This document shows, piece after piece, positions 1 to 27,372 of a stretch of DNA of 27,372 nucleotides. The notes beneath the pieces are model-generated. The model was not told the DNA's origin. It did no database searches and was given only the letters and a program-made list of their open reading frames with translations. Positions within the stretch are counted from its first letter, which is position 1; each line of letters starts with the position of its first letter. The position numbers were made by a program, and so were the translations under genes. The stretch comes from a virus. Location of the stretch: IMG/VR virus record IMGVR_UViG_3300050821_006588, positions 1 through 27,372 of that record; one strand, given 5' to 3'.

Positions 1-302
1 GCGGTGATCTCGTTATCACCTACAGCGACGGCACGACCAGCGACCTCGGCACCGTGGTCGGCCCGATGGGACTGCAGGGCGTCGCGGGGCCGACCGGTGC
101 GCAAGGACCGGCGGGGCCACAAGGCGACCCCGGAACCGATGGCACGAACGGGACCAACGGAGCGGACGGAGCTACGGGGCCGACCGGTGCGACGGGGCCA
201 CCTCCGGCTGGCTGGACCTGGACCGATGAGCTCGGCACCACCTACAACTGCCTGCCGGACGACACCACCCCTACGCCGCATTACACCTGCACCGCGAGCT
301 GA
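1..302 (+). CDS. collagen-like tail protein, 5' end outside the window
   Basis: The reading frame is open from base 3 to the TGA at 300-302; the start lies upstream of the window. The visible part opens with a stretch like [16 protein letters not shown], a lead-in often seen before collagen repeats in phage tail proteins. Gly-X-Y triplets follow ([19 protein letters not shown] and similar), then a short non-repetitive tail that begins [13 protein letters not shown] and has two Cys. Collagen-like triplets in phage tail proteins form trimeric stalks that hold receptor-binding domains away from the tail tip. The next gene also has Gly-X-Y repeats and starts 13 bases later, so the two probably belong to one adsorption module. 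Which tail component this is cannot be told from the fragment. Confidence 0.75.
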
Positions 303-314
303 TCGGAGACTCCC

Positions 315-2060
315 GTGTCGCCTACCTACTTCCCGGTGACCGGGACGTTCCCACCGGTTGCCGAAGGTGCCGACCCTCCCACGGGCACCGTCGAATTCCA
401 GGCGATCGCCGAGGTCGCGGACGGCACCGACATCGGCACGCAGATCCCGGTCACGACGACGGTCACCGCAGGCGCGCTCGCCTCGGTCGAACTGCTCTAC
501 GTCGCCGGCATCACCTATCAAGTCACGAGCAAGATGGTCGGCGCACCGGCCGTGGTCTACGCCTTCACCCCGACCGGCTCGACCGTCGACCTGTCCGAGG
601 TGACCCGACTGGCCGTCACGCCGGGGACCTCGGGACCGCAAGGACCAATCGGGCCTCAAGGGCCTGCCGGCGCCACGGGTGCGACCGGTCCACAGGGGCC
701 GACCGGAGCGGCCGGTACGAACGGCACCAACGGAGCGACAGGGCCGACCGGCGCTACGGGTGCGACCGGTCCGCAGGGAGCGCTGGGGCCGAACGTCGGG
801 CGCAACAAGGGCCCACGCTGGGGACAGCCTTCGGCGGTCATCACGCACGCCCAGGTGGGCCACGGCTGGACCGCGTCGAACTGGTCAGGGTTCAACCTCA
901 ACGACACCTCTGATTTCGTGCACGGCTCGCAGGTGATGACCGGCAACAGCTTCGGTTCGGCCAGCCAGTTCAGCACCTTCACCAAGACCGGCGCGACCGC
1001 CGTAGACCTGACCGGCAAGATGCTCCGCGTATGGGTCAAGATTGACGCGACGAGCAACCCGGTCAACCTGAAGTTGCTCAACCTGCGCGCTGCGGCAACC
1101 GGTGGGCTGGCCGGCAACAACTACCTCAGCTGGGATCTTCAGCCGACAGCGCTGCAGGCGAACAACACCAACGCCAACGCGTTCTGGTTGCCAGCGGGCC
1201 AGTGGGTTCCGGTCGCGCTCTCGCCCGGCGACGCGTTCGTCACGGGTGCGCCGACGAAGACCGCGATCCAGGAGTGGCGCCTCGTCGCCCAGGACAACGG
1301 CACCGTGGTGACCGTCCACTTCGGCGGCATCGATGTGTACCCGACCGTGAATACCGCGTACCCCAACGGGGTTGTCACCTTTTGTTTCGATGACAGCTAC
1401 GCGGGCCAGTTTCAGCTCGCTCGGCCTCTTCTCGCGCAGTTCGGCTACCAGGCAACGATGTTCCCGATCATCGACCAGATCGGGAACGGCTCCAGCTACA
1501 CGCTGGCGCAACTCCAGTTGCTCCAGAACGAGCTCGGGTGGGAAGTCGCACCGCACGCGAGCACCCTGGCCAACCATAGCGGCTACGGCTCGCTCAGCCC
1601 GTCGCAGATCCAGGCCGACATCGCGGCGTGCCTGACGTGGCAACAGGCGAACGGTCTGCGTTGGTCCGGCGCCTACGCCTATCCGCTCGGCTACTTCGCT
1701 GGTGGGCAGGATGCGACGGTAGAACCGCTCTGCGATGCCGCGCGCACGATCGATTCGACACTCAAGTACGAGACCTTCCCCCTCGGCCAGCCCCTGCGCT
1801 TGCGCTCACAAGCAGGCGTTGGTGGCCTCGGCGGGATCGGCGTTACCACCTACACTACGGCGACGACCGGCGTCCTGGACGTGTTGCATGCGAACGGCGG
1901 TTGGGACATCATCACGATCCACGATGTGTCGGCCGGAACGTCGACGAACATCAACCAGATCAGCCAAGCCGACTTGACCACCCTGGTCACGGCCTGCAAC
2001 ACCAAGGGCATCGCTGTCGCGACGATGGGCGACGTTCTGCGCACCGCACTCAACCCGTAG
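315..2060 (+). CDS. tail fibre with collagen repeats and C-terminal polysaccharide-deacetylase-like domain
   Basis: A 581-residue protein starting at GTG 315 behind a cggag ribosome-binding site. Residues 1-100 form a beta-rich domain, perhaps for virion attachment. About 105-155 are Gly-X-Y repeats ([19 protein letters not shown]). About 160-345 look like a beta-sandwich or carbohydrate-binding region. From 350 to the end it resembles a NodB-type (CE4) deacetylase: TFCFDD with D359/D360, then HASTLANH with H414 and H421, a YAYPLG stretch matching the RxP region, and a late IITIHDV motif. The two His are six residues apart rather than three as in the classical HxxxH, so the metal site is atypical or degenerate. 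Role inferred: binding and trimming of a cell-surface glycan during adsorption. It lies at the end of the tail operon, next to the holin. Confidence 0.75.
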
Positions 2061-2070
2061 GAGAGCCATC

Positions 2071-2394
2071 ATGACCCACTCAGTTCAGCAGATCGAACAG
2101 ACGGTACTCGGCGACGTCGAGGCCAAGGTGAAGAGCAGCGCCACGGCGGCAACAGTCTCGGCGGCCGTGCTGTCGGTGCTCGGCGAGCTCGTATTCCGCG
2201 GTGGAACGCCCGGTTGGATCGGCGCCATCGTAGCGACTGCGGTCACCGGTGGGCTGACCTTCGTTGCCGGCTGGCTGACCAAACACACCCCTCAGCCTAG
2301 CGCTCTGGTCACGACGCCTGTCTCGGTGACCACGAACGCGCCCGTGCCGCCCCCGGCCGAAGCGTCGGGCCACGCCACCGGGATGGCTGACTGA
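2071..2394 (+). CDS. holin-like membrane protein
   Basis: A 107-residue protein with a clear AGGAGA ribosome-binding site seven bases before ATG 2071. A charged N-terminus is followed by two hydrophobic segments, at about residues 25-45 (ATVSAAVLSVLGELVF) and 50-69 (WIGAIVATAVTGGLTFVAGWL). A Pro/Ala-rich cytoplasmic-type tail ends the protein. The size, two-helix topology and position directly after the tail fibre fit a holin, which would permeabilise the cell membrane and release the endolysin. The endolysin is not downstream of it here but on the opposite strand, arriving from the other side (ending at 2755). The family was inferred from topology and context only. Confidence 0.7.
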   Translation: MTHSVQQIEQTVLGDVEAKVKSSATAATVSAAVLSVLGELVFRGGTPGWIGAIVATAVTGGLTFVAGWLTKHTPQPSALVTTPVSVTTNAPVPPPAEASGHATGMAD

Positions 2395-2561
2395 GCGTTC
2401 CATCGACGAGCCTCGGCGGTCCAGCGGATCAAACGACGAGCGTCCGGCGCGGAGGTGGCGAACCAATGCCGTCTCCGCGCCGGACGCGTTTCGTGCCACA
2501 ACAGAGCGGCCAGCGTGATTGTTGCGCTGGCAAAGACACCCCACTCGGCCGCCAGGATCAC
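2292..2561 (-). CDS. possible small membrane protein at the end of the leftward operon
   Basis: An 89-codon frame starting at GTG 2561, whose start overlaps the stop of the preceding gene as GTGA, the junction type used throughout this operon. It begins MILAAEWGVFASATITLAALLW, one hydrophobic helix, followed by an Arg-rich segment (HETRPARRRHW). A single-helix holin or spanin-like role is conceivable but unsupported. Against it: the frame runs through the hairpin at 2440-2487, and its last 100 bases lie antisense to the end of the holin gene. A shorter product, or no product, is possible. Confidence 0.35.
   Translation of the reverse strand: MILAAEWGVFASATITLAALLWHETRPARRRHWFATSAPDARRLIRWTAEARRWNAQSAIPVAWPDASAGGGTGAFVVTETGVVTRALG
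2440..2487. terminator. probable bidirectional terminator between convergent operons
   Basis: Bases 2440-2454 are the exact reverse complement of 2473-2487, a 15-bp GC-rich stem (core cgtccggcgcgga) with an 18-base loop. On the plus strand the stem is followed by gttt, and there is no long U tract. It sits 45 bases after the holin stop and just beyond the end of the leftward operon, where a terminator acting in both directions is expected. It could alternatively be an RNA-stabilising 3' hairpin. Confidence 0.65.
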
Positions 2562-2758
2562 CGAGCGGTGAGCCTGCGCTGCACGCGGTGCGCGATCCGC
2601 GTACAGATCCCGACCACTGCGGCAGCGGGCAGGTCAGCAGCGATGTGCTCGGATTCGACTTCCTGACAGAACTGGGTGTAGAAATCGAGCCCGTTCACCG
2701 ATTCCTCTTCCATCCCGTCCGCATAGCTCATATCCAGATAGCGGTCTCCGTCGCTCAT
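2558..2758 (-). CDS. small acidic protein of unknown function
   Basis: A 66-residue protein starting at ATG 2758, which overlaps the endolysin stop as ATGA and so is probably translated by coupling. Its N-terminal half is acidic (MSDGDRYLDMSYADGMEEES) and its end is basic (HRVQRRLTAR). No membrane segment, signal or known motif was seen. The longer frame beginning at 3013 is not used, because that part lies within the endolysin gene. I do not recognise the family. Its place after the endolysin says only that it belongs to the same transcript. Confidence 0.6.
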   Translation of the reverse strand: MSDGDRYLDMSYADGMEEESVNGLDFYTQFCQEVESEHIAADLPAAAVVGICTRIAHRVQRRLTAR

Positions 2759-3759
2759 GACACGGTCGGAGTGCTCGTGCTCAGCGCGGTGAGCAGCGAC
2801 TGGACCGCCGAGAGGACCGCAGGGTTGAGCGTGCCGGCCGGAATCGCCTGGATCGCCGTGAGCAGCGCGGCCTTGTCCTTGTCGGTCTCGCCATTGATCG
2901 CAGCCACCACACCGTCCAGCTTGGCGTCGAGCGCGCTGACCGAGGCGACGAGGCCCTGCGGCGCGTTGATTACGCCATCGGTGAGGGCCGTGGCTACGTG
3001 AGTCATCAACCACGTCAGGTCGCCCCCGGGTGCGCCGGACACTCCCGGCACCGGAAGGTAGCCGTAGGCGTGCATCGAGGCGACGCGGAGCTGGATATCG
3101 GCCACCATGGCCTGGATGTTGTTTTCCACGGGATCGGTCATTGCCCTGTTACCTCCGAGTAGTTGCTTGGCATCGTTCAGGTCAACAGCGCCAGACACCC
3201 CGGCGACGGTGCCGGCATTCCAGTACTGGACCACATCCTGATTTGGCATCGCGGGGCCGAAGTTCGACCAGGCGTTGTCGCGGTTGTTCGCGTAGTAGCG
3301 CGCGCCTATGAACCGCACGTTGCCATCGACCGCGATCGTCGAGGCCATGCCAGCGTTCTCATGGCCGAGGTAGACGTAGACAACGGCGGTCGGGTTGCCG
3401 AGCTGGGCGCGCGTCTCGGCGACGAGAGAGACCACCTGCGCGGCCGTCATCGGCGGTCCCGAGTAGCCGGTCAACCCGGTCCACTCGCAGTCGAGCACGG
3501 GCCCCCACTCCCACGCGATCGTGTTCCAGTTGCACAGGCCGAGGAGCGAGGAGATCTGGGTGGCGAAGTTCTCCACGCTCGGCGGTCGCACGAAAATGTA
3601 GGGCGCGCGCAACTTGCCGGCTAGATGGGTGTAGTGAGTGCCCCACATGTCATCGACCGCGCCGTTGGACCGGCGCACACGCAGGTAGGCGAAGTCCACC
3701 GCGACCGGCGGCGTGCTGGACTGGACCGAGCTCAGGTCGACACCGAACAGGTCCGTCAC
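2755..3759 (-). CDS. endolysin, GH25 (lysozyme)-like muramidase
   Basis: Start GTG 3759 was chosen because GGGAGG lies seven bases upstream and the protein then opens MTDLFGVDLSSVQ, the usual GH25 opening (GxDvSxxQ). The 334-residue product has D8, and D90 with E92 in VLDCEW, matching the DxE catalytic pair of GH25 enzymes. VVYVYLG, FIGARYY and VVQYWNAG correspond to later strands of the barrel. The predicted reaction is cleavage of the MurNAc-GlcNAc bond of peptidoglycan at lysis. From about residue 240 there is a helical C-terminal part (ALDAKLDGVVAAINGETDKDK) of the kind that binds cell wall or mediates oligomerisation. No signal peptide was seen, so export would depend on the holin. It is unusual in lying on the strand opposite the holin. 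Confidence 0.8.
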   Translation of the reverse strand: MTDLFGVDLSSVQSSTPPVAVDFAYLRVRRSNGAVDDMWGTHYTHLAGKLRAPYIFVRPPSVENFATQISSLLGLCNWNTIAWEWGPVLDCEWTGLTGYSGPPMTAAQVVSLVAETRAQLGNPTAVVYVYLGHENAGMASTIAVDGNVRFIGARYYANNRDNAWSNFGPAMPNQDVVQYWNAGTVAGVSGAVDLNDAKQLLGGNRAMTDPVENNIQAMVADIQLRVASMHAYGYLPVPGVSGAPGGDLTWLMTHVATALTDGVINAPQGLVASVSALDAKLDGVVAAINGETDKDKAALLTAIQAIPAGTLNPAVLSAVQSLLTALSTSTPTVS

Positions 3760-3929
3760 CGGACACCTCCCGCGATCAGGCACAGGTCGGCGACCACGAT
3801 GGCCGTCACCAGCACGATAGCCGCTCGGGTGGTTGAACACTTGCTGCGGACGATCCGAGCGACGTCGAGCACGTCACGGCGCCACTGGCCACGGAGCGCG
3901 TGCCGGCCGCGCGGGGGCAGGATCGTCAT
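3756..3929 (-). CDS. small single-helix membrane protein
   Basis: A 57-residue protein starting at ATG 3929, which shares its A with the upstream TGA (TGATG), and ending in a GTGA overlap with the endolysin start. A basic N-terminal half (RGRHALRGQWRRDVLD) is followed by one hydrophobic helix near the C-terminus (AAIVLVTAIVVADLCLIAGGV). Tight coupling to the endolysin and the single helix suggest a lysis accessory such as a second holin or a regulator. This is inference from position; no family was recognised. Confidence 0.6.
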   Translation of the reverse strand: MTILPPRGRHALRGQWRRDVLDVARIVRSKCSTTRAAIVLVTAIVVADLCLIAGGVR

Positions 3930-4225
3930 CAGTCCCACACCGACCCGCTCGGCCGGGTGAACGGCTGCGTGGCGTAGTAGGCGTCGAACTCGGGTCGGTG
4001 CAGGCTCGGGCGCATCTGGCGCTCCGCTTGCGCCCAGAAGACGTCATCCTGGCGGTAGGCCGCGCGCTCCTGGGCAATCACCCTCCCGGCGCGCGCGAAG
4101 GCGTACACGACCGTCACAGCCACCCAGATGGGCAGCCAGAGGCCGAGAGACAACACGCACATCAGGAAGTGGAAGCCGTGCGACGGGTGCAGCGGGTCGC
4201 GGTAGGCAACACGATAGGTATACAT
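3929..4225 (-). CDS. small membrane protein with an HGFHFLM...GLWLPIW segment
   Basis: A 98-residue protein starting at ATG 4225. The segment SHGFHFLMCVLSLGLWLPIWVAVTVVY (about residues 15-41) matches a motif I know from many small actinobacterial and actinophage membrane proteins: a His-rich start followed by a hairpin helix ending in LWLPxW. The rest is soluble and rich in charged and aromatic residues (QERAAYRQDDVFWAQAERQM). Function is unknown. It sits four bases after the nucleotidyltransferase gene and is coupled to the next membrane protein, so it could take part in lysis or envelope modification. Confidence 0.65.
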   Translation of the reverse strand: MYTYRVAYRDPLHPSHGFHFLMCVLSLGLWLPIWVAVTVVYAFARAGRVIAQERAAYRQDDVFWAQAERQMRPSLHRPEFDAYYATQPFTRPSGSVWD

Positions 4226-4229
4226 CTAG

Positions 4230-4700
4230 TTACACTCCGTAGGTATTGCTGTTGTGCTGCAGGACGTCGAGCTTGAGCCGCCGAGAGGAGTGGTGCCCCG
4301 CGCGGGGCACGTAGACCACCGGCTCCATGTGGCGATCCGTGAGCCATTCTTCGTCGATGCCGAGTTGCCCGAGGTAGTCCTTCGACTGCCAGTCATCTCC
4401 GATCACGATCTGCGTCGCACCCGACAGGTCGATCGTCTCGGCTGCCGAGTCGCCCACCGCGCGCTGGCAATTGACCATGACACTGTCGACGTAGCGGCAC
4501 GCGTCGACCATCGTCACCCGGTCGGCGAGCGGCTGGACCGGCGGGAAGCCCTTGTACGCGGCGATGAACTCGTCCGAGTTGAGCGCGACCGTCACCGAGG
4601 GGAAGTCGTCATCGGATTTGGACAGCTCCCAGCACGTGCGGAACAGCGCGACGTGACCGGGATGCAGGAGGTCGAAGGTGCCGATGGTCAGGACTCGCAT
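4230..4700 (-). CDS. nucleotidyltransferase of the glycerol-3-phosphate cytidylyltransferase (TagD/RfaE) type
   Basis: A 156-residue protein starting at ATG 4700 behind gagg. The opening MRVLTIGTFDLLHPGH contains the HxGH signature of the cytidylyltransferase fold, which binds the nucleotide phosphates. GHHSSRRLK near the C-terminus stands in for the second signature (ISSTxxR). Family members join CTP (or ATP) to a phosphorylated polyol or sugar, giving CDP-glycerol, ADP-heptose and similar donors. The substrate here is unknown. The gene overlaps the preceding glycosyltransferase by 13 bases, so the two may form one glycan-modification unit acting on the cell envelope, the virion or DNA. The longer in-frame start at 4907 falls inside the glycosyltransferase gene and was rejected. 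Confidence 0.8.
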   Translation of the reverse strand: MRVLTIGTFDLLHPGHVALFRTCWELSKSDDDFPSVTVALNSDEFIAAYKGFPPVQPLADRVTMVDACRYVDSVMVNCQRAVGDSAAETIDLSGATQIVIGDDWQSKDYLGQLGIDEEWLTDRHMEPVVYVPRAGHHSSRRLKLDVLQHNSNTYGV

Positions 4701-5428
4701 AGCTGCCTCAATTTCTCGATGTCGCGGTGGAGTTGCTCGGCCTGGTAGGTCTCGTACGCCGCGCCGTCGTGCCGGACCATCTCGGCCGAGTTGCTGTGCT
4801 GGTAGCTCGCGTCCATCGTGCCGTGGCCGGCAGCCGGGTGCAGGTGCCGCAGCATGATGTCCTCGCGGTAGACCAGCGACCCCAGCGCGGTGCCCCAGTC
4901 GCGCCACACCACGTCGATGTAGAGGTGCCGGAACTCGGGAGGAGCCAGGTAGCCGAGCTCGGCCGGGATGCGCGCGTCCATCACCACGGCGGTGGGGATG
5001 TCCGGCCGCAGGCCGTCGTTCGGGTAGGTGATGGTCGGCCGGTCGCCGAGCTCGACCTCTTCGAGCAGCCGCTCATCCCACCCGACCGTCTCGGGCAGCA
5101 CGTCGTCACCCATGAAGCCGACTGTGGTGAATGGGTAGCTGGCCAGCTTCGCCCACCTGTACATCTGGTTCAGCGGCTCGACGCACCCGGCGCGGTCGGC
5201 AGGGAGCTCGGCGAAGACCATCGAGTCGAAGCGGTGAACCCCTTCGCGGGACCATCGGTTCTCAGCGATGACGAACAGATCCAGGTACTCGTCGAGGTCT
5301 GGATCGTCCTCACCCACCCCGATGACGATGGTGGTGTCCTTCCGGGTGACGGTCTCGGCGCACGCTTCCAGCAACCTGCGCACGTTCGCCGGTCGGCCTC
5401 TGGTCGGGACCAGCATGGTGAGGCTCAT
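4688..5428 (-). CDS. GT-A fold glycosyltransferase (family 2-like)
   Basis: A 246-residue protein whose ATG 5428 overlaps the lipoprotein stop (ATGA). It begins MSLTMLVPTRGRPANVRRLLEAC, the usual N-terminal strand and loop of GT2-type enzymes that grips the nucleotide. FMGDDVLPETVGWDE (about residues 104-118) carries the acidic metal/donor motif with DD. Then come a VVMDAR strand and a His/Trp-rich acceptor region (FRHLYIDVVWRDWG). No membrane helix was seen. It would transfer a sugar or polyol from an activated donor, and the downstream nucleotidyltransferase could make that donor. The acceptor is unknown. Confidence in the fold is high and in the specific role low. Confidence 0.78.
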   Translation of the reverse strand: MSLTMLVPTRGRPANVRRLLEACAETVTRKDTTIVIGVGEDDPDLDEYLDLFVIAENRWSREGVHRFDSMVFAELPADRAGCVEPLNQMYRWAKLASYPFTTVGFMGDDVLPETVGWDERLLEEVELGDRPTITYPNDGLRPDIPTAVVMDARIPAELGYLAPPEFRHLYIDVVWRDWGTALGSLVYREDIMLRHLHPAAGHGTMDASYQHSNSAEMVRHDGAAYETYQAEQLHRDIEKLRQLCES

Positions 5429-5769
5429 GAGCAGAATCCCGTCCGTTGCAGCGCTTCGATGATCATCGGTTTGGTCTCGTCCCAGTAGGGGTCAACGGTG
5501 GTCCAGTTCGTGGCGCCGTAACCGGTCGCGTAACTGGCGCAGATGCGTTGGTGGTTGTCGTCGGCCGTCTGCGCCCAGCTCGCCGGCATCGTCGCCCCCT
5601 CGACGTGCAACTGCTCGTAGAGAGCCACGCCGGGGTCGGTCTGCGCGGTGAGCGCGTCGTGTGGCATCGGGCGCCCGAGCTCGGTTCGGTGCGAGCAACT
5701 CGACAGCAGGGCGAACAGGCCAACGAGCATGACCCCGGCGAGTGCAATCTTGATCCAGTTCTTCGTCAT
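5425..5769 (-). CDS. small secreted lipoprotein
   Basis: Start ATG 5769 was chosen because AGGA lies eight bases upstream; ATG 5778 is possible. The 114-residue product starts MTKNWIKIALAGVMLVGLFA and continues LLSSC, a classic lipoprotein signal peptide with lipobox. After processing the Cys would be lipidated and about 90 residues exposed outside the membrane. Two further Cys (QRICASY and the penultimate residue) may form a disulphide. Small phage lipoproteins of this layout often block superinfection or DNA entry; that role is inferred here. It heads the sub-cluster with the glycosyltransferase and nucleotidyltransferase, suggesting a cell-surface alteration set. Confidence 0.7.
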   Translation of the reverse strand: MTKNWIKIALAGVMLVGLFALLSSCSHRTELGRPMPHDALTAQTDPGVALYEQLHVEGATMPASWAQTADDNHQRICASYATGYGATNWTTVDPYWDETKPMIIEALQRTGFCS

Positions 5770-5780
5770 GTCAATCATCC

Positions 5781-5798
5781 TGTCAAGTGAGCTTGACA
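5781..5798. promoter_or_regulatory. TGTCAAG inverted repeat, operator-like
   Basis: TGTCAAG and CTTGACA form a perfect 7-bp inverted repeat with a four-base centre, 11 bases upstream of the lipoprotein start and just after the stop of the preceding gene. TTGACA would suit a -35 box, but no -10 box at proper spacing was found on either strand. TGTCAAG is also the 3' half of the mycobacteriophage L5 stoperator consensus, a resemblance only. It may be a repressor site or a short hairpin. Confidence 0.4.
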
Positions 5799-5807
5799 CA
5801 CGCAACC

Positions 5808-6059
5808 CTATATGTCCGTTTTGTGTTGCCTCTTTTTGGCCTGGTCGTACCGCTGCTGCGCGCCCTGCCGAGTGGGGCCCAGCGCCGCGAAGCTGTGCCC
5901 GGCGACGTCATGGCCCTCGATCAGCTCCAGATCGATCAGCGTGCCGATCAGGCTGTTGAGAGCGCGGAGTTCGCGGAGGGTGCGGACAGCCGAGCTGCCG
6001 GCGCGGATTCGGCTCTCCGTCACCCGCGCCGACAACTCATCCCATTGCTGACCATTCAT
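5808..6059 (-). CDS. conserved-looking helical protein of unknown function
   Basis: An 83-residue protein starting at ATG 6059, which overlaps the preceding stop as ATGA. It is predicted to be mostly helical, with charged heptad-like stretches (RTLRELRALNSLIGTLIDLELI) and a basic C-terminus (QQRYDQAKKRQHKTDI). There is no Cys, signal peptide or membrane segment. I do not recognise the family. The gene ends 39 bases before the lipoprotein start; the inverted repeat at 5781-5798 lies in that gap. Confidence 0.55.
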   Translation of the reverse strand: MNGQQWDELSARVTESRIRAGSSAVRTLRELRALNSLIGTLIDLELIEGHDVAGHSFAALGPTRQGAQQRYDQAKKRQHKTDI

Positions 6060-6418
6060 TCGTCGTCTGCTTCGGCCTGCGTCGGCTCACTGGAGAACGT
6101 GCCATTGGCCAGTCGATGGAAAGCGAGTCGGCCCTGGGCGTGGCGCAGATCGGTGTTGACGCGACGGAGGTCAGTAGTCAGTCGCTCGTTTTCCTTTGCC
6201 AGATTGTATTTTATTTCCAGCGACTCGACGTTATTTTCCGCCATCTGACGATACTTTGTGGCCCATTCAAACGAAGTGAATCCGTTGTGTACATTCGTTT
6301 CGAGAGTGGTGACCTTTTCCCGAAGCACCGCATTCTGAGCCTTCAGGTCATTGATTGTTTCCATCATAATATCGATCCCGTGCTGAACCGTTCGGTAACC
6401 GTCATCCGAGAAGGTCAT
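6056..6418 (-). CDS. coiled-coil protein of unknown function
   Basis: A 120-residue protein starting at ATG 6418 (ATGA overlap with the whiB stop). Residues 15-95 look like a long coiled coil (METINDLKAQNAVLREKVTTL, then ENNVESLEIKYNLAKENERL). The tail is acidic (TQAEADDE). The DNA of this gene is clearly lower in GC than its neighbours, with ATTT and TTAT codon runs around 6190-6380. That hints at recent acquisition from another source. Function is unknown; a scaffold or DNA-binding partner is conceivable. Confidence 0.6.
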   Translation of the reverse strand: MTFSDDGYRTVQHGIDIMMETINDLKAQNAVLREKVTTLETNVHNGFTSFEWATKYRQMAENNVESLEIKYNLAKENERLTTDLRRVNTDLRHAQGRLAFHRLANGTFSSEPTQAEADDE

Positions 6419-6768
6419 GATGCTCGCTTTCGTCCTGATCGTGTGTGCAGTCGGGTTGTGCCGTCGAGCTGTCGAGCCAACGCCATCCGGGCGCGGGCCA
6501 TATCGAGTGTGATGTACTGGTTTCCGTAGACACCCACCTGTGGCACGTCGGTATACGTCGACCGGCTGTCCCGGCATAGCGCGACCACCGGGCAGCTGGA
6601 GCAGTAGGCGAGTGCGTCCCTGATGCGCGGGTGAGCGTCGGCACCGTCGAGGTTGTGCTCGCCACCATCCCGCTGGTCCAGAGGCAGGAAGAGGTCGGGG
6701 TCGGCCGAGGAGCACGCCGCATCGCGCTCCCAGTGATGGTCGGTGTTCGGGAGGTAGCTGATGGTCAT
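6415..6768 (-). CDS. WhiB-family iron-sulphur transcription regulator
   Basis: A 117-residue protein starting at ATG 6768 (ATGA overlap with the methyltransferase stop, tgaggt upstream). It has the four WhiB cysteines: C19 in DAACSSADPDLF, then C56-x2-C59-x5-C65 (YCSSCPVVALC), which ligate a 4Fe-4S cluster. GVYGNQY follows, replacing the usual GVWGG turn, and a basic C-terminus (RSGRKR) stands in for the DNA-binding tail. WhiB-like proteins bind the main sigma factor and alter promoter choice. In phages some act on host whiB genes and superinfection. The family strongly points to an actinobacterial host. The longer frame back to 7227 is antisense to methyltransferase sequence and is not used. 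Confidence 0.85.
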   Translation of the reverse strand: MTISYLPNTDHHWERDAACSSADPDLFLPLDQRDGGEHNLDGADAHPRIRDALAYCSSCPVVALCRDSRSTYTDVPQVGVYGNQYITLDMARARMALARQLDGTTRLHTRSGRKRAS

Positions 6769-6785
6769 GCCGACCTCAGTTCCCG
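6765..6785 (-). repeat. 21-bp direct repeat, copy 1 (stop, RBS and start junction)
   Basis: Identical in all 21 bases to 7418-7438. It encodes the last codons and TGA of the methyltransferase (RELRSA), contains tgaggt as ribosome-binding site and ends in the ATG of whiB. With copy 2 it frames the methyltransferase gene exactly. Confidence 0.85.
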
Positions 6786-7421
6786 AAATAGGTGACCACC
6801 GATGTATTCGGTATAGGCAGGAGGAATGGCCTGTGACAATTCTTTGCTGTTCATCCAGTCGATACCCATAGCCACGGAGGCTATTTCTTGAGTAACGTCG
6901 CCTGTGACTGACGTGTGCATTCCAAGATCCCAATCGTACCGACGCTTTTTCGTGCTGGTAGGCGCGGAATGCCCGACCGGATGGGGTGGTTGAGGCACCG
7001 TGAAACCGGAACAGCGGAACTTCCGGTGCCGAACGGTGCGCAGGCCGAAGTGCCGGTCGGCACACAGGGTCAGGTTGCTCGGGTACGCGGCCGGGAACCG
7101 GGCGGCCATGACGTTCTCCACCACGTACGGCTTGCCGGACTGCTCGCACAGCTCGATGAAGCGTTCCAACTGCCACCCGGTACCTGTCTTGCCCGCGCGG
7201 CTCGTGAGCGGCGTGTGATCCCGGCATTCTGGTGACCCGTGAATCGCGTCGGCCAGTGGTGCCAGGTGCTCGAACAGTTCGAACGCGTCACCCTGGAAGA
7301 ATTCGAACGGGTATCGGGGGTGTGGTTCGATGTCGATGCCGATCACCCGGAAGCCGGCACGGTGATAGCCCATGGCCGCGCCACCCGCGTTGCTGAAGAA
7401 ATCAAGCAGGGTGGGCATCAT
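6765..7421 (-). CDS. DNA cytosine C5-methyltransferase, compact form
   Basis: A 218-residue protein starting at ATG 7421 (ATGA overlap; ATG 7418 is also possible). Motif I is LLDFFSNAGGAAMGYHRAGF (SAM binding, residues 5-24) and IGIDIEP binds the cofactor ribose. Motif IV is SPEC with candidate catalytic C66, where the usual sequence is PPCQ. Motif VI is ENV (102-104), and RHRKF near residue 135 corresponds to the QxRxR motif VIII. There is very little target-recognition region, and the protein is much shorter than bacterial Dcm enzymes, as is common in actinophages. Role: methylation of phage DNA, probably against host restriction. The gene is flanked by 21-bp direct repeats. The change around the catalytic Cys could alter or weaken activity. 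Confidence 0.8.
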   Translation of the reverse strand: MMPTLLDFFSNAGGAAMGYHRAGFRVIGIDIEPHPRYPFEFFQGDAFELFEHLAPLADAIHGSPECRDHTPLTSRAGKTGTGWQLERFIELCEQSGKPYVVENVMAARFPAAYPSNLTLCADRHFGLRTVRHRKFRCSGFTVPQPPHPVGHSAPTSTKKRRYDWDLGMHTSVTGDVTQEIASVAMGIDWMNSKELSQAIPPAYTEYIGGHLFRELRSA

Positions 7422-7438
7422 GCCGACCTCAGTTCCCG
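7418..7438 (-). repeat. 21-bp direct repeat, copy 2
   Basis: Exact copy of 6765-6785, 653 bases apart. It covers the last codons and stop of the zinc-motif gene (again ending RELRSA), the ribosome-binding site and the ATG of the methyltransferase. Confidence 0.85.
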
Positions 7439-7765
7439 CCACGGCCGAGGCCGCTCGATCTGGCCGTCCCGGCGAGCCCGGTTGAGCACGGCCTGGAGGG
7501 TCACGGCTGGCATGTTCAGGCGCCGAGCGGCTTCCGGGCACGTCACGCACCGGCCGCCGACGTGCTCCCACTCTTCGAGGACCTCCTCACGCGGCCGGTA
7601 GCGACGCTCGTGGTCGATGAGGGTGCCGGCGTACCGGGCGGCGTCATAGCACTTCCGGCACAGCCCGCGCCCGGCATGAGCGCGGGTTCCGGTCGCTTCG
7701 CTGATCGGCAGGGCGTTCGGCCGCAGGAGGTGCCCACAGACGCGGCAGTCGCGCGGGGTGTTCAC
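7418..7765 (-). CDS. zinc-ribbon protein with C-terminal helix-turn-helix-like region
   Basis: A 115-residue protein starting at GTG 7765 (GTGA overlap). CRVCGHLL (from residue 7) and GLCRKCYDAAR (about 34-44) supply four Cys for one zinc site. Later CPEAARRLNMPAVTLQAVLNRARRDGQI reads like a helix-turn-helix with a recognition helix. It also has CVTC before that. These features suggest a small DNA-binding protein, perhaps a regulator, with no enzymatic motif. Its C-terminal sequence RELRSA is identical to that of the downstream methyltransferase because both lie in the 21-bp repeat. Confidence 0.65.
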   Translation of the reverse strand: MNTPRDCRVCGHLLRPNALPISEATGTRAHAGRGLCRKCYDAARYAGTLIDHERRYRPREEVLEEWEHVGGRCVTCPEAARRLNMPAVTLQAVLNRARRDGQIERPRPWRELRSA

Positions 7766-7959
7766 AGCTCACCCGCGTACTTCTCCAGCACGATCGCATC
7801 GTGATCGGCCGCGCGCAGGTCAGCCAGCACGACCGTCTCGGCGGCCATCAGCAAGCCAGACTTGGTGCCGTTGAGCGACTCGGCGATCTGAGTGACAAGG
7901 GCACTCGCTTCGACGAGTGCGGTGTGGAGTCTGGCAAAGGCTGCGGTGGTGTCCGACAT
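7762..7959 (-). CDS. small helical protein of unknown function
   Basis: Start ATG 7959 was chosen for the strong TGAGGAGA ribosome-binding site five bases upstream; the longer frame from 7989 has none. The 65-residue product MSDTTAAFARLHTALVEASA... is Ala/Leu-rich and probably entirely helical, with an acidic end. No motif was recognised. It is coupled by GTGA to the zinc-ribbon gene. Confidence 0.6.
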   Translation of the reverse strand: MSDTTAAFARLHTALVEASALVTQIAESLNGTKSGLLMAAETVVLADLRAADHDAIVLEKYAGEL

Positions 7960-7997
7960 TTCGATCTCCTCAGGGGCTGGGGCCAACAACAGAGACG

Positions 7998-8504
7998 TTA
8001 CTCGTCGTCCTCGGAAGGGTCAACACTTATTGACAGCGGATCTGGCCAACCCAGATCGTGCACGGCGGCGTAGAGGGCATGCCGAGCGGCGTCGGCAGCG
8101 TGGGGAAGGCCCCGGAACTTGCTCGCGTGGAACGCTGCGCCGAAGCGCTTCGGAGTTGCCCATGGCTTTACCTGAGCGGCCGAACGCAGCACGAACGGGT
8201 TGGGCAGCGTCTTCACCGCGCCGATCAGGTCCCGGGCATGCTGGCCACCGGCACGCTGCCCTCTCGTCGACGCTCGGCCGAGTACGAAATCCTCGCACGC
8301 GACGAAGAGCTTCCCGTCCTCCTGCACGCTGGTGAGGCGCCTCACCAGCGCGACTAGGTCAATCGGGTAGAGCTCCGACTTCGAGAGCTGCCACGGCGTC
8401 GCACAGTAGGCCACGGGGGGCTTCCAGCTGTAGACGCCGCGCCGCGGGCGAACCAGGCACAGCCCGGTCGTGCCGCCGGGGTCGATCCCGAGGATGGCGG
8501 TCAT
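7998..8504 (-). CDS. RuvC-like Holliday junction resolvase
   Basis: A 168-residue protein with the RNase H-like fold of RuvC: GIDPGGTTGLCLV with D8 at the N-terminus, ACEDFV with E71 in the middle, and HAADAARHAL with D138 near the end. These supply the acidic metal-binding residues. RuvC-type enzymes cut four-way junctions symmetrically; in phages they resolve branched DNA before packaging. The GC-rich basic region GRASTRGQRAGGQ after E71 may contact DNA. The ATG 8504 overlaps the stop of a seven-codon frame that follows a strong ribosome-binding site (8501-8524), so it may depend on translational coupling. It sits directly after the SNF2 helicase, consistent with recombination-dependent replication. 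Confidence 0.78.
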   Translation of the reverse strand: MTAILGIDPGGTTGLCLVRPRRGVYSWKPPVAYCATPWQLSKSELYPIDLVALVRRLTSVQEDGKLFVACEDFVLGRASTRGQRAGGQHARDLIGAVKTLPNPFVLRSAAQVKPWATPKRFGAAFHASKFRGLPHAADAARHALYAAVHDLGWPDPLSISVDPSEDDE

Positions 8505-8524
8505 GGGATGCGCTCAAGAATCAT
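8501..8524 (-). promoter_or_regulatory. seven-codon minicistron coupling helicase to ruvC-like gene
   Basis: AGGAGG, the best ribosome-binding site in the operon, lies seven bases before ATG 8524, which overlaps the helicase stop as ATGA. The frame from that ATG reads MILERIP and stops at 8501-8503, overlapping the ATG of the resolvase as another ATGA. The resolvase start has no good ribosome-binding site of its own, so ribosomes finishing the minicistron probably restart on it. Alternatively the AGGAGG acts directly at an unusually long distance. Confidence 0.45.
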
Positions 8525-10317
8525 TTCAGTCCTCCTAGGACTTCGCGGGCAATACGGGGATCTTCGAGCAACTCGGCCAGCGAGCGAGCCTTGTCCCGCA
8601 GGACACTGCGAACGCGGCTCTCCACGGTCTTCTCGGCGACCACATCGACGATCTCGATCGACTCGTGTATTTCGCTGCCGATGCGGTGCGCACGGTCCTC
8701 GGCCTGCGACGCCTCGACGTAGGACCATGGCCGCTGCAGGAACACCACCGTGCTGGCTGCGGTGAGGGTCAGGCCGACGCCACCGGCCGAGGTGGTCGCG
8801 AGGAGAACCTGACGCTTGCCGGATTGGAACTCGTCGACGTTGAGGGTGCGTTCGCGCGCGGTCTGTCCGCCCACCACCGTCGCGGTCGAGTACCCGGCGC
8901 GCCGGCATTCCGCGTCGGCTAGGTTGATCAGCTGCCTGCTCGGCGCGAAGACCAGCGTCTGCTTGTCGGTGCGCTCGCCGAGGATCTCCAAGAGCGCGTC
9001 GACCTTCCAGCTCGGCAGCTTCAGCGTGACGTCGAGCTTCTCCACCTCCTCCATCTCGCCGAAGGGGTTCTCCTTCAGCTCGGTGTGACTGGTGACGTCG
9101 GCGGCGGCCGAGGCGAGCTGGGACAGCCGAGTGAGCTGGGCGAGGACGGTGGGCGCCGGCAGCTCTTTGCCATCATCGAGCTGGGCAAGCATGTCCGATT
9201 CCATCTGGTCATACTGCTTGCGGTACTTGTCCGGGATGGCGACGGAGCGGACCGAGTAGACCTTTGGTGGCAGCTCGGTGAGCACGTCGGCCTTACGCAG
9301 GCTGCGGTACTGGCCCATCAGACACTGCCGTAGCTCCGGCTCCCGCTCCGAGAGGCCGATGACGGTATCGCCATAGTCACCGGGGATCGTGTTGAGGTAG
9401 CGGCGGCTGTAGCGCTCGCGCGAGGGCCATGCGGCCGGGTCGACCGCGAAGAGGGTCGGATGCAGGTCCCCGGCGTTGTGCGTGATCGGTGTGCCGGACA
9501 GCGCGATGGTGACCGGCGTCTTCGCCGCGAGCTTGCGCACCACCTGGGACTGCACGGCCTGCGGGTTCTTGATCATGTGGCACTCGTCGATCACCATCGC
9601 GCCCGCGCTGAGCTTCGTAATCGGCCCACCCGAGGACGAGTACGGGTCCATGTCGTTGCGCGCGGTCGCGTAGGCCACCACGAATACGTCCGCGTCGGTC
9701 TCGGCCAGCCGACGCCGGGTGCTGGCCGCTCCCCGCCACGCTGCGACCTTCAGCGTGGTCCAGGTCTGCCACGCCGACACCCATGAGTCGATGACCGAGT
9801 TCGGGCACACCACGATGATCGGCGCGGCGATCGGGAGCTGCCCTCGATCGCGCAGGGCCAGGATGGCGAGGATGGCCGTCAGCGTCTTGCCGGTGCCGGG
9901 GTCATCGAAGACGAACCCCCCTCGGCCGGTGGCAGCGGCGATCGAGGCTCCGGCGAGTTGATAGTGTCGGGGTGCCGGCGCGTCCGTTCGTAGTTCGGAC
10001 GCGCCGGTCACCGGCTCGATCCGCGCCCGCTTCAGCAACTCGCCGGTCAGCCAAGCCGTGTACCGCGCGCCGGGGTGCCAGAGCGGTCCGAGTTCGGCGC
10101 CGAGCTGTACGGCCAACGGCCAGCTGAGCTCGTACTGGACACCCCCCTTCGGCTTCGTCGCCCGAGCGGTGACGGTGATGTCGGAGAGATGGCCGAGGGT
10201 GGTCGGCTCGAACTCGCCCTCGGCCGTGACGATGACGACGTTCTGGCCGTCTGCCGAGAGCTCGCCGAAGAGGTGCTGCTCGGCGAGTGCCGGCGCGAAG
10301 TCTTGAGCCGTGGTCAC
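8521..10317 (-). CDS. SNF2/SF2-family DNA helicase
   Basis: A 598-residue protein starting at GTG 10317 (GTGA overlap). The helicase motifs are all visible: DDPGTGKT (138-145, Walker A), DECH (244-247, Walker B), SGTP (274-277, motif III), GGVGLTLTAAS (motif V) and QAEDRAHRIG (motif VI with the arginine finger). The pattern QxxDRAHRIG is characteristic of Snf2-type ATPases. Such enzymes use ATP to translocate on double-stranded DNA and remodel protein-DNA or branched complexes. Many actinophages carry one beside replication and recombination genes, as here with the RuvC-like, Cas4-like and SSB-like genes. The N-terminal 110 residues are a non-catalytic domain. A 12-bp-stem inverted repeat lies within the coding sequence at 9975-10007. 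Confidence 0.9.
   Translation of the reverse strand: MTTAQDFAPALAEQHLFGELSADGQNVVIVTAEGEFEPTTLGHLSDITVTARATKPKGGVQYELSWPLAVQLGAELGPLWHPGARYTAWLTGELLKRARIEPVTGASELRTDAPAPRHYQLAGASIAAATGRGGFVFDDPGTGKTLTAILAILALRDRGQLPIAAPIIVVCPNSVIDSWVSAWQTWTTLKVAAWRGAASTRRRLAETDADVFVVAYATARNDMDPYSSSGGPITKLSAGAMVIDECHMIKNPQAVQSQVVRKLAAKTPVTIALSGTPITHNAGDLHPTLFAVDPAAWPSRERYSRRYLNTIPGDYGDTVIGLSEREPELRQCLMGQYRSLRKADVLTELPPKVYSVRSVAIPDKYRKQYDQMESDMLAQLDDGKELPAPTVLAQLTRLSQLASAAADVTSHTELKENPFGEMEEVEKLDVTLKLPSWKVDALLEILGERTDKQTLVFAPSRQLINLADAECRRAGYSTATVVGGQTARERTLNVDEFQSGKRQVLLATTSAGGVGLTLTAASTVVFLQRPWSYVEASQAEDRAHRIGSEIHESIEIVDVVAEKTVESRVRSVLRDKARSLAELLEDPRIAREVLGGLK
9975..10007. repeat. 12-bp inverted repeat within the helicase gene
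   Basis: ccggcgcgtccg (9975-9986) is exactly complementary to cggacgcgccgg (9996-10007) across nine bases. It lies within the codons for the segment joining the N-terminal domain to the ATPase core. It could pause transcription or be chance in GC-rich DNA. Confidence 0.5.
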
Positions 10318-10625
10318 TTTTCGGTTTTCCGCTCTCTACGGACGCGTACTGACTCAGCTGCCATTTTCATAGCATGCTCGTGCCGCTGTTCCGGGGTTTT
10401 CGCCCCGACAGATGCAGCACGAGCGGCGGCGGTTCGTGCTGTGCGGTCTTTGGTGTTAGCCCAGGATTTTTCGGCCCCCAACCGCCCATTAACCGAGCGC
10501 ACCTCCGAAATGGGCACCTCCGCACGCACATCACCTGTAGTCTGCCAACGTTTGTAGTGAGAAAGACACCACCCACGCGATACGGCCCGCTTCGTGCAAA
10601 TTGGTACACTGCATAGTTTACTCAT
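10314..10625 (-). CDS. small zinc-motif, basic protein (HNH-like N-terminal knuckle)
   Basis: A 103-residue protein. Start ATG 10625 was chosen because it places the zinc motif at the very N-terminus (MSKLCSVPICTKRAVSRG then WCLSHYKRW, a C-x4-C-x9-C-x2-H pattern), the arrangement seen in many actinobacterial and actinophage proteins. The longer frame from 10745 reads through the tRNA-like element. The C-terminal half is Arg/Lys-rich and helical (MAAESVRVRRERKTEK). It probably binds nucleic acid. No HNH catalytic core follows the knuckle, so nuclease activity is not supported. There is no ribosome-binding site before the ATG; the tRNA-like element ends two bases upstream. Confidence 0.65.
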   Translation of the reverse strand: MSKLCSVPICTKRAVSRGWCLSHYKRWQTTGDVRAEVPISEVRSVNGRLGAEKSWANTKDRTARTAAARAASVGAKTPEQRHEHAMKMAAESVRVRRERKTEK

Positions 10626-10626
10626 G

Positions 10627-10714
10627 TGCGTTGTCGGGAATCGAACCCGATCGGCCCGGTCTGCGGCCGTTCCCCCGTTTCGCTCCGTCGACTGCCGGAA
10701 CTCACGGCAACGCT
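10627..10714 (-). other. tRNA-like element
   Basis: This fills the 100-base gap between two genes. The T-arm is a perfect consensus: stem TCGGG/CCCGA enclosing TTCGATT (10634-10650). The 3' strand CAACGC pairs with GCGTTG at 10708-10713, giving a six-pair acceptor with an A-A mismatch at the end; total length is 88 bases, as in class II tRNAs. A CGGCC/GGCCG hairpin lies where a long variable arm would be, and GTTCC/GGAAC pair around a 23-base loop. No five-pair anticodon arm with a seven-base loop and U33 can be formed and no D-arm is evident, so it is not a standard tRNA. It is either a decayed tRNA gene or a tRNA mimic. Confidence 0.5.
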
Positions 10715-10725
10715 CCACCAACCGC

Positions 10726-11565
10726 TTACGCGGCCGGACTCCCACCCCCGGTCATCGCTGCCAGCTGGGCCGCAACCTCGGGAGGCAATCCCGCGAACTG
10801 TCCCTGCACGGCGGCAGGTACGGGCTGAACACTCTCGATGGTTGCCGTCGCTGCGGGGGGCACTGCTGAGGGCGTAGCGACAGGCACAGAAGCAGGAACC
10901 GGGGCCACAGGCGCTGCCGTAACTGAGGACGGTGCGGCTTCCTGGGGTGCAGCGGGAGTTGCCTGCGGGTTCCGAGCGTAGACCACCTTGATCGACGTCG
11001 AGATGGTCTGGAACTTGTTCTTGAACTTGCGGGTGACGGTGATCTGGGCCATGTCACCCATCTTCGGTACACCCGAACAGCCGACGGCGGCCATCCCGGA
11101 CTTGAGAGCGTCCCAGTGCGCGCCGGACACAAACCAGGCCGCATCCTCGCCGTTGTCCAGCCGCACGACCGGGGCGACCATCACCAGGCGCGGGTTGCCA
11201 TCGGACTGGTAGAGCACCTCGGTTGAGTTCGGCTTGGTCTGGGGGCGGATGTGCGTCTTGTCTATGTCGACCTTGAACTGGATCGTCACCGACTGGCCCT
11301 CCTGCATGTCACCGATCGGCAGGGAAGCACCACCAGCGGTCGCTTGCTGGCCGAGGAAGGCATCGAGCGAAACCTCGATCTGCGGTGCCGGAGGGACTGG
11401 CGTGCCGATGCCAGGGTTGCCCGACTGTGCGGGCTGCTGGAACTGCTGAAGAGCGTTCGGCGGCGTGAAGGTGGGGAACTGGGCTGCGGGCTGCGCGGCT
11501 GCCTGCTGGGCCTGGAACTGCTGGAAAGCGGCCCACTGCTGCTCGGGGGTCATCGGTTGATTCAC
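10726..11565 (-). CDS. probable single-strand-binding-like (OB-fold) protein with low-complexity tails
   Basis: A 279-residue protein starting at GTG 11565, preceded by AGAGAGA. The N-terminus is Gln/Ala/Pro-rich (residues 1-60). The central part (about 65-185) is beta-rich, with QSVTIQFKVDIDK, RLVMVAPVVRLDNGEDAAW and GDMAQITVTRKFKNKFQTIS, resembling an OB-type nucleic-acid-binding barrel. The C-terminal 90 residues are Pro/Ala/Val-rich and end in GGGSPAA, without the acidic tip of bacterial SSB. It stands among recombination and helicase genes and is the first gene after its own promoter at 11603-11631, so it is probably needed in quantity. The SSB assignment is inferred; it might be another replication accessory factor. 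Confidence 0.5.
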   Translation of the reverse strand: MNQPMTPEQQWAAFQQFQAQQAAAQPAAQFPTFTPPNALQQFQQPAQSGNPGIGTPVPPAPQIEVSLDAFLGQQATAGGASLPIGDMQEGQSVTIQFKVDIDKTHIRPQTKPNSTEVLYQSDGNPRLVMVAPVVRLDNGEDAAWFVSGAHWDALKSGMAAVGCSGVPKMGDMAQITVTRKFKNKFQTISTSIKVVYARNPQATPAAPQEAAPSSVTAAPVAPVPASVPVATPSAVPPAATATIESVQPVPAAVQGQFAGLPPEVAAQLAAMTGGGSPAA

Positions 11566-11602
11566 TGCGATCTCTCTTCTCTATCGGATTGAAACTGCGG
11601 AG

Positions 11603-11631
11603 AACGTACCATGGGTGGCAACTTCAGGCAA
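11603..11631 (-). promoter_or_regulatory. promoter of the SSB-like gene (copy B of a duplicated promoter)
   Basis: On the minus strand TTGCCT (11631-11626) and TACGTT (11608-11603) are separated by exactly 17 bases. It matches the promoter at 13087-13115 in 25 of 31 bases counted from two bases before the -35 hexamer, including the whole AAGTTGCCAC stretch of the spacer. Predicted transcription start is near 11596, giving a leader of about 30 bases with a ribosome-binding site before GTG 11565. Confidence 0.65.
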
Positions 11632-11632
11632 A

Positions 11633-11767
11633 CTACTTCTGGTTGCGCCGTCTGGCTTCCTCTTCCAGCATGCGCCGGTTCATATCACGGATCTCCTGTG
11701 CTTCGCGGTCAGACCGGGCATTGCGGTCATCTTCTTTGTCCTTTTTACGCTCATCACGCTTACCCAT
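11633..11767 (-). CDS. very small, highly charged helical protein
   Basis: A 44-residue protein starting at ATG 11767, chosen for GAGAGGA nine bases upstream. The sequence (MGKRDERKKDKEDDRNARSD, then REAQEIRDMNRRMLEEEARRRNQK) is more than half charged and should form one long helix. No hydrophobic core was seen, so it may act only in complex with nucleic acid or a partner. Its stop codon abuts the -35 box of the promoter at 11603-11631. Confidence 0.55.
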   Translation of the reverse strand: MGKRDERKKDKEDDRNARSDREAQEIRDMNRRMLEEEARRRNQK

Positions 11768-11825
11768 GATCAGTTCCTCTCGGGTTGGCTGCTCTACCCA
11801 CATATCGCCATAGTGGTCGTCAGCG

Positions 11826-12629
11826 TTACTTGGACACAGTCCCCGGACAGCCGAGGACCGAGTTGTCGTGGGCCGCCTGCGGGCGGTACGCGGGGCAGAA
11901 GAAGCACTCGTCATGGCTCGGCTCGCGTGGCACCTGATCAAGCGTCATCCGTGCCATCGAGACCTGAGCAGCCAGAAGCTTGCGACGCTCGGTATCGGCG
12001 AACACCTCACCCAGCAGGCGCACGATCTCGGCATCGAACGCATGCTCCCACACGTACAGACCGTCCAGAGTGGACCGTGTGCGCGGGTAGGCGATAATGG
12101 CGATCCGCTGTACCGGCTTGCCGGCGCGCAGGTAGCCGAGGCCGTAGAGCGCGAGCTGGGCAACGTACTTGCGGGGTGGGCCTTCCTTCCGCTGGATCTT
12201 CGCCAGACTGCTGTCGCCGAGGCACTTGTGATCGAGCACCGTCGCGGTCTGAGTGTCGTAGAGGTCGGCAGTCCCACTGTGGTCTGGGTGCGGAACAACG
12301 CGGTTCTCGGTGATCCAGCGCTGCGGGTCGTCAGCAGCGAACGCATCGGCCAACCATGCGTGCAACGCGGTGCCCACTACCGAGGGCCACGGATCAGCGA
12401 CGTGATTGGTCGGCTGCTCGCGCAGCAGCTTGCCGACCACCTGCCGGTCGCAGGACACCCCCAGCTCGGAGGGCCCCAGGTGCACCTGTTGGCTGCGCGG
12501 CGCGAAACTGGCCTGCCGAGCGACAAGCTGCCGTACGTGCTCGGCCATCGACTGTGCCCACGGGGTATTGCCACTCGGCGGAGGCGGCGCGGCGCCGGAG
12601 GACACGAACTGATCCAGGATCGAGGTCAT
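11826..12629 (-). CDS. Cas4/RecB-like PD-(D/E)XK exonuclease with Fe-S cluster
   Basis: A 267-residue protein starting at ATG 12629 (ATGA overlap). ELGVSCDRQ contains C60, and C242, C245 and C261 (ECFFCPAY and GCPG) lie at the end. One N-terminal plus three C-terminal Cys is the 4Fe-4S arrangement of Cas4 and AddB-type nucleases. H90 in GTALHAWL, D122 in GTADLYD and VLDHKC with D133 and K135 form the PD-(D/E)XK active site, and YVAQLALYG with Q158 is the RecB QxxxY-like motif. Role: exonuclease producing single-stranded ends for recombination in replication or repair. No CRISPR array or other Cas gene is present, so a CRISPR role is not suggested. Confidence 0.82.
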   Translation of the reverse strand: MTSILDQFVSSGAAPPPPSGNTPWAQSMAEHVRQLVARQASFAPRSQQVHLGPSELGVSCDRQVVGKLLREQPTNHVADPWPSVVGTALHAWLADAFAADDPQRWITENRVVPHPDHSGTADLYDTQTATVLDHKCLGDSSLAKIQRKEGPPRKYVAQLALYGLGYLRAGKPVQRIAIIAYPRTRSTLDGLYVWEHAFDAEIVRLLGEVFADTERRKLLAAQVSMARMTLDQVPREPSHDECFFCPAYRPQAAHDNSVLGCPGTVSK

Positions 12630-12772
12630 AGGACAATCCATTTCTGGTGGCACCGTGTGCACTCCATGAGGCCAACAGGCCCCAGCAATACGTGGTGGAC
12701 TATGAGACTGCTGTTGTGCGGCACGACGTGCCCCGTCCACCAGCACCACGCTTTGATCAGTCGGCGTTTCAT
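12626..12772 (-). CDS. very small zinc-binding protein
   Basis: A 48-residue protein starting at ATG 12772 (ATGA overlap at both ends). CWWTGH near the start and MECTRCHQKW near the end give Cys/His ligands for one zinc ion, with a hydrophobic stretch (SSLIVHHVLLGPVG) between. Small proteins of this form are common in actinophages; their function is unknown. Confidence 0.6.
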   Translation of the reverse strand: MKRRLIKAWCWWTGHVVPHNSSLIVHHVLLGPVGLMECTRCHQKWIVL

Positions 12773-13080
12773 TTCACCCTCTGCAGGTACCACGTCACGT
12801 CGTGCCGGCTGCACTCGTCATAGACCTCAGGGTACTTCGCTCGCAGCGTCGCGGTGACCACCCTCCGGCTACCACGGCACGTCAGGGTCAACGGCTTGCG
12901 CAGGTGCTCGGATTCGAGCAGGACACCGTCGTCGCCGACATCGCCGTAGACTTCCCGGGCCGTCGTCTTGATCCCTGCGACGAGGCGCTCAGCAACCGAA
13001 GCGGCGTGGTCGGCGGCGTCCTTGGCGTCATCGTAGAGGGCCAACAGCGCGGCGAGCCGTTCCTCGGGATTCATTTCCAT
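12769..13080 (-). CDS. first gene of the leftward operon, unknown function
   Basis: A 103-residue protein starting at ATG 13080 (ATG 13074 also possible). The N-terminal half is a charged helix (NPEERLAALLALYDDAKDAA), followed by a small beta-rich region with GDDGVLLESEHLRKPLTLTC and RRVVTATLRAKYPEVYDEC. I do not recognise the family. No ribosome-binding site precedes the ATG, but the promoter at 13087-13115 ends six bases before it, so the mRNA probably begins at the start codon itself (leaderless). As first product of the operon it is a candidate early protein. Confidence 0.65.
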   Translation of the reverse strand: MEMNPEERLAALLALYDDAKDAADHAASVAERLVAGIKTTAREVYGDVGDDGVLLESEHLRKPLTLTCRGSRRVVTATLRAKYPEVYDECSRHDVTWYLQRVK

Positions 13081-13081
13081 G

Positions 13082-13096
13082 ACGCTACCGTAGCGT
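13082..13096. promoter_or_regulatory. 15-bp palindrome overlapping the leftward promoter
   Basis: ACGCTAC and GTAGCGT form perfect 7-bp arms around one central base. The palindrome covers the -10 box and start region of the leftward promoter, the place where a repressor would block it. The regulator is unknown; the HTH protein at 18237 is one candidate. Confidence 0.5.
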
Positions 13097-13115
13097 GAGT
13101 GGCAACTTGCGGCAA
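13087..13115 (-). promoter_or_regulatory. main leftward promoter (copy A)
   Basis: On the minus strand TTGCCG (13115-13110), a 17-base spacer and TACGGT (13092-13087). It is nearly identical to the second promoter at 11603-11631, which supports both. Six bases separate the -10 box from ATG 13080, so transcription should start at or within a base or two of the A of the ATG. Confidence 0.65.
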
Positions 13116-13165
13116 ACCGCATGATCCGAACCGGCGCGCGGCGGTGTACGCTCCCAGAACGCCGA

Positions 13166-13214
13166 GAGGGCCCCAAGCCGAAGCTCAGGGCCCTCGATCC
13201 CATCCCGAGGATCG
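13166..13214. other. paired hairpins in the replication-gene leader
   Basis: GAGGGCCC (13166-13173) pairs perfectly with GGGCCCTC (13188-13195). Starting at the last base of that stem, CGATCC (13195-13200) pairs with GGATCG (13209-13214). The 282-base gap 13081-13362 holds these hairpins, the leftward promoter, a weak plus-strand extended -10 candidate (TGTACGCT near 13145) and the small frame at 13271. The hairpins could attenuate or stabilise the long rightward transcript; there is no U tract. Confidence 0.45.
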
Positions 13215-13270
13215 GCCATCACAGAGAGGTTCCCAGCCACACCCGTTCGCCTAACTGGAGGCTTCCACGC

Positions 13271-13366
13271 ATGCTACAGCAATCGCTCATCTTCCGCCCA
13301 ATACACCGCCGGATCGCTACCGGTGGTGTTGTTCTGCGCGCAGACTATCGAGGAGTAACCCTGTGA
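13271..13366 (+). CDS. possible 31-codon leader gene before the replisome gene
   Basis: ATG 13271 is preceded by TGGAGG with a nine-base gap, and the frame ends in a GTGA overlap with the start of the large replication gene. The product (MLQQSLIFRPIHRRIATGGV, then VLRADYRGVTL) has no recognised motif. The good ribosome-binding site and the overlap suggest a coupling leader peptide. The downstream gene also has its own AGGAG, so coupling may not be required. Confidence 0.45.
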   Translation: MLQQSLIFRPIHRRIATGGVVLRADYRGVTL

Positions 13367-16300
13367 CTACAGAGCACGATCTCGACGTTGCCCGGCGCCT
13401 GATCGATTTCGGCGTCCCGGTATTCGTCGCCAAGGCCGATCCGACCAGCAAGCTCGGATTCAAGCTGCCGTCGAAATGGCAGACCACAACCCCGGTCAAG
13501 GCTAATCTGCTCGCCTGGCGGGAGGGTGATGCACTCTGCGCGGTGATGGGTCACGGCCTCGATCTGATCGACATCGACCCGCGCAACCTCGGCGACAAGC
13601 CACTACTCTGGCCGGTTACGCCACCGCCCGTTGTCGCCAGTGCTACGACGCCGAGTGGTGGTATCCACCTGTTCGTCCTCAGCCACGGCGTCCTCAGCCA
13701 CGGCGTCCTCAGCCACGGCGTCCTCAGCCACGGCGTCCTCAGCCACGGCGTCCGCAGCCGAGACGGCATCCTGCCGGGCGTCGACTTCAAGGGTGGTGAC
13801 CACGGGGAGGGCCACGGCTTCGCCTTCATCGCGCCGACCGTGAAGACCTCCAAGACGACGGGCGAGCTCGCGGGCTACCGGTGGACGTCGGTGGACTTCG
13901 ACGAGCTCAACGAGGTTTCCAAGATCAAAAATCTCGAGGTTGGCCGACCGTTCGCTGACTGGGTGCGGTCGCTCCACGGTGTTTCCAAGACCGCACCGGA
14001 AACCGACGACACGGCGAGCTACATGGACGCCGGCAGTCGCATCTTCCACACCCCCGAGACCGCCTGGTCAGCGATCCACCGGGAGCTGGCCACGGTGTGC
14101 GGATGGACGCCGGACGCCGGGGTCAACTTCCGCACCACCCTCCTGCGTGCGGCCTTCGTCCTCGGTGGCTACGTGGCCTCGGCGCTGGAGGGGTTCACAA
14201 CAGACCAGGCTACGGTGCTCCTCCTCGACGCGGTCAGGGGCGTCTACCTCAACCCCGACGACGACGACCGACTGTGGATCGAGCAGGGCCTCACCGATGG
14301 GCAGCTCCGGCCGTTCAACGTTGCCGATCGGCCGCCTACCCCGGTTGCCGGCGTCGTCTCGCGTGACCCATGGCCCGGGGAGCGGAGGGAGTTCCGGCCA
14401 CCGGTTGGGGTTGTCTCCCACCAGGCCGTCGCCGAGTGGGTGTTGTGCTACCAGTGGCCACGGTGGCGTCACCTGCACGAGACGACGACCTGGATCGTGA
14501 ACGAAAAAGAACGGTGGGGTGACCGCCCGGGCAAGCGCCTCGGCGACGCGATCCTGTCCGACACGGTCCGTTTCATGCCGGTCGGCGTCAAGCCGGACGA
14601 TCCGAAGGACCAATCCAGCTGGACCCCGGATAATTGGGCATATCACTGGTTTCAGACATTCTCCAGCTCACCCAAGTCTGCTCCGTTCGCCCGTAAGATC
14701 GACGCGCTGATCGTGGCCGGATACGACCCGAGCACCGCGTTCGACCGGGATATGGACAGCGACGGCTCCGTCTTGTGGGCAGGTGGTGTGCCGTGGAGTC
14801 TTACCGAGCCGGGCGAACGGGTCGACACCGAACTGCTCACCCCGCACCGCTGGTCGGCCGCTACCAACCCGGACTGGAGTGTGGCGACGCCGGCATGGAA
14901 TGCGTTCCTCGCTGCGGTCTGGCCGGACGCCGAGGTGCGCAACTGGGCAATTCGCGTATTGTCGATCGGCGCTACGGCCGAAGCGGATGCCGCGCTGCCG
15001 GTGCTCTACGGGCCTGCCGGCCGGGGCAAGACATCAGTCATCGCGCTCATCATGCGAGCTTTGGGCGATTACGCCCATATCGCCGATGCTCGGCTGATCT
15101 CCAAGGCCAACGCTCACCAGTCGATCAAGTACGCGCTCAAAGGCCGTCGACTCTCGTTCATCGACGAGGGCCCCCGAAACAACGAGACCGTCCGGGAGGC
15201 GTTGAAAGAGCTGACCGGTGGGGGCAACCTGACCGGCAACGCCATGGGCTCCAATCCGGTCACCTTCGCGCCCACCCACACACTGGTGATGACCAGCAAC
15301 GATGAGCCGCACATCACCGACGATGCGATCCGGCGACGCATCCGCGCGATTCCCTGCGAAGGCGACTCAGAAGACGTCCGCTTGGCCCGTAGGCGCGTCG
15401 AACTGGCGTGGAAGGTCGAGGCGCCCGGGGTGCTGGCTCAGCTCATGACCGAGGCGGCTGCGTGGCTGGCAGACCGCGATTCCGCCCTCAGCTCGGCAGC
15501 GCCGATGGAGCTGCAAGTGCGGACCGCCGAGATGGCCGAGGGGCAGGACCCGGTCAAGGCGTGGGTTGTCGAGTGCACCTCGGAGAACCAGACCGGTACC
15601 AAGGCCAGCGCGCTGCTCACCGCGTTCAACGAGTGGGGTCGAGGACAGGCGATCAAGCCGTTCAACTCGACGGCTTTCGGCAACTCGTTGAAGCGGCTTG
15701 GCGTCGTCAAAGAGCACCGCAAAGACGGTACTTACCACCTGATAGTGCTCAATGTTGGTGGAGGATTTACGTACTTTGGTCCGCCGAGGGATGTGGTGAC
15801 GAGTAAACCCGTCACGGAGGCACAGTCGTCACCTGTACCCTTCACCCCCGAAAACACGAGGTCAACCCCGGTTTTCTCTGATGCTGGTGATGGGTTGACG
15901 AGTTCAACACGAAGTACACACACAAAAAACCAAACAACACACACACACTCATATAACAGCAATAGTGACGAGGGTCGTCACCCGTCACCTTCGGCCGATA
16001 AAACCGGGGTTGACCTGCGAAAACAACCGGTGACGGCTACTGGTGACGACCCCATCACCCATCACCCCGACCCAAAAATCGCCGAAAAGCCGCAATTGAG
16101 CCGAACCGCCATGAAGGCGCGGGTCAAGGCTCAGGCGAAGGCCGAGGCAGCCTCGGCAGCTGCCGGTGCGATGATCGAGTTGCCGGCACTCGTCCGGCGC
16201 GGGCAAGCACCCGTCTCGATCTCCTCGGCCGCGGCCGTAGACGCGGTTCGCTCGGCCGTTCGGCGTGACGGGGCGCTGACGGTCGACATCGAGCACAACG

Positions 16301-17988
16301 GCTACCCGCTCGGCCACTCGCTGTTCGTCGTGAAGACGGTCCAGCTCGGCGACGCGCTGGAGGCCGTCGTCTTCGATCCTGAAGCCGACGCGTCGAACAT
16401 CCGCATGCTGATCGAGCAGGCCCCCGTACTCAAGGCGTTCAACGCCATGGCCGATCTGAGCTCGCTCGCCTACGCCGGTCTCGGCGACCATGACGCCATG
16501 TGGGCGAAAATGGAGGATGCGGCCATTCCGGCCAAATTGTCCGATCCTGCTGGCACGAGCAACTCCGATGGCCTCAAGGACACCGCAGCGAAGCTCCTCG
16601 GCAGCGCGGCCGTCGCGCCGGACGCCGAAGTCGCCAAGGACGCGCTCTTCACGACGGCCGGATGGCTAAAATCGCCCAAGTGGGCCGAAACGCCCATCGA
16701 GCGCAACGGATGGGCGCAAGTCGACCCGCGCTGCTCGACGATGGTGGTCTACGCCGCCTCTGACGTCCTCGACACGGCGCCGTTGGCCGCGTTGCTACCG
16801 GCGCACAAACCGGCGCTTCTGGGGCGCGAGCGAGACGTACAGCGGGCCACAGCCCGGCTCTCGTTCACTGGACTCAAGCTCGACCACGAGAGGGTTCTGG
16901 ACAAACACCACGAATTCACCACGAATCGGGCAAAAGCACTGGCTGACTGCGCGGCCCTTGGCGTTCCCGACCCCACCGACGCCAAGGTGGCGCGCAGGCT
17001 GGCCGAGCTCGGTGCGCCCGTTCCGCGCACGGCTGCCGGCAACCCGTCGGTGCGCAAGGGCGTTATCGAGCCGTGGGCAGCTCGGCAGGATGAGATCGGC
17101 GAGGTCGTGCGCGCGGTGATCGACAAGCGGCACTGGAGCACCGGGCTGAGCTTGATCTTGAATCCGTGGAAGTCTCTCGTCGAGCAGGGTGACGGCCGCG
17201 TGCGCAGCACGATCTACACCCTCGGCGCGGACACCGGCCGCATGTCGAGCGTCCGGCAGAACATGCAACAGGTGTCCAAAGAGGGTGGTTTGCGGGAATG
17301 CATTCAGGCTGATGACGGAAAGCGGCTCATTTCGGCGGACTTCAGCGGCGTCGAAATCCGTGTCATGGCGGCATTGTCCGGTGATCCAGCGCTCAAGGCG
17401 ATCATCGAATACGACGATGCCCATCCCGGTCAGAAGATGGACCTGCACTGGATCATCGCCCGGATGGTCTACGGACCGAACGCGACGAAGGCGAATCGCT
17501 ACAACGTCAAGTCCGACGTGTTCGGCCGCTTCTACGGCGGCGGCGCCGAAACGCTGGCAGAGGAGTCCGGTGAGACCGTCGAGACCACTCAGCGCGTGCT
17601 CGACTTCCTTGATCAGCTTGCACCGACGATGACGGCCTTCGCCAAGCACATCAAGGCGTCCGTCAAGAATGGCTACCGCGAATATCCGACCTACAGCGGG
17701 CGCACGATCATCTTCGATCCGCGCTTCCCTCACAAGACACCGAATTTCGTCGTGCAGGGAACGGCACGCGAGCTCGCGGTGGACGCGATTCTGCGGTGGG
17801 AAGACACGCCGTATGCCGGTGATGTGGTGTTGCCGGTGCACGACGAGATCGTGGCTCAGGTGGACGAGGACAACGCCGAGGGCGCACAACAGGAGCTGTT
17901 GCGGTGCATGACAACCGACCTCAACGGCGTCCACATCAAGGCTGAGCCGGGTGATGGTCCGAGTGATCACTGGTGGTCGGCCGTGTGA
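13363..17988 (+). CDS. fused Prim-Pol primase, SF3 helicase, DEDDy exonuclease and family A DNA polymerase
   Basis: A single 1541-residue protein starting at GTG 13363 with AGGAG seven bases upstream. Residues 1-190 are a Prim-Pol primase: DID with D70/D72, SGGIH with H102 and DFKGG with K143. About 520-690 is a superfamily 3 helicase: GPAGRGKTS (550-558), FIDE (D601/E602), MTSN (N646) and IRRRIR (657-661), followed by a winged-helix-like region. Residues 806-935 are a Ser/Thr/Pro-rich linker. About 965-1140 is a proofreading exonuclease: DIE (D975/E977), FNAMAD (N1027/D1031) and YAASD (Y1130/D1134). About 1145-1541 is a PolA-type polymerase: TGRMSS, motif A DFSGVEIR (D1326/E1331), motif B R1379-K1383-F1387-Y1391 and motif C HDE (1493-1495). 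All catalytic residues are present and no frameshift was seen, so one polypeptide could prime, unwind, copy and proofread. Confidence 0.92.
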   Translation: MTTEHDLDVARRLIDFGVPVFVAKADPTSKLGFKLPSKWQTTTPVKANLLAWREGDALCAVMGHGLDLIDIDPRNLGDKPLLWPVTPPPVVASATTPSGGIHLFVLSHGVLSHGVLSHGVLSHGVLSHGVRSRDGILPGVDFKGGDHGEGHGFAFIAPTVKTSKTTGELAGYRWTSVDFDELNEVSKIKNLEVGRPFADWVRSLHGVSKTAPETDDTASYMDAGSRIFHTPETAWSAIHRELATVCGWTPDAGVNFRTTLLRAAFVLGGYVASALEGFTTDQATVLLLDAVRGVYLNPDDDDRLWIEQGLTDGQLRPFNVADRPPTPVAGVVSRDPWPGERREFRPPVGVVSHQAVAEWVLCYQWPRWRHLHETTTWIVNEKERWGDRPGKRLGDAILSDTVRFMPVGVKPDDPKDQSSWTPDNWAYHWFQTFSSSPKSAPFARKIDALIVAGYDPSTAFDRDMDSDGSVLWAGGVPWSLTEPGERVDTELLTPHRWSAATNPDWSVATPAWNAFLAAVWPDAEVRNWAIRVLSIGATAEADAALPVLYGPAGRGKTSVIALIMRALGDYAHIADARLISKANAHQSIKYALKGRRLSFIDEGPRNNETVREALKELTGGGNLTGNAMGSNPVTFAPTHTLVMTSNDEPHITDDAIRRRIRAIPCEGDSEDVRLARRRVELAWKVEAPGVLAQLMTEAAAWLADRDSALSSAAPMELQVRTAEMAEGQDPVKAWVVECTSENQTGTKASALLTAFNEWGRGQAIKPFNSTAFGNSLKRLGVVKEHRKDGTYHLIVLNVGGGFTYFGPPRDVVTSKPVTEAQSSPVPFTPENTRSTPVFSDAGDGLTSSTRSTHTKNQTTHTHSYNSNSDEGRHPSPSADKTGVDLRKQPVTATGDDPITHHPDPKIAEKPQLSRTAMKARVKAQAKAEAASAAAGAMIELPALVRRGQAPVSISSAAAVDAVRSAVRRDGALTVDIEHNGYPLGHSLFVVKTVQLGDALEAVVFDPEADASNIRMLIEQAPVLKAFNAMADLSSLAYAGLGDHDAMWAKMEDAAIPAKLSDPAGTSNSDGLKDTAAKLLGSAAVAPDAEVAKDALFTTAGWLKSPKWAETPIERNGWAQVDPRCSTMVVYAASDVLDTAPLAALLPAHKPALLGRERDVQRATARLSFTGLKLDHERVLDKHHEFTTNRAKALADCAALGVPDPTDAKVARRLAELGAPVPRTAAGNPSVRKGVIEPWAARQDEIGEVVRAVIDKRHWSTGLSLILNPWKSLVEQGDGRVRSTIYTLGADTGRMSSVRQNMQQVSKEGGLRECIQADDGKRLISADFSGVEIRVMAALSGDPALKAIIEYDDAHPGQKMDLHWIIARMVYGPNATKANRYNVKSDVFGRFYGGGAETLAEESGETVETTQRVLDFLDQLAPTMTAFAKHIKASVKNGYREYPTYSGRTIIFDPRFPHKTPNFVVQGTARELAVDAILRWEDTPYAGDVVLPVHDEIVAQVDEDNAEGAQQELLRCMTTDLNGVHIKAEPGDGPSDHWWSAV
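13675..13749 (+). repeat. five tandem 15-bp units in the primase domain
   Basis: Five exact copies of gtcctcagccacggc encode VLSHG five times (residues 105-129). They lie between the primase His motif (H102) and the DFKGG motif (K143). A sixth, degraded unit follows. Because the unit is 15 bp, slippage would change length without breaking the frame. Confidence 0.95.
15796..16048. other. putative replication origin: GTGACG iterons around a CA/AT-rich tract
   Basis: Exact GTGACG or its complement occurs eight times: 15796, 15810, 15827, 15965, 15976, 15983, 16030 and 16043. The extended consensus is GGTGACGRSY. The copies fall in all three codon positions of the polymerase gene, so protein coding does not explain them. 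Copies at 15965 and 15976 form a hairpin with 7-bp arms. GGTGATGGG variants occur at 15885 and as the complement near 16052-16066. Between the two clusters lies a CA/AT-rich tract (about 15901-15963) suited to duplex opening. Lambda has its origin similarly inside its initiator gene. Confidence 0.6.
15859..16016. repeat. 17-bp inverted repeat flanking the CA/AT-rich tract
   Basis: Bases 15859-15875 (aggtcaaccccggtttt) are the exact reverse complement of 16000-16016, 124 bases apart. The arms enclose the CA/AT-rich tract and three of the iterons. As single-stranded DNA they could close a large stem-loop. Confidence 0.85.
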
Positions 17989-17993
17989 TCGAG

Positions 17994-18035
17994 GTGACCC
18001 TCGTTGTGTCCAATTTTGGACACAACGAGGGTCAC
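17994..18035. terminator. perfect 42-bp palindrome after the polymerase gene
   Basis: Bases 17994-18013 are the exact reverse complement of 18016-18035, with only tt between them. It begins six bases after the polymerase stop. The RNA hairpin would be very stable, as for a terminator, but no U tract follows. As DNA the site could bind a dimeric protein or extrude as a cruciform. Terminator is the conservative call. Confidence 0.5.
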
Positions 18036-18068
18036 GACAGCGGAGAATGGTCTGTGGAGGTGGTCAGA

Positions 18069-18197
18069 ATGGCCGAAGACCGAAGCCAGGGCGAATGGTT
18101 CATCCACCACTACGACAGCAACGGCGAGCCGGTGTGGCGCCGGGTGAGCGCGGATGCCGGCGAGTCGAGCATGACCGGTAGTTCATTCAGTGACTGA
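18069..18197 (+). CDS. small protein of unknown function
   Basis: A 42-residue protein (MAEDRSQGEWFIHHYDSNGE, then PVWRRVSADAGESSMTGSSF and two more residues) starting at ATG 18069 with GGAGG nine bases upstream. An in-frame GTG at 17985 overlaps the polymerase stop as GTGA and would give 70 residues, but that extension is translated from the 42-bp palindrome, so I prefer the shorter form. No family was recognised. Its stop lies inside the operator-like repeats before the next gene. Confidence 0.5.
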   Translation: MAEDRSQGEWFIHHYDSNGEPVWRRVSADAGESSMTGSSFSD

Positions 18198-18230
18198 GTG
18201 AATGCGTTTGCATTGAGTTAGTGGTATCTT
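18184..18230 (+). promoter_or_regulatory. promoter and operator-like repeats of the HTH gene
   Basis: TGGTATCTT (18222-18230) is an extended -10 box ending six bases before ATG 18237, with no convincing -35 box. Upstream are nested inverted repeats: CATTCA/TGAATG (18184-18204), TCAGT-G-ACTGA (18187-18197) and AATGC/GCATT (18201-18214). The arrangement suggests a leaderless transcript under control of a DNA-binding protein, perhaps the HTH product itself. Confidence 0.5.
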
Positions 18231-18236
18231 GCGGCA

Positions 18237-18452
18237 ATGAAGCGCAGAGGAGACACCGACGACACCGAGTTGCTGAGTCGTGAAGCAGCGGCTCAGCGGC
18301 TCGGTGTCTCCGTGCGAACGCTGTTAAACATGCGCCGTGACGGGCGTATCCCGGCCGATGCCGTGGTGGTCACCGAGGTGGACGCGCAGCGGGTGTTCTA
18401 CGTGGCGCCCATACTGGACCGGATGCTCACCACCGTTCACACCAAAGGATGA
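18237..18452 (+). CDS. excisionase/MerR-type helix-turn-helix protein
   Basis: A 71-residue protein starting at ATG 18237 without a ribosome-binding site. LLSREAAAQRLGVSVRTLLNMRRDGRIPA is the winged helix-turn-helix of the excisionase/MerR group, followed by a short wing (VVVTEVDAQRVFYVAPIL). Proteins of this size act as phage transcription regulators or recombination directionality factors. No integrase is present, so a regulator is more likely. The inverted repeats directly upstream are a plausible autoregulatory site. The stop overlaps the next ATG (ATGA). Confidence 0.75.
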   Translation: MKRRGDTDDTELLSREAAAQRLGVSVRTLLNMRRDGRIPADAVVVTEVDAQRVFYVAPILDRMLTTVHTKG

Positions 18453-18685
18453 TCATGATCTACACTCAGGCTCAGCTGGACAAACTGCCCGATTCAGACT
18501 TCGCTCTGGTGAAGAACGTCGACGGCAAGACCGTGCGCAGCTACCCGATCCCGGACGTCCAGCACGCCGCGTTGGCAGTCGGCCGATCCAAGGACAACGC
18601 CAGCGCGGCCGACCAGGCGACCATCAAGGCAGCCGTCTGCAAGCGCTACCCGAGCCTCAACCTGTGCGCCGGGTACAAGTCGTGA
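18449..18685 (+). CDS. small conserved-type protein with a YPIPDVQHAALA segment
   Basis: A 78-residue protein starting at ATG 18449 or 18455 (AAAGGA upstream suits 18455). LDKLPDSDFALVKN, RSYPIPDVQHAALAVGRSKD and IKAAVCKRYPSLNLC resemble a small domain found in many phage and bacterial proteins, in which a DSxFA strand precedes a PIxDxxHxxxAL helix and a KR(Y/F)P end. I know this as a domain of unknown function (DUF6582-like), sometimes attached to prohead proteases. Here it is free-standing. Its role is unknown; the next gene starts in a GTGA overlap. Confidence 0.6.
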   Translation: MIMIYTQAQLDKLPDSDFALVKNVDGKTVRSYPIPDVQHAALAVGRSKDNASAADQATIKAAVCKRYPSLNLCAGYKS

Positions 18686-18900
18686 GCACCTCGATGTGGG
18701 TGCAGGTGCTGCTGGGCGTCGCGGTGGTGATCACCGGCAGCGCGGTCATGGTGAACCGTCCTCCGCGCGGTGTGCTCGCCCTGGGCGTGATCGATATCGT
18801 CCTGGGCGCAGTCGTGCTCGTGTTGGCGTTCGCTCAGCCAGCAAGCGCTGCCGTGGCATCGCCGCATTGGCTCAGCGCGACGGTTGCGTTCTGGCTATGA
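18682..18900 (+). CDS. small two-helix membrane protein
   Basis: A 72-residue protein starting at GTG 18682 (GTGA overlap) and ending in an ATGA overlap with the HNH gene. Two hydrophobic helices, MWVQVLLGVAVVITGSAVMV and VLALGVIDIVLGAVVLVLAF, are joined by NRPPRG. The size and topology would suit a second holin or a superinfection-exclusion protein, but its place just before the packaging genes gives no clear indication. Confidence 0.6.
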   Translation: MSTSMWVQVLLGVAVVITGSAVMVNRPPRGVLALGVIDIVLGAVVLVLAFAQPASAAVASPHWLSATVAFWL

Positions 18901-19217
18901 GTCGGCACGGCAGCACGTGGCCTGGCAAGCGCAAGCACGAGCTGCCTTCCGACTGGTACCACCGTAGACAGGCCAGGTTCGCCGCTGATGGCTTCGTGTG
19001 CACGATCGAGGGTTGTGGGCGTCGTGCCACCGATTGCGACCACGTTGGCCATCGTGACGACCACCGCATCGAGATGCTGCGATCGAAGTGCAGTGATCAT
19101 CATGATGAACACACACGGTCACAAGCACGACAGGCATGGGCAGCAATCCGTGCCGGCGAGAAGCGTCAGCAAGACGACAGTCTGTTTGATCAGATACATA
19201 CGATAGATAACGATTGA
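18897..19217 (+). CDS. HNH homing-type endonuclease near the terminase genes
   Basis: A 106-residue protein starting at ATG 18897 (ATGA). CTIEGCGRRATDCDHVGHRDDHRIEML with C35, C40 and the DCDH pair, then SKCSDHHDEHT, fits the beta-beta-alpha metal HNH motif. Small HNH proteins lie next to terminase genes in many siphoviruses and are needed with the large subunit for specific cleavage at cos sites in several of them. The position is consistent with such a packaging role, though 255 bases separate it from the small terminase gene. The stop TGA lies in the left arm of a hairpin (19215-19245). Confidence 0.78.
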   Translation: MSRHGSTWPGKRKHELPSDWYHRRQARFAADGFVCTIEGCGRRATDCDHVGHRDDHRIEMLRSKCSDHHDEHTRSQARQAWAAIRAGEKRQQDDSLFDQIHTIDND

Positions 19218-19245
19218 GTTGTTTGTCCGTTTTGTCGACAACTCA
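19215..19245. terminator. hairpin at the end of the HNH gene
   Basis: TGAGTTGT (19215-19222) pairs with ACAACTCA (19238-19245) over a 15-base loop containing a T run. It closes the small-gene cluster and could be a weak terminator. No T tract follows, and the late promoter candidate starts three bases later. Confidence 0.4.
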
Positions 19246-19247
19246 GG

Positions 19248-19276
19248 TTGCACAAAATTCGGATATTTAATACATA
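19248..19276 (+). promoter_or_regulatory. candidate late promoter before the structural operon
   Basis: TTGCAC (19248-19253), a 17-base AT-rich spacer and TACATA (19271-19276). The predicted start is near 19283, giving a leader of about 190 bases before the small terminase gene. The 255-base gap 19218-19472 is clearly richer in AT than its surroundings and holds no convincing gene. A cos site might also lie here, but I cannot identify one. Confidence 0.5.
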
Positions 19277-19369
19277 ACCCCCGTTTCCTTTTTGATCATG
19301 TAAACAGGACAGCCGGAACGTAAAGCCCTAAACCGTCTCGCGGCATCGTAAGCCGATGAGAAATCTTAG

Positions 19370-19417
19370 TTGCAAAAGCATCTACATTAGGTACGTGTGG
19401 GCGCCGTGTGCTATACG
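19370..19417 (+). promoter_or_regulatory. second promoter candidates before the structural operon
   Basis: TTGCAA (19370-19375) and TACGTG (19392-19397) are 16 bases apart; the -10 resembles those of the leftward promoters. TGCTATACG (19409-19417) is an extended -10 without a clear -35. Either would give a shorter leader than the upstream candidate. Confidence 0.35.
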
Positions 19418-19472
19418 ATCGACAACGTCGGCCCTTGGCGGCGACGCACCGTGATGATCCCAGGAGGTCACC

Positions 19473-19916
19473 ATGCCAACACCACGCAAGCGCAGCGAAG
19501 ACCGGCTCAGTCACACGAACCCGGACGACCCGCCGATGTACGAGGTGGCGCCCGCAACCGCCGCGCTGAAGGACTTCTGCCCATTCGAGCACGACGACTC
19601 CAACCCGGAGTGGCACCCGATCGCCCAGCGCTGGTACGACTCGCTGTTCGTCAGTGAGCAGGCAGCGATGTACGCGCGGTCGGACGTCGCCCACATCGAG
19701 CTCGCGGCGCATCTGCTGTCCGATCAGCTCTACGCCGACCGCTGGTCCGCGATGGCCATGCACGAGATCGTCGGCATGATGGACAACGCGCTCACCTCGG
19801 TGGGCGCTCGGCTGCAGCGCCGCGTCGAGACCATCAAGAAGACGACGCCGGAGCGCTCACGCGGCCAGATCGCCCGTGAGCAGATCGTGGCTCAGTTCAG
19901 CCCACGCTCGGCATGA
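19473..19916 (+). CDS. terS: terminase small subunit (putative)
   Basis: A 147-residue protein starting at ATG 19473 behind CAGGAGGT, the strongest ribosome-binding site in the late region. The N-terminus is basic (MPTPRKRSEDRLSH). The rest is mostly helical (SEQAAMYARSDVAHIELAAH, then MDNALTSVGARLQRRVETIKK), as in small terminase subunits that recognise phage DNA and hand it to the large subunit. The sequence itself is not diagnostic; the call rests on size, charge and the ATGA overlap with the large subunit gene. Confidence 0.7.
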   Translation: MPTPRKRSEDRLSHTNPDDPPMYEVAPATAALKDFCPFEHDDSNPEWHPIAQRWYDSLFVSEQAAMYARSDVAHIELAAHLLSDQLYADRWSAMAMHEIVGMMDNALTSVGARLQRRVETIKKTTPERSRGQIAREQIVAQFSPRSA

Positions 19917-21571
19917 CCATCACTCTGCCGGCCGACGCCGAAACCATCCCACCGACGATTGAGCCTGTGCTCATCGGTCCGGTGTGGACGGCGGATGTGC
20001 CGACGCCGGCAGAGACACTCGGATACCAGATCATCGAGTGGGCCTACGACAACCTGCAGATGGCCAACGGCGATCCGCTCACCCTCGTCGGCAGTCAGAT
20101 TCGGCGTCTGCTGCACTTCTACGCGGTGCGCCCGGACGGTACCCCTCGGCATCGGGAGTGGGTGTTCCTCGGCCATCGCGGTTCGGCCAAATCCTGGTTC
20201 GGGATGATCGTTGCCGGTATCGAGCTGATCGGGCCGTGCCGTTTCGGCGGATGGGATGAGCACGGAGAGCCGATCGCGGTGGCGAACCTCACTCCGTGGG
20301 TGCAGGTGATCGGTACCGGTGAGGAGCAGACCAAGAACTCAAGCCAGTATCTGGGAAATCTGTTCACCAAGAGTGCCGTTGCCCAGTACAAACTGGACGT
20401 TGGCGTCACGATGGTGCGCGCGCCCGGCTCGAAACTGCTCGAATTCTGCACCACCTCACCCGACCGGCTCATGGGCGGTCGACCGTCCTTTGTGGTCATC
20501 GACGAACCGCATCTGCTGACCGAGGACAACGAGGTCGAGGTCTACGACGTCAGCACCGACAACGTGGCCAAGGACCCGACCGGCTGGTCACGGATCATGC
20601 TCACCTCGAACGCGTGGGGGATCGGCGAGGACTCGCTCGCCGAGCGTCGTTGGGCCGCGTACCTGAAGGCCAAGGCCAAGAACATGCTCGACGCACTCGG
20701 CCTCGTCTGGGACCAGCGCAGCGCACCCGACGCGGTACCGCTCACGCCGGCCACAGCGCGAGGATTGCTGCGGGCGAGCTTCGGTGATGCGCACTGGGTG
20801 AACGTCGAGACGACGATGCGCGTCATCCTCGACCCCGGCAAGAAGCTCTCGAAGACCAAGCGGATGTGGCTCTCGATCCCGGCCGAGCCGGACACCGCAG
20901 CCTTCACCCTCGGCAGCTGGCAGGCGACGATGGCCCCCCTCGGCGAGGGCCTCAAGCCCGGCGACGAGGTCACGATGGGCACCGACCCGTCCCTCACCGA
21001 CGACTCAACGGCCGTGGTGGTGGTCCGGCTGTCCGATGGCTACTCGGTAGTCTGGCACCTGCAGGAGAAACCACCGGCCGAGGACGGTGAGGAAGCCGAC
21101 TGGGAAATGGACAAGGTCTGGCTCGACTCCGCCGTGCGGAAGGCGTTCGAGACGTTCACCGTGCGAGCCTTCTTCTCCGACGTCAATCCGACTCCGGGTC
21201 TCGTCGAGGGGTGGTCCACCGACTTCGGCGAGCAGTTGTGGGTGCCGGCGAGCCCGAAGTCGGCAGTCGGTCGGGCGATGTCCGGCAGCTCGGCGTTCCC
21301 GGCCACGATGCACGCTCGCTTCCTCGAAGACCTGGCGTCGCGTTCGCTCTTGCACCCCGATGATGCGAACATGCTCCAGCACTTCACCAACACCCGGAAC
21401 CGGGGCACGCGATTCGGCAACGTGATCGCCAAACCGGCCAAGAACTCACCAAAGAAGATCGATATCATCGCCGCGTGGGAGCTCGCCAACCAGGCTCGCG
21501 TCGAGGCGTTGGCCTATTCCCGCACCCGCAGCGCTGAACCTGACCGTCCTAAGTGGATTGCACTCGGATAG
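19913..21571 (+). CDS. terL: terminase large subunit
   Basis: A 552-residue protein starting at ATG 19913. The ATPase half has the Walker A variant GHRGSAKS (87-94) after EWVFL, and Walker B FVVIDEPH (193-200) with the catalytic carboxylate E198. A LTSNAW coupling motif follows. The nuclease half begins with the RNase H-like GTDPSLTDDSTAVVVV strand (near 360) and continues with FFSDVNP and KKIDIIAAWELA, whose Asp residues would bind metal. The enzyme pumps DNA into the prohead and cuts it at the ends. All expected motifs are present and the length is typical. Confidence 0.92.
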   Translation: MTITLPADAETIPPTIEPVLIGPVWTADVPTPAETLGYQIIEWAYDNLQMANGDPLTLVGSQIRRLLHFYAVRPDGTPRHREWVFLGHRGSAKSWFGMIVAGIELIGPCRFGGWDEHGEPIAVANLTPWVQVIGTGEEQTKNSSQYLGNLFTKSAVAQYKLDVGVTMVRAPGSKLLEFCTTSPDRLMGGRPSFVVIDEPHLLTEDNEVEVYDVSTDNVAKDPTGWSRIMLTSNAWGIGEDSLAERRWAAYLKAKAKNMLDALGLVWDQRSAPDAVPLTPATARGLLRASFGDAHWVNVETTMRVILDPGKKLSKTKRMWLSIPAEPDTAAFTLGSWQATMAPLGEGLKPGDEVTMGTDPSLTDDSTAVVVVRLSDGYSVVWHLQEKPPAEDGEEADWEMDKVWLDSAVRKAFETFTVRAFFSDVNPTPGLVEGWSTDFGEQLWVPASPKSAVGRAMSGSSAFPATMHARFLEDLASRSLLHPDDANMLQHFTNTRNRGTRFGNVIAKPAKNSPKKIDIIAAWELANQARVEALAYSRTRSAEPDRPKWIALG

Positions 21572-21579
21572 GAGACACG

Positions 21580-22992
21580 ATGACCAGTCCGACAATCCCT
21601 ACGGACCCGCAAGACCTCTTCAACGCGCTCTGGCAGCGCCGCGAACAGCTCGCCTTGTCGGTATTCAACTCGACGATGTGGTTCAACAACAGCCAGCAGG
21701 TGCAACAGGTGATCGCCCAGCTGCCTCCGCAGGCTATGTCGCTGGCGACGCCGCTAGCCTGGTCCCGGATGATCACTGAATCCGTAGCCGACGGTGTTCG
21801 GCTGCTCGGCTACCGCGATCCGGTCACCCTGGAGAACGTCGCACCCAAGCTGGACTGGTGGAAGTCCAACCGGATGAAGGTTCAGGCGCGTGCAGTCCAC
21901 ACGGCGACCCTCGCAGACGGCCTCGGCTTCATCACGGTGACGAGCGACCCGGTTACCAACGAGCCGATCATCCGCGCGGAGTCGATGCGCGCACTGACCA
22001 CGCTGTGTGATCCAGCTACCGGTGCCATCGTGGCCGCGCTGCGCGTGTACGGCGGCACGCTCAACGTCCGCTGGTCCAATGCCACCAACGCGACCCTCTA
22101 CACGGCCGATCAGGTGATCTCCTACGCCAAGATCGGCGGAGCGTGGGAGCCGACCGGGGACGTAGAGCACACGGCCGGGCGCTGTCCGGTTGTGCAGTTC
22201 GCCAACGTCGCCGACCTCGACTCGCCACCATGGCCCGAGGCCAAGCCAGCGTGGCCGATCATCGGAGGTGCGACGCGCGGCCTCGTCTCGATGCAGCTGA
22301 CCGGCGAGACGATGGGCGCCCCGCTGCGCGTGCTCTCCGGCGTCACGCCGCAGGACCTCACCTCGGCGTCGGGGCAGCTCCGCAGCGAGTACGAGGTCTA
22401 CACCTCGGCGCTGCTGGCCCTCGGCGATCCCACCGCGAAGCTGATGCAGGTGGCCGCGGCCGAGATGAGCAACTTCCAGACGCTGATCAGCGTCTACGCC
22501 TCACTCGTCGCCTCGGTGACGCCGATGCCGCTGACGCGGTTGTGGCCGTCCGGGCGGCTGCAGGGCGACTCGTTCGACGCGGTCTCGGTCACCGAGCTCC
22601 CCCTCGTCGAGCGCCGGCAGGCCAAGATCGACCTGTTCATGGACCCATGGTCCGAAGTCCCACCGCTCGTTGCTGCCGTCACCGGCAATCCCGACGACGC
22701 GCCAGACACCGAGCCGGTCTTCCAGTCCCCCGAGCTAGCCACCCTCACCGGTATCGCCAACGCCGGGGTGCTGCTGAAGGATGCCGGCGTCGTCTCGGTG
22801 CAGTGGATTCAGGAACGGATGGGCATGACCCCGACCGAGATGGCGTTGGAGGCCACTCGGCTGGCCAACAGTCCCGTCGACCAGTTGCTGTCCGGGCTCG
22901 GCCTGAGTGGGCAGCCGACCGGTACCGCACCCGCTCCCGGCGGCCCTCCGGCCGCGAACCCTCCGGCGCCCGGCCAGTACGTGAGCATCTGA
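21580..22992 (+). CDS. portal protein
   Basis: A 470-residue protein starting at ATG 21580 with GGAGA upstream; the longer frame from 21553 lies within the end of terL. It has the SPP1/HK97-type portal pattern: an N-terminal helix with WQRREQLALSVFNSTMWFNNSQ, the wing region LGFITVTSDPVTNEPIIRAES, and a late helical stem region (NFQTLISVYASLVASVTPMPLTRLW). A Pro/Gly-rich tail ends it. The portal dodecamer is the DNA entry channel of the head and docking site for terminase and connector. Position between terL and the MuF gene is canonical. Confidence 0.88.
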   Translation: MTSPTIPTDPQDLFNALWQRREQLALSVFNSTMWFNNSQQVQQVIAQLPPQAMSLATPLAWSRMITESVADGVRLLGYRDPVTLENVAPKLDWWKSNRMKVQARAVHTATLADGLGFITVTSDPVTNEPIIRAESMRALTTLCDPATGAIVAALRVYGGTLNVRWSNATNATLYTADQVISYAKIGGAWEPTGDVEHTAGRCPVVQFANVADLDSPPWPEAKPAWPIIGGATRGLVSMQLTGETMGAPLRVLSGVTPQDLTSASGQLRSEYEVYTSALLALGDPTAKLMQVAAAEMSNFQTLISVYASLVASVTPMPLTRLWPSGRLQGDSFDAVSVTELPLVERRQAKIDLFMDPWSEVPPLVAAVTGNPDDAPDTEPVFQSPELATLTGIANAGVLLKDAGVVSVQWIQERMGMTPTEMALEATRLANSPVDQLLSGLGLSGQPTGTAPAPGGPPAANPPAPGQYVSI

Positions 22993-22993
22993 G

Positions 22994-23791
22994 ATGACCC
23001 AACCAGCGCCAGCAGCCCAGACAGCGGCTCAGTGGACCGCTCTCGCAGCGGCGTACCGCGCTGGGCAGGATCAGGTCAATCGGGCGTTCGCCGGGATCGC
23101 GGTGCAGGTGCTCTCGGCCATCCCGAGGTGGGACCCGTCCGTCATCCCGGTGCTCGCCGCCGCGTTCGCGCCGATGATGGGCAGCTCTCGGCAGGCTGGA
23201 TACAACCTCGTCAAGTCGATGTACCTCGGCATGCGGCCGACCACGCTGCCACCATGGCCGGACGTCCCTGCTACCCCGCTGCCGTTCCCCACTCAGGCCG
23301 TGCAAGATAGCTTGACACGCATTCTACCTGAGAAAACACCCCAGCAACGGGCCCGAAGCGCGCGGCTCGATCCACAGACGGTGTCGATCCAGGTAGCCGA
23401 CCTCGTCCGGCAGGTCGAAGACGGGCCGCGTCAGGGGCTGATCAACATGGTCACCCAGGACCCGCACGCGGTGCAGTGGGCGCGCTACGACACCGGGGGT
23501 GAGCCGTGCGCGTTCTGCCTCACCCTGATCTCGCGCGGTCCGGTCTACTCGGCCGACACGGTTGGCTTCACGGCGCACCCGAACGATCGGTGCATCGGTG
23601 TGCCGGTGTTCGTCGGCTATCGATCCTCACCGATGTGGGCGCAAGCACAAAAGGCGCTCGATGTCTACACTTCCGCTCAACGGAATAAGCAGAGCGGACA
23701 GACCGCGATCAACGCGGTTCGTGTTCACCTGAATGCACAAAGCAGTCATCCCCTGGCGGAGACTGGTATTGCCCCTGGAGGCACCGCGTGA
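22994..23791 (+). CDS. MuF-like capsid morphogenesis protein
   Basis: A 265-residue protein starting at ATG 22994, one base after the portal stop. The C-terminal part contains WARYDTGGEPCAFCLTLISRGPVY and HPNDRCIGVPVFVG, the Cys/His pattern (PCxxC, then H..D.C) of the MuF-like minor head proteins of actinophages. The N-terminal 100 residues are helical. MuF proteins associate with the portal inside the prohead and a few copies are packaged. No protease motif was seen, and there is no separate prohead protease gene in the window. Confidence 0.8.
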   Translation: MTQPAPAAQTAAQWTALAAAYRAGQDQVNRAFAGIAVQVLSAIPRWDPSVIPVLAAAFAPMMGSSRQAGYNLVKSMYLGMRPTTLPPWPDVPATPLPFPTQAVQDSLTRILPEKTPQQRARSARLDPQTVSIQVADLVRQVEDGPRQGLINMVTQDPHAVQWARYDTGGEPCAFCLTLISRGPVYSADTVGFTAHPNDRCIGVPVFVGYRSSPMWAQAQKALDVYTSAQRNKQSGQTAINAVRVHLNAQSSHPLAETGIAPGGTA

Positions 23792-24387
23792 CCCTGCCAT
23801 CGAACCCACCCGCACCCACCCCGCCGACCGGCACGCCACCACCCGCGCCCACTCCGCCCACTCCGACGCCGCCACCGGCCGACAAGGACATCACCGAGGT
23901 CTCGATCGCCGACTTCACGGGAGCGGACGGCAAGTACTCGCCGGAAGTTGCCGCTGGAAAGCTCGCGAAGGCGGTCGGTGAAATCAAGGCTCTCCGCGAA
24001 TTCAAGCGCGGAGTAGAGCCGACGATGGCCGAATACGAGGCGTGGAAAAAGTCTCAGATGACCGAGCTGGAAAAGGCTCAGGCCGAGGCGAAGGAAGCGC
24101 GCGAGGCACTCGCCGCACAGACCACCTCGGCAGCCCGGCTTGCCGCCGCCGCGCGGGCGGGTTTCACCGGTGCTGACCTCGACGACGCGGCGAAAAGGCT
24201 CGTCGGAGCGACTGCGGCCGAATTGGACGCGGACGCTGCTACTCTGTTCTCAAAGTTCGGCCCTCGGCGGCCGGGCGTACCAGATCCTTCCCAGGGCCTC
24301 GGCGCCAGTGGAGGAAACCAGGCAACTGGTGGTTTTGCCGGCGCACTCAACGCCTGGCGCACCTCTCAAACTGGTCAAACCCAGTAA
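23788..24387 (+). CDS. capsid scaffolding protein
   Basis: A 199-residue protein starting at GTG 23788 (GTGA overlap). A Pro/Thr-rich N-terminus (residues 1-31) is followed by a long coiled coil (EYEAWKKSQMTELEKAQAEA, then KEAREALAAQTTSAARLAAA) and a flexible Gly/Gln-rich tail (GASGGNQATGGFAG). This layout and the place directly before the major capsid gene are typical of scaffolds that template prohead assembly and then leave. Confidence 0.85.
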   Translation: MTLPSNPPAPTPPTGTPPPAPTPPTPTPPPADKDITEVSIADFTGADGKYSPEVAAGKLAKAVGEIKALREFKRGVEPTMAEYEAWKKSQMTELEKAQAEAKEAREALAAQTTSAARLAAAARAGFTGADLDDAAKRLVGATAAELDADAATLFSKFGPRRPGVPDPSQGLGASGGNQATGGFAGALNAWRTSQTGQTQ

Positions 24388-24405
24388 TCCAGGAAGGACG
24401 GGGCT

Positions 24406-25293
24406 ATGACCCTGTTGACACCCACTGGGATGTTCGCGCCGGAAGAAGCCGGCATGATCCTCGAACAGACCCAGCAGCAGTCCGCTCTGATGACTCTCGG
24501 CAAGGTGCGTACCACGAAGCTCGCGGGCGCCACCATTCCGGTCATCACCGGCAAGCCCAACGCGAAGTTCGTGGCGGAAGGTGCGGTCAAGCCGCCCACC
24601 GACGCGACCGTGACCGTCAAGCAACTCTCGTTGAAGAAGATCGTCGCCGTGACCGGTCTGTCCCAGGAGCTGTTGATCCAGGACACCGGAAACGAGCTCT
24701 CCGACGAGATCAAGGCCGACTGCGCCGAGGCGATCGCCCTGGCCATCGACTCCGCCGGTTTCCACGGCATCAGTGCCCCCGGGAGCGGTACGCGCGACAA
24801 CCCGTTCGGCGTCTACATCGACCAGACGGCCAATGTCCAGGACGTCAGCAATGCTTCATCTGAGGGCCTCTACGCCGACATGATGAAGGCGAACACGCTG
24901 CTGATCAGTGGAAGCACCCCTCAGTTCCCGATCCGGCCGAACGGGTGGGCTTTCGACCAGCGCCTCTCCGCGATGCTCTACGCGGCCGAGGACAGCCAGA
25001 AGCGTCCGCTGTGGCAGAACGGTGTCGAGACTCTAGCCGGCAAGCCCATTGCCACGTCGACCACGATCTACGACGACACGGTCAACAACACCGTTGGATA
25101 CCTCGGCGACTGGACCGGTCTCGTTGTCGGTGTGGCCGATCAGATCCCGTTCAAGCTGGACTCGTCCGGCACGATCAACGGCATCTCGGCGCTGGAGCAC
25201 AACATCACCTGGATGATCATGGAAATCTGGGTCGGTCTCGTGTTCCGCAACGTCAACCAGTTCGTTCGCCTGGTCTCTGAAGGCGTCAGCTGA
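24406..25293 (+). CDS. major capsid protein, HK97 fold
   Basis: A 295-residue protein starting at ATG 24406 with AGGAAGGA upstream. Recognisable HK97-fold elements are the N-arm (FAPEEAGMILEQTQQQSALM), the E-loop region (VITGKPNAKFVAEGAVKPPTDATVTVKQLSLKKIVAVTGLSQELL), the spine helix (NELSDEIKADCAEAIALAID) and the P-domain strands near VGYLGDWTGLVVGVADQIPF. The length is typical of uncleaved or short-arm actinophage capsids. The gene ends in a TGATG overlap with the next. Confidence 0.92.
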   Translation: MTLLTPTGMFAPEEAGMILEQTQQQSALMTLGKVRTTKLAGATIPVITGKPNAKFVAEGAVKPPTDATVTVKQLSLKKIVAVTGLSQELLIQDTGNELSDEIKADCAEAIALAIDSAGFHGISAPGSGTRDNPFGVYIDQTANVQDVSNASSEGLYADMMKANTLLISGSTPQFPIRPNGWAFDQRLSAMLYAAEDSQKRPLWQNGVETLAGKPIATSTTIYDDTVNNTVGYLGDWTGLVVGVADQIPFKLDSSGTINGISALEHNITWMIMEIWVGLVFRNVNQFVRLVSEGVS

Positions 25294-25553
25294 TGTCGGA
25301 CGCGATCAACGCCGCGACGTCGGTGTCGAGCACGGTTACCGGACTCGACATGGACATCGACGGCACCGCAACGCTCACCAATACTGGCCCGAACGCGGTG
25401 TACCTCGGCGGCTCGGCGGTCACGGTCTCGACGGGATACCCGTTGGACCCGGGCAAGAGCGTTGTCACTCCCGGTGGTTCCCAGTGGTATGGGATCACCG
25501 AGTCGGGATCGTCCACAGTCGTAGCCGTCACCCCGGCTCTGGAGGCGGTGTAA
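25293..25553 (+). CDS. head decoration-like protein
   Basis: An 86-residue protein whose ATG 25293 shares its A with the capsid stop. The sequence is beta-rich and Ser/Thr/Gly-rich (ATLTNTGPNAVYLGGSAVTV, STGYPLDPGKSV). The NTGxNAVYLGG...GxxLxPG pattern is common in small phage structural proteins that coat the capsid or form head spikes. Its high Ser/Thr content would make it a possible target of the glycosyltransferase encoded immediately downstream; this is inference. Confidence 0.65.
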   Translation: MSDAINAATSVSSTVTGLDMDIDGTATLTNTGPNAVYLGGSAVTVSTGYPLDPGKSVVTPGGSQWYGITESGSSTVVAVTPALEAV

Positions 25554-25555
25554 GC

Positions 25556-26521
25556 GTGCGGATCACCGTGGTGGTGCACGGCTGGTTGCCGAACCTGGCG
25601 GCCGGCAGCGAACGGGCGATGCTCGAACTCTGCCGGGCGCTGCGCGACGCTGGCCACACCATCACGGTGCACGCTCTGGACGAGCGGACCGGGGTACGCG
25701 AGTACGAGGGGATGCGGGTTGTCGGCCGACCCATGCCGGGCGTCAACCTGTTGACCACCCCCGACCTCTACTTGCACCACCACGGCCCCGCTGCGGGTTG
25801 GGTGCGGCACAGGATGCGCTCACACGGGCCTGTGCCGCACGTGACCTACCTGCACAACGAGCGCTACAACATTACGCAGATCCTGTTCAGCCAACCGGAC
25901 ATGGTCATCCACAACACCTACTGGGTGCGGAAGGCCATCACCGCTGAGTACGGCGACGAGTTCACCGGACCGGTGCTGCACCCGCCGCTGGACTACGACC
26001 GGCACCACGTCGATGACCACGGTGACCGGGTGCTCCTCTCGAACCTCCAGACCAACAAGGGTGTCGAGCTGTTCGCCAAGCTCGCCGCGATGTGCCCGGA
26101 GATCCCGTTCCTCGGTCTCCGTGGCACCCACGGCGAGCAGGACTACTACTCCGAGCCCAACCTGATCAACCTTCCCCCGGTCGACGACATGCGGGGGATC
26201 TGGCGGCAGACCGGCGTCTGCCTGATGCTCTCGGAGTACGAGAGCTACGGCATGATCGCGGCCGAGGCGTGCGCGTCCGGGATCCCGGTGCTCTCCGTAG
26301 ACCACATCCCCGGTCCGCGCGAGGCCCTCGGCAACGCGGCCGTCTACCTGCCCCGGCACGACACCGACGCGTGGGCGGCCGAGCTGCGGCGCCTTAAGAC
26401 CGACCGTGACTATTACGCGGCCCGCTCGGTAGCCGCGCTGCGGCGCGCCCGGTTCCTGGGCCACCGCAGCCAGATCGAGCTCAAGACCGTGGTCCAACAG
26501 ATCGAGGGGTTGGTGCCATGA
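25556..26521 (+). CDS. GT-B fold glycosyltransferase (family 4-like) inside the head operon
   Basis: A 321-residue protein starting at GTG 25556 with GGAGG upstream. The N-terminus VRITVVVHGWLPNLAAGSERAMLELCRALRDAGHTITVHA is the Rossmann start of GT4 enzymes with the Gly-rich acceptor loop. The C-terminal domain has LLSNLQTNKGVELF and SEYESYGMIAAEACASGIPVLS with the EX7E-type donor site (E of SEYES and E of AAEA), then GPREALGNAAVYL. It would transfer a sugar from a nucleotide sugar, retaining configuration. It lies between decoration and connector genes with coupled junctions, so it is co-expressed with virion proteins and may glycosylate capsid or tail subunits, as described in some mycobacteriophages. 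Confidence 0.85.
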   Translation: MRITVVVHGWLPNLAAGSERAMLELCRALRDAGHTITVHALDERTGVREYEGMRVVGRPMPGVNLLTTPDLYLHHHGPAAGWVRHRMRSHGPVPHVTYLHNERYNITQILFSQPDMVIHNTYWVRKAITAEYGDEFTGPVLHPPLDYDRHHVDDHGDRVLLSNLQTNKGVELFAKLAAMCPEIPFLGLRGTHGEQDYYSEPNLINLPPVDDMRGIWRQTGVCLMLSEYESYGMIAAEACASGIPVLSVDHIPGPREALGNAAVYLPRHDTDAWAAELRRLKTDRDYYAARSVAALRRARFLGHRSQIELKTVVQQIEGLVP

Positions 26522-26937
26522 CGATCGCGACCACCTCCGACGTCACCGACCGCCTCGGCCGACCACTGACCGAGTCCGAGGTCGGACAGGTCACTCTCTG
26601 GCTTGGTGATGTCGAGCGTGACATCCTGCGCCGGCAACCCGCCGCGCTGCAGATGGCCGGGGCCGACCCGAACTACTTCGACACGATGAGTCAGATCGAG
26701 GCCAACGCGGTCATCCGCAAGATCAACAACCCGCAGGGGTTGCAGTCGGAAACGCTCGACTCGTACAGCTACAACCGGGGCACCTCCTCGAACACAGGCA
26801 CCACGTCACTGGGCCTCGATCTGTCCAATGACGAGTGGCGCGCCCTTGGCGTCATCACGGCCGTGGGATGGGTTCAACCGCCCGGCTACCGGCGCCCGTA
26901 TCCGACGCTGGCCGAGTGGAACGGGTTGATCCCATGA
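26518..26937 (+). CDS. head-to-tail connector (adaptor) protein
   Basis: A 139-residue protein starting at ATG 26518 (ATGA overlap). The helical N-terminal part TSDVTDRLGRPLTESEVGQVTLWLGDVERDILRR and a later QIEANAVIRKINNPQGLQSETLDSYSYNRG match the gp6/gp15-like adaptor fold, in which a YSxxxG hairpin follows the helices. It would bind beneath the portal. Its place four genes after the portal, before a stopper-like gene, agrees. Confidence 0.82.
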   Translation: MTIATTSDVTDRLGRPLTESEVGQVTLWLGDVERDILRRQPAALQMAGADPNYFDTMSQIEANAVIRKINNPQGLQSETLDSYSYNRGTSSNTGTTSLGLDLSNDEWRALGVITAVGWVQPPGYRRPYPTLAEWNGLIP

Positions 26938-27278
26938 GCCTCCTCGACGGCACCGAATTCCTACAGGTCTACGCGAACGTCAGCGCCTACGACGCCGATG
27001 GAAACCTCGTCGTCAAGCCGGGCGCCGAGGCGACCACGATGAGCGCCCGCGTCGCGCCCGTCGCTTCCGTGCCGCTCGCGGCGGATGGCCAACAGGTGGC
27101 GGCCACCTACCGGGTCACCGCTCGGCTGTCCATCGTTCAGCTCGCCTTCAGCAAGGTGATCTGGCGCGGCCAGGAATTCGCGGTGGTCGGCGCCGTGACG
27201 CGCTCGGTACAGACCGCAGCGACACAGCACGTGCAGTGGGTCATGCGAGCAGTGGATGGGGCGGTGACACCTTCATGA
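26934..27278 (+). CDS. head-tail stopper-like protein
   Basis: A 114-residue protein starting at ATG 26934 (ATGA overlap). It is beta-rich (SARVAPVASVPLAADGQQVAATYRVTARL, then FSKVIWRGQEFAVVGAVTRS), in keeping with the small beta-barrel stoppers that follow the adaptor in siphovirus connectors. The sequence alone is not diagnostic. Confidence 0.65.
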   Translation: MSLLDGTEFLQVYANVSAYDADGNLVVKPGAEATTMSARVAPVASVPLAADGQQVAATYRVTARLSIVQLAFSKVIWRGQEFAVVGAVTRSVQTAATQHVQWVMRAVDGAVTPS

Positions 27279-27372
27279 GCGTCGAGAGTCAGATCGCCCA
27301 TCTCCCCGGCGTTGTCGCGGCCGTGTCGCGGAAGGGTGCTGAGATCGCCGCGCGCGCCTCGGCTAACCTCGC
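27275..27372 (+). CDS. next connector or tail-completion gene, 3' end outside the window
   Basis: ATG 27275 overlaps the previous stop as ATGA and the frame is open to the window edge, giving 32 complete codons (MSVESQIAHLPGVVAAVSRK, then GAEIAARASANL). The basic, Ala-rich helix at the start is typical of HK97 gp10-like neck or tail-completion proteins of actinophages, which occupy this position. The fragment is too short for certainty. Confidence 0.6.
   Translation, partial: MSVESQIAHLPGVVAAVSRKGAEIAARASANL

Follow-up and report, generated by a model that had tools for sequence, protein, structure and literature searches.

A methyltransferase gene between two copies of a gene-junction repeat in a phage genome, and similar repeats in other phages

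A C5-cytosine DNA methyltransferase gene of a bacterial virus lies between two exact copies of a 21-bp direct repeat, one at either end of this single gene and each at a gene junction. We think it probable that the gene entered at the junction between a zinc-ribbon-like gene and whiB and duplicated that junction on entry. Judged by sequence comparison, several unrelated phages have similar scars on both sides of genes that they appear to have newly gained. Phage genomes are mosaic, their joints often coincide with gene boundaries, and how these joints arise is disputed, with homology of the boundary sequences on one side and illegitimate recombination plus selection on the other. Repeats that hold a ribosome-binding site (RBS), a stop and a start, and that are single in relatives where the site is unoccupied, make this mechanism testable. 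The DNA analyzed is an IMG/VR virus record of 27,372 bp, here called the window, and all window coordinates refer to its full length (Table 1).

Table 1. Coordinates of the repeat-framed locus and its syntenic anchors in the window
Feature	Position	Strand	Remarks
WhiB-like regulator gene, 117 aa, downstream	6415..6768	-	PF02467, E 1.2e-7
Repeat copy 2	6765..6785	-	Methyltransferase RELRSA codons and stop, RBS, whiB start (ATGA overlap); exact match
C5-cytosine DNA methyltransferase gene (framed gene), 218 aa	6765..7421	-	phrog_363, E 6.8e-34
DNA between the repeat copies, 632 bp	6786..7417	-	Segment that would have been gained under the preferred model
Repeat copy 1	7418..7438	-	Zinc-ribbon RELRSA codons and stop, RBS, methyltransferase start (ATGA overlap); exact match
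Zinc-ribbon-like protein gene, 115 aa, upstream	7418..7765	-	phrog_20467, E 3.3e-6; AbiEi_4 20.3 bits, below the cut-off of 25
RES gene (phrog_1981), syntenic anchor upstream of the variable block	7998..8504	-	
SNF2-type helicase, syntenic anchor and query for the phage family	8521..10287	-	

The repeat, TCATGCCGACCTCAGTTCCCG, is found on the plus strand at 6765-6785 and 7418-7438, 653 bp apart from start to start. On the coding (minus) strand it becomes CGGGAACTGAGGTCGGCATGA, which translates as R E L R S A and a stop, with GAGG 5 nt ahead of an ATG that overlaps this stop as ATGA. The zinc-ribbon protein and the methyltransferase both end in RELRSA, and WhiB starts inside copy 2. A sequence-only reading of the window had described the methyltransferase gene as framed by repeats with stop, RBS and start, and had traced the common C-terminus of the two upstream proteins to them; both points are borne out, with two exact copies that account for the RELRSA tail. 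Its expectation that a deletion would join zinc-ribbon gene and whiB cleanly and in register also holds in silico, as removal of the methyltransferase gene and one repeat keeps both outer frames, the zinc-ribbon protein ending in RELRSA-stop and WhiB starting with MTISYL. No third site exists in the window at up to 3 mismatches, and coincidence as the source of the repeat could be ruled out, with none of 100 dinucleotide shuffles of the window matching it. The 14-bp core has 9 matches in the window, the two copies included, against a mean of 4.9 expected. This is near chance, so that the repeat, with its two copies, does not serve this phage as a general RBS at many starts, which the sequence-only reading had named as a finding that would tell against it.

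Within the locus, WhiB carries its domain clearly (PF02467 at 32.6 bits, above the cut-off of 23.6), and the zinc-ribbon protein has weak profile matches only. The framed gene classifies as a C5-cytosine methyltransferase by its phrog_363 match together with SPEC, motif IV with its cysteine, and VVENV, with the ENV motif. It matches M.HaeIII at a phmmer E of 0.006, and no Pfam family was found for it at E 0.001. SPEC stands in place of SPPC at motif IV (6765-7421, minus strand) and is unique among the tallied sequences, 61 rows with the window counted twice, of which 57 have SPPC, one SPVC and one no such motif. No restriction gene was recognized beside the methyltransferase and its duplication. 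The GC3 of the methyltransferase gene is 0.721, versus 0.853 for the zinc-ribbon gene, 0.874 for the helicase, 0.811 for RES and 0.763 for whiB; this lower value counts in favor of a gain of the gene. We propose that the zinc-ribbon gene was the original owner of the RELRSA tail and whiB that of the start codon and RBS in the repeat. Elsewhere in the window, a 1,541-aa ORF (13363-17988, plus strand) combines DUF5906 with a C-terminal DNA polymerase domain of family A and may be a primase-polymerase fusion; it contains a 15-bp tandem repeat (13659-13763) and is closely followed by a perfect inverted repeat (20 bp, loop of 2 nt; 17994-18035), probably a terminator.

The phage family of the window was found by searching with its helicase, which gave relatives at 44 to 64% identity (more distant ones were left out). 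Helicase, RES and WhiB form a syntenic core in these relatives, and the gene content between helicase and WhiB is variable. A methyltransferase is located there in 3 of 30 distinct contigs (L073, L074 and L097; the 30 correspond to 34 loci, some truncated), and in L078, L080 and L083 RES is followed by WhiB without room for another sizeable gene. The nearest relative, L073 (helicase 62% identical), has a syntenic methyltransferase 46% identical to that of the window, in the order two small zinc genes, methyltransferase, 72-aa gene and whiB. The 21-bp repeat is absent at this gene. Since L073 keeps the methyltransferase without the repeat, the latter is not part of a conserved cassette, and a conserved mobile cassette carrying its own repeats is ruled out; the repeat is a feature of the lineage of the window and not of the methyltransferase gene. 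A relative with the gene and without the repeats had been named in the sequence-only reading as a finding against it, and L073 supplies this in part. Given L073, the locus may have held a methyltransferase-type gene earlier. Just upstream of its methyltransferase, L073 has a direct duplication of ~200 bp (5301-5489 and 5918-6116, 75% identical) that frames another gene, and both copies end in LVTDA-stop. The DNA of L074 and L075 is alike through an ATGA and then differs, continuing into a C5-methyltransferase in L074 and an 80-aa gene in L075; a divergence right after the ATGA indicates that overlapping stop/starts are places of exchange in this family. At 10250-10500 of L075, where L074 has its C5-methyltransferase, there is a cut-off ORF with VVTSPPYFGLRTYG that has no Pfam match and, by eye, may resemble the start of an N4/N6 amino-methyltransferase. 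Another member of the family, L076, contains a 52-aa gene (2890-3048) lying between copies of a repeat that is at least 21 bp long and covers stop, start and first codons.

The direct junction of zinc-ribbon gene and whiB, which the sequence-only reading had suggested looking for in related genomes, did not turn up in protein searches of viral_contigs or by tblastn in phages. The WhiB and zinc-ribbon proteins of the window retrieved no relatives from viral_contigs; tblastn in phages gave none for WhiB and, for the zinc-ribbon protein, three Arthrobacter phages matching its N-terminal half only. A 20-mer of the repeat had no match in genome_contigs. The one match of an 18-mer in viral_contigs belongs to an unrelated phage, whose ORFs next to the site show no methyltransferase. 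There (L003, 4893-4910), 18 bases are identical at an ELRSA-stop/ATGA junction, in single copy, in a phage that is apparently Mu-like, and by our own estimate chance alone could roughly account for such a match, given how large the collection is. Neither viral_contigs, genome_contigs and phages nor the helicase relatives yielded a close relative of the window, whether carrying the gene or lacking it.

Repeats of this type recur at other methyltransferases. For related C5-methyltransferase genes, we looked for exact stretches of at least 12 bp common to the start and the stop region; of 72 records, 67 had a complete gene with its flanks (5 incomplete ones were dropped) and 61 remained after dropping 6 near-identical ones. 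Such a repeat frames 7 of the 61 non-redundant genes, with 21 bp in the window and in L012, 27 bp in L018, 14 bp in L031 and L066, and 13 bp in L015 and L048. Cross-locus pairs reached 12 bp in 3 of 3660 cases, and other genes of the same loci in 18 of 1907, a set that does not count the methyltransferase of the window and whose start-calling rule differs from that of the 61-gene census. Without the window, 6 of 60 methyltransferase genes reach 12 bp (Fisher p 5e-5, for a comparison of 6/60 with 18/1907 that mixes the two start-calling rules). The seven repeat-framed methyltransferases are only 36 to 54% identical to each other and hence look like separate events. The repeats of L018 and L012 hold RBS, start and stop as in the window, and those of L066 and L048 have a looser register; a junction-repeat scan that demands the upstream stop inside the repeat misses L018 and L012. 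The repeat of L012 was found solely in its own contig. Among 14 methyltransferase regions from named phages, one reached 12 bp in the standard search interval (Landor, stoperator-like), and an extended interval added PherrisBueller.

In three cases other than the window, a relative lacking the framed gene has a single copy of the repeat. The contigs of L018 and L019 (L152 and L153 in this comparison) have the methyltransferase between two 27-bp copies, and L151, with flanks 94 to 99% identical to theirs, has one. This locus is like the window in that a methyltransferase is framed by a repeat with tail codons, stop, RBS and start, and unlike it in the 27-bp length and in that the repeat of L151, where the methyltransferase is missing, belongs to another gene. 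The single copy of L151 encodes the tail LASLEDPS-stop of this different gene, of 96 aa, after an HNH fragment. In L153 it is the methyltransferase that ends in LASLEDPS-stop; upstream, the other gene is reduced to this same tail, and copy 2 is not followed by a good gene on the plus strand. As the upstream gene is mostly gone from L153, the pair does not represent a clean insertion, and as a simple repeat-repeat deletion in L153 would not yield L151, the latter is not its excision product. The second case belongs to the family of the window and to the same region. In L092 an extra 92-aa ORF, without a match in Pfam or PHROGs and by eye presumably GIY-YIG-like, lies between two exact 28-bp copies of a sequence that is single in L084, where it consists of the helicase tail GSTLRKAA-stop and the start of RES. 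In the third, gp82 of PherrisBueller, a C5-methyltransferase, is located between 22-bp copies (20/22 identical) holding the upstream stop and an RBS, and Euphoria, with one copy, lacks a gene at this place.

A sample of insertions not picked for repeats came from eight Fromanvirus right arms, of phages chosen for carrying a related methyltransferase gene. An exact flanking repeat of at least 12 bp, single in the phage without the insert, was present in 10 of 33 distinct clean insertion differences; 3 of the 33 had 7 to 11 bp and 20 had under 7. In the family of the window the corresponding numbers were one, one and five of seven clean insertions, so most clean insertions stay below 12 bp (23/33 in Fromanvirus, 6/7 in the family of the window). 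By these counts, junction duplication is common but not general. By eye, 6 of the 10 Fromanvirus repeats contain a stoperator-like motif of 13 bp, and recombination may act at this motif itself; 4 contain an RBS-like stretch (Kanely, Euphoria with 141 bp, PherrisBueller and Doom).

The model that we prefer starts from an ancestor with the order zinc-ribbon gene, repeat, whiB, in which one copy of the 21 bp would have provided the C-terminal codons and stop of the former and the RBS and ATG of the latter. The methyltransferase gene would enter by two independent crossovers with short or no homology, the left crossover falling on the start codon of whiB and the right one upstream of the tail codons, and the stretch between them would become duplicated. 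Copy 1 would then supply RBS and start to the new gene; copy 2 would supply its stop, and with it the RELRSA tail, and would leave whiB its own site, so that both the new gene and whiB keep an RBS. An insert that does not duplicate the junction would deprive one of the two genes of its initiation site, except where the newcomer has its own, and selection would therefore favor the duplicating ones. Put differently, where an overlapping stop-RBS-start serves two genes, a newcomer lacking a site would need a start and would have to leave the old one working; both needs require that the left crossover falls beyond the site and the right one ahead of it, and the stretch between is thus duplicated. 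The two-crossover model accounts, with no dedicated enzyme, for the register, the shared tails, the unequal lengths and the absence of a common motif, and predicts that duplicated stretches contain an initiation site from which their lengths follow. Such repeats would also reveal recent gains of genes from one genome alone, where no relative can serve for comparison. For the window, we infer the direction (gain), the two-crossover route and the selection, and loss of the gene by recombination between the repeats would also be possible. The gain/loss cassette of the sequence-only reading is supported in part: the recurrence at unrelated methyltransferases and the filled and unoccupied pairs favor the gain, and the repeat-free gene of L073 and the zinc-ribbon/whiB junction that did not turn up in the searches above tell against the cassette.

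The same arrangement could come from homologous exchange at a shared boundary, if a donor already had the 21 bp beside its methyltransferase and ordinary recombination acted between the copies. This has been offered for similar cases (in the relevant passages of PMC3029335 and PMC4351075), and the stoperator-like motif often held by the Fromanvirus repeats is present at many sites. However, the 20-mer had no match in genome_contigs, the sole 18-mer match in viral_contigs has no methyltransferase beside it, and neither sequence nor length is constant among the repeats at other methyltransferases; we regard this reading as unlikely. We give a still smaller chance to insertion by a dedicated mobile element or endonuclease with a target-site duplication. 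Methyltransferase and nuclease-like genes are indeed among the inserts, an HNH fragment adjoins the L151/L153 site, and for restriction-modification genes PMC3031569 reports insertion with target duplications that are long and vary in length, but the repeats vary from 13 to 28 bp, share no motif and sit at initiation sites, and the framed segment of the window contains neither an integrase nor a transposase.

Very improbable, in our view, is that the 21 bp are the remnant of a larger tandem duplication whose middle was later replaced. The ~200-bp duplication of L073, framing another gene at the same locus, speaks for it, but in the window identity is lost sharply at both edges of the 21 bp and no decayed similarity is found beyond them. 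Finally, the repeat stands at two starts and holds an RBS, as would a functional signal, of start-associated type or bound by a protein, that selection maintains at several starts; yet it has two copies only, its core is near chance elsewhere and it is absent from L073, and we hardly believe in this at all. Duplication of the zinc-ribbon/whiB junction on entry of the methyltransferase gene is the reading that we retain.

Extended beyond the window, we would only tentatively, and with more doubt than conviction, suggest that duplication of an initiation junction is a main route by which single genes, methyltransferases above all, come into packed phage operons, and a reversible one. A newcomer would survive when its entry duplicates a stop-RBS-start module serving two genes, and the same duplication would make the gain cleanly reversible. 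In the literature searched, mostly without subscription papers, we found neither this general rule stated nor a frequency count, an excess at methyltransferases or the link to initiation sites.

Of the systems already described, the start-associated sequences of Cluster K phages are, like the repeat of the window, short, RBS-bearing and located at starts. In the passages of PMC3203893 that present them they are 13 bp long, have 11 to 19 copies per genome, are conserved across related phages and are not duplication scars, so the comparison drawn in the sequence-only reading fails for a repeat that has two copies and that the nearest relative lacks. The insertion by which restriction-modification genes come to be flanked by target duplications of considerable and variable length (Nobusato et al. 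2000, as cited in PMC3031569) is similar in both the methyltransferase genes and the duplication, but it was described, as far as that summary goes, in bacterial genomes, and no restriction gene was recognized in the window. Closer cases come from mycobacteriophages. In the part of PMC3029335 on LRRHood (Subcluster C1), 29-bp direct repeats surround 1.35 kb with genes 43 to 46, and relatives have one copy; as in the window, DNA has been added with flanking repeats, one of them at the 3' end of a gene, but it comprises four genes, an immunity repressor included. According to the section of PMC4351075 on Cluster O, Corndog gene 14 lies between 17-bp direct repeats that are single in four relatives, again one gene between direct repeats at a gene junction, although an Xis-like one and with relatives known. 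The account of Subcluster I1 in PMC3029335 gives the last 18 residues of Island3 gp68 as those of gp67, and Brujita, the relative lacking the gene, has one copy of the sequence; here too the inserted gene repeats the C-terminal codons of the upstream gene, but the repeat has ~50-60 bp and the relative is nearly identical, against 21 bp and no close relative found for the window. In these passages the authors leave gain or loss open for Island3 and Corndog and favor gain for LRRHood. By its direct repeats at both ends of a single gene, the window probably joins this known kind, a gene insertion flanked by a junction repeat, of the type of Island3 gp68 and Corndog 14.

Follow-up and report, generated by a model that had tools for sequence, protein, structure and literature searches.

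Analysis of the window, a 27,372-nt stretch of DNA from a virus (hereafter the source phage), reveals that positions 10714–10626 of the minus strand form a genuine tRNA-shaped RNA element. Judged by sequence, this tRNA-like structure (TLS) belongs to an undescribed family of elements carried without annotation by many actinobacterial viruses, the well-studied mycobacteriophage D29 among them, and it probably marks a place where viral RNA is cut. The existence of the phage TLS family is a firmer finding than the idea that the element gives rise to a leaderless mRNA in the source phage. No earlier description of such a family was found in the open-access literature.

The TLS occupies the 97-nt gap between a gene of SSB-like position (279 aa), whose stop codon is located 11 nt upstream of the element, and a gene for a 103-aa HNH-like protein (Table 1). 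On the minus strand, its 5′ border is formed by G10715 followed by A10714 (position 1), and its 3′ border by A10627 (position 72) and C10626 (position 73) followed by the ATG at 10625–10623. The 1:72 pair, A10714:A10627, is mismatched. The T-arm consists of TCGGG (10650–10646), the loop TTCGATT (10645–10639) and CCCGA (10638–10634), again on the minus strand. In the predicted fold, the acceptor and the 5-bp T-arm are accompanied by a long hairpin on the D side and by a variable-like arm, and no anticodon arm was found in the fold of 10714–10626. The minimum free energy of the element is −41.8 kcal/mol (z −2.6), with 2 of 200 shuffled sequences being equally good. The original prediction, made from the letters alone, had described a tRNA-like element with a T-arm, a six-pair acceptor and no valid anticodon arm, together with a variable-arm-like hairpin and a discriminator-like base at 10626 directly next to the ATG. 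Sequence and fold agree with this description, the hairpin being the CGGCC/GGCCG arm and the base being the C at position 73. The predicted length of 88 nt has to be corrected to 89 nt once the acceptor is counted as seven positions with the first pair mismatched. The TLS carries the features of the phage family, namely a 6-bp acceptor, a 3′ end of the form C[AT]AC[CG]C-AC and the T-loop TTCGATT.

Table 1. Coordinates of the TLS, its parts and the neighbouring genes in the window.
Feature	Position	Strand	Basis
TLS, 89 nt, without anticodon arm	10626..10714	-	Fold, descriptor and covariance model with exact boundaries
Acceptor stem, 5′ strand GCGTTG	10708..10713	-	Sequence, fold
Acceptor stem, 3′ strand CAACGC	10628..10633	-	Sequence; covaries across the phage TLS family
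T-arm TCGGG-TTCGATT-CCCGA	10634..10650	-	Sequence; T-stem covaries in the phage TLS family
Variable-like arm, CGGCC/GGCCG pairing	10652..10669 (limits approximate)	-	Fold
Discriminator C (position 73), with a predicted RNase Z cut on its 3′ side	10626..10626	-	Relatives keep the AC tail
103-aa HNH-like protein, zinc-binding N-terminus of phage HNH endonucleases	10314..10625	-	PHROG 5351 and 1271
Upstream gene, 279 aa, SSB-like position and look	10726..11565	-	ORF; no family match
Cas4-like exonuclease, same operon	11826..12749	-	PHROG 1674; BLASTP to L140

A descriptor consisting of the T-arm and the 6-bp acceptor matches once in the window, at the TLS, where 0.064 matches are expected by chance (0.001 with an ATG directly after). 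Applied to 189 kb from four other actinophages, this descriptor matches the D29 TLS, six annotated tRNAs and, falsely, one site within a gene. ARAGORN calls no tRNA at the TLS, and Rfam gives no match to it at gathering thresholds, the best sub-threshold model being tRNA-Sec with 21.9 against 47 bits. No match at threshold was obtained among the TLS loci tested with Rfam, part of that search being run at E up to 1. A tmRNA, with its tRNA-like domain and tag reading frame, was detected at the TLS neither by ARAGORN nor by Rfam. A Y RNA was likewise not matched by Rfam at threshold, a weak match to Deinococcus_Y_RNA below threshold (E 3) being restricted to the T-arm side, and no Ro60 was found among the proteins scanned (a subset of the ORFs).

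By way of blastn matches (112 records), elements of this kind were identified between genes of cluster A mycobacteriophages, where they are situated between Pleft-type promoters and the first leftward gene. These phages include D29, SWU1, AnnaL29 and Twister, whose examined records carry no RNA-gene annotation. In D29, an unannotated TLS is present in the leader of the Pleft operon at 48085–47979 on the minus strand (L009 1043–1149). Fourteen cluster A elements fold jointly, with two-sided changes at 14 pairs. A covariance model built from cluster A leader elements alone, the TLS of the source phage being left out, matches the window at exactly 10714–10626 (26.3 bits, E 1.3e-4), and this match ranks first among those of the model in 0.88 Mb of phage DNA rich in tRNAs. 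True tRNAs and other tRNA-like matches score up to 23.5 bits as compared with 26.3 for the TLS, so the model by itself does not separate the TLS cleanly from tRNAs. A covariance scan, the first check suggested with the original prediction, is positive with the cluster A model and sub-threshold with the tRNA-Sec model of Rfam. No match to the cluster A model was found in Kampy (A4), where a possible divergent element with a 6-nt T-loop is present.

Members outside cluster A were obtained independently. The 3′ end of the TLS is found in none of 84,980 genomes and in three viral contigs (L140, L141 and L142); no host tRNA shares it. L140 and L141, both actinophage contigs of IMG/VR, have an acceptor, A1:A72, T-arm and C73 identical to those of the source phage, while L142 has C1, and none of the three elements is called a tRNA. 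With the cluster A model they score 33.7, 33.7 and 39.7 bits, respectively, values of which a part, like the T-arm match, follows from their choice by a pattern fixing the 3′ half. The match of their 5′ acceptor strand is independent of that pattern. The L142 element (1548–1634, minus strand) is situated within a phage tRNA array, with 15 tRNAs at the locus, and was missed by ARAGORN. The 23-mer GGGTTCGATTCCCGACNACNCAC is present in 1 of the 84,980 genomes and in nine viral contigs, all nine of which have the partner strand of the TLS acceptor and no tRNA call at the element. That sole genome match (L149 3823–3868, minus strand) is a 46-nt minimal TLS on a possible phage contig from yak rectum that was binned as Alistipes; with 24.0 bits, this element of a Bacteroidota bin is a borderline member. 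Exact longer sequence patterns gave no matches. Further members are present in Indlulamithi (48 nt), MrMiyagi (50 nt), EagleEye and the contig L144, and the elements of D29, Indlulamithi, MrMiyagi and EagleEye are intergenic and oriented in the coding direction.

Comparison of 12 distinct cores reveals two-sided changes at 6 of the 12 acceptor and T-stem pairs, and their covariation score is 0.384 against 0.088 for shuffled and at most 0.085 for slid alignments. Position 1:72 is unpaired in 11 of the 12 cores, and the middle of the element varies from 48 to more than 100 nt among members. Conservation in relatives, which the original prediction had left to be looked for, is present as an anticodon-less design shared by several unrelated phages, with compensatory changes. 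A histidine-type G-1:C73 pairing was considered and rejected as inconsistent among members. Two annotations in these phages deserve mention. Indlulamithi has a second, weaker TLS-like match (L150 1301–1388, 17.5 bits) that overlaps the junction of genes 52 and 53. In MrMiyagi, the annotated start of gene 55 (L151 700–1176) lies within the TLS; the gene probably begins farther along, behind a ribosome-binding site.

The proteins of the window include a WhiB-like match in the family search, and terminase relatives were also identified; together these point to an actinobacterial host. When the upstream gene, the polymerase and the HNH-like protein were used as queries, IMG/VR yielded no relatives of the source phage. 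L140 also carries a WhiB gene and has the order Cas4-like exonuclease, small gene, TLS, and its exonuclease is 31% identical to that of the source phage (BLASTP E 7e-32). In the source phage and in L140/L141, the TLS comes after a Cas4-like exonuclease gene and one further gene, although similarity between the intervening genes of L140 and the source phage is not detectable. The descriptor finds no TLS in the Cas4-exonuclease neighbourhoods of Gordonia phage Hamood and Rhodococcus phage Madraxi, so this gene order is not general. The SSB-like upstream gene has no match in Pfam or PHROG, and an HNH domain was not detected in the 103-aa protein. GC3 of the HNH-like gene (10314–10625) is 0.54, the lowest among the genes measured (others about 0.8), which suggests a recent import.

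The HNH-like gene starts at ATG 10625, directly after C10626. As claimed earlier, this start has no ribosome-binding site: pairing with the anti-Shine-Dalgarno is −2.7 kcal/mol as compared with about −7 to −13 kcal/mol at clear starts, and no Shine-Dalgarno is evident from this pairing energy. In relatives, the next start codon is usually located about 20–60 nt past the element and has its own Shine-Dalgarno. Such a spacer and Shine-Dalgarno, common in relatives though not defining, are absent from the source phage, in which alone a direct junction of TLS and ATG was seen. A general rule of this kind was rejected, as T-arm + N10 + ATG in viral contigs retrieves mostly ordinary tRNAs or very short ORFs. 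L115, a candidate for a TLS before a polymerase ATG, was also discarded, having a Shine-Dalgarno and a better start further on.

We lean towards the explanation that the phage TLS family acts as a cutting and end-protecting signal for host tRNA enzymes, with RNase P and RNase Z cuts producing a leaderless start in the source phage. The TLS would be transcribed inside an mRNA or leader RNA, which in the source phage would be a leftward transcript running from the exonuclease through the SSB-like gene, the TLS and the HNH-like gene to the helicase. RNase P would cut before A10714 and RNase Z after C10626. These cuts would leave the upstream message with a 3′ end that is defined or protected. The downstream message would start at, or within one base of, AUG 10625 and may be read as a leaderless mRNA. 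Leaderless mRNAs are readily used by actinobacterial ribosomes. A point against processing by RNase P and RNase Z is the combination of a 6-bp acceptor with a mispaired 1:72, which makes a less than ideal substrate. Because the relatives have a spacer and their own Shine-Dalgarno, production of leaderless mRNA is not the general role of the family; in the source phage, the element may have the special use of giving a leaderless mRNA through RNase Z. We put forward only tentatively, and with more doubt than belief, the full proposal that an anticodon-less tRNA mimic of actinophages, unlike curated families, serves as transcript punctuation through which host RNase P and RNase Z would yield upstream RNAs that are stable and have a defined 3′ end and, here, a leaderless mRNA at the AUG, making expression of the HNH-like gene dependent on tRNA maturation.

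The best present clue that the TLS family may mark RNA ends comes from an indirect match of coordinates in mycobacteriophage L5. The L5 position was transferred from SWU1 by a 177-nt difference in genome length, for which the L5 length is one we take to be correct, and this offset places the TLS at about 51,229–51,135. The region downstream of Pleft in L5, D29 and StarStuff has been reported to yield the most abundant phage RNA, which is stable and processed into species of 100–500 nt, from a locus that is toxic when cloned (PMC5712189). The same study gives the start of the L5 Pleft RNA as 51,672, which by the offset is within a few bases of a promoter-like site of SWU1, and its 3′ end as about 51,140–51,190 with no evident terminator (PMC5712189). 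The cluster A TLS would thus be inside the Pleft non-coding RNA of L5, D29 and StarStuff, near its reported 3′ end, and the available text describes no tRNA-like structure there (PMC5712189). On these coordinates, the 3′ end of the TLS would meet that of the L5 Pleft RNA.

Among other explanations, a rather unlikely one is that the TLS escapes cutting and works as a regulatory element at the start codon, where its fold or a tRNA-binding protein (synthetase, EF-Tu or a phage protein) controls translation of the HNH-like gene. In its favour are the absence of a Shine-Dalgarno, the end of the helix two bases ahead of the AUG, and the precedent of E. coli thrS, where an operator mimics tRNA. However, the start codon is further off in relatives, and such a role fits poorly with the tRNA array of L142 and the long leader of cluster A. 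It is also unlikely that the TLS is released as a trans-acting small RNA, for example a decoy for tRNA-cutting or -modifying toxins or for defence enzymes, with its position being incidental. It offers no anticodon for cutting, the L142 element lies among tRNAs, and the L5/D29 locus is toxic and gives a very abundant stable RNA (PMC5712189), but the middle varies from 48 to more than 100 nt among members.

We give only a small chance to a decayed phage or host tRNA from which the anticodon arm has disappeared, possibly following the arrival of an HNH-type mobile gene alongside. The absent arm, the foreign composition of the adjoining HNH-like gene, and the HNH genes near tRNAs in Marav and SpecialK are in line with it. 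Against this, several unrelated phages share the anticodon-less design with compensatory changes, decay is not expected to spare just the acceptor and T-arm, and the 3′ half is found in 0 of 84,980 genomes. The TLS is not a recent remnant of a host tRNA, and decay, which the original prediction kept as its alternative, is unlikely given a covarying family without the anticodon arm. Very improbable is a coding stretch, in which a start at GTG 10718 or TTG 10721 couples the HNH-like gene to the upstream stop and the resemblance to a tRNA is incidental: the frame is open across the TLS, but its codon-position GC (0.71/0.61/0.71) is unlike that of genes of the source phage, the extension has no homology, and the same nucleotides in L140 are outside any evident gene of the HNH-like kind. 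A chance fold, or a host tRNA end copied by integration (att site), is hardly credible; phages do integrate at tRNA 3′ ends, but the TLS 3′ end is found in no host tRNA, and chance is countered by the descriptor expectation (0.064 per window) and the independent model (E 1.3e-4).

The preferred reading, a cutting signal, would add tRNA punctuation to the ways in which phages shape transcripts. With no anticodon, a conserved phage TLS family has been overlooked by annotation pipelines, and its presence in the well-studied D29 and SWU1, near the terminator-less 3′ end of the most abundant early phage RNA, turns a standing puzzle into one testable with existing RNA-seq. Structures resembling tRNA are known from plant viruses, tmRNA and Y RNAs. 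Bacterial Y RNAs of the YrlA type share with the TLS the mimicry of tRNA by a non-coding RNA, but no Ro60 gene was recognised near the TLS and the match is limited to the T-arm side. Canonical tRNAs, including tRNA-Sec (RF01852), have the acceptor and T-arm in common with the TLS, which differs in its mismatched 1:72, its lack of an anticodon arm and a score far below gathering. Within the family, the elements of L140 and L141 are 67 nt long as compared with 89 nt in the source phage. The next gene there has a Shine-Dalgarno and begins after a spacer of about 25 nt, both of these being absent from the source phage. The cluster A element is located in a long non-coding leader and its gene has its own Shine-Dalgarno, neither of which holds for the source phage; its acceptor is GGGTAG/CTACCC instead of GCGTTG/CAACGC, and the D-side and long arm differ. 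It nevertheless resembles the TLS of the source phage in its 6-bp acceptor, unpaired 1:72, AC tail and TTCGATT T-arm, in having no anticodon arm and in its location upstream of a gene on the same strand.

Follow-up and report, generated by a model that had tools for sequence, protein, structure and literature searches.

The window considered here, meaning the whole stretch of DNA that was analysed, is a 27,372-base IMG/VR virus record classed as linear; a linear contig of 27 kb is probably a fragment, and further replication genes may therefore sit outside it. It contains a gene that the initial annotation described as one uninterrupted frame encoding primase, helicase, exonuclease and polymerase, and the frame was confirmed, with 1541 codons, no stop and a GAGGAG ahead of the GTG (Table 1). 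The genes flanking it form a tailed-phage set, comprising a collagen-like tail fibre, a glycosyltransferase, a DNA methyltransferase, a DNA helicase and a Cas4-like exonuclease, together with terminase, portal, protease, scaffold, capsid and connector genes.

Table 1. Features of the fused replicase gene and of two neighbouring genes, in window coordinates
Feature	Position	Strand	Remarks
SF2-type DNA helicase	8521..10317	-	PHROGs DNA helicase, E 7.9e-95
Cas4/RecB-like exonuclease, divergent neighbour	11826..12749	-	PHROGs, E 3.8e-53
Shine-Dalgarno-like GAGGAG	13350..13355	+	7 nt upstream of GTG; sequence and start-site scan
Fused replicase gene	13363..17988	+	1541 aa, GTG start, without internal stop
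Predicted PrimPol (archaeo-eukaryotic primase) domain, aa 3-211	13369..13995	+	Fold match, profile comparison, conserved residues
15-bp tandem repeat, 5.7 copies, encoding (VLSHG)n	13674..13759	+	Between PrimPol motifs II and III
Helical middle region, aa 212-475, D5_N-like part ahead of helicase	13996..14787	+	
SF3 (D5/DUF5906-type) helicase, aa 476-800	14788..15762	+	Pfam, PHROGs, fold, conservation
Variable linker, aa 801-949	15763..16209	+	Between helicase and exonuclease
DEDDy 3'-5' exonuclease, aa 950-1150	16210..16812	+	D975, E977, D1031, Y1130, D1134
Family-A DNA polymerase, aa 1151-1541	16813..17985	+	D1326, E1331, R1379, K1383, F1387, H1493-D1494-E1495

All four modules, with their motifs intact, are borne out by Pfam or PHROGs matches, fold matches and catalytic residues, the roles of the listed PrimPol, helicase, exonuclease and polymerase residues being what we take them to be from their families. 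At the C-terminal end, Pfam DNA_pol_A matches aa 1222–1528 (E 4.4e-36) and a PHROGs polymerase profile matches aa 968–1533 (E 4e-72), while DNA_pol_A_exo1 matches aa 953–1142 weakly (E 0.016 for the whole protein, 1.1e-4 for the piece). A structural model of the exonuclease-polymerase part (pLDDT 83.1, pTM 0.78) matches phage DpoZ, Bst, Klenow and apPol. The polymerase residues of Table 1 are invariant in 58 aligned rows, as are the exonuclease residues wherever they are present: D975 and E977 in 55 of 55 rows, D1031 in 57 of 57, and Y1130 and D1134 in 58 of 58. Motifs A, B and C, the exonuclease residues and the Klenow-like fold place this half of the chain among family-A polymerases with DEDDy proofreading.

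The helicase module is matched by Pfam DUF5906, an SF3-type family (aa 548–658, E 7.6e-9), and by a PHROGs primase/helicase profile (aa 501–788, E 1e-51). Its motifs are a Walker A at 550–557, a Walker B at D601/E602, N646 and R659; G550, K556, E602, N646 and R659 are invariant in 43 helicase rows, and D601 is present in 42 of them. Residues 342–800 of the model described below superpose on D5/E5 helicases with Z about 25, so that AAA+ core, both Walker motifs, sensor N, arginine and overall fold are those of an SF3 helicase of D5 type. This match begins at about aa 342 and relatives match D5_N in Pfam, which is the basis for describing the middle region as D5_N-like.

As the N-terminal 500 residues have no match in Pfam or PHROGs, the presence of a Prim-Pol domain was tested by other evidence. 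An AlphaFold2 model of aa 1–800, built with 28 relatives, has a mean pLDDT of 84.9 and a pTM of 0.57, so that the domains are reliable and their mutual placement is not. Foldseek returned full-length AsfvPrimPol as the top match of this model (E 5.8e-17), and with a second structure aligner aa 3–211 superpose on the PrimPol of pRN1 ORF904 (3m1m, Z 12.4, 164 residues, 3.5 Å; 1rni, Z 11.9); among the matches listed by this aligner good coverage is confined to aa 342–800, and the N-terminal match is carried by the ORF904 rows. Comparison of profiles with the Prim-Pol domains of three relatives (L139, L128 and L150) gave E 3.4e-6 for a single pair, whereas BLAST of the window N-terminus against the L139 domain alone was not significant (E 0.048). 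Pfam recognises a clear Prim-Pol in L139, which shares the architecture (E 6.5e-27), and a Prim-Pol in L128 as well. The residues D70/D72, SGGIH at 98–102 (with H102) and D141 are all present, and across 29 sequences conservation of D70 and D72 is 90% or more. An AEP fold with hhhDhD, sxH and hD/hE motifs is that of the PrimPol, or archaeo-eukaryotic primase, superfamily, and aa 3–211 are predicted to be a PrimPol-type primase of ORF904 fold, which would synthesise primers. The (VLSHG)n repeat within it is missing from L009 and L010 in the alignment, and pLDDT is low at aa 110–125, in the region of the repeat.

Single-sequence scans of viral contigs, with either the whole protein or the helicase only, gave no match, and the family surfaced only with alignments. 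Searching with a profile built on the polymerase part yielded 80 loci, and a second profile yielded 65 in viral contigs and 6 in genome contigs, the latter belonging to Micromonospora zingiberis, Micromonospora sp. MW-13, Labedaea rhizosphaerae, Haloactinopolyspora alba, a Pseudonocardiales MAG and a Jatrophihabitans MAG. Besides the window, 46 distinct loci encode, in a single open frame, a long N-terminal part joined to the exo-polymerase. Identical copies (five in the family, plus the unfused L025) are left out of this count, as are nine family frames truncated by the end of a contig. Four of these loci (L098, L101, L113 and L122) are cut ahead of the primase region, and by hand tally a PrimPol was recognised in 41 of the other 42, the exception being L106. 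The helicase profile matches 45 of the 46; the remaining one, L097, has Pfam DUF5906 at 8e-19 and D5_N instead. Dozens of related viruses, uncultured or integrated, share this kind of fused protein. The initial annotation had allowed that many homologues of identical architecture would take away novelty only; many were found; the gene is thereby confirmed, and what is weakened is only its claim to uniqueness. Relatives of the two neighbouring genes of Table 1 also recur, the SF2 helicase at 33 of the 46 fused loci and the Cas4-like exonuclease at 19, and both likely belong to the same replication/recombination module as the fused replicase.

Outside this set, coverage of the window protein or of L133, the prophage copy in M. 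zingiberis, stays below 80% in all 50,697 phage records, and the best phage-record matches of L133 are adjoining, separate primase/helicase and polA genes. The opinion that this exact fusion is unusual is supported, and the nearest isolates have separate genes. Of 72,556 plasmid records, 476 match L133, none over 80%. Among 200 genomes from the family of M. zingiberis a close member was found only in the starting genome, so the prophage form is rare in that family; two others of the 200 contain relatives of 31–34% identity in frames of 680–707 aa.

Considering whether the halves stay joined, the linkers of the family are 130–212 aa long (median 172.5) and consist of 13% Ala, 12% Pro, 10% Gly, 9% Thr and 8% Ser. 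In 46 of them (45 loci and the window, 8014 codons) the coding frame has no stop, vs 244 and 272 in the other two forward frames. GC3 in the window linker is 0.58, against 0.80–0.83 in the domains, indicating weaker codon bias in the linker, and a hypervariable linker of low GC3 would also suit a cleavable or unimportant segment. The product might then be translated as one chain and cleaved within the linker, or translation might in part begin there, leaving primase-helicase and exo-polymerase to act as two proteins. The length, variability and A/P/G/T/S richness of the linkers would fit such processing, as would the existence of unfused relatives and the proteolytic cleavage reported for the apicoplast protein PREX (PMC9631997). 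In-frame linker start codons with a 5–6 nt Shine-Dalgarno match exist in 23 of 45 loci; however, these sites are weak and unshared in position, such that no consistent internal start was found in the linkers of the 45 loci, and the other two frames have such sites as well (16 and 6 of 45). In the window linker the sole such site is a TTG (codon 845) with a 5-nt match, and the frame is open through all 46 linkers. Separation into two proteins is unlikely, although it deserves to be taken seriously, and a single working chain is the more probable reading.

The relation between fused and unfused polymerases was followed on an exo-pol tree of 101 rows, in which 43 ordinary phage polymerases, all unfused, are separate from a clade of 58 rows (45 fused, 7 cut and 6 unfused). 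The unfused members of this clade are L011, L012, L132 and L134, all on large contigs and sister to the fused L126, and the nested pair L103 and L150. Three changes are needed to explain the fused and unfused states, and a tree that unites all fused forms in one clade was rejected (AU p 1.6e-5, 45 fused rows vs 11), in a test that scored one piece of the frame-shifted L128 as fused, scored L024, with 370 open residues ahead of the exonuclease, as unfused by hand, and omitted L136, L138 and L140, which have intein-like inserts, as well as rows cut at contig ends. The history may comprise one gain and two losses of the fusion, or more than one gain.

The surroundings of the unfused genes are informative in this respect. 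A separate gene for PrimPol and a RecA-like ATPase lies on the polA strand in L011, ending about 200 bases upstream of the polA frame, and L134 and L142 have one that adjoins polA on the opposite strand; L012 has a separate SF3 gene. L103, with a separate polA, has separate putative DnaB- and DnaG-like genes, assigned from sequence, relatives of which were found in none of the 46 fused loci within the available flanks. The polymerase hence accompanies a primase-helicase whether fused or not, and the six relatives with separate polA indicate that covalent linkage is not essential. The fusion would derive from, or interchange with, separate primase-helicase and polA genes.

The N-terminal half shows a further kind of variation. 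L091 and L092 are 84–85% identical in exonuclease and polymerase, 52% in the helicase and 8% in the PrimPol region, and L007 and L009 show a similar gradient, with 78–82%, 55% and 21%, respectively. Two PrimPol types, labelled on 42 rows, require at least 8 changes on the exo-pol tree, vs a mean of 13.1 and a minimum of 8 when shuffled, so that the types are somewhat clustered, yet clearly exchanged. In L128, PrimPol and an AAA_25 (RepA-like) domain replace the SF3 helicase, and that contig has a frame shift within the exonuclease. The drop in identity towards the N-terminus, the changes of type and L128 indicate that the polymerase is kept when the N-terminal half is exchanged; on sequence comparison the chain is mosaic, with closely similar exo-polymerases carrying unrelated primase types and even different helicase types. 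Repeated exchange of the primase type is the most surprising aspect of the family.

This exchange bears on whether the PrimPol still primes, as a part specific to an origin might also be exchanged. The domain could have been reduced to binding DNA or the origin, with primers supplied by the host or another partner, and its divergence beyond the reach of Pfam and PHROGs and the (VLSHG)n expansion between motifs II and III are both compatible with such a loss. Against it, D70, D72, H102 and D141 are all in place, the first two conserved as stated above, and the fold matches that of ORF904. A PrimPol that no longer primes is therefore improbable.

We consider the gene to be probably the main replicase of an actinobacterial tailed phage, whose primase-helicase half has been swapped repeatedly. 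The N-terminal PrimPol would synthesise primers, the SF3 helicase would form a ring like its D5/E5 relatives and open the fork, and the Klenow-like C-terminal module, tethered by a long flexible linker, would extend the primers with proofreading. Since SF3 relatives are hexameric rings in the D5/E5 structures, six PrimPol domains and six tethered polymerases could ride on one ring, and polymerases on flexible leashes would take over the PrimPol primers. We infer that priming, unwinding and synthesis are physically coupled in one chain; the unfused relatives suggest that separate proteins can do the same work in trans, so that the leash would act chiefly by increasing local concentration and less by adding any new activity.

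A role in recombination-dependent repair or in host damage, rather than bulk phage replication, might be read from the neighbouring Cas4-like exonuclease and SF2 helicase, which could make up a recombination module. D5-type helicases and proofreading PolA are, however, standard enzymes of phage replication, and among the genes of the window that were scanned none was recognised as a further primase, polymerase or ring-type helicase, which makes a repair protein a very doubtful reading. That the fused frame is an artefact of assembly or sequencing, as might be feared from a single metagenomic contig and from the frame shift in L128, is rejected with near certainty, the same fusion being present in 46 further distinct loci on separate contigs and in genome assemblies of cultured actinobacteria.

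Returning to the main replicase, a bolder proposal, to which we give slightly less than an even chance, is that this widespread and almost uncultured family of one-chain replisomes is a plug-in system. A constant proofreading family-A polymerase would be joined in frame, through a disordered linker, to different primases and helicases that are swapped by recombination, and several polymerases would be tethered to a hexameric ring at the fork.

An expectation that a one-chain replisome would itself be without precedent did not hold, as several systems precede it. The HelPrimPolB group consists of SF3-PrimPol-PolB proteins (PMC7544198), and for one such protein, GP55 of lactococcal phage 1706, helicase, primase, polymerase and 3'-5' exonuclease activities have been measured (PMC12205980). 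These likewise unite an SF3 helicase, an AEP primase and a proofreading polymerase in one phage chain, but as described there the helicase comes first, the primase second and the polymerase is of family B, whereas the 1541-residue protein has the order PrimPol-SF3 and a family-A polymerase last, and so falls outside the group. The 'Pyrovirus' OS3173 Pol, of 1606 aa, is a DUF927-exo-PolA polyprotein (PMC7689252), with a primase/helicase-like N-terminal half and an exo-PolA half that are fused in some members and separate in others, and its neighbours, a DEAD-like helicase and a Cas4-RecB-like nuclease, resemble those in the window. Its N-terminal half is DUF927/COG5519, and the available portion of PMC7689252 reports no PrimPol domain; the window protein has no DUF927 match in Pfam at E up to 1 and has DUF5906 instead.

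PREX, from the apicomplexan plastid, supplies primase, helicase, 3'-5' exonuclease and family-A polymerase from one gene (PMC9631997, PMC6523293). It is a eukaryotic nuclear gene whose product is cut after import, whereas ours is a phage gene. The primase and helicase of PREX are TOPRIM/DnaB-like; the window protein has PrimPol and SF3 folds, and no Toprim or DnaB match in Pfam at E up to 1.

Further parallels are found in Streptomyces phage Shady and Arthrobacter phage IttyBittyPiggy, where an SF3-type primase-helicase gene lies just upstream of an exo-PolA gene, although these are two genes, with a TOPRIM primase rather than a PrimPol and a polymerase identity of 28–30%. The pRN1 ORF904, NrS-1 PrimPol, AsfvPrimPol (C962R) and poxvirus D5/E5 proteins, the best folds for aa 1–800, also join PrimPol and helicase in one chain, and to our knowledge have neither an exonuclease nor a second, family-A polymerase. 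TV-Pol fused to a D5-like helicase is comparable in kind. A literature search that covered titles, the openings of abstracts and selected passages, and that did not extend to one likely source, the 2016 survey of replication genes in viruses (NAR gkw322), returned no paper with precisely the arrangement PrimPol-SF3-exo-PolA. The principle of a one-chain replisome is known, and, as far as that literature extends, this order and the repeated N-terminal exchange are the new part.

With another chain of primase, helicase and proofreading polymerase, each case being built from different parts, the benefit of covalent coupling becomes open to test. Natural pairs with and without the fusion, as well as exo-polymerase pairs of 84–85% identity with unrelated primases, are ready experiments in how a new primase-helicase comes to be accepted by a polymerase, and the enzyme could possibly serve as a single-enzyme, primer-free, proofreading amplification tool.

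The relative L103, an unfused family member whose placement on the exonuclease–polymerase tree is nested among the fused forms, is a case in which the primase–helicase half has been naturally replaced. In L128, a relative locus, the exonuclease is interrupted by a frame shift, and this locus would represent either an additional helicase type within the fused architecture or a broken copy. In the large-contig relatives L141 and L142, PolA is split, or a large insert lies between the polymerase parts.

Replication-associated and other features of the window and its relatives
Source	Positions	Strand	Feature
Window	4230-7571		Genes with matches to the heptose kinase/adenylyltransferase, glycosyltransferase and DNA methyltransferase families
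Window	13674-13759		15-bp unit repeated in tandem 5.7 times, encoding (VLSHG)n
Window	16795-17970	minus	391-aa open frame antisense to polymerase
L103	3042-9827		Separate DnaB-like, DnaG-like and PolA genes
L128	5469-8330 and 8110-9795		PrimPol and AAA_25 (RepA-like) helicase joined to exo-PolA
L141	7623-9215 and 9368-10300		PolA frames
L142	7842-10958		PolA frame

Intein-like inserts interrupt the fused protein in four loci: at the helicase Walker A position in L090, with a LAGLIDADG match, and at polymerase motifs in L140 and, with Hint, intein-splicing and HNH matches, in L136 and L138.

Two relatives, L008 and L010, have a Cys-x-x-Cys in the linker between helicase and exonuclease, which suggests a small, putative zinc-binding element in this subgroup. 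Motifs II and III of the PrimPol domain flank the tandem repeat of the window; an expansion of this type is absent from L007–L010 in the alignment.

Elsewhere in the window, the heptose kinase-to-methyltransferase gene group possibly has a role in DNA or surface modification. The antisense frame is probably a mere by-product of high G+C codon bias.

Follow-up and report, generated by a model that had tools for sequence, protein, structure and literature searches.

A probable iteron-type replication origin within the translated linker of a fused primase-helicase/PolA phage gene

Origins read by helicases in described systems

In satellite phage P4, the alpha protein uses its winged helix to bind the repeats of the origin, after which unwinding and priming follow, and the P4 primase is of the Toprim type (PMC4234260). 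In SaPI-type replicators, represented by SaPI/PICI Rep and SCCmec Cch2, the C-terminal domain of the helicase recognises short iterons that follow immediately after its own gene (PMC7581432), and an AT-rich region is flanked by two sets of iterons (PMC6092414). In lambda, the repeats of ori are bound by the initiator and lie inside the initiator's own O gene; these repeats are 19 bp long and are dimer bound (PMC5043065). Helicase-recognised origins are already known, and what is new in the locus described here is an iteron origin, inferred to be recognised by the helicase, that is also coding sequence.

The fused gene and the repeats in its linker

The stretch analysed (here, the window) spans an entire IMG/VR record (27,372 bp), and the contig is possibly incomplete. 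A nucleotide search of phage records with the window gave no match, and Rfam, tRNA, and promoter scans returned nothing relevant. The window contains one long gene for a fused replisome protein (Table 1), in which residues ~500 to 790 matched phage primase/helicase families and DUF5906 and residues 968 to 1533 matched family A DNA polymerase. Against TIGR01613 (primase_Cterm; "phage/plasmid primase, P4 family"), whose curated cut-off is 108.7, the excised helicase region passed with 109.6 bits and the full-length protein fell just short with 105.4. The N-terminus is prim-pol-like by eye only, without a Pfam hit, and the protein family scan found no O-like domain in the fused protein. An AlphaFold2 model of residues 470 to 806, for which 19 relatives were used (pLDDT, 86; pTM, 0.80), predicted an AAA+ core followed by a C-terminal winged helix of the strand-helix-helix-strand-strand type. 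The PDB neighbours of this model were AsfvPrimPol, poxvirus E5/D5, and the SaPI5 primase-helicase 7ola. The linker between the helicase and polymerase parts looks disordered at the protein level, being rich in Thr, Pro, and Ser and containing Val-Thr, Thr-Gly, and Thr-His repeats. The integrity of the fused protein has not been shown.

Table 1. Features of the fused gene and of the proposed origin (window coordinates)
Feature	Position	Strand	Basis or remark
Fused replisome gene, 1541 aa	13363..17988	+	Primase-like N-terminus, SF3 helicase, winged helix, linker, family A DNA polymerase
P4-family (TIGR01613) SF3/AAA+ helicase with C-terminal winged helix	14770..15780	+	Walker A GPAGRGKT
Winged-helix domain, residues ~739-796, proposed iteron reader	15577..15750	+	AlphaFold2 secondary structure; column association
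H785 codon	15715-15717	+	Inside winged-helix domain
Low-conservation linker, residues ~808-970, proposed origin	15784..16272	+	Repeat and identity analyses
Iteron GTGACG(AGT)	15796..15801	+	Hexamer search; relatives' matrix
Iteron GTGACGGGTTT, contig's best match to relatives' motif (matrix hit at 15802)	15810..15815	-	Hexamer search; matrix
Iteron GTGACG	15827..15832	-	Hexamer search
Degenerate iteron GGGTGAAGGGTACAGG, ~49 bp ahead of forward pair as in relatives	15832..15847	-	Matrix; spacing
Left arm, perfect 17-bp inverted repeat AGGTCAACCCCGGTTTT	15859..15875	+	Repeat analysis
Core forward iteron pair, degenerate: GGTGATGGGTTG and GTTGACGAGTTC	15885..15908	+	Matrix; pair geometry
CA/AT-rich tract, GC 0.37, proposed unwinding element	15903..15962		GC scan
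Iteron GTGACG	15965..15970	+	Hexamer search
Core reverse iteron pair, spacing 7 (CGTCACCCGTCAC)	15976..15988	-	Hexamer search; matrix
Right arm, perfect 17-bp inverted repeat	16000..16016	-	Repeat analysis
Iteron GTGACG	16030..16035	+	Hexamer search
Iteron GTGACG	16043..16048	+	Hexamer search
Two degenerate reverse iterons (CCCATCACCCATCACCCC)	16051..16068	-	Matrix
Exonuclease-like/family A DNA polymerase part, residues 968-1533	16264..17961	+	Protein family matches

An earlier note on this DNA, made without database searches, had proposed an iteron-like origin in the linker on the basis of eight exact GTGACG/CGTCAC hexamers at 15796 to 16048. All eight were recovered, on both strands and in all three codon frames (frames 0, 2, 1, 1, 0, 1, 0, and 1 in order of position), and the CA/AT tract placed between their two clusters proved to be the 60 bp of lowest GC content in the fused gene. 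One check that the note had suggested, enrichment of the hexamer over the contig, gave none: 42 copies are present compared with 36.7 ± 5.9 expected, which points to local clustering, and generic enrichment was rejected. GTGACG/CGTCAC forms the densest hexamer cluster in the contig (8 per 253-bp window; fewer than 8 for every other hexamer). With all hexamers allowed, the densest cluster in Markov sequences held no more than 7 copies at order 1 (100 runs), and 2 of 60 order-4 sequences reached 8. Taken by itself, the hexamer count is therefore only moderately surprising and no more than suggestive.

The repeat signal of the window is nevertheless firm, because it also rests on repeated 8-mers, a long inverted repeat, and degenerate copies found with a motif from other loci. 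A 450-bp segment of the linker contains 41 repeated 8-mer pairs (16 direct and 25 inverted) versus a maximum of 21 to 22 in 600 synonymous-codon shuffles, and the helicase and polymerase control segments of the window stay at the null level. The perfect 17-bp inverted repeat is part of a 37-nt dyad (81%); its arms enclose the 60 bp with the lowest GC content in the gene, and it is centred on the CA/AT tract. A matrix built from nine relatives only, with the window excluded (motif TGACGGGTTG), places 9 sites in positions 15780 to 16070 (290 bp), whereas no comparable stretch elsewhere has more than 2. Several copies of a short motif within a few hundred base pairs, above chance and codon constraint and with a low-GC element adjacent to them, are what is expected of an iteron origin, and both features are present. 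No DnaA boxes were found in the window, and a DnaA-dependent origin is not supported there.

Two other repeats were seen in and near the gene. Exact 15-bp tandem repeats of CGTCCTCAGCCACGG (VLSHG) in the primase part, at 13674 to 13763, give the strongest direct-repeat signal of the contig and are possibly unstable. Just past the stop codon of the fused gene, at 17994 to 18035, there is a perfect 20-bp inverted repeat with a 2-nt loop, which may be a terminator or another hairpin.

Related fusions and unfused counterparts

Single-protein scans of viral contigs found nothing. Relatives were obtained via an alignment of the PolA part, which gave first L005 to L007 and, after refinement, GTDB genomes and more IMG/VR contigs. 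In total, 23 related primase-helicase/PolA fusions were found in actinobacterial prophages and phages, the GTDB hosts being Micromonospora, Labedaea, Haloactinopolyspora, Nocardioides, Jatrophihabitans, and others. With the window, the set comprises 24 distinct loci, each with a single ORF of ~1500 to 2000 codons in which the primase-helicase is joined to PolA. No description of this fusion family was found in the literature searched.

A motif-free scan counting repeated 8-mer pairs in 350-bp windows identified the linker as the top repeat segment in 18 of the 24 fused loci (one tied), most of these linkers having 60 to 250 pairs versus medians of 4 to 12. The linker of the window ranks second in its own locus, behind the 15-bp tandem repeat of the primase part. 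Eighteen of the 24 linkers, including that of the window, exceed all 300 synonymous shuffles, in which the protein is fixed, and all 300 codon-permutation shuffles, and no helicase or polymerase control segment beats both sets. The linker is poorly conserved as a protein, in line with the earlier note: its amino acid identity is 14% to 16%, versus 48% to 55% in the helicase and polymerase, and the relatives keep repeats at this position despite that divergence. The lowest-GC 60 bp of the gene are located in the linker in 14 of the 16 loci examined.

Five fused relatives (L005, L111, L112, L116, and L117) have weak iteron arrays or none, and four of these five have long inverted repeats at the linker position. 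In L089, L107, and L093, where the PolA homologue is not joined to a helicase, the upstream DNA holds no array, and no clear array was found between the primase-helicase and PolA of the unfused actinophages Shady and Adumb2043. Other peculiarities were seen in single loci. L102, which has a different helicase, carries a 53-nt inverted repeat (77%) in its linker (5718 to 5770 and 5885 to 5937), one arm of which contains AGGTCAAC, as does the 17-bp repeat of the window. In the L005 ORF (4158 to 9875), an apparent intein splits the helicase Walker A motif (GENGK-ALDVDTP...VPTHN-TT), and the L115 ORF (2971 to 8538) exceeds its siblings by ~200 to 300 codons on the PolA side, possibly owing to an insert or a polymerase intein.

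The iterons form a family of motifs of about 8 to 11 bp. Nine relatives have TGACGGGT(T) in common, and the other loci have TGGAGGGT, TGACCAGT, TGCAGGGT, or TGGCGGGT. In the whole records of eight relatives (270 kb), the linker accounts for 77 of the 83 copies of the TGACGGGT core, and the remaining 6 equal the number for a reversed control word; equal density elsewhere, which would have counted against the earlier proposal, was thus not observed. The other refuting condition named in the note, relatives with the same linker protein and no repeats, was likewise not fulfilled, the relatives keeping repeats where the protein has diverged. The spacing is conserved, the typical layout being > 21 > 11 > 18 < 49 > 9 > ~80 < 9 <. 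All forward TGAC copies (59/59) are outside the TGA stop frame, as is required if the linker is translated. When the core was searched for without a motif, as two forward copies, a gap of 55 to 125 bp, and two reverse copies, matches were obtained in 12 fused linkers and nowhere else in those loci. The tract between the iteron pairs of the relatives is low in GC or consists of alternating CA/CG. In the cores of L086, L103, L105, L109, and L115, this tract is often of the alternating type (e.g., ACACGCGCGCACACACGCAC), which is Z-DNA-prone and not AT-rich.

In the window, the core is recognisable and degenerate, with forward copies at 15886 and 15895, reverse copies at 15976 and 15983, and a reverse copy at ~15838, at the expected 49 bp. 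With one mismatch allowed, the window linker does not satisfy the strict pair geometry; allowing two removes the specificity in the window, where 28 places then match and the linker is not among them. With the window's own word, TGACGAGT, the linker is the sole match of the pair geometry; as a control, 13 of 300 shuffled TGACGGGT words gave some match. The two iteron sets around an AT-rich region that mark SaPI/PICI replicators are accordingly clear in the relatives and degenerate in the window.

The earlier note had suggested that the helicase or its winged-helix region may bind the repeats. This gains support from the P4-family assignment, from the modelled C-terminal winged helix, and from a comparison of ten TGACG-type loci with seven others over 1466 protein alignment columns. 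The best-correlated column is H785 in the wing (His in 9/10 versus 0/7; Fisher, 4e-4), and the top ten columns also include residue 791, which belongs to the second wing strand. The H785 value would not survive correction over 1466 columns, and with relatedness controlled only in part it serves as supporting evidence only. The winged helix of the fused protein (P4/D5 type) is the most likely reader of the TGACGGGT-family iterons, although binding is inferred. Strong iterons are missing from L117, whose three strict DnaA boxes (TTATCCACA twice and TTGTCCACA) are all in the linker; the other 23 loci have three such boxes in total, none of them in a linker. This suggests that L117 is a host-DnaA-dependent variant. 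Its boxes are at 5705 to 5739 and 5949 to 5957, and two of them form an inverted pair.

Unfused distant homologues of the helicase are encoded by the mycobacteriophages Aminay, Fionnbharth, DismalFunk, and KiSi. In all four, an iteron array with the same core layout begins right after the helicase gene ends, and those loci contain no other match. The iterons are phage specific (AGTGTCGGA, AGGGACAT, AGGGACGG, and AGTACAGAT; L121 to L124). These arrays, composed of an iteron pair, an AT tract, and an inverted pair, are likely replication origins, and no published description of an origin directly 3' of the Weiservirinae primase-helicase gene was found in the literature searched. The array DNA of Fionnbharth and KiSi carries no annotated gene. 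In DismalFunk, hypothetical gene 73 (L123, 6047 to 6475) is annotated across the array and could be a spurious ORF or a second translated origin.

Interpretation, alternatives, and comparison with known systems

We consider it highly probable that the linker DNA at ~15784 to 16070 is the replication origin of this phage, an iteron origin of the P4/SaPI type bound by the winged helix of the helicase itself. The earlier interpretation is upheld to this extent, with origin function, like binding and replication, remaining an inference from the repeats, their position, their conservation at the DNA level beyond codon constraint, the geometry kept in the relatives, and the counterpart in unfused phages. 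The minimum in GC skew that had been predicted near the site was absent both from the window and across the relatives (mean right-minus-left skew, -0.002 ± 0.008; 24 loci); this feature would have been supportive and is not a defining one.

The same repeats could instead be operators for repression or silencing of the fused gene, exerted by its own product or by a different regulator, with no origin involved. Iteron origins often double as autoregulatory sites, and iterons confined to a single place could well autoregulate. We find this very improbable, as the repeats are ~2.4 kb inside the gene and away from the promoter, a low-GC tract lies between inverted pairs in a layout that recurs 3' of the mycobacteriophage helicase gene, the sibling L117 has DnaA boxes in its linker, and the copies are not dispersed over the genome as stoperators would be. 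Stoperator-like dispersed operators were rejected on the last count (77 of 83 core copies in the linker). Partition, packaging, or recombination sites (parS, pac/cos, or att) are also built of clustered repeats and might lie in the linker by chance. Against this, the repeat sequence varies between phages along with a residue of the helicase wing, and its position tracks the helicase gene whether PolA is fused or not; in addition, the terminase starts ~3.9 kb away, at 19913, and no partition protein was found among the proteins scanned (a subset of the ORFs), and we regard this possibility as very improbable.

The perfect 17-bp inverted repeat and the long inverted repeats in L005, L102, and L112 would also fit a structure formed in RNA, such as an mRNA hairpin, a terminator, or a regulatory RNA. 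RNA pairing does not demand many direct repeats with conserved spacing and a low-GC tract, and no Rfam match was obtained (covariation data are lacking); little credence can be given to this explanation. Even less can be given to the idea that a low-complexity linker protein or codon bias yields the repeats by accident. The Thr/Pro/Ser-rich, disordered-looking linker would be compatible with it, but synonymous and codon-permuted shuffles fail to reproduce the repeats, all frames and both strands are used, and the iterons persist at 14% to 16% protein identity. A codon or protein-repeat artefact was rejected on the shuffle result (41 8-mer pairs versus at most 22).

If the linker is an origin of this type, the winged helix would bind both iteron sets on either side of the low-GC tract, and the helicase could assemble as facing rings and melt that tract. 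Two helicase rings would then be loaded and unwind outward, with the attached primase and PolA domains beginning synthesis. Replication would in that case begin inside the very gene that specifies its principal enzymes. The presence of the same design 3' of the helicase in the unfused mycobacteriophages points to a fusion across a pre-existing origin: the helicase and PolA genes would have been joined in frame across it, and the origin would now be translated as a disordered linker. The family probably arose in this way, although the direction of the change is inferred. We favour, with some reservation, the broader view that a whole family of actinobacterial phages relies on one polypeptide as origin binder, helicase, primase, and polymerase, and that the in-frame helicase-PolA fusion drew the origin into the coding sequence of this replisome. 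Capture into coding sequence would mean that the iterons are selected twice, as DNA sites and as open reading frame.

The linker would be a clear example of a single DNA stretch retained in two roles, cis-acting element and translated connector, the DNA sites persisting at a protein identity of ~15%. The analysis provides replication-origin predictions, at the level of sequence, for two actinophage groups, and a rule for locating others, namely, to search directly 3' of the winged-helix codons of a P4-family helicase, coding DNA included. In addition, iteron and winged helix vary together naturally, which makes a recognition code testable.

Among known systems, the analogy to lambda drawn in the earlier note holds for placement, the repeats being inside the gene of the proposed initiator (a role that is inferred for the fused protein), and does not hold for function, for which P4 alpha and the SaPI/PICI replicators are closer. 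O is neither a helicase nor a polymerase, its 19-bp repeats contrast with the ~8- to 11-bp motif, and no O-like domain is present here. P4 alpha shares with the window protein a primase-helicase of NCBI family TIGR01613; however, its primase is of the Toprim type, whereas the N-terminus of the window protein is prim-pol-like by eye. P4 alpha is not known to carry a fused DNA polymerase, nor is the P4 origin known to lie in a linker of this kind. The P4 iteron, which we take to be GGTGAACAG, is similar to the GGTGACGRG of these loci. The Weiservirinae primase-helicases are distant homologues with phage-specific iteron pairs round a low-GC tract directly 3', but they lack the PolA fusion and their array is outside the helicase gene. 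They resemble SaPI/PICI in having iterons directly downstream of the helicase gene. The SaPI5 primase-helicase 7ola structurally matches the window model, and the array of the window, like that of SaPI/PICI, is directly 3' of the winged-helix codons. In SaPI/PICI and SCCmec Cch2, the origin is outside the helicase gene, whereas the equivalent place in the window is coding, because PolA is fused on.
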